A DNA stretch of 53,075 nucleotides, taken from assembly GCA_013141385.1 (NCBI GenBank), contig JABFRB010000017.1:1-53075 (forward strand), in the 5' to 3' direction. A model generated the notes under the pieces. It ran no database searches and was not told where the DNA came from. It was given only the letters and a program-made list of their open reading frames with translations. The stretch is from Bacteroidales bacterium (GTDB lineage Bacteria > Bacteroidota > Bacteroidia > Bacteroidales > Tenuifilaceae). How positions within the stretch are numbered: position 1 is the stretch's first letter; the number at the start of each line of letters is the position of its first letter. Shown in pieces: positions 1-53,075 of the stretch. The position numbers and the translations under genes are program-made.

Positions 1-394
1 ATATTATACGTTTACTATTTTCATATTTTATATATTCTTTTAATATGTATTTTTTTATTTCATTCTATTTATTATCAATTAAATATTAACACTTATACAT
101 TAAATCGTTTTATTTCATAATAAACATTACTTTTATTGTAGTCAAGTACCATCCCCTGTTTTAGTTTGACTAAAGTTAAAACGAAAAAGTATTTCTCAAG
201 ATCTTTAGATATCCAGATTATTATACTTGACAAATTATACTCACATATCCTTAAATTTACAAAAATTAAAGGATATTTCTAATCAAAATACTAATTGTAA
301 GGTTTATGTCCTTTCCTTGAATTGATCAAGTTTTTACACAAAATTGAATAGTAAATATTGACTCTTTTCAGATCTGTATGCAAGTACATTAGGT
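1..394. other. AT-rich left flank, no gene seen
   Basis: This stretch is very AT-rich and holds no open reading frame that I can support. Its right part, from roughly 340, probably belongs to the decayed insertion sequence that follows, because the transposase homology at 395 begins well inside a normal IS701-type protein and the N-terminal part should lie here. I could not read that part convincingly in any frame, nor find a terminal inverted repeat. Confidence 0.4.
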
Positions 395-1401
395 TTGGTG
401 GGTTGCACAGTAGATGATAAAGTCCACCTGAAAAAAGGCATTAAGTCGGCTGGGATTGCTCGACAATACGCAGGCACAATAGGGAGGGTCGATAACTGCC
501 AAGTTGGGGTGTACTTAGGCCTATGCGCAGATAAGCATGCAAGTATAACCAACGTTAGTTTTTTTTACCAAAAGAATGGACAGACGATGAGGAGCGATGC
601 ATCAAAACGGGGATACCTGAGGACATGATTTTTTCTTAACCCAAGCCTGAACTGAGCCTAGAGATGGTCAAGGAGCAAATAGAAAACGGCGATCATTTTG
701 ATTTTGCCAACAAAGATGGTTCGTACGGTAACAGGTTTACTTTTAGCAAAGGAGTTAATGCCTTGGGTAAAAAGTACGTGCTTGATGTACATAGCAATCA
801 GCAGGTATATTTGCAGAAACCGGTTATAAGAGTACTCGAACCACAAGCAGGGAAAAGAGGGCGGAAAGCGACCTTGTCGAAACCTGATGTTCAGAGCGTA
901 TCTGTGGCTGAATACCAGAAATCACTTCGGGGGTTCATATTACGAAGAGGTCAGGATAAGGACAGATAGTCAATAACCCTACTCCACGTGGCAAGGGTAT
1001 GGGTATGGGACGTACAAGGAGGAGATTTAGAAGCCATAGAGCAAACCCTCGTTATTCGTAAACCAATGCACAGAAAAGATAAGGCGCAGTACTCCCTGAT
1101 CAACATCGGGGTAGACGAACAAAGTCCCGAAATGTTTGCATTCATACAAGCACAAAGATTCTGGATTAAAAGGTGCTTTAGAGGCAATAGCCATGATCTG
1201 AGAATGTCTGACTATCAAGTCAGGACGTACAAGGGATTTAACAATCATATGGTATTAACCTGTGTTGCCATGCAGTATGTGCAGCGTGAACGAATGAAAA
1301 ACGCACAAGATTTGCCATTGCTCTCGTACAATGATGTTAGAATTTTACTTGCAAAAAAACACGAGAGAATATCCGTTACGATATATCCACATACAGAATA
1401 G
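395..1401 (+). pseudogene. IS701-like DDE transposase, decayed
   Basis: This is a remnant of a DDE transposase resembling the IS701 family. The readable pieces include a segment with ARQYAGTIGRVDNCQVGVYL (first catalytic-domain region), the central KPELSLEMVKEQI segment, and a C-terminal part with the motif AQRFWIKRCFRG, which holds the YREK-like region, followed by MSDYQVRTYKGFNNHM. Three lesions are visible: a frame change around the T8 run at 559-566, an in-frame stop at 637-639, and another in-frame stop at 967-969. The N-terminus is missing or unreadable. No intact reading frame exists, so the element cannot move by itself. Family assignment rests on motif recognition only. Confidence 0.8.
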
Positions 1402-1661
1402 AGCAAATATCTATACGCCACAAACAAAGAGCTAAGGATACATTAAGATTATATCAAACCGATCTACCAAAGTAGAATTAACCAATATGAGGTAATAATT
1501 GATAGATAATGATCTCATTCGCATAAAAAAACACACCTAACCTGAATATCGAAGTCTTTAAATTACATCTATGATGTTTATTCATTTCTAGGTATAGACA
1601 TCCCATTTTTTATGATGACTACCCTGATTTCTTACATGTATTCAAAGTTAATACGCCTACC

Positions 1662-1756
1662 GAATCGTTTAACTCAAAAATAAAGGCTTTTAGATCTATG
1701 CAGAGAGGTGTTCGAGATATTCCCTTTTTTATAGGCTAACTATAATTTACGCTTGA
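1662..1756 (+). pseudogene. C-terminal fragment of an ISL3/ISAon1-like transposase
   Basis: A short stretch reads ESFNSKIKAFRSMQRGVRDI and then PFF, which matches the C-terminal catalytic-glutamate region of ISL3/ISAon1-type transposases (typically AESFNAKIKAFR..RGVR..FFLFRL..IYA). After the T6 run at about 1725-1730 the frame changes, and the next frame continues RLTIIYA and a stop at 1754-1756, exactly the usual C-terminus. It is therefore a fragment with a one-base frameshift. It is too short for a gene and is different from the IS701-like remnant just upstream. Confidence 0.55.
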
Positions 1757-1820
1757 AAACTAAATCCACAACTTTTCTATTTGACCTCTTAAAAATCAAA
1801 CAATGAAAAATATGGTAAAA

Positions 1821-1855
1821 ATAAAAAGGGGCTTAGTAAAATTACTAAAACCCCT
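1821..1855 (-). terminator. terminator behind the tRNA gene
   Basis: Read on the minus strand just after the tRNA, AGGGG pairs with CCCCT and TTAGTA with TACTAA, forming a long hairpin that is followed by a T-rich run. This is a standard intrinsic terminator for the tRNA transcript. Confidence 0.75.
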
Positions 1856-1865
1856 AATTTTCTTG

Positions 1866-1939
1866 TAGCGAGAGGCGGGAATGATCCGCCGACCTCATGA
1901 TTATGAATCATGCGCTCTAACCAGCTGAGCTACCTCGCC
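1866..1939 (-). tRNA. tRNA with anticodon CAU (elongator Met or lysidine-type Ile)
   Basis: A 74-nt cloverleaf can be drawn: acceptor GGCGAGG/TCTCGCT with G-U pairs at both ends, D-stem GCTC/GAGC, anticodon stem CATGA/TCATG with loop TTCATAA (anticodon CAU), a 5-nt variable loop, T-stem GGCGG/CCGCC, and discriminator A. CCA is not encoded. The anticodon stem lacks the three consecutive G-C pairs of an initiator tRNA, so it is elongator Met or Ile(CAU); elongator Met is more likely. The T-loop reads ATCATTC instead of the usual TTCRANN. An intrinsic terminator follows. Confidence 0.88.
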
Positions 1940-2198
1940 ATCGGAATTGAGGTGCAAAAGTATAAAATTATTTTTATCCACCAATTTTTTACTTAATGAA
2001 AACAATTTGAAGATATAAGTTTTCTATCTCCTGAATATTCTTCTGAATATCAATATGTGCCAAATTAAAAAACAAGTGTTCATAAAAACATTAGCAATAA
2101 AAAAGATTAGTATCCATTTTTTCATATCTTGCAAAAAAAGTAAAAAAAGTAATAAAATTATACTTAAACTGTTTTAATAAAGAATAATAGAAAAAATC

Positions 2199-2597
2199 AT
2201 GGAAGATGTAAAAACTTTAAACAGAATTGAACTAGAGTTTGCTTTAAACACCCCTCCTCATTTACTTTTTAATAGACTCTCAACCCCTTCGGGTTTATCT
2301 GAATGGTTTGCTGATAATGTTAATGTTTCAGGTAAAACTTATACATTTATTTGGGACAACACGGAGCTTAAAGCTGAACTTCTTGAAAAAAAGGAGAATA
2401 AAAATATCAAATTCCGTTGGCTAAGAGAGGGAGCAAGTCCAAAGAGTTTTTTTAATTTTCGAATTATAGTGCACGACCTTACTGGAGAAGTTTCACTTCA
2501 GGTTATTGAACAACTCGATGAAAATGAAGATATTAATGAATCAATTTCTCTTTGGAATTCTCAGATTGGAAATCTAAAAAGGATTTTGGGTATTTAG
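2199..2597 (+). CDS. START-like (SRPBCC fold) domain protein
   Basis: This 132-residue protein fits the START-like/AHSA1-type SRPBCC family that is widespread in Bacteroidota. The N-terminal strand is followed by a helix segment PPHLLFNRLSTPSGLSEWFA, then alternating strands (TYTFIWDN, KFRWLREG), and a C-terminal helix ending in WNSQIGNLKRILGI; this order is that of the fold that forms a hydrophobic ligand cavity. The specific ligand is unknown. There is no signal peptide, so it should be cytoplasmic. It starts with ATG and precedes an LptF/G-type permease gene by 87 bases. Confidence 0.75.
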   Translation: MEDVKTLNRIELEFALNTPPHLLFNRLSTPSGLSEWFADNVNVSGKTYTFIWDNTELKAELLEKKENKNIKFRWLREGASPKSFFNFRIIVHDLTGEVSLQVIEQLDENEDINESISLWNSQIGNLKRILGI

Positions 2598-2684
2598 TGC
2601 TCTATTCACACTCCTGAAAAACAAATATTTTAGAAAAATCGCTTATTTTTGTCATTGGATTTCTAAAATAATCCTTAATTCACA

Positions 2685-4166
2685 GTGAAGACCTTATATC
2701 GCTTTATCATTAAATCATACATTGGCCCATTGGTGATGACTTTTTTCATCGTCATGTTTATACTTTTAATGCAATTCCTTTGGAAGTATATTGACGATTT
2801 AGTGGGTAAAGGGCTAGAATGGAAGGTTATTGCGGAACTATTGCTTTACGCTTCATCAAACCTAGTTCCCATGGCTTTACCCCTATCTACACTCCTTGCC
2901 TCATTGATGACTATGGGAAATTTGGGGGAAAATAATGAACTTCTTGCTATGAAATCGGCAGGCATTTCATTACCAAGAATATTAAGTCCGCTCATCTTTA
3001 TTACAATACTAATTAGTATAAGCGCTTTTTTCTTTTCAAATAACGTACTCCCCTATACAAATCTTAAGATATCTACACTTTTATATTCTGTAAAACAACA
3101 AAAGCCCGAATTAGCAATAAAAGAAGGGATTTTCACCACAATTAATGACGTCTATAGCATAAAAATTGCGGAGAAAAACCAAAAGACGAGTTTAATGCGT
3201 CGAATAATGATTTATGATCATAGTAAAAATGAGGGTAATTTGGTTATCACCTCAGCAGATTCAGGCTATATAAAAGTTTCTAATGACGAAAAACGATTAG
3301 TAGCAACACTTTATAGCGGCAATACTTATGAGGAAAGGATCGAAAGCGCTACAAGTAAATCAGGGAATCGATCGTTTCCATCAACTAGCCAAAAATTTCA
3401 AGAACAAGTTATTGTATTCGAGTTACAAGGAAAAGGATTGCAAAAAACTGACGAAGAGCTTTTTAAAAGTAGCGCACAAACTATGAATCTTCATCAACTT
3501 GATATTGTAAAAGATTCGTTAAGCAAACAATATAGGTCAAGAGAAAAATCATTTCAGCATAATTTACATTACTCTGTATTCCAAAGGAATAAAAACACAA
3601 ATAGTAAAGATAGTTTACACAAGAAGATGTTTCTCTTCCCTGATGATTCTCTCTTCAACATATTATCAAATTTAGAGAAGCAAAGAATAATTGATGTTGC
3701 AATTTCAAGTGCACGATCAACAAAAAGTTTTATTTCTTCTACTAGTGATGAGTTTTACTCTAAAGGAAAGTACATTGCAAGGCATAAAATTGAATGGAAT
3801 AGAAAATTTTCGTTATCATTTGCATGTTTCGTATTCTTCTTTATTGGAGCACCCCTTGGAGCCATAATTAGGAAGGGGGGGCTGGGTATGCCTGTTGTAA
3901 TATCCGTTTTCTTTTTTGTGCTTTACTACATTATAACAATCTCTGGTGAGAAATTTGCACGAGAACTTATTTGGCAACCTGCTGCCGGGATGTGGCTATC
4001 ATCTTTTATTTTGCTACCACTTGGTGCTTTTCTCTCATATAAAGCAACCACTGATTCTGTAATTATGAATCCTGATTTCTATACAGAATCCTTTAAAAAA
4101 ATCCTACTTCTTTATAAGAAAATCCATAGGAAAATTATCGGTTTAAAGCCAACCCTCCCTAAATAA
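2685..4166 (+). CDS. LptF/LptG family permease (YjgP/YjgQ)
   Basis: This 493-residue membrane protein belongs to the LptF/LptG permease family, which with the LptB ATPase extracts lipopolysaccharide from the inner membrane and passes it to the Lpt bridge. Three transmembrane segments lie in the N-terminal 115 residues (including FIVMFILLMQFLWKYIDDL and a conserved stretch around LPLSTLLASLMTMGNLGENN) and three more in the last 110 residues; between them is a long periplasmic beta-jellyroll region. At about 490 residues it is longer than the approximately 360 of E. coli LptF, because of an enlarged periplasmic part typical of Bacteroidota. It starts with GTG. It is 4 bases upstream of a glycosyltransferase gene, consistent with an envelope operon. 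LptF versus LptG cannot be told. Confidence 0.88.
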   Translation: MKTLYRFIIKSYIGPLVMTFFIVMFILLMQFLWKYIDDLVGKGLEWKVIAELLLYASSNLVPMALPLSTLLASLMTMGNLGENNELLAMKSAGISLPRILSPLIFITILISISAFFFSNNVLPYTNLKISTLLYSVKQQKPELAIKEGIFTTINDVYSIKIAEKNQKTSLMRRIMIYDHSKNEGNLVITSADSGYIKVSNDEKRLVATLYSGNTYEERIESATSKSGNRSFPSTSQKFQEQVIVFELQGKGLQKTDEELFKSSAQTMNLHQLDIVKDSLSKQYRSREKSFQHNLHYSVFQRNKNTNSKDSLHKKMFLFPDDSLFNILSNLEKQRIIDVAISSARSTKSFISSTSDEFYSKGKYIARHKIEWNRKFSLSFACFVFFFIGAPLGAIIRKGGLGMPVVISVFFFVLYYIITISGEKFARELIWQPAAGMWLSSFILLPLGAFLSYKATTDSVIMNPDFYTESFKKILLLYKKIHRKIIGLKPTLPK

Positions 4167-4170
4167 ATAG

Positions 4171-5373
4171 ATGAACATCCTGATTTTAGCCAACAAGCCT
4201 CCTTTCCCAGCCAAAGATGGAAGTTCCCTAGCTACACTCAACATGGCAAAAGGGCTTGCTAAAGTCGGTAATAAAGTTACTATTCTTGCAATTTCTACAC
4301 CTAAACATCAATGTGAGCCCGAATGGATTCCAAAGGAAATAAAAGACTTAATCAATATCAAACTAATACATATTAACACAAGGATTAACCCTTTTAAGGG
4401 CATTCTGAATCTGTTTTTTTCTAGTTTACCATATAATATTGAGCGTTTCAGTAATAAAAATTACAGCATAGCACTTAAAGATATTATTAATAGCAATAAA
4501 TTTGATATTATTCAACTTGAAGGGCTTTATCTTGTAACCTACCTTTTAGAAGTACAAAAGCTAACAAAAGCACCTATTGTTTATAGATCTCACAATATCG
4601 AACACGAAATTTGGGAGAGAATATCAAAAAACGAAAAAAATTGGATAAAGACTAAGTATTTCTCTTTGCTTTCGAAGCGAATTCTTAGAATGGAAATCTC
4701 AATATCGGCTCAAGTAAATGCTTTGGTTGCCATTTCTCAACGCGATGAGCAATGGTTTAAAGCAAATGACTTTAGCAAACCTACCATTTCTATACCAATG
4801 GGCTATACTAAACCTGAATTAATTAATTCTACTGGTTTAGCTAATAGTGATATTTGTTTCATAGGCTCGTTAGATTGGATTCCAAACCAAGAAGGTTTAT
4901 ATTGGTTCTTAAACAATGTTTGGCCAAGAATACTTAATGAATGTCCCAGCGTATCTTTCCATATTGCAGGTAGGAATACCTCAAAATCAATTGTTGAAAG
5001 ATTAAAAAAGGAAAAAAGTGTAATCTTTCATGGCGAAGTGGAAAGTGCAACCGAATACCTTAGTAGATACTCCCTTCTAGCAGTTCCAATCCTATCAGGA
5101 AGTGGAATGAGGGTGAAAATTGTTGAAGGAATGATGCTAGGGAATGTAATTGTTACCACTTCCATTGGACTCGAGGGAATATCTGCAACGAATAGAGAAC
5201 AAGTTATTATTGCCGATGAACCTAAGGATTTTGCAGAAGCAATTATCGAATTGATTCGTATTCCGGCATTAAAGAATAGTATTGCAAAAAAAGCTCGTAT
5301 TTTTGCAACCGATAATTTTGATACCTCTGCATTAGCAGAAAAGTTGGAAGCTTTTTACAAAAAACTTATTTAA
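4171..5373 (+). CDS. GT-B glycosyltransferase (family 4-like)
   Basis: A 400-residue glycosyltransferase of the GT-B fold. The N-terminal Rossmann domain begins MNILILANKPPFPAKDGSS with a glycine-rich acceptor-side loop. The C-terminal domain starts near residue 228 (DICFIGSLDWIPNQEGLYW) and contains the nucleotide-sugar site with the pattern LAVPILSGSGMRVKIVEGM, including the family GT4 type E-x7-E-like region. There are no membrane segments. It sits between an LptF/G permease and a membrane-anchored GT2 (3-base gap on the latter side), suggesting a role in surface polysaccharide or LPS assembly. The sugar and acceptor cannot be inferred. Confidence 0.85.
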   Translation: MNILILANKPPFPAKDGSSLATLNMAKGLAKVGNKVTILAISTPKHQCEPEWIPKEIKDLINIKLIHINTRINPFKGILNLFFSSLPYNIERFSNKNYSIALKDIINSNKFDIIQLEGLYLVTYLLEVQKLTKAPIVYRSHNIEHEIWERISKNEKNWIKTKYFSLLSKRILRMEISISAQVNALVAISQRDEQWFKANDFSKPTISIPMGYTKPELINSTGLANSDICFIGSLDWIPNQEGLYWFLNNVWPRILNECPSVSFHIAGRNTSKSIVERLKKEKSVIFHGEVESATEYLSRYSLLAVPILSGSGMRVKIVEGMMLGNVIVTTSIGLEGISATNREQVIIADEPKDFAEAIIELIRIPALKNSIAKKARIFATDNFDTSALAEKLEAFYKKLI

Positions 5374-5375
5374 AG

Positions 5376-6560
5376 GTGGTCAAGTTTATTTTTTGGTTAT
5401 TCATTGGATTACTCATCTATAGCTATATTGGTTATACAATAATCATACTGTTTATATCTTTTATCAAGAAATTTTTCCCTTCAAATAGAGGCAGCAATAA
5501 GGAGAACTCAGCATCTAAATTTCCTGAGGTAACAATAATTATTGCCGCATACAATGAAGAGAAAAACGTTGACGAAAAAGTTAAGAATACCTTTCAACAG
5601 GACTACCCTCATGATAAAATAACACAGGTTTGGGTTAATGACTGTTCATTTGATAAAACTAAGGATCTGGTAGCAGAATACCCGAATGTTACCCTTTTAA
5701 ATCAAATCGAACGACAAGGGAAAGTTGCTGCAATAAATTTTGCAATGCAGTACGTTAAAACACCTATCGTTATTTTTTCGGATGCAAATGCCATGCTTTC
5801 AGCAGAAGCTATCAATAATATAGTTAAACCCTTCTCCAATCCTAAGGTTGGTTGTGTTGCTGGAGAAAAAAGAATCCTAATGAACCCCATTGAGAACGCT
5901 GCTGCCACAGGTGAAGGAATTTACTGGAAATACGAATCTTTTATCAAGCAAATAGAATCAACCTGTGGTTCTACACTTAGCGCAACTGGGGAACTTTATG
6001 CAATTCGAACTGAATTATTTGAAGAGGTTAAAAAAGATACCATACTCGATGATTTTATTATTTCAACCCATGTAATTAAAAAAGGATATTTGGTAAAGTA
6101 TGTACCTGATGCCTATGCTTGCGAAAAAGCCTCTGCAAATATTAATGAGGAAAAAAAGAGAAAAATTCGAATTGCAGCAGGAAGTTTTCAAGCACTTTTT
6201 AGAAGTATGGAGTTATTAAACCCACTTAAGCATCCTCTTTTCTCGTTCCAATTTTTTTCACACAAAATCTTAAGATGGTTTGTACTACCTATTTCCCTCC
6301 TGTTGCTGCCCATATTAAACGTGTTAATTCTCCTTTTATACAGTCAATCCACTATATATCAAGCAATTCTCATAATTCAGATATTCGTATTATTAATGAT
6401 TTTTTCGGGTTGGCTATTTAAAGATAAACAAATATCAACAAAATGGGTGTTTCTTCCTTTTTACCTTTTCATGATGAACATTTCAATTGTGCAAGGGTTT
6501 ATTCGCTATGTTAATGGGAAACAAAATGTAAAATGGGATAAATCCTTAAGACAAACCTGA
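5376..6560 (+). CDS. membrane-anchored family 2 glycosyltransferase
   Basis: This 394-residue protein has an N-terminal transmembrane segment (residues 4-29), a GT-A domain of family 2 (about 50-285) and a C-terminal membrane part with three to four helices (about 295-385). GT2 features are the opening VTIIIAAYNEEKNV, a DxD-like FSDANAML, the acidic ILDDFIIS around residue 228, and a K-x-R-I-A-A-G-S-F-Q segment standing for the QxxRW-type motif. Processive or semiprocessive enzymes have this architecture. The GTG start follows the preceding glycosyltransferase stop by two bases, so translational coupling is likely. The product is unknown; cell-surface glycan is the probable target. Confidence 0.85.
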   Translation: MVKFIFWLFIGLLIYSYIGYTIIILFISFIKKFFPSNRGSNKENSASKFPEVTIIIAAYNEEKNVDEKVKNTFQQDYPHDKITQVWVNDCSFDKTKDLVAEYPNVTLLNQIERQGKVAAINFAMQYVKTPIVIFSDANAMLSAEAINNIVKPFSNPKVGCVAGEKRILMNPIENAAATGEGIYWKYESFIKQIESTCGSTLSATGELYAIRTELFEEVKKDTILDDFIISTHVIKKGYLVKYVPDAYACEKASANINEEKKRKIRIAAGSFQALFRSMELLNPLKHPLFSFQFFSHKILRWFVLPISLLLLPILNVLILLLYSQSTIYQAILIIQIFVLLMIFSGWLFKDKQISTKWVFLPFYLFMMNISIVQGFIRYVNGKQNVKWDKSLRQT

Positions 6561-6625
6561 CAAATGTTATGTATAGTTTTCAGTTCAATATGCTATTTTT
6601 GCATCAATTAAAAACAAAAATATAG

Positions 6626-7879
6626 ATGAGCATCAAACAACAAAGCAACACCGAATTCAAGCTTAACACAATATCTGAAGCACTTGAAGAACTTAAGGCA
6701 GGTAAAGTTATTATTGTTGTTGATGATGAAGATCGGGAAAACGAGGGGGACTTTATTGTAGCCGCAGAACTTATTACTCCTGAGATAGTTAATTTTATGG
6801 CCAGATATGGCCGAGGACTAATTTGTGCTCCAATTCCCGAAAATCGTTGCGTTGAACTCGACCTAGGATTAATGGTTGGTAATAATACAGCACTTCACCA
6901 AACTCCTTTTACTGTCTCAGTTGATTTAATTGGACAAGGTTGTACAACAGGAATATCTGCATCTGATAGGGCAAAAACCATAAAAGCTCTGGTTGATCCA
7001 ACAACAAAACCAGAAGATTTGGGTAGACCTGGGCATATATTCCCATTAAAGGCAAGAGAAAAAGGGGTACTCAGAAGAGCTGGTCATACCGAAGCGGTTG
7101 TGGATCTCACTCGCTTGGCAGGATTAAACCCTGGAGGAGCCTTAGTCGAAATCATGAATGATGATGGCTCGATGGCTCGATTACCAGAACTTATTCAAAT
7201 AGCCAAACAGTTTAATTTAAAGATAGTATCAATAAAGGATTTAATTGCATACCGTTTACAATTTGACAGCATTATTGAAGTAGGATCAAAGATTAAACTT
7301 CCAACCGCCTACGGTGATTTTGATCTAATCGCTTTTAGACAAAAATCGAATGGGTTGGAACATGTTGCTCTTATAAAAGGAACATGGGATTTAGATGAAC
7401 CCGTATTAGTAAGAGTGCATTCATCGTGCGTTACTGGGGATATCTTTGGTTCATATCGATGCGATTGCGGTACTCAACTCCACCATGCGATGAGTATGAT
7501 TGAAAAAGAAGGTAAGGGTGTTCTTGTATACATGAATCAAGAAGGAAGGGGAATTGGTTTATTCAATAAAATTCACTCTTATAAACTACAAGAAGAAGGT
7601 TTAGATACTGTAGAGGCCAACATTGAACTTGGTTTCGAACCCGATGAGCGAGATTACGGAATTGGAGCAAGTATCCTTCGTGAGATTGGTATTCATAAAA
7701 TGAAACTCATCTCAAATAATCCTGTTAAACGAAAAGGGCTGGAGGGATATGGTTTAAAGGTAACAGAAAATATTTCTCTCGAAATAGACTCTAACCCACA
7801 TAACGAATTTTATCTTAGAACAAAACGAGATAAAATGGGTCACATACTACTACTCAAACCAAATAATGGTAAGCATTAA
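6626..7879 (+). CDS. ribBA: bifunctional DHBP synthase / GTP cyclohydrolase II
   Basis: This 417-residue fusion catalyses the two entry reactions of riboflavin synthesis. The N-terminal half (about 12-210) is 3,4-dihydroxy-2-butanone-4-phosphate synthase with the acidic metal-binding loop [11 protein letters not shown] and the later [11 protein letters not shown]. The C-terminal half (about 215-410) is GTP cyclohydrolase II, with the zinc-binding cysteines in [20 protein letters not shown] and the segment [10 protein letters not shown]. Both active sites look complete and the length is typical. It starts with ATG 65 bases after the GT2 gene and lies 17 bases before fmt, so the two may be co-transcribed. 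Confidence 0.96.
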
Positions 7880-7896
7880 TATCATTTAACTTGATA

Positions 7897-8865
7897 ATGA
7901 CCAAAGATATCAGGATAGTATATATGGGTACACCCGATTTTGCGGTTGCGCCATTAAAAACTCTAGTTGATGCTGGTTATAATATTGTTTGTGTTGTTAC
8001 AGTGCCGGATAAACCCGCTGGCAGAGGTCAAAAAGTTCAATCCTCTCCGGTAAAAATCTATGCGCAAGAGAAAGGTTTAAAAATACTACAACCCGAAAAA
8101 CTAAAGAATCCTGACTTTACTAGTGAATTTAACTCATTAAGTCCCGATATAGCCGTAGTTGTTGCATTCAGAATGTTACCAAAATCAATTTGGTCGGTAC
8201 CTAAACTGGGAACATTTAACCTACACGCCTCTCTTTTACCCCAATATAGAGGGGCTGCTCCAATAAATTGGGCAATTATCTATGGTGAGAAGAAAACTGG
8301 CGTTACCACTTTTATTATTGATAAAGAGATTGATACTGGAAATATTATTTACAGGGAAGAGGTAAATATTGATACGAATGATACTGCCGGGGATATTCAC
8401 GATAAACTAATGGTTATCGGAGCTGAACTGGTTCTAAAAACGGTTCAAGCCATTACTGAAAAAAAGGTTAAACCAATTGCTCAACAACTATATCTTCAGG
8501 ATAGCGAGCAGGTCAAATCTGCACCAAAGATTTTCAGAGAAACTTGTCGTATCGATTGGACGAAAACAGTATCTGATGTTCATAATTTTATCAGGGGCTT
8601 AAGTCCTTACCCAGGCGCTTGGACAGAGTTAATATTTGAAGATGGGACTGCGGTTCAAACTAAAATATTGAAATCAATTCAAATCGAAAAAAATCACCAA
8701 CATACAAGCGGATTAATTTTAATCGAAGGGAAAAACGCACTTAATGTTGCCTGTAATAATGGCTTTGTTAGTATAATCGAAATGCAACTGGCTGGCAAAC
8801 GCCCTATGAAAACCAATGAATTTCTGAACGGGCTTAGAAATGTTGCACCAATTAAAATGATTTGA
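7897..8865 (+). CDS. fmt: methionyl-tRNA formyltransferase
   Basis: Fmt formylates the methionine on initiator tRNA using 10-formyltetrahydrofolate. The N-terminal Rossmann domain opens IRIVYMGTPDFAVAPLKTL and contains the formyl-folate binding signature HASLLPQYRGAAPINWAI with the catalytic Asn-His-Asp arrangement; a C-terminal OB-like domain follows from about residue 210. I prefer the ATG at 7897; the same frame is open to a TTG at 7891, which would add two residues. The protein is 322 residues, a normal size. It converges on the peptidoglycan hydrolase gene. Confidence 0.95.
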   Translation: MTKDIRIVYMGTPDFAVAPLKTLVDAGYNIVCVVTVPDKPAGRGQKVQSSPVKIYAQEKGLKILQPEKLKNPDFTSEFNSLSPDIAVVVAFRMLPKSIWSVPKLGTFNLHASLLPQYRGAAPINWAIIYGEKKTGVTTFIIDKEIDTGNIIYREEVNIDTNDTAGDIHDKLMVIGAELVLKTVQAITEKKVKPIAQQLYLQDSEQVKSAPKIFRETCRIDWTKTVSDVHNFIRGLSPYPGAWTELIFEDGTAVQTKILKSIQIEKNHQHTSGLILIEGKNALNVACNNGFVSIIEMQLAGKRPMKTNEFLNGLRNVAPIKMI

Positions 8866-8901
8866 ATTCGAAATATTCCTGACTTAAGCTTTATTTGCGA
8901 T

Positions 8902-9846
8902 TTACTTATCCTTAGGCTTACGTTTCCTTAATTGAATTACTTGTCCTACCTCAAGCTGCTCTCCTATTTTCATCCTATTCTTACGGTATAAACTTTTTTG
9001 CTTAATCCCATACAATTGAGAGATTGAATACATGGTTTCGCCCTTTTCAACAACATGCACTGAGTGGTTTATTTCGGCTCTGCATCGTTTTGGTTGAATG
9101 TAAATCTCCTGTCCCTCCTTTAATGCAGAATCCCTATTTAATTCATTGTATTTAGCTAACTGCCATGGCAGCAATTCAAGTTCTTTAGTTAAACTTGCGT
9201 AATCATCACCCTTCCTTACTATGATATACTTTATCCTATTACGAGTGAATATTTTTCGGTGCTTATTCATGTCAATTACAAAGTGGTCGATATCAACCAA
9301 ATCCCCCATACCCTTAGTTGGTGATTCAACTTCAACGGAAATACCCTTATCATATATATATAAACTATTATCTTCTATAATCTTTATAAGCATTTCTGCA
9401 TAATGTGGGTTTGTGGCATAGCCTGCCTTCTTGAGTCCATAAGCCCATCCCTTATAATCGGTTGGATCGAGATCAAATAAAAGAGAGTACCTGCGTGCAC
9501 CCCTCAAAAAATCTGAATGATCTTTGTATGATGTTTCTGGATTACTATATTTTCTAAAACACTCATTACGCATATCGTCATCCATATAAATAGTAGAACC
9601 AGACCATGTATTATGGCATTTAATCCCAAAATGATTATTCGCTTTTATTGCCAATTTGCTATTCCCATTATCGCTTTCCAATAGTCCTTGAGCTAGAATA
9701 ATACTAGCAGGCACTCCTTTCGTTTTCATTTGATAAATGGCAATATTCTTATAATTATCGATATATTCTTCACGTGTTAACTTCTTTTGAGCAATAGTCA
9801 AAACTGGAAAAACTAATAGGAGAATCAATAGGTTAATCAACTTCAT
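8902..9846 (-). CDS. secreted glucosaminidase with LysM domain
   Basis: This 314-residue protein is a peptidoglycan hydrolase. It has a signal peptide (KLINLLILLLVFPVLTIAQ), a glucosaminidase (FlgJ/AcmA-type) domain at about 25-165 with the segment KGVPASIILAQGLLESDNGN that carries the catalytic glutamate, then a link with one weak LysM-like part near 205-250 and a clear C-terminal LysM at about 260-308 (HVVEKGETMYSISQLYGI). It would act in the periplasm or at the cell surface, binding glycan through LysM and cutting the beta-N-acetylglucosaminyl bond. No partner gene lies next to it; fmt converges on it. Confidence 0.9.
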   Translation of the reverse strand: MKLINLLILLLVFPVLTIAQKKLTREEYIDNYKNIAIYQMKTKGVPASIILAQGLLESDNGNSKLAIKANNHFGIKCHNTWSGSTIYMDDDMRNECFRKYSNPETSYKDHSDFLRGARRYSLLFDLDPTDYKGWAYGLKKAGYATNPHYAEMLIKIIEDNSLYIYDKGISVEVESPTKGMGDLVDIDHFVIDMNKHRKIFTRNRIKYIIVRKGDDYASLTKELELLPWQLAKYNELNRDSALKEGQEIYIQPKRCRAEINHSVHVVEKGETMYSISQLYGIKQKSLYRKNRMKIGEQLEVGQVIQLRKRKPKDK

Positions 9847-9996
9847 AATTTATATTTTACTTTGCAAAAGTATTAAAATGTTGGTCAAATTGTATTATTT
9901 TTCTTAATTCATAGAACATGCGGAAAATCAGCTGGAATATTCCAAGTATTTAATACATTTGGTGGTGATTATTTGCTTATTAAAAGAAACTGACCG

Positions 9997-10488
9997 ATGA
10001 AAGCAGTCAAAGAATCAGGATTTAAATTTATTGAATATTCTAATAAAGGCGAACTTAACCCAGAAGATATTCGATTAGTCGACTTGGCTATAGATGCTCA
10101 AAAAACAAGTTATTCCCCTTACTCTAAGTTTAAAGTTGGAGCAGCCCTTTTATTGGAAAATGGAGAAATAATTCAAGGGAGTAACCAAGAAAACGGTGCG
10201 TATCCATCAGGGCTTTGTGCTGAAAGAGTTGCAATTTTCTATGCTGGGGCAAAATACCCTGGTATTCCTATAAAAACAATCGCAATAACCGCTAGTTTTA
10301 ATAATCAACTAACTATCGATCCCATTCCGCCTTGCGGTGCTTGTCGTCAGGTGATGATTGAATCAAGAAATATTGGGAAAAAACCAATAAAGGTAATAAT
10401 GGTGGGTAGTCAAAAGATTTACGAAGTTGAAGATGTTTCTTTTCTACTTCCATTTAATTTTTCCAACGTTAACGATGCTGTTAAGTAA
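9997..10488 (+). CDS. cdd: cytidine deaminase
   Basis: A 163-residue zinc-dependent cytidine deaminase that converts cytidine and deoxycytidine to uridine forms for pyrimidine salvage. The active-site motifs are complete: GLCAERVAIF supplies the first zinc cysteine with the proton-shuttle glutamate, and PPCGACRQVM supplies the other two cysteines. The N-terminal segment SYSPYSKFKVGAALLLENG is the usual substrate-binding part. An extra 30 residues precede the core. It is the homotetrameric size class. It stands alone, on the strand opposite to both neighbours. Confidence 0.94.
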   Translation: MKAVKESGFKFIEYSNKGELNPEDIRLVDLAIDAQKTSYSPYSKFKVGAALLLENGEIIQGSNQENGAYPSGLCAERVAIFYAGAKYPGIPIKTIAITASFNNQLTIDPIPPCGACRQVMIESRNIGKKPIKVIMVGSQKIYEVEDVSFLLPFNFSNVNDAVK

Positions 10489-10549
10489 AGTTTTTTAGAA
10501 CAAAACTCCTGTTTATTAAATTGTTGACCGGTTATAAATTAAGCCTTTA

Positions 10550-10588
10550 GAGGTTGTTTTTTATATTAGAAAGGTATCTAACAACCTC
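10550..10588. terminator. hairpin between convergent cdd and pseudouridine synthase genes
   Basis: GAGGTTG pairs with CAACCTC, and within it TTAGA pairs with TCTAA around a 6-nt loop, leaving a one-sided T-rich bulge. It lies between two convergent stop codons, so a bidirectional terminator is plausible, but no strong U-tract follows on either side. Confidence 0.4.
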
Positions 10589-10600
10589 AACAAATAATTG

Positions 10601-11287
10601 CTACAAGGCCAAAAATTCTTTCCAAAGAACATCCTCTGGGGTTTGTGCAACAATTTCAATAAATTCCCCGCTAACTGGATGGATAAAACTTACCAACCTT
10701 GAATGAAGATGAATACCCCCATCAGGGTTTGATCGAGGAAAGCCGTACTTTAGATCGCCCTTAATTGGGCATCCAATCTTTGCAAGTTGGCTTCTTATTT
10801 GGTGATGTCTACCCGTTAAAAGTTCTATTTCAAGTAGAAAGTAATTGCTTGTTTTTCCTAGCACTTTATAAATAAGCTTAGCCTCCTTCGATTCGGGTTT
10901 AACCGTATCAAATACGTAGGACTTATTTTGCTTGGTGTTTCTTAATAAATAGTGGGTTAAAGTATCACTCTCTTTGGGAGGAATACTTTTTACAACTGCC
11001 CAATAGATTTTTTTTACCTGTCCATCATGAAAAAGCTTATTCATTCTAGGTAAAACCTTACTAGTTTTCGCAAAAAGCACCGCCCCACTAACAGGTCTGT
11101 CAATTCGATGAATCACCTCAAGGTAAACATTCCCCGGTTTTTTGTCGCGAAGTTTAATAACCGACTTTATCTGCTCAATTAGTGGTTCATCGCCAGTTTT
11201 ATCACTTTGAACAATATCATGATTAGTCTTATTTACGGCAATAATATGGTTATCCTCATAAAGGATACGGTCAGGTGTAAAATTCAT
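10601..11287 (-). CDS. RluA-family pseudouridine synthase
   Basis: This 228-residue enzyme isomerises specific uridines of ribosomal or transfer RNA to pseudouridine. The catalytic aspartate lies in HRIDRPVSGAVLFAKT (residue about 62), the family's HRLDxxTSG motif, and the later GRHHQIRSQLA and HLHSRLVSF segments are also typical. No S4 RNA-binding domain precedes the catalytic core, as in the short RluA/TruC-like members. The target site cannot be predicted. panB lies 14 bases upstream on the same strand, so they probably share a transcript. Confidence 0.92.
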   Translation of the reverse strand: MNFTPDRILYEDNHIIAVNKTNHDIVQSDKTGDEPLIEQIKSVIKLRDKKPGNVYLEVIHRIDRPVSGAVLFAKTSKVLPRMNKLFHDGQVKKIYWAVVKSIPPKESDTLTHYLLRNTKQNKSYVFDTVKPESKEAKLIYKVLGKTSNYFLLEIELLTGRHHQIRSQLAKIGCPIKGDLKYGFPRSNPDGGIHLHSRLVSFIHPVSGEFIEIVAQTPEDVLWKEFLAL

Positions 11288-11301
11288 AAGAATTATTAAG
11301 G

Positions 11302-12117
11302 CTAATATTGTTCTTTTTCATTAGGAAAATCGGAATTCTTAACATCATTTATATATGACTGAAAAGCACCTAGCATCTCTGCATAAAGGTTATGGTAGCG
11401 CCTTAAAAATCTTGGAGAAAATTCTTGAGTAATTCCAAGCATATCATGAGTTACAAGTACTTGACCATCTACACCATTGCCAGCACCAATACCTATTACT
11501 GGAATTTTTAAATCACGAGCAACTTTAGCACCTAATTTTGCAGGTATTTTTTCAAGAACGATTGAGAAGCAGCCTGTTTCCTGAAGGATTTGAGCATCTT
11601 CAACCAGTTTATCCGCCTCATCCTCATCCTTTGCACGAACAACATAAGTTCCAAATTTATGAATTGATTGCGGCGTAAGACCAAGATGTCCCATAACAGG
11701 AATACCTGCGGAAAGTATACGAGATACAGATTCAACTATTTCCCTTCCTCCTTCAAGTTTTACAGCATCAGCACCGCTCTCCTTCATTATACGTATTGCT
11801 GAGTTTAAGGCTAATTTCGAATTACCCTGATATGATCCAAACGGCATATCAACAACTATCAATGCTCTTTTAATTGCACGCACTACAGAAGATGCGTGAT
11901 ATATCATCTGATCAAGGGTAATCGGTAGTGTCGATTCATAACCTGCCATTACATTGGATGCGGAGTCCCCAACTAGAATCACATCAATACCAGCAGCATC
12001 AAGTATTCTTGCCATTGAAAAATCATAAGCCGTTAGCATTGATATTTTTTCCCCTCTATGTTTCATTTCACCCAACACGTGAGTTGTAACAATTCGAGCT
12101 TTACCTTCGATTGACAT
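11302..12117 (-). CDS. panB: 3-methyl-2-oxobutanoate hydroxymethyltransferase
   Basis: PanB makes ketopantoate from alpha-ketoisovalerate and 5,10-methylenetetrahydrofolate, the first committed step of pantothenate and CoA synthesis. The 271-residue protein shows the TIM-barrel family motifs: [33 protein letters not shown] (metal-binding Asp), [13 protein letters not shown], and the [20 protein letters not shown] segment. The length is normal. It starts with ATG, has a good Bacteroidota promoter 37-70 bases upstream, and is followed by a pseudouridine synthase. The other pan genes are not in the window. Confidence 0.96.
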
Positions 12118-12438
12118 ATTTTAATATTTATAAAGATTTCACATTAAAAACTTCAAATTTAAGGCAATAATTTAATTTACTCTCAAATGATCAAAGTCTT
12201 TATATTTTTTTTGCAAAATCAACAATATGACGAATTGGCAGCAATACATATAAAACAATGATTTTTAATAATTTATAATAATTATAAGCCTGACGGATAT
12301 TAAATAAACTGACAATTACATCTTTTTAATAGTAGAAATTATGCCACAATTACTTAGAATTAGGCAATATATAAGGTTGGCATAATGATTGAAGTTACAT
12401 GCAAACATAATTTAGAATTAACAAAAAACTCAATAGAA
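12118..12438. other. intergenic region between divergent panB and dnaK
   Basis: This 321-base gap is AT-rich and carries the panB promoter on the minus strand. I looked for dnaK control signals. There is no CIRCE element (TTAGCACTC-N9-GAGTGCTAA) and no convincing heat-shock promoter that I can recognise. A start-like ATG at 12385 is in frame with dnaK but would add 18 residues before the universally conserved N-terminus. Confidence 0.5.
12154..12187 (-). promoter_or_regulatory. putative panB promoter
   Basis: On the minus strand TTTG (12187-12184) is followed after 22 bases by TAAATTTG (12161-12154), close to the Bacteroidota vegetative consensus TTTG-N19-21-TAnnTTTG. It lies 37 bases before the panB start. 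Confidence 0.5.
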
Positions 12439-14349
12439 ATGGGCAAAATAATTGGAATAGATTTAGGAACAACCAATTCATGTGTTTCTGTAATGGAGGG
12501 TAACGAACCTGTCGTAATTGCGAATAGCGAGGGGAAAAGAACAACTCCTTCTGTAGTCGGATTTGTTGAAAATGGCGAACGTAAAGTCGGCGATCCAGCC
12601 AAAAGACAAGCGATTACAAATCCTAAAAAAACTATTTTTTCTATAAAACGTTTTATGGGAGAAACCTTTGATAAGGTTACCCTTGAGGTACAACGAGTAC
12701 CCTACCAAGTAGTAAAAGGAGACAACAACACCCCTAGAGTAGTTATTGACGATCGTAAGTACACCCCTCAGGAGATTTCAGCTATGGTTCTTCAAAAGAT
12801 GAAGAAAACAGCGGAAGACTATCTTGGTCAAGAAGTTACTGAAGCAGTAATTACTGTTCCAGCATATTTTAGTGATTCACAACGTCAGGCTACAAAAGAG
12901 GCTGGAGAAATTGCAGGTTTAAAAGTAAGACGTATTATTAACGAACCTACTGCCGCAGCTTTGGCATACGGCCTTGACAAAAAGTCTACAGATCTTAAGA
13001 TAGCTGTTTTTGACTTAGGTGGTGGAACATTCGATATTTCAATACTTGAACTAGGTGAAGGTGTTTTTGAGGTTAAATCGACCAATGGGGACACTCACCT
13101 TGGAGGTGACGACTTTGACCATGTCCTAGTTGACTGGTTGGCAGAAGAGTTTAAAAAGGATGAAGGTCTTGATTTGCGAAAAGACCCTATGGCGTTACAA
13201 AGATTAAAAGAAGCTGCTGAGAAAGCTAAAATTGAACTCTCGAGCACAACTTCTACTGAAATTAATCTACCCTATATCATGCCCGTTAATGGCATTCCTA
13301 AACACTTAGTAAGAACTTTAACAAGAGCAAACTTTGAAAAACTATGCGATCAATTAATTCAACGAACAGTTGAACCTTGCCGCAAAGCCCTTAGTGATGC
13401 AGGTTTGCAAACATCAGAGATTAATGAAGTTATTCTCGTTGGTGGTTCAACAAGAATTCCTGCAATTCAGCAGTTAGTTGAGAAATTCTTTGGTAGAGTT
13501 CCTAATAGGAGTGTAAACCCTGATGAGGTAGTTGCAGTTGGAGCAGCAATTCAAGGTGGTGTTTTAACTGGTGAGGTAAAAGATGTTCTTTTGCTAGATG
13601 TTACACCACTATCACTTGGTATTGAAACCATGGGAAGTGTATTCACTCGCTTGATTGATGCAAATACAACAATTCCTACACGAAAATCGGAAACTTTTAC
13701 AACAGCTGCGGACAATCAACCTACTGTAGAAATACATGTTTTACAAGGTGAACGACCATTAGCAAAAGATAATAAAACGATTGGTCGTTTCAACCTAGAT
13801 GGATTACCACCTGCACCACGTGGAGTTCCTCAAATTGAAGTAACCTTTGACATTGATGCTAATGGGATACTTCATGTTTCGGCAAAAGATAAAGGAACAG
13901 GAAAAGAGCAACGTATTAGGATTGAAGCATCATCAGGACTTACCGATAGCGAAATAAAACGCATGAGAGATGAAGCCAAAGCTAACGAGGAATCAGATAA
14001 AAAGGAAAAAGAGAGAATCGATAAACTCAATGCCGCTGACAGCTTGATATTCCAAACTGAAAAGCAACTGAAAGAATTCGGTGATAAAATACCAGCTGAT
14101 AAAAAAACTCCAATAGAGCAGGCCTTAACAAAACTTAAAGAAGCCCACAAGAGTCAGGATATACCAGCTATTGAAACAGCCTCTGAAGAGTTAACCAAAG
14201 TTTGGCAAACTGCCTCAGAAGAACTTTACAAAAACACTCAGGGTCCTAGCCAAGAAGGTGGTCAAACACCACCATCAGATTCATCATCTTCAAATAATGG
14301 AGAAAAGAATAAAGAGGTTACTGATGTTGATTTTGAGGAAGTTAAATAA
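12439..14349 (+). CDS. dnaK: chaperone DnaK (Hsp70)
   Basis: This 636-residue protein is the ATP-driven chaperone DnaK. The start at 12439 gives the canonical [20 protein letters not shown]; the frame is open 18 codons further upstream, but that extension is not conserved in the family. ATPase signatures are present ([30 protein letters not shown]), followed by the substrate-binding domain from about residue 385 and a lid; the C-terminus is the Gly/Ser/Asn-rich tail ending TDVDFEEVK. No grpE or dnaJ is adjacent. A strong intrinsic terminator sits 18 bases after the stop. Confidence 0.98.
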
Positions 14350-14367
14350 CATACTTTTGAATCTTTT

Positions 14368-14398
14368 AAAGCCCCCTCCTTTGGGGGCTTTTCTTTTT
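14368..14398 (+). terminator. dnaK terminator
   Basis: AAAGCCCCC and GGGGGCTTT form a strong stem around a 6-nt loop, followed by TTCTTTTTG. It is a clear intrinsic terminator for dnaK. Confidence 0.92.
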
Positions 14399-14431
14399 GT
14401 TAGCAATAGGTTAACTTTGAACAAAAAAAGT

Positions 14432-15247
14432 ATGAACTTCATCAGACTAGTTATCATTCTTTTCTTTCTTTCAATTGCTCCTACTTCTCAATCCAGCAAT
14501 TTTTATCAGAATGATACATTATTTAATCAGAAAGATAAAAACAACCTTAAGCAAGGATTCTGGAAAAAAGTTTTTCCAAATGGAAAAATTGCCTATCAAG
14601 GTTTCTTTAAGGATGACAAACCACGTGGTACTTTTAAGCGCTACCATGAAGTTGGTACTATTAAAGCAATATTGTTATATAATAACGATGGCACATCATC
14701 AAAAGCAAAACTATTCTACACAAACGGGAGTCTTGCAGCAGAAGGGTTGTTCTTCAATAATCAGAAAGATAGTATTTGGAAATATTATAGTCCAGCTCAT
14801 AGATTGGTTTTTGAGGAATCCTTTAAAAAAGGCTTAAAAGATGGTCTTTTTAAGAGTTACTACGAAGATGGAACTGCGTATGAAACCATTAGTTGGAAAA
14901 ACGGAAAAATACATGGTGATTTAATTCAATACTATAAGGATGGTTCTTACAAAACCTATGTAAAATTTATTTCAGGAATTCAGCAAGGTGCTGTAAAAGT
15001 ATATTACTTCGATGGGAAAATTAGGGTTGAAGGAAGTTATAAAAATGGCTTAAAAAATGGTATATGGAAAATCTATGATCCAAATGGGAAATTAACAGGA
15101 GAAATTAAGTATATCAATGGAAGTGCTGAGAATAATGATAAACTAATTGAAAAGGAAAGCGAATTACTACAACAAGTTATCTCAAAAGCAGGAACAATAC
15201 CAGAACCAACAATTGAAGATTTTTTAAGGCAGTCTGGAGGATATTAA
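14432..15247 (+). CDS. secreted MORN-repeat / YwqK-like protein
   Basis: This 271-residue protein has an N-terminal signal peptide (NFIRLVIILFFLSIAPTSQS) and then about seven MORN-like repeats of the YwqK type, with recurring patterns such as KQGFWKKVFPNGKIAYQG, DGLFKSYYEDGTAYE and KNGIWKIYDPNGKLTGE. The repeats form a beta-hairpin ladder; in Bacteroidota such proteins are exported and their function is mostly unknown. Automated names calling these antitoxins are unreliable and no toxin is present here. The start at ATG 14432 was chosen because it begins a clean signal peptide; the upstream open frame overlaps dnaK. It lies 12 bases before xseA. Confidence 0.8.
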   Translation: MNFIRLVIILFFLSIAPTSQSSNFYQNDTLFNQKDKNNLKQGFWKKVFPNGKIAYQGFFKDDKPRGTFKRYHEVGTIKAILLYNNDGTSSKAKLFYTNGSLAAEGLFFNNQKDSIWKYYSPAHRLVFEESFKKGLKDGLFKSYYEDGTAYETISWKNGKIHGDLIQYYKDGSYKTYVKFISGIQQGAVKVYYFDGKIRVEGSYKNGLKNGIWKIYDPNGKLTGEIKYINGSAENNDKLIEKESELLQQVISKAGTIPEPTIEDFLRQSGGY

Positions 15248-15259
15248 TTATAAACAGCT

Positions 15260-16630
15260 ATGCTCGCCTCTGATAAAATAACCTTATTTGAACTAAACCA
15301 GAAAGTAAAGGAAACCCTATCCCAATCCTTTCAAACAAACTATTGGATTGTAGCCGAGGTGAGCGAGGTAAAGGAGAATAGTTCAGGGCATTGTTATCTT
15401 GAACTAATTCAAAAAGATGAACTCCAGGATTACCCTAAAGCCAAAGCACGCGCAACCATATGGGCTTATACCTATAGAATGCTTAAACCCTATTTTGAAA
15501 CAACAACAGGGAGATCAATCTCTTCAGGCATTAAAATACTAGTTTTAGCGGAAGTTGTTTTTCATGAAGTTTTTGGATATTCGTTAAATATAACGGATAT
15601 TGAACCTAATTACACCATTGGTGATATAGAGCAAAAACGCCGTGAGGCAATTGAGAAACTTGTTGTAGAAGGCGTATTTGATATGAATAAAGGGCTTGAA
15701 CTACAAGTACCGCCTAAAAGAGTTGCTGTTATTTCATCCTCATCAGCCGCTGGTTTACAAGATTTTATAAACCAACTTCATACAAATAATTACGGGTATA
15801 AAATTGAACATACCTTATTTACTGCTATAATGCAAGGGAGTTCAGCAGAAGAGTCAATTATTAATGCACTGAATAAGATAAATGAACAATACTACAATTT
15901 TGATGTAGTAGTTATTATTAGAGGTGGGGGTTCACAGGCTGATCTTGCCTGTTTCGATAGCTATTGGCTTGCTGCTCATGTTGCACAATTCCCACTGCCT
16001 ATAATCACTGGCATTGGGCACGAAAAAGATATATCAGTTGTTGACTTAGTTGCCCACACCAAACTTAAAACGCCAACTGCGGTTGCTGATTTTATAGTTA
16101 GCAAATTCATTGAAGCAGAATCTATTTTGCATGATTTAAAGGATAGATTAGAATTTATTATTGAGGAAAATTTAACCACTGAAAAGCTTCAATTCGAAAG
16201 AAGATTATCCTCAATAACACCTCGGATATTTCAAGAAATATCAAAAGGCGAGATTAATATAGAACGATTATATCGAAAATATTCATATTCATTAAATCAA
16301 CTCATATTAAACGAGCGCTCAAAAACAACTAAAGCGGCTAAAACGTTTGAACTTTTATCGTTAATGAAAATAGCAAAATCATATAACAACATCAACCAGT
16401 TTAAGAGTTTTTTAAATAATTATTCACTACGATACTTGGTAAATCAAAATAATTTACTGGAAATAATTCACAAGACAAACACATCATCCGATCCATCAAA
16501 TATCCTCAAGCGAGGGTATTCAATCACCCTTCATAATGGAAAAATCCTTAAAGATTCAAAACTGGTGAAAAAAGGTGAAACAATAACAACCAAACTAAAT
16601 AAAGGGGAGTTGAATAGTAACGTAATTTAA
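15260..16630 (+). CDS. xseA: exodeoxyribonuclease VII large subunit
   Basis: XseA is the catalytic subunit of exonuclease VII, which degrades single-stranded DNA from both ends. The 456-residue protein has an N-terminal OB-fold (to about 120), the catalytic core with PPKRVAVISSSSAAGLQDF, RGGGSQADLACFD and PIITGIGHEKDISVVD (containing the conserved acidic and histidine residues), a long helical middle region, and the C-terminal ILKRGYSITLHNGKIL motif. Everything expected is present. Its partner xseB is not adjacent but about 5.2 kb downstream, behind two histidine kinase genes on the same strand. Confidence 0.96.
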   Translation: MLASDKITLFELNQKVKETLSQSFQTNYWIVAEVSEVKENSSGHCYLELIQKDELQDYPKAKARATIWAYTYRMLKPYFETTTGRSISSGIKILVLAEVVFHEVFGYSLNITDIEPNYTIGDIEQKRREAIEKLVVEGVFDMNKGLELQVPPKRVAVISSSSAAGLQDFINQLHTNNYGYKIEHTLFTAIMQGSSAEESIINALNKINEQYYNFDVVVIIRGGGSQADLACFDSYWLAAHVAQFPLPIITGIGHEKDISVVDLVAHTKLKTPTAVADFIVSKFIEAESILHDLKDRLEFIIEENLTTEKLQFERRLSSITPRIFQEISKGEINIERLYRKYSYSLNQLILNERSKTTKAAKTFELLSLMKIAKSYNNINQFKSFLNNYSLRYLVNQNNLLEIIHKTNTSSDPSNILKRGYSITLHNGKILKDSKLVKKGETITTKLNKGELNSNVI

Positions 16631-16714
16631 GCATTAAAATCCTTTCAACTCTTTCTTAAGTTTTTGCTTTTAATAGATGTTTTTTATATTTTGCCGTTTC
16701 AAAAAAAAGAAACC

Positions 16715-18904
16715 TTGATTAAAATTAAATTATATATCCTTTTCATTCTCGGTTCAGGTTTGATAAATATATCTGTGGCTCAACAGGCTATTTCGAGAAA
16801 CAAGATTGATAGCCTTCTAAAACTTACCAAGAGCGCTTCAGAAGAGAGTAAAGTAGTCATCTACAAACAAATATCAAGTTTTTACCAAGGAAAGAACAAC
16901 GACACTGTTTTCTATTATGCCAACTTATCTCTTGAATCAGCAAATATTGATAAGAGTGATAATAGTTTTTACGAAGCCTTCAAAAGTTTAGGCAACGCTT
17001 ATGCCGATAAGTTTGACTATGCCCATGCACTTGAATACTTTTTAAAATCGAAAGAGTATTGTAAAAAAGCCAATAACAAATCTAATATAATTGACATCCA
17101 AATTTTAGTTGGTAAAGCATACAGAAATATTAAAAGATTTAGTGATGCAATAGATTCTTATAAAGAGGCTTATGAAGTTGCAAAAGAAATTGGAGATTTT
17201 AATAATGAAGGCACTCTTCTTTTCAAAATTGCGAATGTATACTATGATATAAATGATTTAAATAAAGCCTTAGAATATGCAATAAAATCCGCAAACATAT
17301 TTATTGCCAATAATATAGAACTGGATAAAGCAAAGGCTTACAACTTTATAGGTTATGTGCATATGGTTTTAAAGAATAATGATCTTGCTGAAGAATACTA
17401 TGAAAAAGCTTATAACTTATATTTGAAGGGAAATGATTTAGTGGGGCTATCTGTGGCTCTTAATAATCTAGGAGTCATGTATAGTACCAATAAAAATAAT
17501 CAAAAAGCTATCGAATTTTATTCCAAATCGCTTGTTTACGCAAAACAGCAAAACGATGATGATGCTATATCCACCGCAATGAACAATATCGGAATGATTT
17601 ACGTTGAAATGGGAGAAATAGAAAAAGGACTTAAATACTATTTCGAATCGCAAGAATACAGCGTTAAACTCTTTGACAAAACTGGTTATATAAATACTTT
17701 CAACAATATTGCTGCTGCCTACCTACAAGCAGGCAACTTACAAAAGGCTAATGAGTATGTGAACAAAGCCCTTCCTTTTGCAGGGAAACTTACTGACCTA
17801 GCATATATTCAGGAATGCTACCAAATACTTTCCCAGATCTATTCTATGAAAGGAATGTTCAATAAAGCGTTTGAATATAAAAGTTTACAACTAGCCTATA
17901 ATGATAGCCTTTACACACGTCAGCAAACAAGTAGTATTCTTGAAATGCAAACCCGATTTGAAACAGTAGCTAAAGAAAAAGAGATTCAACTACTTAAAAA
18001 AGATAGAGAGATTGGCGTCCTTGAGGTTGAACGTCATAAAAGTTTTCAGAAATATTTAGTAATATTTTCTATTCTACTTCTTATATCAGTGATAATTTTC
18101 AGCCTAAGAATCAAACGAAAAAATAACTTACTCCTTTCAGTAAAGAATAGAGAACTTGAACAAATCAACAAAAAATTAATAGAATCTGAGCAAAATCTTA
18201 TAGAACTTAATGCCACAAAGGACAAGTTTTTCTCAATAATTGCTCATGATCTAAAAAATCCTTTCAACGCACTGCTTGGATTCAGCCAACTGCTCGAACG
18301 AAATTATGATACCTATACAAAGACCGAGATTAAAGAATATATCAACGTAATTTACGAATCATCTCAAAGCCTTTTCAAATTACTAGATAATTTACTTCAA
18401 TGGTCAAGAACTCAAACAGGTTCAATTACTTATAATCCAGAAATTTTTAATTTATTGCCAGTTATCAAACAGGAGATTACTTACCTTCAATTCTATGCTG
18501 ATAAGAAAAAAATCGCCATTAAAGTTACAGTCGATAGCACTATCTCTGCTTTCGCAGATAAAAATATTATATCAACAGTAATCAGAAACTTGATTAACAA
18601 TGCCATTAAATTCACAAATTCAAACGGTAAGGTCGAAATTAGGGCTGTTGAAACTATAAATGAAATCGAAGTATCAATTGCTGATACTGGTGTTGGCATC
18701 GATGTAGATGATTTAGAAAAACTTTTTCAGCTAAACAGCTCAATCTCAAATAAAGGAACAGCAAACGAAGAGGGAACTGGTCTAGGATTACTACTTTGCA
18801 AAGAATTCATTGAAAGAAACGGTGGAAGAATTTGGGCCAACAGCAATAAAGGTAAAGGAAGTACATTCTACTTTACATTACCAAAAGAAACAGCAATCAA
18901 TTAG
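16715..18904 (+). CDS. TPR-containing sensor histidine kinase (first of two)
   Basis: This protein of about 729 residues is a membrane sensor kinase with a periplasmic TPR sensor. It has an N-terminal signal (IKLYILFILGSGLINISVAQ), around seven TPR units at about 45-400, a short coiled coil, one membrane helix (YLVIFSILLLISVIIFSL, about 447-465), a second coiled coil and a HisKA/HATPase_c module. The phosphorylatable histidine lies in FSIIAHDLKNPFNALLGF, the N-box is NLINNAIKFTN, and the nucleotide boxes are DTGVGI and GTGLGLLLCKEF. No receiver domain or response regulator gene is near. The frame has no ATG near its start; I chose TTG 16715, which gives a clean signal peptide, over TTG 16664. 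Confidence 0.85.
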   Translation: MIKIKLYILFILGSGLINISVAQQAISRNKIDSLLKLTKSASEESKVVIYKQISSFYQGKNNDTVFYYANLSLESANIDKSDNSFYEAFKSLGNAYADKFDYAHALEYFLKSKEYCKKANNKSNIIDIQILVGKAYRNIKRFSDAIDSYKEAYEVAKEIGDFNNEGTLLFKIANVYYDINDLNKALEYAIKSANIFIANNIELDKAKAYNFIGYVHMVLKNNDLAEEYYEKAYNLYLKGNDLVGLSVALNNLGVMYSTNKNNQKAIEFYSKSLVYAKQQNDDDAISTAMNNIGMIYVEMGEIEKGLKYYFESQEYSVKLFDKTGYINTFNNIAAAYLQAGNLQKANEYVNKALPFAGKLTDLAYIQECYQILSQIYSMKGMFNKAFEYKSLQLAYNDSLYTRQQTSSILEMQTRFETVAKEKEIQLLKKDREIGVLEVERHKSFQKYLVIFSILLLISVIIFSLRIKRKNNLLLSVKNRELEQINKKLIESEQNLIELNATKDKFFSIIAHDLKNPFNALLGFSQLLERNYDTYTKTEIKEYINVIYESSQSLFKLLDNLLQWSRTQTGSITYNPEIFNLLPVIKQEITYLQFYADKKKIAIKVTVDSTISAFADKNIISTVIRNLINNAIKFTNSNGKVEIRAVETINEIEVSIADTGVGIDVDDLEKLFQLNSSISNKGTANEEGTGLGLLLCKEFIERNGGRIWANSNKGKGSTFYFTLPKETAIN

Positions 18905-18975
18905 CATCAAAGAGTCTTTGAATTAATTAGCATTTAATTTATCATTGATTCTTGTTAAATTCTAAAAAACCTTTA

Positions 18976-21858
18976 ATGAATTTTCAGAAAGTTCTTATAT
19001 TATCTTTTTTCATTAATATTTGTTTTGCAGGAAAGGTTCATCCGCAAAGCCAAATAAGAGTTGACAGCCTTCTTAAACAGGCAAACTTATTTATTACTGA
19101 AGATCCTCTAAAAACACAAACAATTTCTAGAGAGGCAATTTCAATCTCAAAGTCTATTAAAAATCAATTATTACTAATTGACTCATACCTTACATACGCT
19201 GAATCGTGCATAAATATTACCTCATTTAATGATGCGAAAAAATATATTGACTCCGCACTTGTACTATCAAAAAAGAAAAACCTCCCAAAACAATGGATTA
19301 ACTGCTTACTATTATCAAGCAGGATAGAAAGTGAAGCAGGTGAAGCAAGTCAATTCCTTAGGGTAATTTCTGAAGCTAAAAAACTAGCGAAAGAGAAAAA
19401 TATAACTGAGGATGAGGTAAGAATTGAGCTGTTAATTGGCGATTTTGATAAATCAACTGGTGATTTTGATAAATCAATTATCAGCAAAAGAAGAGCATTG
19501 GAAATTGCTACAAAAGTTATAAAGAAAAATCTTATTGCCGATTCTTGGAATAGCCTAGGTAGTACTTATTGGTATTTTAGTCATTTTCAAGAAGCACTTG
19601 AATGTTACTATAAATCATATATAATTAGAGAGGATGCTAAAGATACCATCGGGTTAATTGCATCGCTAAAAAACTTGGGTTTAGTTTATCGAGAGCTAAG
19701 TAATTTTGATAAAGCCATTAGCCAGTTGAACTTAGCATTAAAACTATCGGATGAGATTAAGAACAACGAAGAAACTTCAGAAGTTCTAAATCTTTTAGGT
19801 AGTCTCCATTTTCGCTTTAACCGATACAATGAGGCCATCCTATATTACAAACAAAGTTTAGACATTAAAAACAAAAGTGGTTTTATCATTTCCTCTGCAA
19901 ATACGCTTGAGAACTTAGCAAGAGTCTATTCGCAAAAATCAATGTTTGATGAAGCTTCAGAATCGCTTGATGAGGCTCTTAAAATCAGGGAAAGACTTCA
20001 GGATCAACTCGCAATCGCCTCAACGCTCAATGAGATGGGGAATCTCTATAATCAAAGAGGAAATATTGCCGAAGCGCTTAGAAGATACTTGATGTCACTT
20101 AAAATTAGGCAAAAAATCGGGAAAGATCAGGATATTGCTAAATCATTAACAAACATTGGGATAACCTACAGAAAGTTAGGCCTAACAAAAAATGCAACCA
20201 TTTATTTAGAGCAAGCAAGAAGATTAATTTCCGAAGGGAAAAACCCATCAGAAGCTGCATATGTTCTAGTCAACCTAGGAAATCTATATATCGACCAAAA
20301 ACAATATGATATTGCTTTAAAGATTTTTCAAGAAGCCCTCTCAATGAGAAAAAAGACAGGTGATGTTGCAAGTACTGCCAGAACAATTAGGAATATAGCG
20401 CAGGTTCAAATGCAAGTTGGGCAAATAGATCGAGCCAAGGACAACCTTAATCTCGCACTTAGTATCTCCCAAAAAATCAATAATGGTAAGGCCATTGCAG
20501 ACACCTATAATGACCTAGGAAATCTTGAACGTCAATCTGGTAATTTTCAAGTAGCAATTAAATACTTCGAGAATGCAATTAAGATTTATGATGAGTCTGC
20601 CAATTTTGATGGTAAAGGGCTATGTCTAAGAAAAATTGGTGAAATTCAAATTAAGTTGGGAACACTTGATGTTGCTGAAAAAAATATTGATAGATCAATT
20701 GCCATTGGTAAAGAAATTGGCAATATGGTTTTGATCGAATATGGTTACTTGGCTAAGCATGAATTCTATAAAGCAACTAACAACTATAAATTAGCACTAG
20801 ATTACTTTTCAAAACATATCAAAATTCGTGATAGTATAGACAACGCCCGAAAGAATGAGAAGAATCTTGAAGCCCAGCTCGATCTGGAACTCGACAAAAA
20901 GAAAGAAGAGATAAAATCGATGGAGGGAGAAGTTCAATACCTTAGGCAAGAGGCGCTTTTAAAAGAACTTGAACTTGAGAAGAAAAGGGTGTCGCAATAT
21001 ATTCTTATAGCATTTGGTATTCTAATATTAAGCCTCGCAAGTTTATCCTACCTTGGGTATTGGCAAAAGAAAAAACACAATAAAGTACTTGAAGAAAAGA
21101 TTATTACAATTCGCGAAACCAACGACAGACTATATCAATCAGAGGAAGCCTTAAAACTAAATGTTCAAACAAAAGATAAACTATTTTCAATTATCGCCCA
21201 CGATTTGAAAAGTCCCTTTAATGCCCTTGTTGGTTTAACCGAAATACTAAATCAAAAAGCAGGTAGTTTAAATCCAGATGAAATAAAGGAATACAGCCTA
21301 CATATCAATAAATCCTCGAACAAAGTTCTAACGCTTATCGATAGTCTACTTAACTGGTCAAGGAGTCAATCTGGTAAAATAAAATTAATCCCTGAAACCA
21401 TTAACATAAAGGAAGTTGCCGATTTGTGCCTTGAGGTAATTTCATTATCTGCAAAGGAAAAAAACATCACTATAAAATCGCGATTAAACAATACGGATGT
21501 AGCTTTTGCCGATAAGGAAACAATTACAACAGTAATAAGAAATCTCCTATCGAATGCAGTAAAATTTACCACAAAAAACGGGGAGGTAACAATCTGGGCT
21601 AATAGTAAAAATGAGGTGATTGAAATTTACGTTACCGACACAGGTGTTGGCATAAGTCGCGAGAATCAAACAAGACTATTTCAGGTAGATAAAAATATTT
21701 CAACAAAAGGAACTAATCAAGAATCTGGAACTGGGTTAGGATTAATTATTTGCAAAGAATTTATTGAAAAAAATAAAGGAAGTATAAGGGTTGAAAGTGA
21801 GTTGAACGTTGGAACATCTTTCATTATTACTTTACCAAATCATCCAATCAAAAACTAA
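18976..21858 (+). CDS. TPR-containing sensor histidine kinase (second of two)
   Basis: This 960-residue protein has the same design as its upstream neighbour and looks like a diverged paralogue with a larger sensor. A signal peptide (KVLILSFFINICFAGKVHPQ) precedes some twelve TPR units (about 55-620), then a charged coiled coil, a membrane helix (ILIAFGILILSLASLSYLGY, about 677-697), and HisKA/HATPase_c with FSIIAHDLKSPFNALVGL, NLLSNAVKFTT, DTGVGIS and GTGLGLIICKEF. All catalytic boxes are intact. No receiver domain is present. ATG 18976 is preferred over TTG 18952 because it begins the signal peptide. The gene ends 5 bases before xseB, so transcription surely continues into it. Confidence 0.88.
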   Translation: MNFQKVLILSFFINICFAGKVHPQSQIRVDSLLKQANLFITEDPLKTQTISREAISISKSIKNQLLLIDSYLTYAESCINITSFNDAKKYIDSALVLSKKKNLPKQWINCLLLSSRIESEAGEASQFLRVISEAKKLAKEKNITEDEVRIELLIGDFDKSTGDFDKSIISKRRALEIATKVIKKNLIADSWNSLGSTYWYFSHFQEALECYYKSYIIREDAKDTIGLIASLKNLGLVYRELSNFDKAISQLNLALKLSDEIKNNEETSEVLNLLGSLHFRFNRYNEAILYYKQSLDIKNKSGFIISSANTLENLARVYSQKSMFDEASESLDEALKIRERLQDQLAIASTLNEMGNLYNQRGNIAEALRRYLMSLKIRQKIGKDQDIAKSLTNIGITYRKLGLTKNATIYLEQARRLISEGKNPSEAAYVLVNLGNLYIDQKQYDIALKIFQEALSMRKKTGDVASTARTIRNIAQVQMQVGQIDRAKDNLNLALSISQKINNGKAIADTYNDLGNLERQSGNFQVAIKYFENAIKIYDESANFDGKGLCLRKIGEIQIKLGTLDVAEKNIDRSIAIGKEIGNMVLIEYGYLAKHEFYKATNNYKLALDYFSKHIKIRDSIDNARKNEKNLEAQLDLELDKKKEEIKSMEGEVQYLRQEALLKELELEKKRVSQYILIAFGILILSLASLSYLGYWQKKKHNKVLEEKIITIRETNDRLYQSEEALKLNVQTKDKLFSIIAHDLKSPFNALVGLTEILNQKAGSLNPDEIKEYSLHINKSSNKVLTLIDSLLNWSRSQSGKIKLIPETINIKEVADLCLEVISLSAKEKNITIKSRLNNTDVAFADKETITTVIRNLLSNAVKFTTKNGEVTIWANSKNEVIEIYVTDTGVGISRENQTRLFQVDKNISTKGTNQESGTGLGLIICKEFIEKNKGSIRVESELNVGTSFIITLPNHPIKN

Positions 21859-21863
21859 TTTGT

Positions 21864-22067
21864 ATGTCGAAGAAACAACTTACTTATAGTGAGGCTATAG
21901 CTGAAATTGAGTCAATTATTAGTAAAATTGAGAATCAAGAACTTGATATTGACGAACTATCAGCTAATGTCAAACGTGTAGCAGAACTTCTGAACTTCTG
22001 CAAATTAAAACTAAAGAATACTGAAGAAGAGGTGCAAAAAATTCTCAAAGAATTTGACGATAAATAA
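21864..22067 (+). CDS. xseB: exodeoxyribonuclease VII small subunit
   Basis: XseB is the small subunit that binds the helical region of XseA in exonuclease VII. The 67-residue protein shows the family pattern TYSEAIAEIESIISKIENQE followed by LDIDELSANVKRVAELLNFCKLKL, two helices of the right length. The unusual fact is its position: it starts 5 bases after a TPR-histidine kinase and is separated from xseA by two such genes, although xseA and xseB are usually adjacent or close. It converges on the SPASM maturase gene with only 17 bases between the stops. Confidence 0.92.
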   Translation: MSKKQLTYSEAIAEIESIISKIENQELDIDELSANVKRVAELLNFCKLKLKNTEEEVQKILKEFDDK

Positions 22068-22084
22068 AATCTTGCTGAGTTAAA

Positions 22085-23080
22085 TTATTCCCACTTGCCA
22101 GCGTAAGGATTATAATTACATTTTCTAGGTTTATCAAATATATCATCCACAAATGCTCTGCAATCACTACATATGTATCTATACTCACAATCCTTACATA
22201 TATGTATGTGATCTTTTGTGATTGACCAATACTTAGAAAATTCTTGTGTTTTTATTATTTTCCCAATACTATCACCGTTATTTACATTTCCATAACTATA
22301 ATTGAATGCTGGACAGTTCTTTATGTTTCCATTGGAATCGATAGATACCTTTTTATTTAAGCATGTATTAAAGTGCTGTGCTTCAGTAAATGTATCAATA
22401 TTTAGAGTAAACTTATCAATATCTATTTCTCCACAATCGTTACATGTTTTGATTACTTTTTTTGAATAAACAATTTTATCATTAAATGATTTTTCATTCT
22501 TGGGACTTGAATGAATTGAAACTACACCAATATTTGTAAATTCAGAAAATAATTTGTTTTCGTTTATATCATTCTCAATATTCTTATAATACTTTATAAT
22601 GATATCAATATTTCTAAATATCTTATTGTTAGTATGATGAAGAATTTCACATAAATCACAAATACGTAAAATATCAAATGATCGTATCTCAATAAACTTA
22701 CATTTTAATTCATCTAATTCATTGAATATCTTGCCATAGTCGTGCTTTGAGTTCTTATCAATATCTACTATTGCATTATTTATCAATTCAGGACATTCAA
22801 ATTTTAGGTTTAAATCAGGGAAATTTTTAATTTCAGATATATCGCACCAAAATCCGCATTCGTTATTTTCTAAAAATTCAAAGTACTCATCTATAAACCG
22901 ATGGTTTTCTTTGTCGTAATTGCGCTTAATCTCTGAAATTCCTTTGTTTTTATAAACAGTTAGTATTTCATATAAAACTTCCGGAATATTAATGAACTCT
23001 GCTCTTTGTAGATCACAAATTATATAATTGGTAAAACCTTTAACAGGTATGCAGCAAGCAAATAATTTAAAAATATCCAT
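22085..23080 (-). CDS. gwsS: SPASM-domain peptide maturase of a grasp-with-spasm system
   Basis: This 331-residue protein resembles the SPASM-domain maturase that accompanies an ATP-grasp enzyme in grasp-with-spasm RiPP operons. The C-terminal SPASM region is cysteine-rich: NTCLNKKVSIDSNGNIKNCP, then HICKDCEYRYICSDCR and a final KCNYNPY, enough for auxiliary iron-sulfur clusters. A TIM-barrel-like middle is suggested, but I find no canonical radical-SAM CxxxCxxC motif; the only N-terminal partial match is CGFWC near residue 75. Chemistry is therefore uncertain. The gene is the last of a minus-strand set with the precursor peptide, the ATP-grasp enzyme and a small ORF whose stop is 10 bases upstream. 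Family identity is from motif recognition. Confidence 0.8.
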   Translation of the reverse strand: MDIFKLFACCIPVKGFTNYIICDLQRAEFINIPEVLYEILTVYKNKGISEIKRNYDKENHRFIDEYFEFLENNECGFWCDISEIKNFPDLNLKFECPELINNAIVDIDKNSKHDYGKIFNELDELKCKFIEIRSFDILRICDLCEILHHTNNKIFRNIDIIIKYYKNIENDINENKLFSEFTNIGVVSIHSSPKNEKSFNDKIVYSKKVIKTCNDCGEIDIDKFTLNIDTFTEAQHFNTCLNKKVSIDSNGNIKNCPAFNYSYGNVNNGDSIGKIIKTQEFSKYWSITKDHIHICKDCEYRYICSDCRAFVDDIFDKPRKCNYNPYAGKWE

Positions 23081-23090
23081 TTTCTATCCT

Positions 23091-23267
23091 TCAAAATATT
23101 TTAGAAATCGGTTTTTGTGGATACTTACAAACTGAATAATTTGTTTGATAGAAATCGCTCTTGACAAATCTATTAGGGCTACTATTTTGTAGTTTTATTC
23201 TCTTTAATAGTGAATGAGCATTAACAGGTAATTCTTTCACCAATAATCTCTTAACATTCTTATCCAT
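23091..23267 (-). CDS. small unrecognised protein inside the grasp-with-spasm operon
   Basis: A 58-codon frame fills the gap between the ATP-grasp and SPASM genes almost completely. It begins with ATG at 23267, overlapping the ATP-grasp stop by 8 bases, and ends 10 bases before the SPASM gene start, so coupling in one operon is likely. The product starts MDKNVKRLLVKELPVNAHSL, is basic, contains one cysteine (SVCKYP) and has no signal peptide, membrane helix or GG leader end. I do not recognise a family. It could be a leader-binding or scaffold partner of the maturases, a second atypical substrate, or a fortuitous frame; the tight packing favours a real gene. Confidence 0.5.
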   Translation of the reverse strand: MDKNVKRLLVKELPVNAHSLLKRIKLQNSSPNRFVKSDFYQTNYSVCKYPQKPISKIF

Positions 23268-24246
23268 TATCCTGAGAAATTAAATGTTTAGCTATTTCCT
23301 TTTCCAAATAATAGTTACATGGCTCAGAAACCATTCCAAACTGCCCTGCTGGGTTGATTTCTAAAAAAATATAATTCCCAACTTTATTTTTAATCATGTC
23401 TATGGAACCAGTTGTCAAATGAAGGTTTTGCATCAATAGAATTATCTTTTTCTCAATATCTCTGGGTAGTTTATACGGAACAAATCTATTTGGTTTATCC
23501 TCGTTGTAGTTGCGAAAATCAATTTTCGTTCGTTTATCACTCTGAGAAAATATTGCCATGGAATAGCATTTTTTATTCAAATAAAAAATTCTAATTTCAT
23601 ACCTTTTTTCAACTAATTTTTGAAAAAATGAAGGGGGAAATTCATCCGGAAGACCTAATATCTTCCTCTTAGATATAACATTTGTAATAGAGGTATAATA
23701 ATTTCGCTCATCAAAAAAGAATAATGGGTCATTAAGGTCTTTAGAAATAATTTTTTTATGAGTATTAAAAAATTTGATCAGGTCCTTCCTTGTGGAACAT
23801 ATTTTAGTTTCTGGTATATTAAGTCCCACTTTGCTTGCTTCAACTAATACATGAATTTTGTTTAATGCTATTTTTGAAGGATGAGATAACCATTTTTTCT
23901 TATTCAAATACTTAAATAATAATTCTCTTAGAGATATTATGTTACTTGATTGATAAAAGATTAACTGATCCATAATAGAATAATCTATTTCACTATTGTT
24001 ATACAGATCGTAAAAATCTCTATCCAACCATCTTCTAAACCAAACAAAACTTATTTTGCCAAAAGGAATTTCGATATCCTTATATTTAATCAATAGTTCT
24101 GAATTATCCAGAGAGATTTCAACATTGCCTTTTTGGGAAAATTCATCACCATTAATTCGAATAAAAAATTTTCCAAAAAAAACAATCCAATCAATTACTT
24201 CCTCTGTGGAAAGTTCTGCTTTTTCTTTTGATATTATCAATATCAT
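23260..24246 (-). CDS. gwsG: ATP-grasp peptide maturase of a grasp-with-spasm system
   Basis: This 328-residue enzyme resembles the ATP-grasp ligases that make omega-ester or omega-amide crosslinks between side chains in graspetides (microviridin-like peptides). Features are the N-terminal domain with VWFRRWLDRDFYD, the central nucleotide-binding region (KKIISKDLND), the substrate-side strand YEIRIFYLNKKCYSMAIFSQ followed by KIDFRNYNEDKPNRFVPY, and the Mg-binding end FLEINPAGQFGMV with the E-x-N pair. Length is normal for the family. It lies 80 bases downstream of a precursor peptide gene and overlaps a small ORF that leads to the SPASM gene. It should activate acidic side chains of the core peptide by phosphorylation. 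Confidence 0.88.
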   Translation of the reverse strand: MILIISKEKAELSTEEVIDWIVFFGKFFIRINGDEFSQKGNVEISLDNSELLIKYKDIEIPFGKISFVWFRRWLDRDFYDLYNNSEIDYSIMDQLIFYQSSNIISLRELLFKYLNKKKWLSHPSKIALNKIHVLVEASKVGLNIPETKICSTRKDLIKFFNTHKKIISKDLNDPLFFFDERNYYTSITNVISKRKILGLPDEFPPSFFQKLVEKRYEIRIFYLNKKCYSMAIFSQSDKRTKIDFRNYNEDKPNRFVPYKLPRDIEKKIILLMQNLHLTTGSIDMIKNKVGNYIFLEINPAGQFGMVSEPCNYYLEKEIAKHLISQDNG

Positions 24247-24271
24247 TTTAGAAACAAGATCCCTTTTTAAA

Positions 24272-24313
24272 TTTTAAGAGGCGTGCTCTAAAGAATAAAC
24301 ACGCCTCTTAAAA
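24272..24313. promoter_or_regulatory. perfect 14-bp hairpin between precursor and maturase genes
   Basis: TTTTAAGAGGCGTG at 24272-24285 and its exact reverse complement at 24300-24313 enclose a 14-nt loop. It lies between the precursor peptide stop and the ATP-grasp start on the minus strand. No pure U-tract follows, so it may be a partial terminator or an mRNA-stabilising element that keeps peptide message above maturase message; this role is inferred. Confidence 0.7.
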
Positions 24314-24326
24314 TGATTCTTTGACA

Positions 24327-24491
24327 TTAAACAGGATCGATGGAGGTTGGATCTCCTCCTCCGTCATATTGTCCGTCGCATAAGGTCAGAGTTCGGGCAA
24401 GCCCGCCTTGAATTTTCTTTAATTCTTTTTTTCCAAATTTTTTAGCATCCCTGATGCTTTCAAAATTTTTCTTGCATACAGTTTTTTTCAT
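24327..24491 (-). CDS. RiPP precursor peptide with GG-type leader
   Basis: A 54-residue peptide is encoded just upstream of the two maturase genes. The leader starts MKKTVCKKNFESIRDAKKFG, is rich in Lys and Glu, and ends KKELKKIQGG, the typical leader end of Bacteroidota double-glycine natural product precursors. The predicted core has 24 residues, begins LARTLTLC and ends PTSIDPV. It holds hydroxyl residues (Thr, Ser), four aspartates, a tyrosine and a cysteine but no lysine, so ester crosslinks between Thr/Ser and Asp are the natural expectation for an ATP-grasp enzyme. A -7 box lies 29 bases upstream. No C39-type export protease gene is in the window. Confidence 0.82.
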   Translation of the reverse strand: MKKTVCKKNFESIRDAKKFGKKELKKIQGGLARTLTLCDGQYDGGGDPTSIDPV

Positions 24492-24519
24492 GCTTTTTGA
24501 TTTTAAGGAATTTATAACT

Positions 24520-24527
24520 CAAATATA
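24520..24527 (-). promoter_or_regulatory. putative -7 box of the grasp-with-spasm operon
   Basis: The minus strand reads TATATTTG, matching the Bacteroidota -7 consensus TAnnTTTG, 29 bases before the precursor start. A correctly spaced -33 TTTG was not found, so this is a partial match. Confidence 0.4.
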
Positions 24528-24687
24528 TGTTTTTTAAAACAAAATGCTAAATATTTTATAAGCTCTATTCCTTTAATAAATAATAGAATATTTCTATACA
24601 ATATTATAATTTTATTTCAATGAATGTAGCATTCGGCAAATACATGTATCATTTCAGTTAATACTAATACCTTCTATTGCTATTTAT

Positions 24688-26540
24688 CTAATCCAACTTC
24701 ATTTTTCTAGGTTTGATCATATTCTCCGGTTCCAATATTTGATCTAACTGCTCTTTTGTTAGAAGTTTTTTCTCAAGTACTAACTCATATACACTTCTAT
24801 TATTCAATAAAGCTTCTTTTGCCAAACGGGTTGAAGTTTCGTATCCTAAGAAAGGGTTTAACGCTGTTACGAGCCCAATACTATTGTATACCATCATACG
24901 GCAACGTTCTTCATTTGCAGTTATCCCATCAATACAACGATACTTTAAAGTGTTCATCCCATTCTTAAGCATTTCAATGGATTCGAATATACTTTGAACA
25001 ATAACTGGCTCAAAAACATTAAGTTCCAGTTGACTGCTATTGTTACTGTTAAATCGTTTCCAATTACCTTAAAAGCAACTTGATTAACCACCTCGGGTAT
25101 TACAGGGTTTACCTTTCCCGGCATAATTGATGATCCCGGCTGCATTGGTGGCAAGTTTATTTCATTGATACCTGTTCTTGGTCCGGATGAGAGTAACCGT
25201 AAATCATTACAAATCTTCGATAACTTTACAGCTAAACGTTTAACCGCCGAAGAGTACATAATAAATGCACCTGTATCCTGTGTTGCTTCTACTAAGTTAG
25301 ATGCTAAAACAATATCTAAACTTGTTATTCTTCTTAGGTGTTTAATGACCAAATCGGTATAACCAGGTTCTGAGTTAATTCCCGTTCCAATTGCAGTTGC
25401 TCCCATGTTAACCTCTAGGAATAACCTAACATTCTGGTTTAAGCGCTCAACCTCCTCCTTCAAAGTTACAGCATACGCTTCGAATTCTTGCCCTAAGGTC
25501 ATAGGTACAGCGTCCTGTAATTGTGTACGTCCCATTTTAATGACATGAGAAAACTCCTTTGCTTTATTCCTAAATGATTCAACTAACGTTTCGAGCACTA
25601 AAACTAACTTCTTATTTGAGTTTATTAACGCTATTTTTACTGATGTAGGATATGCATCATTTGTTGACTGGGATAGATTTACATGATTATTAGGATGGCA
25701 ATAATCATATTCACCTTTTTCATGTCCTAATAGTTCAATAACTCGATTTGCGATAACCTCATTTGCATTCATGTTTGTAGAGGTTCCAGCACCACCCTGT
25801 ATCATATCTACAACAAAGTGATTATGATACTTCCCATTTCTAATCTCCTGACATGCAAGCACTAAAGCACCCTTAATCTTCTCATCAATTAATCCAAGAT
25901 CGTAATTTGCTTCTGCAGCAGCCTCTTTAACCATTGATAGTGCATCAATAAGCGTAGGAAATAAATTTAATGTAACCCCAGAGATATTGAAATTTTCAAT
26001 AGCTCTAAGAGTTTGAATTCCATAGTAGTACTCAAATGGAACATCCCTTTCGCCTAGTAGATCGTGTTCTCTTCTTGTTCTTCCCGATTCATATTGTGCT
26101 GCTGGGTTAACCATCCTGCTATTTACACTACGCATTCTGCGTGATATAACCCTAGCAATATTTGAGAAAATTTTCAGGGTAGTATCGGCACTTTTATTAA
26201 AAAAATCCCTATTAATTGCTAAAACAGTTGTTGGCTGTAATGCCCTTGCTGTTGTAGAATGAGGGGAATCATTTGCCCATGAACCTTCGCCCAGAAAATC
26301 TCCCTTTCCAAAAAGAGTTAGCCTTGTTTCAACCCCATAAGTATTACTCTTAAAAAGTTCTACCTCGCCAATGTAGATTATAAAAATATCTTCTCTTGGC
26401 CCATTTTCACGAAAAAGGAGATCATTAGGAACATACTTCTTTTCCTTTACACTTTTGGATAATTCTTTAAGTTCATTCTCATTTAAATCCCTAAAAAGCT
26501 CTATTCTTTTCAAGAATAAAAGAGTTTCGTTTAGTTCCAT
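24688..26540 (-). pseudogene. aspA: cNMP-binding domain fused to aspartate ammonia-lyase, frameshifted
   Basis: The gene encodes an N-terminal cyclic-nucleotide-binding domain (about 1-145, with [26 protein letters not shown] as the phosphate cassette region in pieces) joined to an aspartase/fumarase-type lyase from about residue 160. Aspartase converts aspartate to fumarate and ammonia. The lyase motifs are strong: [29 protein letters not shown] and the catalytic loop [12 protein letters not shown]. At 25030-25036 the conserved AEAG residues before [10 protein letters not shown] are lost: compared with the family about 10 bases are missing, shifting the frame. The rest continues in the next frame to 24688 (ITANEERCRMMVYNSIG, LEKKLLTKEQLDQIL). 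The residual 528-residue product would lack the C-terminal domain. It may be a recent inactivation or an assembly error. Confidence 0.85.
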
Positions 26541-26631
26541 CTTTACTCCTCCGCCAACATTAGTTTCAATATTTTTACATCATGGTAAATTTAAGTAACA
26601 ATTATTGAACATAGGATGTTTACCGTAGCAA

Positions 26632-26660
26632 TAAAAAAACCTCGCTTTTTGAGCGAGGTT
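26632..26660 (-). terminator. terminator of the protease-like operon
   Basis: On the minus strand AACCTCGCT pairs with AGCGAGGTT around a 5-nt loop and is followed by TTTTTTTA. It begins 21 bases after the stop of the protease-like gene, a clear intrinsic terminator. Confidence 0.9.
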
Positions 26661-26680
26661 CATAAGAATCAAAACCATTC

Positions 26681-27523
26681 CTAACTTAAATTTAAATCAT
26701 ATTCCTGCTTTATCCTCTCATTGCAAGATTCTATAACTGTATTTTGGTTAAAGTACGAAAGAATTTTATCAAGCATCACCACCGGAGTTGTGCCAAAAGC
26801 TGAGTAACGATATATATTATTGGCAAGTTGCTTGATCTGACTTTGATTTGCAATTAATACTTGAATAGGATCAATATCTCCATATTTAACAACTCCTTGA
26901 ATTTTGCTTAGTTCATCAATATTTGCGGTAATTATGTCAACAAGTTGCTTATATGAACGCGATACAGGTGTGTTTCTCCGAGAAACGATTCCCATAACCT
27001 GCATGGTTTCTGGATCAATTATTGGGCCCCCACTATTTCCAAGGCATGATATTCCATCATACTGAAAAAAACGAAGTCCATCATGGTTTGTAAAAAAGGA
27101 AGAGATAATTCCTGACCGTAACGATAAATTCGAATAACCCAAACTAAAAGCAAGCAAGGCAACTTGCTGTCCTATTGGAAATTTCCTGCGTTCGCTTAAC
27201 TTTAAACTTGGAATTATTTTAAAATCCGGAAAATCGAGATTGAAAATTGAGTACCCAGTATGGTCGTCAAACACCCCTATACGAAGATCGTTAATAAACT
27301 CTTTATAAGGAATTTTCATTGATGCTACTACACTATTTGCATCATCACCTACAAATGAAATTTCAACTTTCTTTGCTTTTGGAATGTAAAAAGCAAAATC
27401 CGTAGTAACCAATGATTCATTCACTTTGAACCCTGAAAGAGTATCAATACTTATACCCCGTTCGTTTTGAAAATTCAAACTACAAACAGATCCATGACAC
27501 GATTTCCAAACTTGACTAAGCAT
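26681..27523 (-). CDS. trypsin-fold serine protease-like protein with degenerate triad
   Basis: This 280-residue protein has a chymotrypsin-type fold. The nucleophile region is intact as ISCLGNSGGPIIDPETMQVM followed by GIVSRRN, the standard GNSGGP pocket. The first beta-barrel, however, reads LSGFKVNESLVTTDFAFYIP where active members have VTNxHV, so the catalytic histidine appears replaced by phenylalanine; the aspartate is also unclear (FNLDFPDF). No signal peptide is seen, so it is probably cytoplasmic. A helical C-terminal part of about 70 residues follows. It is last in a minus-strand set with a 41-residue membrane ORF and an unknown gene, divergent from a STAND ATPase. Function is not known; inactive or altered protease is inferred. 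Confidence 0.75.
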   Translation of the reverse strand: MLSQVWKSCHGSVCSLNFQNERGISIDTLSGFKVNESLVTTDFAFYIPKAKKVEISFVGDDANSVVASMKIPYKEFINDLRIGVFDDHTGYSIFNLDFPDFKIIPSLKLSERRKFPIGQQVALLAFSLGYSNLSLRSGIISSFFTNHDGLRFFQYDGISCLGNSGGPIIDPETMQVMGIVSRRNTPVSRSYKQLVDIITANIDELSKIQGVVKYGDIDPIQVLIANQSQIKQLANNIYRYSAFGTTPVVMLDKILSYFNQNTVIESCNERIKQEYDLNLS

Positions 27524-27558
27524 TTTGTATGGTTTTAGGTTATGGTTATATTATTAGG

Positions 27559-27684
27559 TCAAATATTTTTTATGATTGTTAGTAAGAACAGCATCGTTAT
27601 TAAGAAAAAAATGATGAAAACACCATAATCAATCTTTACAATGGGTTCAAAATAATCCCTTAGGTAGATTCTTATCCTTTTCAT
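27559..27684 (-). CDS. small single-pass membrane protein (41 residues)
   Basis: A 41-codon frame lies between the unknown gene and the protease-like gene, 35 bases upstream of the latter. The product has a basic N-terminus (MKRIRIYLRDYF) and one strongly hydrophobic segment (YGVFIIFFLITMLFLLTII) ending in KNI. I do not recognise a family. The composition (charged start, single membrane helix) is hardly random, and small membrane proteins are often found with accessory stress or defence loci, but no function can be assigned. Confidence 0.45.
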   Translation of the reverse strand: MKRIRIYLRDYFEPIVKIDYGVFIIFFLITMLFLLTIIKNI

Positions 27685-27777
27685 TCGTTCATTTTTGTTT
27701 AATAATACTCGACTATTTTCGGTTGTTGTAAAAATTTTTGTCTATGACCATTTCAAATAATTTTAAATAAAATTCAA

Positions 27778-28596
27778 CTATGATTTCCATTGTGGATTTG
27801 CTAAAAGAAGTCCTCGATTTATAATTGAAACCGTTTCTCTACCATATTTTTCAATCATTATTTCATCGAGATTTTCATCAAAAAACGATTCAGCAATACC
27901 TGCAATAATCCTTTTATTCTTAAAATTAAGAGTAATACGAGTAAATTGGGCAATAAATTTTTGATTAGGCTTATTTCGACTAGTTAAGACGAATGATGTA
28001 TTTTCAGATTTTTCAGTATATTCTGCTAAGATTTTATTAAAACACCCACCAATAAAAATGGCATACTGCCGAGGGTATGCAAATACATCATTTAAAACAC
28101 GCTCAATTAATGGTTTACATAGTTTGTAATTACACATGAAATCATCCCCTGAAAAATTAGGTGATAAAAAAGGGACTAGATCAAGTTCTAACTTTTCATC
28201 TTTCAACCTTTTCAAATCTTTGTTAATCGAGTCACCATCAAAACGAATTATTTGAAATGGTTTGATATAATTAAAAACACGCATTTCTTCAGAAAGTCTT
28301 GATTCTATATATTTTTCACCATCGGTTTCTAAAAATATATCATCTATATTTTGATGCTCGACCTGATAAGAACTAAAGTCTAATGTTTGATTAGTGTTAT
28401 TCAGATATTCTTTTCGAGCATTAAACGTAATAAGGGCAATCTTTGAACGACAATTTCCAATTGAATAAAGCGAATTATTATAACAAAACTTTTTGGAGAT
28501 TATGTTTTTAATTTCCTCTATAATCTGTGCTCTTCCAGCTTGAATAAGCTCTGAATGTTCTTTTTTTTCCGATTCGGTTAAATCTCTAACCAGCAT
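27778..28596 (-). CDS. unrecognised protein, first gene of the protease-like operon
   Basis: I do not recognise this 272-residue protein. It is soluble, without signal peptide or membrane helix. A basic helical N-terminus (SELIQAGRAQIIEEIKNIIS) leads to alternating strands such as RSKIALITFNARKEYL, then LDLVPFLSPNFSGDDFMC, a helix LCKPLIERVLNDVFAYPRQY, and a strand-turn-strand YAIFIGGCFNKILAEY. The alternation and the glycine-containing IFIGG strand hint at an alpha/beta sandwich, distantly reminiscent of uracil-DNA-glycosylase-like folds, but this is only an impression. It is divergent from the STAND ATPase with a shared 164-base promoter region and precedes a small membrane ORF and the protease-like gene. 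Confidence 0.7.
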   Translation of the reverse strand: MLVRDLTESEKKEHSELIQAGRAQIIEEIKNIISKKFCYNNSLYSIGNCRSKIALITFNARKEYLNNTNQTLDFSSYQVEHQNIDDIFLETDGEKYIESRLSEEMRVFNYIKPFQIIRFDGDSINKDLKRLKDEKLELDLVPFLSPNFSGDDFMCNYKLCKPLIERVLNDVFAYPRQYAIFIGGCFNKILAEYTEKSENTSFVLTSRNKPNQKFIAQFTRITLNFKNKRIIAGIAESFFDENLDEIMIEKYGRETVSIINRGLLLANPQWKS

Positions 28597-28611
28597 TTAG
28601 AATATTTTTCA

Positions 28612-28619
28612 CAAATGTA
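28612..28619 (-). promoter_or_regulatory. putative -7 box of the protease-like operon
   Basis: The minus strand reads TACATTTG, matching TAnnTTTG, 16 bases before the start of the unknown gene. Identical to the box of the divergent gene. No well-spaced -33 element was found. Confidence 0.4.
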
Positions 28620-28697
28620 TTTTGTCGAATATCTATAGCAAGTGGTCAAAGTAGTCAATTTTCTTTTTCAGGTCTATTAAAAAATAATAATCCTTAC

Positions 28698-28705
28698 TAC
28701 ATTTG
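28698..28705 (+). promoter_or_regulatory. putative -7 box of the STAND ATPase gene
   Basis: TACATTTG matches TAnnTTTG and lies 55 bases before the STAND ATPase start. The same octamer occurs in the opposite orientation at 28612-28619, so the divergent genes share near-mirror promoters about 80 bases apart. Confidence 0.4.
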
Positions 28706-28760
28706 CAAACAACAATATTACCAGATGATTATGCTAATATTTAACTTTTGATCAGTCTAA

Positions 28761-31268
28761 ATGGTTGAAAAACTTAGAAATTCCGTAGAAAAGGCATTTG
28801 GCAAGAAAATAATTTGTCAAAAAGATTGTAAATTACTTTCTAACAACATATTAGAAACAACTAGGGAGTATTTAAGCCCAGCAACTCTTAGAAGAATATT
28901 CGGTCTTCTTCTTACGAATTCTAATCCATCACGTGTCACGCTTGATATACTTTCACGTTACATTGGTTTAAGAGATTGGGAGCATTTTATCGATAACAAC
29001 AGGATATCGAGTACCGGTCATAACAATATGATTGATACTTGGGATAGGGTTTTAGAAAAATCGAAAAAAATAAGCATTAATACACTTGACCATATAAAAC
29101 GTAAGAGTGGTATAAGTTTTAATAAAACCATTCACAGACAATTTGCAGATGAAAGGATGAATTTTTTCATCAAAAGCGAGTATAATTCAACTGCTTTAAT
29201 TGGGCCAGGTGGATTTGGTAAATCAACATTACTTGCAAATTGGTATGAAAAAAATTCAACAAAGAAAAATTTTTCAACAAACATCATCCTTTTTTTACAG
29301 GCTATTTCCCTTTATTCATTTGCAAATTCTGAGGCCTATTTTGAAGACTGGCTATTGCATCAACTAGGTCTTTCACCCGATTATAATTTTTTAAGAGGTA
29401 TACTGGGTAGTGGCGTAAACCCGCCAGGAAAATTTATCCTTATAATAGATGCACTTGACGAATCAAATCTTCATGGTGCAAAAATGGAAAAAGTTTATTC
29501 TTCATTAGCTGATTTCTCACTTAAATTCTCAACGGCAGGTTGGCTTAAGATTATTATTTCTGCCAGACACTATACATGGACTAAGTTTAAACCATTTATC
29601 GAAAATAATGAAAAATGGTTTTGCATTCAACCCATCTCCTTTTCAGCGGAAGAGGCAAATATGCCTTTGCTTACATCCGATGAGATTCAAAAAATTCTTG
29701 ATAATACTATTAATTCAAAATTTTCAAAAAGGACACTAGTTGAAGAGTTCTCATTGGAACTAAAAGAAACTTTATCATACCCTTTTTTCCTACAACTTTT
29801 CATTGATGTATTTCACCCCGAGAATGAGTATTTGTTGAGTGATCAGATTGAAATTTATAGAGAATTCCTTAATAAGCAAGTTTACAATGCCCAATATTCA
29901 GAAGAAAAAATTGATATACTAAACAAAATTCTAGAACTCTCTGATTATGGACTAATGCCTGATGAGGTAAAGAAAAACGTTTTAAAAGAGATTTATCCAA
30001 TACATTTAAAACTTGCAGGAAACTATTTTAGAGCATATGAGGATTTGATATCTTTTGGAATTATTATTGAAGAGGATATTGAAAATAAATATGGTGGTTA
30101 TAGCAAAATAATAAAAATTTCAAATAGAAATCTTTTTGAGATTTTACTAACAAAGAGCTATCTCGAAAAAGAGAATTCTATTTCTATCTCGTTATTTAAA
30201 AAAATAGCAAAAAAATATGCTACCCACGAAATTCTACCAAATCTGATTATACGACTTTATCAATTTGCATATAAGGATCGGATAGTTGAACCTTTAAAGA
30301 GTTTTTTTGAATTGGACATAAACATTCTAAGTGCAGTTTTAGCATTACCTAATATATCTATAACCCTTAGAAAAGATGAATATTTACGCAAAATTCTAAT
30401 ACCAATATATACAAAAAATAAAATTGCCCGAAAATATTTATTTGAAGACTATCCAGATATAAATAATATTACTGGATCATTTTCTTTCAATCTAAGTCAT
30501 TATTCAAAAAACAGTTCAGATCCTGTGGAAACTTTTTATTCAAATATTTATAATGTTTACGCTGGTTTTTTTGCATTAGATGATGGAAGAATTGAAAGAT
30601 TCTATAGGCAAGTGGAAGAATTTCCACAAGGTAATAATCTTAACCCGACCATCATAGGTATGTGGTTCGCCTGCAAATGTATGTACCATATTCTTATAAG
30701 AAATGAAGATCCTAAACTTATACTAGATCAAGCTTTGGAGTATTTAAATGAACTTCAGAAAAATAGTAATTACGAATATGGTACCTTCGAAATGCCTTTT
30801 TACAACGCACTTATTATAACAAACCAACACAGTATTTTAGCGAAACTAACAAAAGCCGATGAAATTGCTGAATCTAAAAAAATAATTCCTTTAAGTAAAG
30901 AGCTAAGAATTTATCGATTATATAGTAAGTTAACATTAGGTACAAAATTAGATTTGAAAGATTTTATTGAAATCGATTTGATTCTATCCCTACTCAACCC
31001 TATGTACAACTACTCATTACAAATTCTTGGTCAACTTCTAAAGGCTTCATACTATTTAAATAGCAATGAAATGACAAAAGCTTATGATTGTTACAGAAAT
31101 TCTACGGAATTGAGCAATATAGCTGGTTACAGAATATTAGAAGTTAAACTAATGAAGAACCTTTCAAGAATTTTATTACAACTTGGAGAAAAAACTAAAT
31201 CGCTAGAATGCAGTAAATTATCAGAACATCTAACTCGAAAAACTAATTTTAACTTTAGTAATCTTTAA
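28761..31268 (+). CDS. STAND/NACHT-like ATPase with N-terminal HTH-like domain
   Basis: This 835-residue protein has three parts. Residues 1-78 form a small helical domain common at the N-terminus of Bacteroidota proteins (SPATLRRIFGLLLTN, TLDILSRYIGLRDWEHF), probably a nucleic-acid or protein-binding HTH-like unit. A P-loop ATPase of the STAND/NACHT type follows with Walker A GPGGFGKST (148-156), Walker B FILIIDALDE (225-234) and a sensor-like SARHYTW. The rest (about 330-835) is helical with TPR-like character, a likely sensor or scaffold. No recognised effector domain such as TIR or nuclease is visible. It faces away from the protease-like operon; the pair may form a signalling or defence locus, which is inference. 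Its stop overlaps the convergent sugar kinase by 4 bases. Confidence 0.8.
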   Translation: MVEKLRNSVEKAFGKKIICQKDCKLLSNNILETTREYLSPATLRRIFGLLLTNSNPSRVTLDILSRYIGLRDWEHFIDNNRISSTGHNNMIDTWDRVLEKSKKISINTLDHIKRKSGISFNKTIHRQFADERMNFFIKSEYNSTALIGPGGFGKSTLLANWYEKNSTKKNFSTNIILFLQAISLYSFANSEAYFEDWLLHQLGLSPDYNFLRGILGSGVNPPGKFILIIDALDESNLHGAKMEKVYSSLADFSLKFSTAGWLKIIISARHYTWTKFKPFIENNEKWFCIQPISFSAEEANMPLLTSDEIQKILDNTINSKFSKRTLVEEFSLELKETLSYPFFLQLFIDVFHPENEYLLSDQIEIYREFLNKQVYNAQYSEEKIDILNKILELSDYGLMPDEVKKNVLKEIYPIHLKLAGNYFRAYEDLISFGIIIEEDIENKYGGYSKIIKISNRNLFEILLTKSYLEKENSISISLFKKIAKKYATHEILPNLIIRLYQFAYKDRIVEPLKSFFELDINILSAVLALPNISITLRKDEYLRKILIPIYTKNKIARKYLFEDYPDINNITGSFSFNLSHYSKNSSDPVETFYSNIYNVYAGFFALDDGRIERFYRQVEEFPQGNNLNPTIIGMWFACKCMYHILIRNEDPKLILDQALEYLNELQKNSNYEYGTFEMPFYNALIITNQHSILAKLTKADEIAESKKIIPLSKELRIYRLYSKLTLGTKLDLKDFIEIDLILSLLNPMYNYSLQILGQLLKASYYLNSNEMTKAYDCYRNSTELSNIAGYRILEVKLMKNLSRILLQLGEKTKSLECSKLSEHLTRKTNFNFSNL

Positions 31269-32113
31269 TTTTCTTTTTGAATGTGATAGTTAACTAAAGA
31301 TTCAATAGGATATTGAATAATCCTGTTCACCTTAAAGCCTTTATCCTGAGCAATTTTATTCAAAAAATCGCTGAATACAAAACCAACTGAGCCAACTACT
31401 CCAAGTCCGTAAGTATTTAATTCGGGTATCCGCTTTAGGTGAAATTCGTAAAGTTTTTCAAACACATTATAAACCATTTGATGTATATATTCATTGCTAA
31501 TATTCTCTTTTACAAAAGGAACAAATGAAGCAAGGTAAGTTGATGGCTTTTGCTGACAATATATCCGATCAAGAATATCACTTAAATTCAGGTTATATCG
31601 ATTATGCAAAGATTCTGATAATTCTGAAGGTAAAAGTCCATAAAAATATGCTTGAATAAGCTGTCTACCAATATAAGCACCACTACCCTCATCACCAAGA
31701 ATAAAACCGAGCGATGGAGTGTAATGAGTAACCTTCGTTCCATCATAATAGGCTATATTTGATCCAGTTCCTAAAATTGCAATTACTCCTCTCCCATCAC
31801 CAAATAATGCCCTTGCGGCAGCAAGTATATCAGAATAAGCATTCGTTTCTGCTTTTACAAAAAATGTTTGAAGTGACTGTTGAGCTAAGGCACCTTTCTC
31901 ATTCCCAGCACAACCAGATCCATAGAAAAATATTTTTGAAACCTCTGAGGGGTTCAAATATGAAGGAAATACAGATCTTAAGGCATTACAATAATCTTCA
32001 CTACTGCTAAAAAAAGGACTTAATCCCTTTGTTTCAAAAGATATAATCGATTTATTGGGAAGCACAATCCGCCAATCAGTTTTAGTCAAACCACTATCTG
32101 CAACTACTATCAT
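31265..32113 (-). CDS. N-acetylglucosamine kinase-like ATPase (BadF/BcrA family)
   Basis: This 282-residue protein has the ASKHA fold of the BadF/BadG/BcrA/BcrD family that includes N-acetylglucosamine kinases. The phosphate-1 loop is VADSGLTKTDWRIV, and the adenosine/phosphate-2 segment is GVIAILGTGSNIAYYDG, followed by LGFILGDEGSGAYIGRQLI. These fit amino-sugar kinases such as those used for cell wall recycling, but BadF-type 2-hydroxyacyl-CoA dehydratase activators are larger and carry an iron-sulfur motif absent here. Its upstream neighbour is a peptide-binding lipoprotein only one base away, so a role in recycling murein material is plausible but inferred. Confidence 0.82.
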   Translation of the reverse strand: MIVVADSGLTKTDWRIVLPNKSIISFETKGLSPFFSSSEDYCNALRSVFPSYLNPSEVSKIFFYGSGCAGNEKGALAQQSLQTFFVKAETNAYSDILAAARALFGDGRGVIAILGTGSNIAYYDGTKVTHYTPSLGFILGDEGSGAYIGRQLIQAYFYGLLPSELSESLHNRYNLNLSDILDRIYCQQKPSTYLASFVPFVKENISNEYIHQMVYNVFEKLYEFHLKRIPELNTYGLGVVGSVGFVFSDFLNKIAQDKGFKVNRIIQYPIESLVNYHIQKEN

Positions 32114-32114
32114 A

Positions 32115-33770
32115 TTACTGTTCTATTTGCTTTCTAACATTTTTAAGAATAAGTAGATTCATTGGATTACATTTCATGCCTTCAACATCATTTTGAACAA
32201 AACGTATAACCTTATCATAATATAAAGGTATAACTATTGCATTATCAATAATAATTGAGTCCATCGCTTTATATAGTTTCAATCTTTTTTGTTGAGATAT
32301 CTCAGATAAAGAGTTTGCGTATAGATTATCATATATTTCATTTTTAAAGTGGGTGTAATTTGGCCCGGACGGACTAAAGTTAATGCTATTAAAAAGAGCC
32401 AAATAGTTTTCAGGATCTGCATAATCGGCAACCCATGATGCTCTAAAAAATTTAAGTTTTGAATTAGCTAGCATTTCGCGGTAAGCAGCGCCTGGGTATA
32501 CTTCAACTTTAATGTCGAATCCCAACTCGTTTAGCTGATGCTGAATAAACTCACAGATATCCACATAATCATCAGTTGTTGCAAGGGAGAATGAAGGTAG
32601 CGTTTTTGAAGCACTATACCCGACCTCCTTTAAAAGTTCTTGGGATAATTCTGGATTATAATGAAATCCTTTTGTTGCATCTTTGAAATCTGGCATCCCA
32701 TTAGGAACAAAACCATTAAAAGCAGGATATCCAATATTGCTACGCAAATACATCATCATCTTACTTCGGTCAATACCATACCCAATTGCTTTTCGTACCT
32801 TTTGTAAAAGTAGAGGATTAGATTTAAACGATTGATTTGCACTATCAACAAGAATCCCTAAATACTCTGTATTCAGGTAAGGGCCTGTTAGTATTTTAAT
32901 CTTGCCTATATATCGAGGGTTTAAATTACCATTTCTAGTTAATAACTCATCCTTTGATGCTGGGTTTACACCAGAAATAAAATCGATATTCCCTTTTATA
33001 AATTCGAGAAACTCCGATTGTTTATCGGCAATAAAAGAAATGCTAATAGACTCTAAATAAGGAAGTTTTAAACCTTTACTATCTTTTTCAAAATACTTTG
33101 AATTTCGCCTTAAGACTAACTTTTCTCCCTCCTTCCAATACTTAAAGAAAAATGGACCCGTTCCAACAGGGTGATTTCGAAACTCCTTACCATACACCTC
33201 AATAGCTTCATGAGGAATAGCGTAACAATATGGCATTGTCAACATTCCCAAAAAAGCAGGAAAAGATTTTTTTAAATATACTTGAAATACAGAGTCGTTA
33301 AGTGCAATGCAACCATTATGAGTACCCACTCTATCCTTTTCTAAAATAGATAGAACCCAAGCCCCCGGCGATGCAATCTCGGGATTGAGTATTCGATTAA
33401 AACTATAAACAAAATCTGATGCAATTACCTTTCGACCAATGCCATTAGGAAAAACCTCAGAACAATGAAAGTATACATCCCCTCTTAGTAAGAATGTAAA
33501 AATCTTTCCATCGTTTGATACTTCCCATTTTTTAGCAATACATGGTTTTACCTTTAAGGAATCATCGAGTTGAACCAATCCATTATAAAGTTGATGAGCA
33601 GGCCAAATGAGAGGTAAATTTCTGGCAAAAGCAGGATCAAGGGTTGAAATGCCTTTGCTTTCGTTGTAACGAAATACTTGCTGTTTTTTATAACTATTAT
33701 TTGAATTATTACAAGCACAAAAGATAGTACCTAACAAAATCAAATATAAAAAAAAGGGGAATCTCATCAA
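32115..33770 (-). CDS. peptide-type ABC transporter substrate-binding lipoprotein (family 5)
   Basis: This 551-residue protein is a family 5 solute-binding protein (OppA/DppA/MppA type). A lipoprotein signal with lipobox at FCACNNSNNS places it at the periplasmic face of a membrane. The family signature appears as KKWEVSNDGKIFTFLLRGDV followed by the YFHCSEVFPNG region, and the C-terminal lobe contains RASWVADYADPENYLALF. Ligand may be a peptide. No permease or ATPase genes of an Opp-type transporter are next to it. The sugar kinase gene follows after one base, suggesting a two-gene operon. The terminator-like hairpin at 33836-33863 lies just upstream. Confidence 0.88.
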   Translation of the reverse strand: MMRFPFFLYLILLGTIFCACNNSNNSYKKQQVFRYNESKGISTLDPAFARNLPLIWPAHQLYNGLVQLDDSLKVKPCIAKKWEVSNDGKIFTFLLRGDVYFHCSEVFPNGIGRKVIASDFVYSFNRILNPEIASPGAWVLSILEKDRVGTHNGCIALNDSVFQVYLKKSFPAFLGMLTMPYCYAIPHEAIEVYGKEFRNHPVGTGPFFFKYWKEGEKLVLRRNSKYFEKDSKGLKLPYLESISISFIADKQSEFLEFIKGNIDFISGVNPASKDELLTRNGNLNPRYIGKIKILTGPYLNTEYLGILVDSANQSFKSNPLLLQKVRKAIGYGIDRSKMMMYLRSNIGYPAFNGFVPNGMPDFKDATKGFHYNPELSQELLKEVGYSASKTLPSFSLATTDDYVDICEFIQHQLNELGFDIKVEVYPGAAYREMLANSKLKFFRASWVADYADPENYLALFNSINFSPSGPNYTHFKNEIYDNLYANSLSEISQQKRLKLYKAMDSIIIDNAIVIPLYYDKVIRFVQNDVEGMKCNPMNLLILKNVRKQIEQ

Positions 33771-34081
33771 ACCAAAAATTTAAAAGACAAAAGTATTTAA
33801 AATTTGATGAGCTATTATGATCTTTTAAGAGTAATAAAAACGGGATCCTAAGATCCCGTTTTTACACCCTAAAAATTAACCTAAGAAAGCAACAGTAATA
33901 GTAACCAACTATTAACCCTAAAACCTAATCTATGAAGTTGCTTTTCATTTATATAAACGCTATATAATTAGATTTGTTTCGTACGTTTAATGAAATAAAG
34001 GTGATTTATAACAGTCTTTAATAATTATATTAATCTATTGATTATCTGATTCTTATTTAGTAAAAAACACTACAGATATTA
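33771..34081. other. intergenic region with a hairpin and a leader-like stretch
   Basis: Apart from the terminator-like hairpin at 33836-33863, the 311 bases are AT-rich. A plus-strand stretch around 33925-33950 (CCTAAAACCTAATCTATGAAG) resembles the region preceding a Bacteroidota start codon, but the frame MKLLFIYINAI stops after 11 codons. It could be an orphan leader or a relic upstream of a lost gene. No gene can be supported. Confidence 0.4.
33836..33863. terminator. symmetrical intrinsic terminator
   Basis: AAAAACGGGATC and GATCCCGTTTTT flank a 4-nt loop, giving a hairpin with A and T runs that can terminate in both directions. It lies about 65 bases upstream of the lipoprotein gene and more than 200 bases after the stop of the unknown gene at 34082. 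Confidence 0.8.
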
Positions 34082-34678
34082 TTAATCCAAGGGAAAAATG
34101 CCTACCACTCTGGAGAGGGCAACAAGGGAGGAGTTTGATTTATAAGGTGGGAGTTTTACAATTTTATGCCTAATGTAATTTATATTTTCAATCGAAAAAT
34201 TTTCAGCAGAAAAACCATAATTGTAAAAAAATGCGATGGTAGTTTTTAAAGTAGAACTTTTAACTCTTACAGTTTTTTTTGAATATCTGCTTGGATGAAT
34301 ATGAATAAAACGATTGTCGATTTGACCAAGCCTAATTGTCCAACTCGATCCATCTGATAAAATAATTTCTTTGTAGTCACTATCTTTTGACCTTACCCAT
34401 TCTTTAAAATTATCAATGTTTAAATCAATTTCAGCAGTCATCCTACTGATTATCTGATTGGAAATGTTATTAGGATCTAGACTACCATAATAAAAATCGA
34501 CATTGGTGTTACCTATATACTCTATGATTTCATGAATTTTTAAATGACTAAAATTATATAAGTCATTTGAAATCAGAGTTTCCTTTACATATCCCATATG
34601 ATGCTTCCAACAATTAAAAGCAATTGGTTCGGGTAGGGTATGGTTTACTGAACTTCTCCCTATAAATGATTCATCCAT
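34082..34678 (-). CDS. unrecognised protein overlapping miaA
   Basis: I do not recognise this 198-residue protein. It has no signal peptide or membrane helix. Visible features are an N-terminal stretch PIAFNCWKHHMGYVKETL, a middle strand pair (EIILSDGSSWTIRLGQIDNR) and a basic segment HPSRYSKKTVRVKSSTLKTT followed by a helical region; the many Lys/Arg residues are compatible with nucleic-acid contact, but that is only suggestive. Its start overlaps the last 8 bases of miaA, so it is translated from the same message. Proteins of this kind are seen as uncharacterised in Bacteroidota. Confidence 0.7.
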   Translation of the reverse strand: MDESFIGRSSVNHTLPEPIAFNCWKHHMGYVKETLISNDLYNFSHLKIHEIIEYIGNTNVDFYYGSLDPNNISNQIISRMTAEIDLNIDNFKEWVRSKDSDYKEIILSDGSSWTIRLGQIDNRFIHIHPSRYSKKTVRVKSSTLKTTIAFFYNYGFSAENFSIENINYIRHKIVKLPPYKSNSSLVALSRVVGIFPLD

Positions 34679-35588
34679 TTGAAATTCGATAATTAATCAA
34701 CTCAACTATGTTATCTACCTGTTCTGGGTGAAACCAAGTAATCTCTTTATCGCGAGCCCACCATGTTACCTGTCTTTTAGCGTAACGTCGTGAATTTCGT
34801 TTTATCAGTTCTATTGCATTTTCTAATGATATCTTGCCATCAAGGTAGTCAAAAATCTCTTTATAGCCAACAGTATTTAAGGCGTTTAAATGCTTAAAAT
34901 CATATAAACTTTTAACCTCTGCAACCAAGCCATCTGCAAGCATATTATCAACCCGATTGTTGATACGTTGATATAGCTCCTCTCTGGGGCGATTCAGCCC
35001 AATTTTGATTAAAGTAAATGGACGAGTTTTATTAGTATTTGTTAAGAATGAAGAATAGGTTCTTCCTGTCTGCAAACATACTTCAAGAGCCTTCAAAATT
35101 CTCTGAGTATTACTTTGATCAACCTGATTATAATATTCTGGATCGATTTCTTTGAGTTGGTTTTTCAAACTGTCAATTCCCTCACTTTGAAGTCTTGCAT
35201 ACAGATCTCTCCTTAATTCGCTATCTGGTGAAGGGAAATCATCAATTCCCGTACAAACAGCATCAATGTACAAACCCGAACCACCAACAAGTAGGGCTGA
35301 GTTATGACTCTTATATAGGTTTTCTAAAAGATCAAGTACCTCAAGTTCAAATATTCCGCAACTATACCTATCAAGGATTGACTTATTACCTACAAAATAA
35401 TGTGGTGCATTATTAAGAATAGTTTGATCGGGTGCTGCTGTTCCAATTCTCATCTCCTTATAAAACTGACGTGAATCTGCCGATAGAATTGGGGCATTGA
35501 ATTGGTAAGAAAGCGTAACACTGAGATCGGTTTTACCAACTCCTGTTGGGCCAAGTAAAACTATAAGAAACTTTGACTCTGTTGGCAT
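34671..35588 (-). CDS. miaA: tRNA dimethylallyltransferase
   Basis: MiaA adds a dimethylallyl group to N6 of adenosine 37 in tRNAs that read UNN codons. The 305-residue protein has the P-loop LLGPTGVGKTDLSVTL, the conserved SADSRQFYKEMRIGTA (general-base Asp), GGSGLYIDAVCTGID and the later NTVGYKEIFDYLDG and RYAKRQVTWWARD segments, all expected. Length is typical. The start codon ATG is preferred by the P-loop distance. It is followed by a short unknown gene that overlaps it by 8 bases. The tRNA gene in this window does not read UNN, so it is not its substrate. Confidence 0.96.
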   Translation of the reverse strand: MPTESKFLIVLLGPTGVGKTDLSVTLSYQFNAPILSADSRQFYKEMRIGTAAPDQTILNNAPHYFVGNKSILDRYSCGIFELEVLDLLENLYKSHNSALLVGGSGLYIDAVCTGIDDFPSPDSELRRDLYARLQSEGIDSLKNQLKEIDPEYYNQVDQSNTQRILKALEVCLQTGRTYSSFLTNTNKTRPFTLIKIGLNRPREELYQRINNRVDNMLADGLVAEVKSLYDFKHLNALNTVGYKEIFDYLDGKISLENAIELIKRNSRRYAKRQVTWWARDKEITWFHPEQVDNIVELINYRISNG

Positions 35589-35683
35589 TTCTTTGATTTA
35601 GGTATCTCAGCTTCAAAGGCTGATTAATTGCCAATAATTAGCAAAGATATTTGACTGCAAGTAAACTAAATTATATATCAGTT

Positions 35684-36211
35684 CTAAGAATCATCACCAT
35701 CAAATCCTTCTGAACCATAATCAGATTCTTGCGAATCAAACTCATTTAAGATATCATTGATAAAATTATCATCATTCACTGGATCTGTCGATATATTTTG
35801 AAATTCTGACTGCAAAGGAGGTTCACCAACCGACACTGAACAAATAGGATATTTCTTCTTACAATCAGGTGTGTAAATATCCATCAATTCAATAAAAAAA
35901 GAGTTTTCAGTTAAGATGTCATAAACATAGAGCAATCGTTCTTTCTTTTCCTTCATTACCTCTTTGATTTTGATCGAATCCATAGGAATAGCAGCTGGTC
36001 CCCCGTCATTCTCCATATCGATTAAAGTTAACTCTAACCCTTTATTCCAGTTCTCATCGGCAAGGAAGAATGATGCTAATTGAGATGAATCGTATTGAAG
36101 GTTATCCTGAATGATTTTATGAAGGTCTAAAAATGTTTGATTTGAGTCGACCTCATAATCCCGTAGGAAAACTCTTTCGTCGCCAGAAATCATTCTAAAC
36201 TTATAGATCAT
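35684..36211 (-). CDS. plasmid pRiA4b ORF-3-like protein
   Basis: This 175-residue protein fits the pRiA4b ORF-3-like family, often labelled IS1096 passenger (TnpR-like) protein. The pattern YKFRMISGDERVFLRDYEVD and then TFLDLHKIIQDNLQYDSSQL, followed by ASFFLADENWNKG, is the typical start. The middle (ERLLYVYDILTENSFFIEL) is also family-like, while the C-terminus is a very acidic tail (SDYGSEGFDGDDS). The molecular function of the family is unknown. It is a chromosomal copy and nothing else here points to a mobile element. It lies between miaA and the LuxC-like reductase gene on the same strand. Confidence 0.8.
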   Translation of the reverse strand: MIYKFRMISGDERVFLRDYEVDSNQTFLDLHKIIQDNLQYDSSQLASFFLADENWNKGLELTLIDMENDGGPAAIPMDSIKIKEVMKEKKERLLYVYDILTENSFFIELMDIYTPDCKKKYPICSVSVGEPPLQSEFQNISTDPVNDDNFINDILNEFDSQESDYGSEGFDGDDS

Positions 36212-36279
36212 ATACGGTAATATTTGATTGCCTTATTTGAATATTTTACTATTTGCTGTATAAAACTGGAATTTATTAG

Positions 36280-37320
36280 TTAGAGTTTGCCCAAGAATTC
36301 TATAGTATCAATACCATCAGCAAACTCATCTAATTTTGGGTTTTGGCTTGTTCCAAAAGAGATAGCGCCTGGAATTAATTCACTATTTCCAACAATACAT
36401 TGCAATTCATTACGATGATTATCGATATAAATCAGAACATCTTCAATTTTTTCATATTCTTGAAAATGAACAACTCCCACTGTTGAACCAATGGATTCAT
36501 TCTGTTTCAAAAGCATAAAATCTGTATCGATGTGATCGATTAGGTTCATTAGATTCATCGTTTTCTGAAACTCATAATTATTCATATACTTGTTATGAGT
36601 ATCGAGGTTTTGCCATGTCTTAAAAGCCTGTAACATTGAAAAAAAAGAATAACCCTTAGGAACCATTAATTTAGAAACATTCCTACAACCCAATCCAAAA
36701 TACAGGAAAATATCATCGCTAAGATGAGTTAACTCATCATCAGTTTCCTTTCCTGTAATAACAGCAATGCTATTCCTATGTTTACGAATGATTGTAGGGT
36801 AATTTCGAAAATAGTAATCAAAATATCGCGATGAATTATCGCTACCAGTAGCAATCACCGCATCAAAGCCATGAAGGGTAACTTCAGAGAGTTCAATTAA
36901 ATCTGAAAACTCTGGATTTATCTCACATAACATATTTATAACAGCTGCCATTAAATGCCCATCTTTTGACGAAATTTTTCCTAAAAAACGATGCCCAGTA
37001 AGTAATACACAAATTAAGTCGTGAAGACCCGCAAATGGAATGTTTCCGGCCATTATTACGACAACCTTTTTACTCTCTTTGGGTGTGAAATGGGCTCTAG
37101 GATATTTTGCTATTAATGTGTTTAAAGCGTCACGTTTTAACCACAAATTGGCAATAGAATCAATTGCGAAGTATACATTTTCAGAGGTAAACCAAGGGTT
37201 ATGAATACTGGCTTCTTGAATAATTTTTTCAAATTTAGACTCACAATTCTGAATTGACTCAGAGAGCATTCTTTCACCAAGTGTAACAAAAGCATCTATT
37301 CGAGTTTCAATATTCATCAA
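36280..37320 (-). CDS. LuxC-like acyl-CoA reductase
   Basis: This 346-residue protein belongs to the LuxC family of the aldehyde dehydrogenase superfamily, which reduces activated fatty acids to aldehydes. The nucleotide-binding region includes VVVIMAGNIPFAGLHDLICV and the catalytic cysteine is in YFGLGCRNVSKLMVPKG, matching LuxC. It is shorter than the roughly 480 residues of luminescence LuxC but typical of the Bacteroidota branch. No luciferase (luxAB) or acyl-protein synthetase (luxE) gene is near, so bioluminescence is excluded from local evidence; the physiological substrate is unknown. Confidence 0.85.
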   Translation of the reverse strand: MMNIETRIDAFVTLGERMLSESIQNCESKFEKIIQEASIHNPWFTSENVYFAIDSIANLWLKRDALNTLIAKYPRAHFTPKESKKVVVIMAGNIPFAGLHDLICVLLTGHRFLGKISSKDGHLMAAVINMLCEINPEFSDLIELSEVTLHGFDAVIATGSDNSSRYFDYYFRNYPTIIRKHRNSIAVITGKETDDELTHLSDDIFLYFGLGCRNVSKLMVPKGYSFFSMLQAFKTWQNLDTHNKYMNNYEFQKTMNLMNLIDHIDTDFMLLKQNESIGSTVGVVHFQEYEKIEDVLIYIDNHRNELQCIVGNSELIPGAISFGTSQNPKLDEFADGIDTIEFLGKL

Positions 37321-37511
37321 TCTTTTTTTACAAAAATACTAGAAAAGTTATAATTTGAAAGATAAAAGTTATTTGCGAAAAGTTAACTGCTACGCCATAT
37401 TATATGACCAAACATTTATTCAAATAATAAAAATCGTATAAAAATAATCTTTTCAGAATATTACTATCAACTATTTATAGCTTTTTAGCTTATAGGTTGC
37501 TAAAGATCTGT

Positions 37512-37519
37512 TAACTTTG
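37512..37519 (+). promoter_or_regulatory. putative -7 box of the ABC permease gene
   Basis: TAACTTTG matches TAnnTTTG and lies 25 bases before the permease start. No well-spaced -33 TTTG was found. Confidence 0.4.
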
Positions 37520-37544
37520 ACTCGTAGGCTCAAAATTTAAAACT

Positions 37545-38792
37545 ATGAGATTCGGTGCCCTTTTAAAAGAGAATATAAAAATTTCCTTAAACGCAATTCG
37601 ATCAAATACTTTGCGTTCAATACTAACAATATTCATTATTGCACTTGGAATAATGGCCTTAGTGGGAATTTTAACCGCTATTGACTCTATTAGAGGGAGC
37701 ATTAGTAGCGAGTTTTCAAGCATGGGGGCAAATACATTCAGTATAGCAAGTAGAGGAATGCGAGTGCATGTTGCCGGCAAACGCTATCGTACCTTAAACC
37801 ATCCATATTTGAGCATGAGACAAGCTCAAGAGTTTAAGGATAGATTCCAATTCCCATCTATTGTTTCAATTTCTGTTAACGCATCGGGTACAAGCACAAT
37901 TAAACAAAAATCAAAAAAGACCAATCCAAACATTTCTATTTACGGAATTGATGAGAATTATCTTACAACTGCTGGTCTGGAGATAAATACTGGACGTAAT
38001 TTTTCATCACATGAGTTAGAAGCTGGAAGGGCTGTTGCCATTATTGGTTTTGAGGTTGCAAAAAAGATATTTGATAAAAACGAAGATCCACTTGATAAGT
38101 TTATAAGTGTAGGTGGAGGAAAATACAGAGTAGTTGGTGTGCTAAAAACAAAGGGAACGGGTTTTAATGGTGGACCAGATCGTTCTGTAATGCTTCCATA
38201 TGGTAATGTTGCAACCTATTTCTCTCGGCCAAATATGGACTATACAATTAGCATAAAGCCTAACGATCCAAAATTTCTTGAATATGCTGTAAGCGAAGCA
38301 GAAGGAATATTTAGAATTGTTAGAAATTTAAAAGCCACTGATGAATCAGATTTTAACATTGAAAAAAGTGATAGTTTGGCTCAAATTCTTTTAGAGAACT
38401 TAGAAAATGTAACCTACGTTGCAACTCTAATTGGTATTATCACCTTGATAGGTGCGGCGGTTGGTTTAATGAATATTATGCTAGTGGCTGTTGCTGAGCG
38501 AACCCGCGAAATTGGCACTCGGAAAGCAATTGGTGCTAAATCTTCCACTATTAAGCAGCAATTCCTATTCGAAGCTATTGCCATTTGCCAGCTAGGTGGT
38601 ATTTTAGGTGTAATTCTTGGAATACTAATCGGTAACATAATGTCAATGCTTACTGATAGTCCTTTTTTGATACCATGGAAATGGATTTTAGTAGGACTTA
38701 GTCTCTGTTTTGGTGTTGGATTAGCTTCAGGTTACATACCCGCAGTTAAAGCCTCTCGATTAGATCCTATTGAAGCATTACGTTACGAGTAA
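37545..38792 (+). CDS. MacB-like ABC transporter permease (FtsX domain)
   Basis: This 415-residue protein is a MacB/LolC-type ABC permease. One membrane helix near the N-terminus (LTIFIIALGIMALVGILTAI, about 27-47) is followed by a periplasmic MacB-PCD domain (about 50-250) and an FtsX domain with three helices (about 285-405) that includes LMNIMLVAVAERTREIGTRK and the EIGTRKAIGAK coupling helix. It ends with the typical ASRLDPIEALRYE. Such permeases move lipoproteins, peptides or drugs across or out of the inner membrane. No ATPase gene is adjacent, so its partner is elsewhere. Confidence 0.9.
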   Translation: MRFGALLKENIKISLNAIRSNTLRSILTIFIIALGIMALVGILTAIDSIRGSISSEFSSMGANTFSIASRGMRVHVAGKRYRTLNHPYLSMRQAQEFKDRFQFPSIVSISVNASGTSTIKQKSKKTNPNISIYGIDENYLTTAGLEINTGRNFSSHELEAGRAVAIIGFEVAKKIFDKNEDPLDKFISVGGGKYRVVGVLKTKGTGFNGGPDRSVMLPYGNVATYFSRPNMDYTISIKPNDPKFLEYAVSEAEGIFRIVRNLKATDESDFNIEKSDSLAQILLENLENVTYVATLIGIITLIGAAVGLMNIMLVAVAERTREIGTRKAIGAKSSTIKQQFLFEAIAICQLGGILGVILGILIGNIMSMLTDSPFLIPWKWILVGLSLCFGVGLASGYIPAVKASRLDPIEALRYE

Positions 38793-39118
38793 AGGATTGA
38801 GGTCAAATATTGCTAATAATTTGAAGACAGTGTATTTGTACTCTGAATCTATTTAATTTTAGTATTTGCTAAGTTTAAAAACAAATAACTGGCAAAATAT
38901 AGAATTAAACTTTTAATTACTGCAAAGTTGAACGATTTGTCATCATTATCAATTACAAGGAGGCCCAGATTCGAAATCATATTTTTTTATTATCGTTTTA
39001 TTTTAGTAAATTTTCTTATCTTTTATAGTTTTGTATCAATATTTATATAATTATCAACCTTTTAATTCGAATTTTGTATTAAACTCAATGTATAACAAAA
39101 TAAGATTATTCAATTTAA
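38793..39118. other. intergenic region before the SpoIIE phosphatase gene
   Basis: This 326-base AT-rich gap has no open frame. It contains TAGTTTTG at 39026-39033, which matches the -7 box TAnnTTTG on the plus strand, 85 bases before the phosphatase start. No hairpin or clear terminator for the permease gene is visible. Confidence 0.4.
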
Positions 39119-40705
39119 ATGAACAGATTTAAAAGAATTTCATACGGTTTCCTTTCTGCAAATTTAAGAGGTAGTTTAATATATGAAGATGTTAGAAAGG
39201 TTACTCTCATCAACCTATTTTCTATAATTGGTATCTTTTATTTGCTATTTTATAGTTTTAGGATGTTCAAATTACACGATTACAAACTTTCTTATGTTTA
39301 TATATGCTGCATACTTATTATAGTATCAATGCAATTTTTTTTAAACCTCAGAAAAAAAATTGTTGCTGTTAGTCATGTACTAGTATTCGGTTTATACTGT
39401 CTTGAAGTTCTATTTCTTGTCCGCAATGGCTCAACAATGCTAAATATAAAAAGTCACTATATTTTTCCTGGAATCTACTGGTATTATGTCTTCCCACCTT
39501 TTAGCATTTTTCTATTAGGTCGCAAAATTGGATCGTTATATAATTTACTTTTAATTGGAACATCAATAATCTATTTTTCATTTAGTTGTTTTCAAAATGA
39601 GTATTATGATTTTGAATTTATAGTTAGGTTTCTATCCATATTTAGCGCAATATTCTTTTTCTCGTTCTTCTTTGAATCGGTTCGTGTCATAACTTCTGAT
39701 GCTTATAGAACATCACAAAATAAAAATATCAAACTACTAAAACTTATCTCAGAGAAGAATAGTAATCTAAAGAAAAACAATAGTGAACTTTCGCAACTTA
39801 CCGAAGAGATTAGCACTCAAATGGAATATTTGAAAGTATTAAATGTTGAATTGCAGGAACAAAATGAAAAGATCGCTAAGCAAAATATAAAGCTCGAAGT
39901 CCAAAGCGATGAGATTCTTCTTCAGCGTGATTTATTAATGCAATACAAACATAATATCGATGACAGTATACTATATGCTAGTTATATTCAAAACGCTCTT
40001 TTACACGGAGATGACTCTTTAAAAGAGAATTTCAGCGATTGTTTTATTCTTTACTTGCCCAGAAGTATAATAGGTGGTGATTTTTATTTTGTTCAGAAGA
40101 TTGGTAATCATATAATAATTGCTGCTGCGGATTGTACCGGACATGGGATACCAGGAGCATTACTTAGCATGCTGGGAATTGCATTGTTATCCGAAATTGT
40201 AAACCGCCATGATATTGATAGTACTAGCACAATATTAAACGATATGCGCAGAGAGGTGATCTCTGCATTAAGTAGAAAAGACAATATATATGATGCAAAG
40301 GATGGGATGGATATTGCATTATGCAAAATTAATCTTAAAACCCTAGAGTTACAGTTTTCAGGAGCATATAATCCCGCATTTATAGTAAGAGGGAGTGAAC
40401 TCATTCACCTCAAAGGGGATAAGATACTTGTTGGTAAATCAATTAATGAAAATCGAACTTTCACCCAAAAGAACTTCCAACTTCAAAAGAATGATTGTTT
40501 ATACCTATTTTCCGATGGATTTTCAGATCAATTCGGGGGTTCAACAAAGAAAAAATACCTGATGAGAAATTTTCAGGAACTTTTAATAAAAATAGCACCT
40601 GAGGGTATGTCTAGTCAAAAGGACGTCCTGTTAAAGACATTTGAAAATTGGAAAGGTGTTAACGATCAAACTGATGATGTTATGATCCTTGGTGTTAGGA
40701 TATAA
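39119..40705 (+). CDS. membrane-bound SpoIIE/PP2C-type phosphatase
   Basis: This 528-residue protein is a membrane-anchored serine phosphatase. Residues 1-195 hold about six membrane helices; a coiled coil with repeated Lys/Glu/Gln/Leu follows (about 200-285); the rest is a PPM/SpoIIE phosphatase. Metal-binding residues are in IIGGDFYFVQ (about 317) and AAADCTGHGIPGALLSMLG, with the later LFSDGFSDQFGG. Enzymes of this kind usually dephosphorylate anti-sigma antagonists or act on other phosphorylated signalling proteins. No sigma factor or antagonist genes lie nearby. It starts with ATG and is followed by a strong bidirectional terminator shared with gapA. Confidence 0.9.
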   Translation: MNRFKRISYGFLSANLRGSLIYEDVRKVTLINLFSIIGIFYLLFYSFRMFKLHDYKLSYVYICCILIIVSMQFFLNLRKKIVAVSHVLVFGLYCLEVLFLVRNGSTMLNIKSHYIFPGIYWYYVFPPFSIFLLGRKIGSLYNLLLIGTSIIYFSFSCFQNEYYDFEFIVRFLSIFSAIFFFSFFFESVRVITSDAYRTSQNKNIKLLKLISEKNSNLKKNNSELSQLTEEISTQMEYLKVLNVELQEQNEKIAKQNIKLEVQSDEILLQRDLLMQYKHNIDDSILYASYIQNALLHGDDSLKENFSDCFILYLPRSIIGGDFYFVQKIGNHIIIAAADCTGHGIPGALLSMLGIALLSEIVNRHDIDSTSTILNDMRREVISALSRKDNIYDAKDGMDIALCKINLKTLELQFSGAYNPAFIVRGSELIHLKGDKILVGKSINENRTFTQKNFQLQKNDCLYLFSDGFSDQFGGSTKKKYLMRNFQELLIKIAPEGMSSQKDVLLKTFENWKGVNDQTDDVMILGVRI

Positions 40706-40731
40706 AAAACCCCGGAAAATTCCGGGGTTTT
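40706..40731. terminator. bidirectional terminator between the phosphatase gene and gapA
   Basis: AAAACCCCGGAA pairs with TTCCGGGGTTTT, separated by only a small A-rich loop, with A and T runs on both sides. It sits between convergent stop codons (40705 and 40740). Confidence 0.9.
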
Positions 40732-40739
40732 CTATTATA

Positions 40740-41819
<1,080 letters not shown>

Positions 41820-41936
41820 TTAACAATCCAGTTTGTTAACTTTTTTAATGCAATCGATTGATTTAGAAAAAAATGAAATTTAATGAGGAATTTAATCAAC
41901 AAATATTCTGAAATAATCATAAAAAGGCTTACAAAT

Positions 41937-42533
41937 TCACAAATGAAATAACAAATCCTTAAAATCATCAAATGAGTTAATGTTTGTAAAACATTTTTTG
42001 GTTGTAGGGTTTTCGGGAATTTCGTAGAAATTAGTTTTTGAAATTAGAAATAAATCGGTTACTGGTCGCCCATTGGTCGAACTCACCATTGATTCTATTT
42101 GTCCTACTAATGATTTTGAGTACAAAGCAAAAAGGGGTTCTTCATAAGTGCCAATTAATGGAACAAGGATGTCTGGCTGACTTTTAAGAAATTCGGTTGT
42201 CATATCCGCTGCAAGTTCTAAATCCGCAAATGGCATATCGCAAGAAACAACAAAGATTGCAGGATCTATTGAGTTTACTAATGCGCTGTGTATTCCGCCA
42301 AGAGGTCCTATTCCAATGATGATATCAGGGTAAACCACTATATTGTCAATATCAAAGTCGACAATCTCATTAGATATAATAATTGTATTGCTATAGACAG
42401 GGCTTAAAGTTTGGTGTATTCTCTGAATAAAAGTAATTCCATCGATCTCAAGTAGAGCTTTATTCCTACCGCCTATTCTTGAGGCCTTGCCTCCAGCAAG
42501 TATTGCTAGCGTGATATGTGGAAATATGGGCAT
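41937..42533 (-). CDS. mobA: molybdenum cofactor guanylyltransferase-like protein (MobA)
   Basis: A 198-residue nucleotidyltransferase related to MobA, which converts molybdopterin to its guanine dinucleotide. The motifs are LAILAGGKASRIGGRNKALL (nucleotide loop), LGGIHSAL, the metal-binding CDMPF and the GRPVTDLF stretch. The length is in the family range. No other molybdenum cofactor genes are nearby, so its specificity (MGD versus another pterin or sugar nucleotide) remains inferred from the strong AGGxSxRxGxxKAL-type signature. It is followed by 192 bases before gapA. Confidence 0.85.
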   Translation of the reverse strand: MPIFPHITLAILAGGKASRIGGRNKALLEIDGITFIQRIHQTLSPVYSNTIIISNEIVDFDIDNIVVYPDIIIGIGPLGGIHSALVNSIDPAIFVVSCDMPFADLELAADMTTEFLKSQPDILVPLIGTYEEPLFALYSKSLVGQIESMVSSTNGRPVTDLFLISKTNFYEIPENPTTKKCFTNINSFDDFKDLLFHL

Positions 42534-42577
42534 TTGTATTCGTTTACAGTTGATATTTTGCCCTTTGAAATTTGCCT

Positions 42578-43189
42578 TTAGAACGACAATTCACCCTTAC
42601 CTTCTCTTACTATTTCAGGCTCATCGGATGTACAGTCGACGACTGTAGACGGGGTATTATCGCCATAGCCGCCATCAATAACAATATCAACCAAATTCTG
42701 ATACCGTTCATGAATTAACTCAGGATCAGTTGTATACTCTACAACATCATCATCGTCCTTAATTGAAGTGGTTAGAATTGGATTACCCAACTCTCTTACA
42801 ATCTCAATTGGTATGTTATTACTGGGAATTCTAATGCCTACAGTTTTTCTCTTGCTGATAAAGTAGTCAGGAACTTTGTTTAATCCGGGAAGAATAAACG
42901 TAAAAGGCCCTGGGAGATTTTTTTTCATCAACTTAAAGGTAGGATTATCAACCTTTGCAAAATCAGCAATGTGCCCAAGGTCAGAACAGATGAAAGAAAA
43001 GTGGGCTTCTTTGGCTTTTAAACCTTTAAGTCTGATTATCTTTTCAACAGCCTTTTGATTAGTAATATCGCATCCTAAACCATAAACCGTATCAGTGGGG
43101 TAAATAATAATTCCCCCATTACGCAAAACCCCAACCACACGGGATATTTCACGCGGGTTAGGGTTCTGTGGGTAAATTTTTATTAGCAT
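42578..43189 (-). CDS. tsaC: threonylcarbamoyl-AMP synthase (Sua5/TsaC)
   Basis: This enzyme makes threonylcarbamoyl-AMP from threonine, bicarbonate and ATP for the t6A37 tRNA modification. The 203-residue protein has the YrdC fold with IIIYPTDTVYGLGCDI, KAVEKIIRLKGLKAKEAHFS, PGPFTFIL and VGIRIPSNNIPIE. It lacks the C-terminal Sua5 domain, so it is of the TsaC/YciO size; the KGR-type motif is replaced by the sequence KGLKAK, which is more often seen in the YciO branch. The product assignment TsaC is therefore likely but YciO is possible. It is transcribed with mobA (44-base gap). Confidence 0.8.
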   Translation of the reverse strand: MLIKIYPQNPNPREISRVVGVLRNGGIIIYPTDTVYGLGCDITNQKAVEKIIRLKGLKAKEAHFSFICSDLGHIADFAKVDNPTFKLMKKNLPGPFTFILPGLNKVPDYFISKRKTVGIRIPSNNIPIEIVRELGNPILTTSIKDDDDVVEYTTDPELIHERYQNLVDIVIDGGYGDNTPSTVVDCTSDEPEIVREGKGELSF

Positions 43190-43246
43190 CCGTTTTGAAA
43201 AATGGTAATAACTGCAAGTTTTGGATTTTACTAACTCGTTAGGTTA

Positions 43247-43903
43247 TTAACCATTTACCTTTTTATAGTCCTCAAGGAATTTTTTTAAACCAATATCGGT
43301 AAGCGGGTGGTTGAGTAAACCTAAGATTGCACTCAAGGGGCAGGTTGATACATCAGCACCTGCTTCAAGGCACTGAATAATGTGCATTGTATGACGAATT
43401 GAGGCTGCAAGAACTTTAGTTTCGTACTCGTAATAGTTGTAAACATTAACAATCTGGCGAATAAGTTCAACTCCATCGGTAGAAACGTCGTCCAAACGAC
43501 CAATAAATGGGGAAACATAGGTTGCTCCTGCTTTTGCAGCAAGCAAAGCTTGTCCAACTGAGAAAACTAAAGTACAGTTGGTACGAATGCCATGATCGCT
43601 GAAATATTTAATGGCCTTAATTCCATCCTTTGTAATTGGTACCTTAACAACAATCTGAGGATGTAATGCTGCTAACTCTTTTCCTTCACGAATCATTCCC
43701 TCATAGTCAAGAGCAATTACTTCGGCGCTTACATCTCCCTTTACGATATTACAAATATCTACGTAATGCTTTTTAATATTTGCTTCTCCTTTAATATTCT
43801 CTTTGGCCATTAAAGATGGGTTAGTTGTAACTCCATCGAGAACTCCTAGATCATTAGCTTCTCTAATTTGATCAAGATTTGCTGTGTCAATAAAAAATTT
43901 CAT
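43247..43903 (-). CDS. fructose-6-phosphate aldolase / small transaldolase
   Basis: A 218-residue member of the small transaldolase (TalC/FSA) family. The start [20 protein letters not shown] is characteristic. The Schiff-base lysine is in [14 protein letters not shown], and the phosphate region is [14 protein letters not shown] with the later [10 protein letters not shown]. The family includes genuine transaldolases linking glycolysis to the pentose phosphate pathway and fructose-6-phosphate aldolases; sequence alone does not separate them here. In Bacteroidota it is usually annotated fsa and often acts as the transaldolase. It has its own transcription unit or precedes tsaC by 57 bases. Confidence 0.88.
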
Positions 43904-44089
43904 GATATATTTGATTTATGATTATTCATTTAGGCTGGGCAAAGTTAACTCAATTTTTAGAACTATGCGAACTCGCTTTGGGGGGATTATTAACAATATA
44001 TAACGTTAACAATTTGCATTTTCGATATATTTTGTGTTATATTGCAACGTTTTTTTTCTATTTTAACCTTAAGATTAATCTTTTACATC

Positions 44090-45163
44090 ATGAAAAACCT
44101 CAATACAATCATAACTGGAACGGGTTGTTATATACCCGAAGTAAAAGTTTTGAATTTGCATTTCAGTAGGACCAAATTCTATGAAAAAGATGAAACATCT
44201 ATAGGTGGGGGGCATGAGGTTGTCGAGAAATTCAGAGATATTACTGGGATTAGAGAGCGTCGTTGGGTTAAGAAAGATCAAACTGCATCGGATATTGCTA
44301 CTATTGCTGCAGAAAGAGCTATAGAGGATGCTGGGATAGATCGTGAAACGATTGATCAAATTATTGTTGCTCAGAACTTTGGAGATGTTATAAAAGATAC
44401 GATTCAAACTGATACACTACCAAGTATCGCATCAAGGGTTAAACATAATTTAGATATAGCAAGTCCATCATGTATACCGTATGATATTATTTTTGGTTGT
44501 CCTGGATGGGTACAAGGAGTAATCCAAGCGGATAGTTACATTAAATCGGGGCTTGCAAAACGGTGTCTTGTAATTGGTGCGGATGCTCTTTCACGTGTAG
44601 TAGACAAATACGATAGGGATTCGATGATTTTCTCAGATGGTGCAGGTGCTACAATAATTGAGGGAGTGGAATCGGAGGAGAAGGCAGGAATACTTTCGTC
44701 TGCAATGGTTTCACACTCAAAAGAAGAGGCGTACTACCTATATCTTGGTAAATCGAATGCTCCAGAAAGTGATCCCAAAATACGATATATTAAAATGCTT
44801 GGTCGTAAAATATACGAGTATTCGCTTTTAAATGTTCCTTTGGCTATGAAAGCAGCCTTAGATAAATCAGGAATTCCTATTGAGCAAGTTAAAAAGATAT
44901 TAATTCATCAGGCAAATGAGAAGATGGATGAGGCAATAATCCAGCGCTTCTATAAACTATATCAAATTCGTGAAATCCCCGATAAGATAATGCCAATGAA
45001 TATTCACGAACTAGGAAACAGCTCAGTAGCTACCGTACCTACACTTTATGATATGATTCTTAAGGGTCAATTACCTGAACATAAAATAAATAAGAGGGAT
45101 ATCCTAATTTTCGCATCGGTTGGTGCCGGTATGAGTATTAACGCATTTGTTTATAAATTTTGA
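44090..45163 (+). CDS. 3-oxoacyl-ACP synthase III family protein (FabH-like)
   Basis: This 357-residue protein is a KAS III type thiolase-fold enzyme. It has the active-site cysteine in IIFGCPGWVQGV, the histidine in ILIHQANEKMDE and the asparagine in HELGNSSVATVPTL, the Cys-His-Asn triad of KAS III. At 357 residues it is longer than the roughly 320 of FabH and belongs to a branch whose substrate is unknown; housekeeping FabH, starter synthesis for a lipid or pigment, or another acyl condensation are possible. The start at 44090 is the ATG that gives MKNLNTIITGTGCYIPEVKV; a TTG at 44042 in frame would add an unlikely segment. It is followed by a terminator. Confidence 0.85.
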   Translation: MKNLNTIITGTGCYIPEVKVLNLHFSRTKFYEKDETSIGGGHEVVEKFRDITGIRERRWVKKDQTASDIATIAAERAIEDAGIDRETIDQIIVAQNFGDVIKDTIQTDTLPSIASRVKHNLDIASPSCIPYDIIFGCPGWVQGVIQADSYIKSGLAKRCLVIGADALSRVVDKYDRDSMIFSDGAGATIIEGVESEEKAGILSSAMVSHSKEEAYYLYLGKSNAPESDPKIRYIKMLGRKIYEYSLLNVPLAMKAALDKSGIPIEQVKKILIHQANEKMDEAIIQRFYKLYQIREIPDKIMPMNIHELGNSSVATVPTLYDMILKGQLPEHKINKRDILIFASVGAGMSINAFVYKF

Positions 45164-45204
45164 AAAAGCACTTGAGGCACATAACCTTTTAGACTACCTA
45201 ATAA

Positions 45205-45252
45205 AGAACCCCGCACTGATTCATAGAATCTAGACGGGGTTCTAAATTTTTT
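45205..45252. terminator. bidirectional terminator between KAS III gene and norB
   Basis: AGAACCCCG pairs with CGGGGTTCT. An inner GATTC/GAATC stem lies within the 21-nt loop. T-rich sequence follows, and the site lies between convergent stop codons (45163 and 45266). Confidence 0.85.
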
Positions 45253-45265
45253 AACAACTAGATTA

Positions 45266-47509
45266 TTACTTTTTGATAGACCAACCTGTTTTTAAGCCAA
45301 CTACAAAGTAAACAAGCCCAACGCTTCCTAAAGCGAAGATAGTATCACCAATAACTCTCAACCAACGTAAAGTTATCATCGAAGGTTGTTGCATAAACTC
45401 CATTGAACGTGCATACCATATTCCATGGTCAACTGATGCAATAGTTTGTTTGACGCCAACAGGTAAGATGCTTATTGTAACCATTAATATCAAACCTATT
45501 TGGAAGCACCAGAATGAATACTTTAAGATTTTATCGTTCCACTCCTCATTTATTGTCATACCTCTTAAAGAGAAAAGCATCAATCCAATACCTAACATTC
45601 CATAAACACCGAATAGAGCAGTATGTGCGTGAACAGGTGTTAAATTCAACCCTTGCATGTAATACAAAGCAAGTGGAGGATTAATTAAGAAACCAAATAC
45701 TCCTGCTCCTACTAAGTTCCAAAACGCAACAGCGATGAAACTGTAGATTGCCCATTTATACTTAAGCATCCATGGAGTTGTTTTGGTTAACTTATAGTTG
45801 TGCCAAGCCTCAAATCCCATAAGCACAAGAGGAACAACTTCCAATGCGCTAAACGAAGCACCTAAAGCAATTATAGACATTGGCACACCTGCAAAGTAAA
45901 GATGGTGGAATGTTCCAATAATACCGCCTAATAGATAGATAATTGTTGCAAATAGAGAACCTATAGTTGCCCTCTTGATGTTTAATAACCCAAGTTTTAC
46001 TAAAACAAAAGCGATAACTGTAGTTGCAAACACCTCGAAAAATCCCTCAACCCAAAGATGAACAACCCACCATCTCCAATATTCTGCCACCGATAAGTGG
46101 GTTTGACGACCAATCATTAAAGCGGCTCCATAAAAAGCAGCAATGGCAATTGATGAAATCGTAAAGAGAATCAGCAAGTTCCTATTTTCTGATTTAACTT
46201 TTAGTACAGGAAGTAAGGCACGAATCATTAAGAATAACCAAATAAGTAAACCCCCAAATAAGAGAACCTGCCAAAACTTACCTAAATCGATATATTCGTA
46301 ACCCGAGTGACCAAAGTAGAAGTTTTGTACCAAACCCAATTTCTGCATAATACCTAGCCATTCACCAGCCATAGAGCCTAGAACAACTATCAACAATGCG
46401 CCAAATAAAACATTAACACCTAGCCGTTGATATTTAGGTTCAACTCCAGATACTGCAGGGGCAATAAATAGACCTGTTGCCAACCAAGCAGTGGCAATCC
46501 AGAAAATAGCGAGTTGAACATGCCATGTTCGAGAAATAGTATAAGGAAGTATTGTATCTAAATTCAATCCGTAAAAACTATTTCCCTCAACGCCAAAATG
46601 GGCAGTAACAATACCTGTTATTACCTGAAGTAGGATTAACCCAGCAACAATCCAGAAGTATTTCAGGGTTGCTTTCATCGAGGGCGTTGCTTGTAAATTG
46701 ATGAGAGGATCATTCTCGGGGTATTTTTCTACACCCGTTTCATTATCTTGATTTTTCGCATAGTAAAAACCTAGCAAACCAATCCCTAGCAAAAGCATAA
46801 CAATACTAAACATTGTCCAAAAGAGGTGTTTTCCAGTTGGGTGATTACCAACTAAGTCATCACCAGGCCAATTACTTGTGTAAGTTATATCCTTACCCGG
46901 TCGTTCAGTTACGCAAGCCCAAGAAGTCCAAAAGAAGAATGCATTCATCTTTTGCATACTTTCATCATTCTTAATGGTATTTTCAGGAATTGCATATGCC
47001 AACCTTTCCTTAACTAACTCTTTCCCATTGGTGAAAAGTTTTTTGTAGTACTCAGCATTCGATTTAATTGCCAAAGCACGCAAATCTGAAACCACTAGAG
47101 TTTTTGTAGCCTCATCATATCTATTGGCTCTCAAATCTTTTTGAAGAACTGCTTTTAGATAAGCTTGTCGTTCAGGGTTCACCTTATCATAGGTAGATGA
47201 ATCATACTTATTTGCAAGCTCATTCAGCATAAAAACTGCTTCGCGATGAAGCCAATCGGCAGACCAATCGGGGGCTACATATGAGCCATGTCCCCATACA
47301 GTTCCAACTTCCTGACCTCCAATGGACTGCCAAACGCTTTGTCCATCTTTGATTTCTTGTGATGTAAAAATCTGCTCACCACTTTGGCTAACTACCCGCT
47401 CAGGGATAGGCGGTTTCTGAAGGTATATCTCATATCCAAAAATACCCAGAACCGAAAAACATACCACCATAACTGCAATAAATGCAATCCATAGTTTTCT
47501 TGTGTTCAT
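45266..47509 (-). CDS. norB: quinol-dependent nitric oxide reductase (qNOR)
   Basis: This 747-residue enzyme reduces 2 NO to N2O with electrons from quinol. An N-terminal helix and periplasmic domain (about 1-220, with SQSGEQIFTSQEIKDGQSVW) mark the single-subunit qNOR form, followed by about 12 membrane helices. Metal ligands are visible: the heme histidines in TWHVQLAIFWI and HAHTALFGVYGM, and the FeB site in WWVVHLWVEGFFEVF plus GTFHHLYFAG. The E of VEGFFE is the glutamate characteristic of NOR and absent from oxidases. It is last in a cluster with hcp and a ferredoxin and should detoxify NO. A gap of 96 bases separates it from the cupin gene. Confidence 0.96.
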   Translation of the reverse strand: MNTRKLWIAFIAVMVVCFSVLGIFGYEIYLQKPPIPERVVSQSGEQIFTSQEIKDGQSVWQSIGGQEVGTVWGHGSYVAPDWSADWLHREAVFMLNELANKYDSSTYDKVNPERQAYLKAVLQKDLRANRYDEATKTLVVSDLRALAIKSNAEYYKKLFTNGKELVKERLAYAIPENTIKNDESMQKMNAFFFWTSWACVTERPGKDITYTSNWPGDDLVGNHPTGKHLFWTMFSIVMLLLGIGLLGFYYAKNQDNETGVEKYPENDPLINLQATPSMKATLKYFWIVAGLILLQVITGIVTAHFGVEGNSFYGLNLDTILPYTISRTWHVQLAIFWIATAWLATGLFIAPAVSGVEPKYQRLGVNVLFGALLIVVLGSMAGEWLGIMQKLGLVQNFYFGHSGYEYIDLGKFWQVLLFGGLLIWLFLMIRALLPVLKVKSENRNLLILFTISSIAIAAFYGAALMIGRQTHLSVAEYWRWWVVHLWVEGFFEVFATTVIAFVLVKLGLLNIKRATIGSLFATIIYLLGGIIGTFHHLYFAGVPMSIIALGASFSALEVVPLVLMGFEAWHNYKLTKTTPWMLKYKWAIYSFIAVAFWNLVGAGVFGFLINPPLALYYMQGLNLTPVHAHTALFGVYGMLGIGLMLFSLRGMTINEEWNDKILKYSFWCFQIGLILMVTISILPVGVKQTIASVDHGIWYARSMEFMQQPSMITLRWLRVIGDTIFALGSVGLVYFVVGLKTGWSIKK

Positions 47510-47605
47510 ATTTATTGGTATTAGTTAAACAATTATTTACTTGAATAATAATAAAATGTATTCGAAATTCTTATAACATCTATATTACTTGTAGTTTTTG
47601 ATATA

Positions 47606-47911
47606 CTAAAACGACTTAATTACGAGAACTCGAAAAGGTTTTTCGCTTATATTTTTCATCCCTCTCTGCTTATCTTTCTCAATATAAATTGATGTGTCTT
47701 TCTCTACTATTATCTCCTCTCCTTCAAAGAATATTTTGCCTTGACCTTCAAGGATGAAAAAAATGACATCGAATGGATTGGAATGAGGGGCTATCTCTTC
47801 ATTTGGTTTCAATGTTAAATGAACCAACTCAACCTTACTGTTTGTGAACATCTTCCGCCCATCAAGATTGAAAGGAACTTTTTCTGCGGTTTCAAGTGTT
47901 GTTATTTTCAT
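47606..47911 (-). CDS. small cupin protein in the NO-stress cluster
   Basis: A 101-residue single-domain cupin. The metal-binding pattern is partly present as LKPNEEIAPHSNPFDVIFFI, with a later GKIFFEGEEIIVEKDTSIYI and KQRGMKNISEKPFRVLVI. Only one clear histidine lies in the usual first motif (PHSNP), so metal binding may be weaker or atypical. It lies between the PepSY membrane protein gene and norB. A similar role to the second cupin upstream (112 residues) seems likely; the exact function is unknown. Confidence 0.8.
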   Translation of the reverse strand: MKITTLETAEKVPFNLDGRKMFTNSKVELVHLTLKPNEEIAPHSNPFDVIFFILEGQGKIFFEGEEIIVEKDTSIYIEKDKQRGMKNISEKPFRVLVIKSF

Positions 47912-47918
47912 AGATTGT

Positions 47919-47950
47919 TAGGTTATAGAGTTATTGGGTTATTCAGTTAT
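47919..47950 (-). repeat. octamer tandem repeat ATAACnnn before the cupin start
   Basis: On the minus strand four consecutive 8-base units (ATAACTGA, ATAACCCA, ATAACTCT, ATAACCTA) sit immediately before the cupin start codon. The same ATAAC unit recurs before two other genes of the cluster. Confidence 0.8.
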
Positions 47951-49498
47951 TTAATTCTGACTTCCTACTTCGGCTTCTGTCTTCCGACTTCTTTTTTTGA
48001 TAAACCACATTATTGCACCGGTTATCGTAATAAAAATCATTGCGATTCCGGCTAGGGGTACTATAAGTATATAGAAAATGCTAATTAAAGGTGAATATAT
48101 TCGGCATGTATGAATCTCCTGTGCTAAGTTCCATAAGGGAAATGAGAATGAATCCTTAATTATCCTTGGCATTTCTAAATGATTACTACCCGATGATTGG
48201 ATTACCCCTTTATCATAATCAAAGAAATATTCCTGATTCTCAATTTTTGCATACCCAGCAATGGCTGAACTCCCGAAAGGGGAAGAAAGTCCTGCTTTAG
48301 GAATAACAGGTTCTTTGGTAAAATAGTTGCTCACAGTCCCAGTAAAAGGATTCCAACGAAATGCCCCACTGAAACTTCCAATAAGATAATCGCCATTATC
48401 AATCACCTCGAAAACATTAATCCCCATAACACTTATTGGAGGTTCAGAGTTAAATGTCATTAAACTTGATGAGAAACAATCTTTGCTATAATAAATTCCA
48501 TCGGAGGTGGCAACTAAAAACAGTTTCCTACCATGATCGTATTTGATATCCCTAAGCTTATCGTGCCAGTAAACATTATTAATATTTCTAGATACATACT
48601 GATTTACATGACCATTAACTACCATCAGCAGGAAAGGTGGCCTTAGAAAGATCCCTGTAAAACTTACGATGAGTAATAGTAGGGAAGCGTAAATTCCAAT
48701 TTTCAAATGCCAATTATACGAGAACTTGGTTACCCGTTTCATCCTACTTAACCTCCGTTTTGCCTTAACCCTTTTAATGATTTTTGGGAAGAAAAAGAAA
48801 ATTAAGCCAGTGATGCAAAGAAAGATCATGGTTAAGCCTACCAAATCGACGAGTAAGCGACCAAAAACACCCAGTAGTTCTCCGCTATGAATAATCCAAA
48901 ATAATCTAAAAACAGTGATGCTGGGTTTGCTCCCGATTGGAGGTATTAATTCGATTTTACAGAATGATAGTTCTTTATTGTCAATATTTCCAACATACAA
49001 ATGATCCCTTGTTAGTAGATAAAGTGTAGAATCTACAACCTCAAGTCCTGTTACAAATTGGTCATCTTTAGGTAATGAACAAATCTTCCACTGATTTGAT
49101 CCCTTTGAATATTCGAATAATCCGAATCGAGTTGCTGCAAAAAAATCTCCTTTTGCTGATTTAGCAAAATCGAATATTTTCCTCCTATCAGATCCTTTTG
49201 GAAAACCTTCCATAAAAGGTTTCCATGAAGTAAAAGTTTTATTTGTTAGCCAAATACCAGCACCACCGTATATGAATACTGAATCACCCCCAACCTGTTG
49301 TCCCCCTTTTGCTGACGCTAAATTCCAGTTCTGTAGCTTATAATTTTTGGGTAACCATTTGCGATTAATATCGACACTACTAATTAGGTTTCGATGATTC
49401 ATCAGTATCCCTGAAAAGGCAAATAGAATGAAGAATATAGTAAATACTAATGCTAACCACTTATGGTATTTCTGTAAGGTTTTGTAAAAACTACTCAT
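47951..49498 (-). CDS. PepSY-associated membrane protein
   Basis: This 515-residue protein is of the PepSY-associated TM-helix family. A first helix (WLALVFTIFFILFAFSGILM) near the N-terminus is followed by a long periplasmic domain, two central helices (IHSGELLGVFGRLLVDLVG and YASLLLLIVSFTGIFLRPPF regions) and a last helix (FYILIVPLAGIAMIFITITG). It is predicted to reside in the inner membrane and is reminiscent of flavin- or heme-associated electron-transfer proteins. Its C-terminal 15 residues are coded by a short tandem heptamer repeat (GAAGnnn), so the tail is probably not functional. Position between two cupin genes in an NO-stress cluster suggests a redox role, which is inference. Confidence 0.82.
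   Translation of the reverse strand: MSSFYKTLQKYHKWLALVFTIFFILFAFSGILMNHRNLISSVDINRKWLPKNYKLQNWNLASAKGGQQVGGDSVFIYGGAGIWLTNKTFTSWKPFMEGFPKGSDRRKIFDFAKSAKGDFFAATRFGLFEYSKGSNQWKICSLPKDDQFVTGLEVVDSTLYLLTRDHLYVGNIDNKELSFCKIELIPPIGSKPSITVFRLFWIIHSGELLGVFGRLLVDLVGLTMIFLCITGLIFFFFPKIIKRVKAKRRLSRMKRVTKFSYNWHLKIGIYASLLLLIVSFTGIFLRPPFLLMVVNGHVNQYVSRNINNVYWHDKLRDIKYDHGRKLFLVATSDGIYYSKDCFSSSLMTFNSEPPISVMGINVFEVIDNGDYLIGSFSGAFRWNPFTGTVSNYFTKEPVIPKAGLSSPFGSSAIAGYAKIENQEYFFDYDKGVIQSSGSNHLEMPRIIKDSFSFPLWNLAQEIHTCRIYSPLISIFYILIVPLAGIAMIFITITGAIMWFIKKRSRKTEAEVGSQN
47958..47991 (-). repeat. heptamer tandem repeat GAAGnnn at the end of the PepSY gene
   Basis: On the minus strand the units GAAGTCG, GAAGACA, GAAGCC, GAAGTAG and GAAGTCA follow each other directly (period 7 with one 6-base unit). 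They encode the last residues of the PepSY protein (EVGSQN region) and lie just before the octamer repeats. Confidence 0.75.
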
Positions 49499-49556
49499 TG
49501 AGGGTTATTAGTTATGGTGTTATTAGCATTTGGCTCATTAACTAATTGTCAAATTT

Positions 49557-49895
49557 TTAAATTGATGGCTCTTTAATCATCGTTAAAAGCATTTTGAATC
49601 TTTCAGTAGCAAAAACTGCATGTGTTATATTCGCAGGCATAATGATTGATTCGCCAGATTCAAGATCGTGTGGCTCGCCACCGATAGTAATTCTTGACTT
49701 GCCCTCAAGTACTTGAACCATTGCATCGAATGGTGCAGTGTGCTCGCTTAAGCCTTCGCCTTTATCAAAAGCAAATACAGAGATGTTGCCCGTTGGGCGT
49801 TTTAGCACATTCTTGCTTACTATTCCACCGCTTGCATACTCAACCTCGTTGGTAAAGCGGAATTGTTTACCTTTTGGAAATTCATTTGTGTTCAT
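49557..49895 (-). CDS. cupin-domain protein in the NO-stress cluster
   Basis: A 112-residue cupin. Two conserved motifs can be seen: GEGLSEHTAPFDAMVQVLEG with a metal-binding histidine and later GEPHDLESGESIIMPANITH with another histidine. It is intact and typical of a group of small cupins that accompany hcp or NO-detoxification genes in Bacteroidota. The direct function is unknown; sensing or binding of a reactive nitrogen product is possible. It follows hcp after a 60-base space that contains an intercistronic hairpin. Confidence 0.88.
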   Translation of the reverse strand: MNTNEFPKGKQFRFTNEVEYASGGIVSKNVLKRPTGNISVFAFDKGEGLSEHTAPFDAMVQVLEGKSRITIGGEPHDLESGESIIMPANITHAVFATERFKMLLTMIKEPSI

Positions 49896-49911
49896 GGTTT
49901 TATAAATATTT

Positions 49912-49944
49912 AACTCCGAAAGGGTTTTGAACCCTTTCAGAGTT
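49912..49944. repeat. intercistronic hairpin after hcp
   Basis: GAAAGGGTT and AACCCTTTC form a 9-bp stem, extended across one mismatch by AACTC/GAGTT, with a TTG loop. It lies between hcp and the cupin gene on the transcribed strand and lacks a U-tract, so mRNA stabilisation or partial termination is more likely than full termination. Confidence 0.7.
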
Positions 49945-49955
49945 GGTTTAAATAA

Positions 49956-51614
49956 CTACCCTACTAAAAGTTTAATATCTTCGTCAACAGTGGTAATACC
50001 TACGATACCAAAATTATCGACAAGCACCTTTGCCACATTGGGAGATAGGAACGCAGGAAGAGTTGGGCCTAGATGAATATTCTTAACACCCAAATAAAGC
50101 AATGCAAGTAGAACAATTACTGCTTTTTGCTCATACCAAGCAATATTATAGGCAATTGGTAATTCGTTGATATCGTTTAGCTGGAAAACCTCCTTCAACT
50201 TAAGAGCAATTACTGCTAATGAGTAGGAGTCGTTGCACTGACCAGCATCTAATATTCTTGGAATACCATTGATATCACCCAGTTGAAGTTTATTATATCG
50301 ATATTTGGCACAACCTGCAGTAAGTATCACCGTATCTTTTGGTAGCTTCTGAGCAAAACCGGTATAATACTCACGACCCTTCATACGACCATCGCAACCA
50401 GCCATTACAATAAACTTACGAATTGCACCGCTCTTAACGGCCTCTACAATCTTATCGGCTAAAGCCAAAACCTGTGCATGAGCAAATCCACCAACAATTT
50501 CACCTTTCTCAATTTCAATTGGTGCTTTGCATTTTTTTGCCAGTTCGATTATCTCCGAAAAGTTTTTTTGCTTGCCAGCAATACGTTCTGGAATATGCTT
50601 GCTACCAGGGTAACCCGCTGCGCCAGTTGTGAAAACACGATCCTTATAGGTTGCAGTTGAACTTGGTGGTACGATACAGTTTGTTGTGAAAAGAATTGGA
50701 CCATTAAAACTTTCGAATTCCTCTTTCTGACGCCACCAGCTGCTTCCATAATTTCCTACAAAATGCTTATACTTTTTAAATGCTGGATAGTAGTTTGCAG
50801 GTAGCATCTCGCTATGAGTGTACACATCAACCCCAGTACCATCGGTTTGAGCAAGCAGTTCTTCCATATCCTTTAGGTCGTGACCACTGATAAGAATTCC
50901 TGGCTTTGTACCAACACCAATATTCACCTTGGTTATCTCGGGATTACCATATGATGTAGTGTTCGCCTTATCAAGCAAAGCCATTGCAGTAACACCAAAC
51001 TTACCAGTTTCCATTACTAGGTTGATATTATCCTGAACAGAAAGATTATCATCCGTGAGTTTTACCAAAATTTCTTGTATAAACTTACTACATGATTCAT
51101 CCTCGAATCCAAGATTGTTTGCATGGAGAAGATATGCTGCTAGTCCTTTTAAACCATAAAGTGTAAGTGCTCTTAGCGAACGAATATCCTCGTTTGGTGC
51201 ATCAATTCTACTATCGATTGTAGTCGCTTTAGCAATTATTTTATCCTCACTCAATTCACTCCACACGAAGAGATCTAAAGGTTTTACCTCAACTTTCACA
51301 CCTGCCTTCTGAAGTTTATCCTTTAAGGATTCACGAAGGGCAATCGTTTCTTTGATTTTCTCTACAAAAACATCTTTCGAAAAATTGGCATTGGTAATGG
51401 TGGTAAATAATCCTTCGGTTATGAAATGATCGACATTTCCATTATTGACACCATTCCTTTTAGCCTCTAAAGAGTAATACGAAAGGCCTTTAAGTAAATG
51501 AACGAATAAATCTTGGAGGTGTATAACATCATCGGTAATACCGCATACACCCTTTGAACCAGTACAGCCTGTTCCTTTGGCTGCTTCTTGACATTGATAA
51601 CAAAACATACTCAT
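49956..51614 (-). CDS. hcp: hybrid cluster protein / hydroxylamine reductase
   Basis: This 552-residue protein is the hybrid cluster protein, first described as hydroxylamine reductase and now known in E. coli as an NO reductase. The N-terminal cysteines [14 protein letters not shown] and GVCG (spacing C-x2-C-x8-C-x6-C) hold the first iron-sulfur cluster; the hybrid cluster ligands follow in [26 protein letters not shown] and GEIVGG regions. All major ligands are present. It lies 99 bases after a ferredoxin gene that may pass electrons to it and precedes the cupin, PepSY and norB genes. Confidence 0.97.
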
Positions 51615-51713
51615 TTTTTTAGTTGATTATTGTTAGTTTTTAGTTGATATTTGTTTTATATAAAACATTAATATTCTCATAGTTAATAAAGGCGTTATTA
51701 TATTATTAGTGGA

Positions 51714-52637
51714 TTAAACCCAAGCACTTTCAAGAATATTACCTTGAATTCCCACCGTGGTAACCTTAATTGGTACTTTACGGGTTGCTTTATCGGCAGC
51801 CATTTTGGCAAGTTGAACCAATCCTCCGCAGCATGGAACCTCCATACGCATAATGGTTAGCGTATCTATTCCACCCTCTTCAATAAGTGCAGTAATCTTC
51901 TCAACGTATGATTCCTTATTCGAATCGAGCTTTGGGCATGCAATTGCAAGGGTTTTACCCTTTAGGTATTCACTATGGAAGCCACCGAGTGAGAATGCTA
52001 CGCAATCGGCAGCAAGTAAAAGGTTTGAGCCTTTAAAATGAGGAGCATGAGGGTTAATCAAGTGCATTTGGATTGGCCAATGTGATAGTTCAGATTGTGC
52101 CGATACCATTGTATTACCTTTTCCTTCCTTCTCGAAAGTTCTTTCTGCTGAACCGGGGCAACCGCAAGGGCTACCATGTTCGTGTCCATGATTTGGCATA
52201 GCTGTAAATATTTGTTTTTGTGGTTGTTGACTTTTCATTGCGCTAGGATTGTGGCTATGAACTGCTTGAATTACCTCATCTACATTAAAATTGATTTTAT
52301 CGCGATTTGCAAGCATCCATTCAACACCTTGACGCATGTACTCTTTCTGAGCGTGATCCTTTAAATGTTTCAGGTGAGCAATTACTGTATTCTTACCATT
52401 CTCCACCATTTTCGAAAGGGTTAAAACCTCATCATAAGCAGCAGCTTCACGAGTTTCAATTGTGATTGCACCCTCGGGGCATTCGCCAATGCAAGCACCA
52501 AGGCCATCGCACATTAGCTCACTGATCATTACCGCTTTATTATCTACAATTTGCAAAGCACCTTCATGGCATCCAGTAACGCAAAGTCCACATCCTGTAC
52601 ACTTGTCACGATCGATTTTAATAATGTCTCTTTTCAT
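51714..52637 (-). CDS. two-cluster ferredoxin-type protein of the hcp operon
   Basis: This 307-residue protein has an N-terminal 4Fe-4S ferredoxin domain (DRDKCTGCGLCVTGCHEGAL and LMCDGLGACIGECPEGAI, the two CxxCxxCxxxCP-like sets with a variant second one, lacking one cysteine-spacing element). A linker with a Cys motif near residue 160 (CGCPGSAERTF) and a C-terminal alpha/beta domain follow. The C-terminal domain (FKGSNLLLAADCVAFSLG, PCCGGLVQLAK) is common beside hcp in anaerobes. It likely passes electrons to Hcp. It is the first gene of the cluster and has an Fnr-type operator upstream. Confidence 0.88.
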   Translation of the reverse strand: MKRDIIKIDRDKCTGCGLCVTGCHEGALQIVDNKAVMISELMCDGLGACIGECPEGAITIETREAAAYDEVLTLSKMVENGKNTVIAHLKHLKDHAQKEYMRQGVEWMLANRDKINFNVDEVIQAVHSHNPSAMKSQQPQKQIFTAMPNHGHEHGSPCGCPGSAERTFEKEGKGNTMVSAQSELSHWPIQMHLINPHAPHFKGSNLLLAADCVAFSLGGFHSEYLKGKTLAIACPKLDSNKESYVEKITALIEEGGIDTLTIMRMEVPCCGGLVQLAKMAADKATRKVPIKVTTVGIQGNILESAWV

Positions 52638-52640
52638 ATT

Positions 52641-52671
52641 TTAGTTGTTGAGTTATCAGTTATTGAGTTAT
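52641..52671 (-). repeat. octamer tandem repeat ATAACnnn before the ferredoxin start
   Basis: On the minus strand the units ATAACTCA, ATAACTG, ATAACTCA and ACAACTAA precede the ferredoxin start codon directly, a near copy of the arrangement before the cupin at 47911. They lie in the untranslated leader of the operon. Confidence 0.75.
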
Positions 52672-52686
52672 TAAACTATTAGTACT

Positions 52687-52721
52687 CGTCTGAAATCTGA
52701 TGTTTAAAATCTGACATCTGA
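52687..52721 (-). repeat. heptamer tandem repeat TCAGAnn in the operon leader
   Basis: On the minus strand five exact 7-base units are TCAGATG, TCAGATT, TTAAACA, TCAGATT and TCAGACG; four share TCAGA. They fall between the predicted transcription start and the octamer repeats. Confidence 0.75.
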
Positions 52722-52730
52722 TTTACGATA

Positions 52731-52738
52731 CAAACATA
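52731..52738 (-). promoter_or_regulatory. -7 box of the ferredoxin-hcp operon
   Basis: The minus strand reads TATGTTTG, matching TAnnTTTG. A start point a few bases downstream would be near 52726. No -33 TTTG is present at the expected spacing; the palindrome upstream occupies that place. Confidence 0.6.
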
Positions 52739-52759
52739 GGGTAACGCAATGCGATAGAA

Positions 52760-52775
52760 TGTAACATATGTTACA
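52760..52775. promoter_or_regulatory. Crp/Fnr-type operator upstream of the NO-stress operon
   Basis: TGTAACATATGTTACA is a perfect 16-bp palindrome made of TGTAAC half-sites and a 4-base spacer, a shape used by Crp/Fnr-superfamily regulators such as HcpR/DNR-type NO sensors. Its centre is about 41-43 bases upstream of the start point predicted from the -7 box, the position of a class II activator site. No such regulator gene is in the window. Confidence 0.7.
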
Positions 52776-52857
52776 ATAAAGGATTATTTTTCAAAAATGT
52801 TTAACTAGGAAATGTTTAGTGACAAAATCTGTCATCCTTTTTAATTAACAATGCGAA

Positions 52858-53075
52858 TTAAGGGTTGAAAAAAAGGCACATAAATGCAACGGCTAGCCTA
52901 CCAAATACATGAACCAGCAAGCCGTTTGTCGATCGAACTTTAGACGCTCTTTGAATGCCAGTTTTCTCCTCAAGCCAGTTGAAGAAAGACTCAATGGGCT
53001 GCCTTACCCTAGATACGGCTTTAGAGAATAGGTCAGCAGCAGCCTTGTCGAAGTATTTTATGGGTTCAGACTGAC
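52858..53075 (-). CDS. C-terminal part of a DDE transposase, cut by the window edge
   Basis: The last 72 codons of a transposase-like frame run in from the right edge of the window to a stop at 52858. Readable segments are VRQPIESFFNWLEEKTGIQR and ASKVRSTNGLLVHVFGRLAV, a pattern familiar from Bacteroidota DDE transposases in which an R-x-x-x-E-S-F/W helix carries the catalytic glutamate. I could not assign an IS family. It is intact in this stretch, so it may belong to a functional element. Its terminal inverted repeat was not identified. Confidence 0.7.
   Translation of the reverse strand, partial: QSEPIKYFDKAAADLFSKAVSRVRQPIESFFNWLEEKTGIQRASKVRSTNGLLVHVFGRLAVAFMCLFFNP

What the first reader, a model, noticed from the sequence alone, without database searches (positions are those of the whole stretch)
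22085..24491. Compact grasp-with-spasm RiPP operon with a clear but easily missed precursor gene
Seen: a 54-residue peptide with a leader ending KKELKKIQGG and a 24-residue Asp/Thr/Ser-rich core, followed by an ATP-grasp enzyme, a 58-codon ORF and a SPASM protein, all on one strand. Family knowledge: ATP-grasp maturases of this type (TIGR04192/TIGR04193 class, as I recall) make omega-ester or omega-amide bonds. Inference: the core is crosslinked by ATP-grasp and also modified by the SPASM protein, giving a two-enzyme natural product. Core composition (four Asp, no Lys, one Cys, one Tyr) predicts esters and leaves Cys or Tyr for the second enzyme.
Basis: partly seen in the sequence, partly recalled or inferred. 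Interest (0 to 1): 0.82.

Follow-up and report, generated by a model that had tools for sequence, protein, structure and literature searches.

The report
Graspetide operon with pseudo-radical-SAM partner
A bacterium of the Bacteroidota carries a four-gene operon that very probably makes a small ring-closed peptide; it belongs to a catalogued but uncharacterised family, and its supposed radical enzyme appears to have lost the radical chemistry and may instead be a peptide-handling adaptor.

Summary
Observation confirmed: on the minus strand lie a 54-codon GG-leader precursor, an ATP-grasp ligase (TIGR04192, 301 bits, cut-off 230), a 58-codon ORF and a SPASM protein (TIGR04193, 293 bits, cut-off 175), all under purifying selection against relative L034. 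The system is a known kind, the 'branch 5' graspetide loci of Makarova et al. 2022 (PMC8939145), and the 58-codon ORF is their 'LPL family'. Modification of Cys/Tyr by the SPASM protein is not supported: CxxxCxxC was found in none of 125 members (one is a fragment starting past the site), the core Cys is not conserved, and of 45 HMM-found members 15 lack all ligands of auxiliary cluster I and one lacks those of both clusters, with ATP-grasp and small ORF kept in 15 of these 16 loci. AlphaFold and Foldseek suggest RRE-like domain, degenerate barrel and SPASM domain. One Acidobacteriota MAG has a natural LPL-SPASM fusion. Best reading: SPASM protein plus LPL are a precursor-presenting adaptor for the ATP-grasp. 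New member of a known kind.

The parts
24327..24491 (-). Precursor peptide gene, 54 aa; leader 24402-24491 ending in GG, core 24330-24401
   Evidence: ORF; homologue in L034 with dN/dS 0.19; no match over a cut-off in NCBIfam or Pfam (best are ComC-type hits, E 0.23 and 0.074)
24520..24527 (-). TATATTTG, a Bacteroidota-type promoter -7 element (consensus TAnnTTTG recalled, not from a call)
   Evidence: Read in the sequence; lies in a 30-nt block identical in L034 (sequences printed, compared by eye)
24271..24314 (-). Hairpin in the RNA between precursor and ATP-grasp, perhaps an attenuator or processing signal that keeps precursor expression above enzyme expression (function inferred)
   Evidence: Fold of 24247-24326: -26.9 kcal/mol, z -5.87; counterpart in L034 -24.3 kcal/mol, z -7.29
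23260..24246 (-). ATP-grasp graspetide ligase (TIGR04192)
   Evidence: 301.3 bits, cut-off 230; PDB sequence relatives 7m4s (AMdnB), 7mgv (CdnC), 5ig9 (MdnC), 5ig8
23091..23267 (-). LPL-family small protein, 58 aa, motifs ELPVN..SLL and QKPISKIF
   Evidence: Position and motifs shared with related loci; dN/dS 0.11; no Pfam or NCBIfam match for the window protein
22085..23080 (-). SPASM protein (TIGR04193): N-terminal RRE-like domain (about residues 1-80, nt 22841-23080), degenerate radical-SAM barrel, SPASM domain with eight cluster cysteines (216, 240, 256, 307; 295, 298, 304, 321)
   Evidence: 293.1 bits, cut-off 175; no CxxxCxxC; AF2 mean pLDDT 95.3; Foldseek 5WHY, 5V1S/5V1Q, 5V1V

Best explanation
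This is a complete minimal biosynthetic operon of the grasp-with-SPASM (graspetide branch 5) type. Most likely mechanism: (1) the SPASM protein binds the precursor's GG-type leader through its N-terminal RRE-like domain; (2) it does no radical chemistry, because the motif for the SAM-binding [4Fe-4S] cluster is gone, and its SPASM clusters serve mainly as structural staples; (3) the LPL protein docks on the SPASM protein (its KPISK tail is the best candidate for the contact) and couples it to the ATP-grasp, perhaps standing in for the activating leader helix that other graspetide ligases need; (4) the ATP-grasp activates Asp side chains and joins them to Thr/Ser, giving up to three omega-ester rings among T6, T19, S20 and D13, D17, D22; (5) leader removal happens in trans, since no C39 peptidase (PF03412) is on this contig. 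Shown: gene identities, conservation, absence of the radical-SAM motif, near all-or-none loss of cluster I ligands, a natural LPL-SPASM fusion. Inferred: leader binding, docking, activation, ester bonds, cleavage in trans.
For: Families over cut-off. No CxxxCxxC in 81 of 81 and 45 of 45 (L135 is a fragment starting past the site); as a positive control a radical-SAM/SPASM protein in the same genome shows CNFACPYC (L143). AF2 model, mean pLDDT 95.3; Foldseek best hits 5WHY (sactipeptide maturase, CteB; E 4e-8) and SuiB, which carry a leader-binding RRE (names and RRE recalled), and TbiB1 with leader (5V1V, E 0.033, TM 0.65 by target). Among 45 proteins taken by HMM (window included), cluster I/II cysteines are 4/4 in 29, 0/4 in 15 and 0/0 in 1, none partial. 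Of the 16 cluster-I-less loci, 15 keep the ATP-grasp and a small ORF in the LPL place; for the 16th, L135, none was found. A profile of the LPL family over 395 genomes: 18 of 21 matches lie beside TIGR04192 and TIGR04193 matches; the other 3 are the three weakest. Natural fusion in L037; in its AF2 model the stretch leading into the LP motif (block 11-20, mean pLDDT 75) and the KPIS motif (block 51-60, 76) stand out from neighbouring blocks at 40-58. Residues that bind the leader in MdnC (Glu191, Asp192, Asn195; PMC7823629 passages) align with R194, K195, G198 in the window.
Against: 109 of 126 proteins in the combined set keep all eight SPASM cysteines (80 of the 126 rows were found with a pattern that contains two of them), which suggests that the clusters do something where kept. 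Cys10 is in 81 of 81 of set A2 and unexplained. The LPL tail lysine and cluster I go together in raw counts (K/R in 93 of 104 with cluster I, 2 of 15 without), but on the tree there are only 2-3 independent pairs, so the link is not established. LPL sides with the ATP-grasp in two loci (L006, L047) and with SPASM in one (L045), so the partner is ambiguous. The LPL profile is insensitive: it found LPL in 15 of the 35 sampled genomes with a TIGR04193 match and missed the own-genome copy on C41. In the fusion model half of the LP motif (19-25) falls in a block of mean pLDDT 55. MdnC's acidic leader-binding positions are acidic in 29 of 71 and 21 of 71 related ATP-grasps, in a gapped stretch, so that site is eroded but not erased in the family. 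Foldseek superposition of whole chains is loose (rmsd about 11 A), and the RRE match alone is weak. Docking was not modelled; coordinates and error maps of the models were not available.
Confidence: 0.55

Rival explanations
1. Two-enzyme product (the first reader; Makarova et al. also treat the protein as a radical SAM enzyme): ATP-grasp makes esters and the SPASM protein makes a second C-C, C-O or C-S crosslink on Cys or Tyr.
For: All eight SPASM cysteines kept in 29 of 45 HMM-found members and 109 of 126 overall; Tyr12 conserved with L034; fold closest to radical-SAM peptide maturases; 23 of 33 related loci with a recognised GG candidate have a Cys in a core.
Against: CxxxCxxC in none of 125 proteins (one is a fragment starting past the site); cluster I ligands wholly absent in 15 of 45 and both clusters' in 1 of 45, with ATP-grasp and small ORF kept in 15 of these 16; core Cys not conserved; 10 of 33 loci have no Cys in any candidate core.
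Confidence: 0.15
2. The SPASM protein is a redox or Fe-S chemistry enzyme of an unknown non-radical type, using the auxiliary clusters (and perhaps Cys10 and Cys127) for catalysis.
For: Cluster II ligands kept in 44 of 45 HMM-found members; Cys10 in 81 of 81 and Cys127 in 74 of 81 of set A2.
Against: One member (L017) lost the ligands of both clusters yet its locus keeps the ATP-grasp and LPL; Cys10 is Ile or Val in L004-L006, L012, L018 and L144, and Asn in L017.
Confidence: 0.15
3. LPL acts on the ATP-grasp alone as a trans-acting leader (mimic of the PFFARFL helix), and the SPASM protein is a separate step.
For: The LPL motif resembles Phh[x1-2]h, as Makarova et al. noted (PMC8939145 passage); LPL abuts the ATP-grasp and is parted from SPASM by another open frame in L006 and L047.
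Against: The natural fusion is to the SPASM protein (L037); in L045 the ATP-grasp is on the other strand while LPL stays before SPASM; the acidic leader-binding residues of MdnC are R and K in the window and only partly kept in the family.
Confidence: 0.25
4. LPL, not the GG peptide, is the substrate.
For: Small, in nearly every locus, conserved tail with Ser and Lys.
Against: No GG cleavage motif in the consensus; each of the three own-genome loci has a separate GG peptide; LPL is fused to the SPASM protein in L037.
Confidence: 0.05

Closest known systems
Branch 5 graspetide loci with LPL family and SPASM protein, Makarova et al. 2022 (PMC8939145; seen: abstract, section 6 part 1 of 3, section 7, search passages)
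   Same: Bacteroidota; ATP-grasp, SPASM protein (TIGR04193), LPL protein before SPASM, GG precursor before the ATP-grasp
   Different: They call the SPASM protein a radical SAM enzyme and suggest LPL is a PqqD analogue; here the radical-SAM motif is absent and the protein appears to have its own RRE-like domain. They report a cluster 23 protein in almost all branch 5 loci; this operon holds only the four genes (cluster 23 itself was not searched for).
Group 14 graspetides, Carter et al. 2026 (PMC13097080; seen: abstract, section 7, search passages)
   Different: Whether this locus falls in their group 14 was not tested; no member is characterised in what I saw
Rosaritide MirB/MirC (same paper, abstract and passages)
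   Same: A graspetide synthetase that needs a partner protein
   Different: The partner there is a PPIase-like chaperone, not a SPASM or LPL protein
Radical-SAM RiPP maturases CteB (5WHY; name recalled) and SuiB (5V1S)
   Same: Best Foldseek matches of the predicted model; domain order RRE, barrel, SPASM recalled
   Different: They carry the SAM-binding cluster (recalled); this family lacks its motif
MdnC (5IG9) and 5IG8 (MdnB, recalled) microviridin ligases
   Same: ATP-grasp homologues by sequence
   Different: Leader-binding acidic residues are R and K in the window and only partly kept in the family

Membership tests
Grasp-with-SPASM ATP-grasp (TIGR04192) | Score over curated cut-off | tested here: met
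   301.3 bits, cut-off 230
Grasp-with-SPASM SPASM protein (TIGR04193) | Score over curated cut-off | tested here: met
   293.1 bits, cut-off 175
Branch 5 LPL family | Small protein with LPL motif directly upstream of the SPASM gene | tested here: met
   58 aa with ELPVN, 10 nt before SPASM; profile and position shared with related loci. The published family alignment itself was not available.
Graspetide | Core with hydroxyl or amine donors and acidic acceptors, next to an ATP-grasp | tested here: met
   T6, T19, S20 and D13, D17, D22 conserved (T19 as Ser) in L034, the one close homologue
Graspetide | Omega-ester or omega-amide bonds formed | not testable with these tools
   Needs expression and mass spectrometry
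GG-Bacteroidales leader models (TIGR04149, TIGR04139) | Profile match of the precursor | tested here: not met
   No such match at E <= 1 in NCBIfam
Radical SAM superfamily | CxxxCxxC SAM-cluster motif | tested here: not met
   0 of 81 and 0 of 45 (one fragment starts past the site)
SPASM domain | Seven-cysteine motif and two auxiliary clusters | tested here: met
   Seven motif cysteines plus C216 in the window; CX2CX5CX2C here, CX2CX5CX3C in PMC5715301 (passages); TIGR04085 32.4 bits, cut-off 27. Cluster binding itself not tested.
RRE domain | PqqD-like fold that binds leader peptides | tested here: inconclusive
   Four strands and three helices at the N terminus; Foldseek to TbiB1 with leader, E 0.033 (aligned range in the model not shown); binding not testable
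Microviridin-type leader recognition | MdnC Glu191/Asp192/Asn195 and a PFFARFL leader | tested here: not met
   R194, K195, G198 in the window by alignment; family partly acidic there, 29 and 21 of 71; no PFFARFL in the precursor

The most novel reading that the evidence does not exclude
The largest of the poorly characterised graspetide groups of the 2022 survey uses a dead radical-SAM protein as a leader-binding scaffold: the SPASM protein and LPL form an adaptor that presents highly diverse precursors to one ATP-grasp, separating recognition from catalysis and explaining why closely related ligases serve unrelated precursors.
Probability: 0.4. Interest if true: 0.7.

Novelty: new member of a known kind. 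Interest (0 to 1): 0.5.

Why it matters
The survey that describes these loci (PMC8939145) treats the SPASM partner as a radical enzyme and so expects further modifications such as thioethers. If it is a scaffold, product predictions for the group change to esters or amides only, and the four genes become a compact partner-dependent ring-forming system whose recognition part can be tested directly. The nearly all-or-none loss of cluster I ligands across the family offers natural variants for testing what the clusters do.

Tried and rejected
Profile comparison of the SPASM alignment with the radical-SAM protein L143 gave nothing, and the SPASM profile has no PDB sequence match, so the fold assignment rests on AF2 plus Foldseek. 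The idea that loss of cluster I and loss of the K/R in the LPL tail co-evolved looked strong in raw counts (Fisher p 2.7e-9), but the tree needs only 3 changes of cluster I and gives 2-3 independent pairs (sign test median p 1), so I do not claim it. In that count 26 of 119 loci were coded by hand (24 as lacking K/R, 2 as having it), the other 93 were set to K/R because a pattern matched or by eye, and 7 of 126 were left out (L006, L037, L068, L111, L112, L135, L153). An earlier automatic coding mis-picked the ATP-grasp tail in several loci and was dropped. LPL as a match to any known family: none for the window protein, and single-member hits at E 0.004-0.008 only among 59 members. A first mixed alignment for the fusion model put LPL rows into the SPASM part and was not used. 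The precursor pattern recognised candidates in 33 of 80 loci only. Two automatic LPL picks were wrong genes (L037, L047) and were corrected by reading frames.

A caution on counts: the 80 loci were found with a pattern over two cluster II cysteines, so cluster II conservation is biased in that set; the 45 proteins are the window and 44 HMM-found matches whose loci were delivered, not every match listed. L059 and L124 are identical proteins; L011 and L135 are incomplete.
Full report
What is there. Four genes lie on the minus strand between a convergent xseB-like gene (21864-22067) and an aspartate ammonia-lyase-like gene (24688-26540): a 54-codon precursor, an ATP-grasp ligase, a 58-codon ORF and a SPASM protein (the xseB and aspA labels are my reading, not from a family search). 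The ATP-grasp scores 301.3 bits against TIGR04192 (cut-off 230) and the SPASM protein 293.1 against TIGR04193 (cut-off 175); the precursor has only sub-cut-off ComC-type hits and the 58-codon ORF has none. A strong hairpin sits between precursor and ATP-grasp (z -5.87; -7.29 in relative L034), and a TATATTTG element lies upstream in a 30-nt block identical in L034 (sequences).

Are the ORFs real. A Bacteroidales MAG (L034) has the same four genes, and its SPASM protein is 87% identical. dN/dS is 0.19 for the precursor, 0.17 for the ATP-grasp, 0.11 for the small ORF and 0.12 for the SPASM protein. The two precursors share T6, Tyr12, D13, D17, a hydroxyl at 19, S20 and D22; the window's Cys8 and Asp9 are not shared. 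L034 is the only close homologue of the precursor that I have; no wider search with the precursor was made beyond the own genome.

The 58-codon ORF. In 77 of the 80 loci an ATP-grasp lies within 1.5 kb upstream of the SPASM gene (not in L045, L068, L112). An LPL-type frame is visible in 79 of 80: 76 gave an automatic pick (66 with the K-[PSNHCQR]-[IVYF]-[STCIV] tail pattern; two of the picks, L037 and L047, were wrong genes; the other eight without the pattern show close variants by eye), and reading the frames found the true one in L037 (fused), L047, L110, L112 and, interrupted by a stop, L111; L068 begins at the contig edge. In the 59-row alignment P14 is kept in at least 90% of rows, and the majority consensus of the tail is YKPISKI. 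A profile of it, run over 395 genomes, gave 21 matches in 18 genomes; 18 lie beside TIGR04192 and TIGR04193 matches, and the three that do not are the weakest. Two of the 18 are the window's own genome, and one (G523) carries the same small protein as L059, a row of the profile, so this is only partly independent. The profile is also insensitive: it found LPL in 15 of the 35 sampled genomes with a TIGR04193 match at E <= 1e-15 and missed the own-genome copy on C41. Makarova et al. 2022 (PMC8939145) already named this the LPL family and suggested a PqqD-like role. They report that unrelated small proteins take the place of LPL in some loci; the shared tail motif suggests to me that some of these may be one family, but I did not test their loci.

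The SPASM protein. CxxxCxxC was found in 0 of 81 members (a looser search before residue 216 was also empty) and 0 of 45 in the HMM-found set (the window is in both sets, and L135 is a fragment that starts past the site). A radical-SAM/SPASM maturase in the same genome has it (CNFACPYC, L143). The AF2 model is confident (mean pLDDT 95.3) and its best PDB matches are 5WHY and SuiB, with the small TbiB1-leader complex next. SPASM cysteines partition as in anSMEcpe (ligands read in passages of PMC5715301): cluster I 216, 240, 256, 307 and cluster II 295, 298, 304, 321. In the 45 HMM-found proteins they are 4/4 in 29, 0/4 in 15, 0/0 in 1 and never partial; in the 126-protein set 109 are 4/4, one 3/4, 15 are 0/4 and one 0/0. 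Of the 16 loci without cluster I ligands, 15 keep the ATP-grasp and a small ORF in the LPL place; for L135 neither was found (in L018 and L132 the automatic pick lacks the motif and another frame fits better). The loss needs only three changes on the tree, so these are few events in many rows.

How it probably works. The SPASM protein has lost the motif that makes a radical SAM enzyme, and the family tolerates loss of one or, once, both auxiliary clusters, so a scaffold role fits better than a second modification. Its N-terminal domain looks like a leader-binding RRE, and LPL is fused to it in L037. In the AF2 model of that fusion the stretch leading into the LP motif (11-20) and the KPIS motif (51-60) are better ordered than their neighbours, though half of the LP motif lies in a block of mean pLDDT 55; this is consistent with docking but does not show it. 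LPL can also stay with the ATP-grasp when another open frame parts it from SPASM (L006, L047), so a bridging role is my best guess. In the window the MdnC residues that bind the PFFARFL leader are replaced (R194, K195, G198), in the family they are partly kept (acidic in 29 and 21 of 71; contacts from PMC7823629 passages), and the precursor lacks that motif, so recognition probably runs differently. No C39 peptidase lies on this contig; six matches lie elsewhere in the genome. Other transporters were not searched for.

Literature. 'grasp-with-spasm' gave no paper, 'TIGR04193' one, SPASM with graspetide three, SPASM with ATP-grasp and radical SAM three, SPASM domain with CX3CX2C and lacks two (on PqqE and an archaeal lipid enzyme by their titles). 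Of these I saw PMC8939145 and PMC13097080 in abstract, sections and passages, PMC5715301 and PMC7823629 in passages, and the others in listings only. In what I saw, none states that the SPASM partner lacks the radical-SAM site. The library holds only open-licence papers, so this is no proof that it is unreported; the NCBIfam name avoids 'radical SAM', which suggests its curators may have known.

Verdict. The operon is a new member of a known, uncharacterised kind. The interest lies in the revision: the partner thought to be a radical enzyme is probably not one, and the system may be partner-dependent in the way rosaritide is (PMC13097080, abstract and passages).

Noticed in passing
L140 (C16:188000-199500 of the own genome) and L141 (C41:56000-68000): Two further grasp-with-SPASM systems in the same genome, each with its own GG peptide, an LPL-type ORF and a gene with a signal-peptide-like start upstream of the ATP-grasp that the window's operon lacks. 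The C41 SPASM gene is followed by a 535-codon protein with a C39-like match.
   Followed up: partly
L143 1441-3045: A radical-SAM/SPASM maturase (CNFACPYC) with a GG peptide in the same genome; its leader weakly resembles the window's (E 0.285).
   Followed up: partly
window 22085-23080, protein residues 10 and 127: Cys10 in 81 of 81 and Cys127 in 74 of 81 of set A2, outside the SPASM cluster sites; role unexplained.
   Followed up: no
L006 and L047: Another open frame lies between LPL and SPASM, with LPL staying next to the ATP-grasp.
   Followed up: partly
L037 5695-6999: Natural in-frame LPL-SPASM fusion of 435 aa in a Thermoanaerobaculum MAG (Acidobacteriota).
   Followed up: yes
L111 about 5711-6000 and L011: LPL frame of L111 holds a stop; SPASM frame of L011 is interrupted by stops. 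Pseudogene or sequence error not decided.
   Followed up: no
window 24688-26540: The aspartate ammonia-lyase-like gene, with an N-terminal cyclic-nucleotide-binding-like part, is split over two overlapping frames (labels are my reading); real frame break or assembly error not decided.
   Followed up: no
window 16664-21858: Two tandem TPR-repeat histidine-kinase-like genes on the other strand next to the operon (labels are my reading).
   Followed up: no
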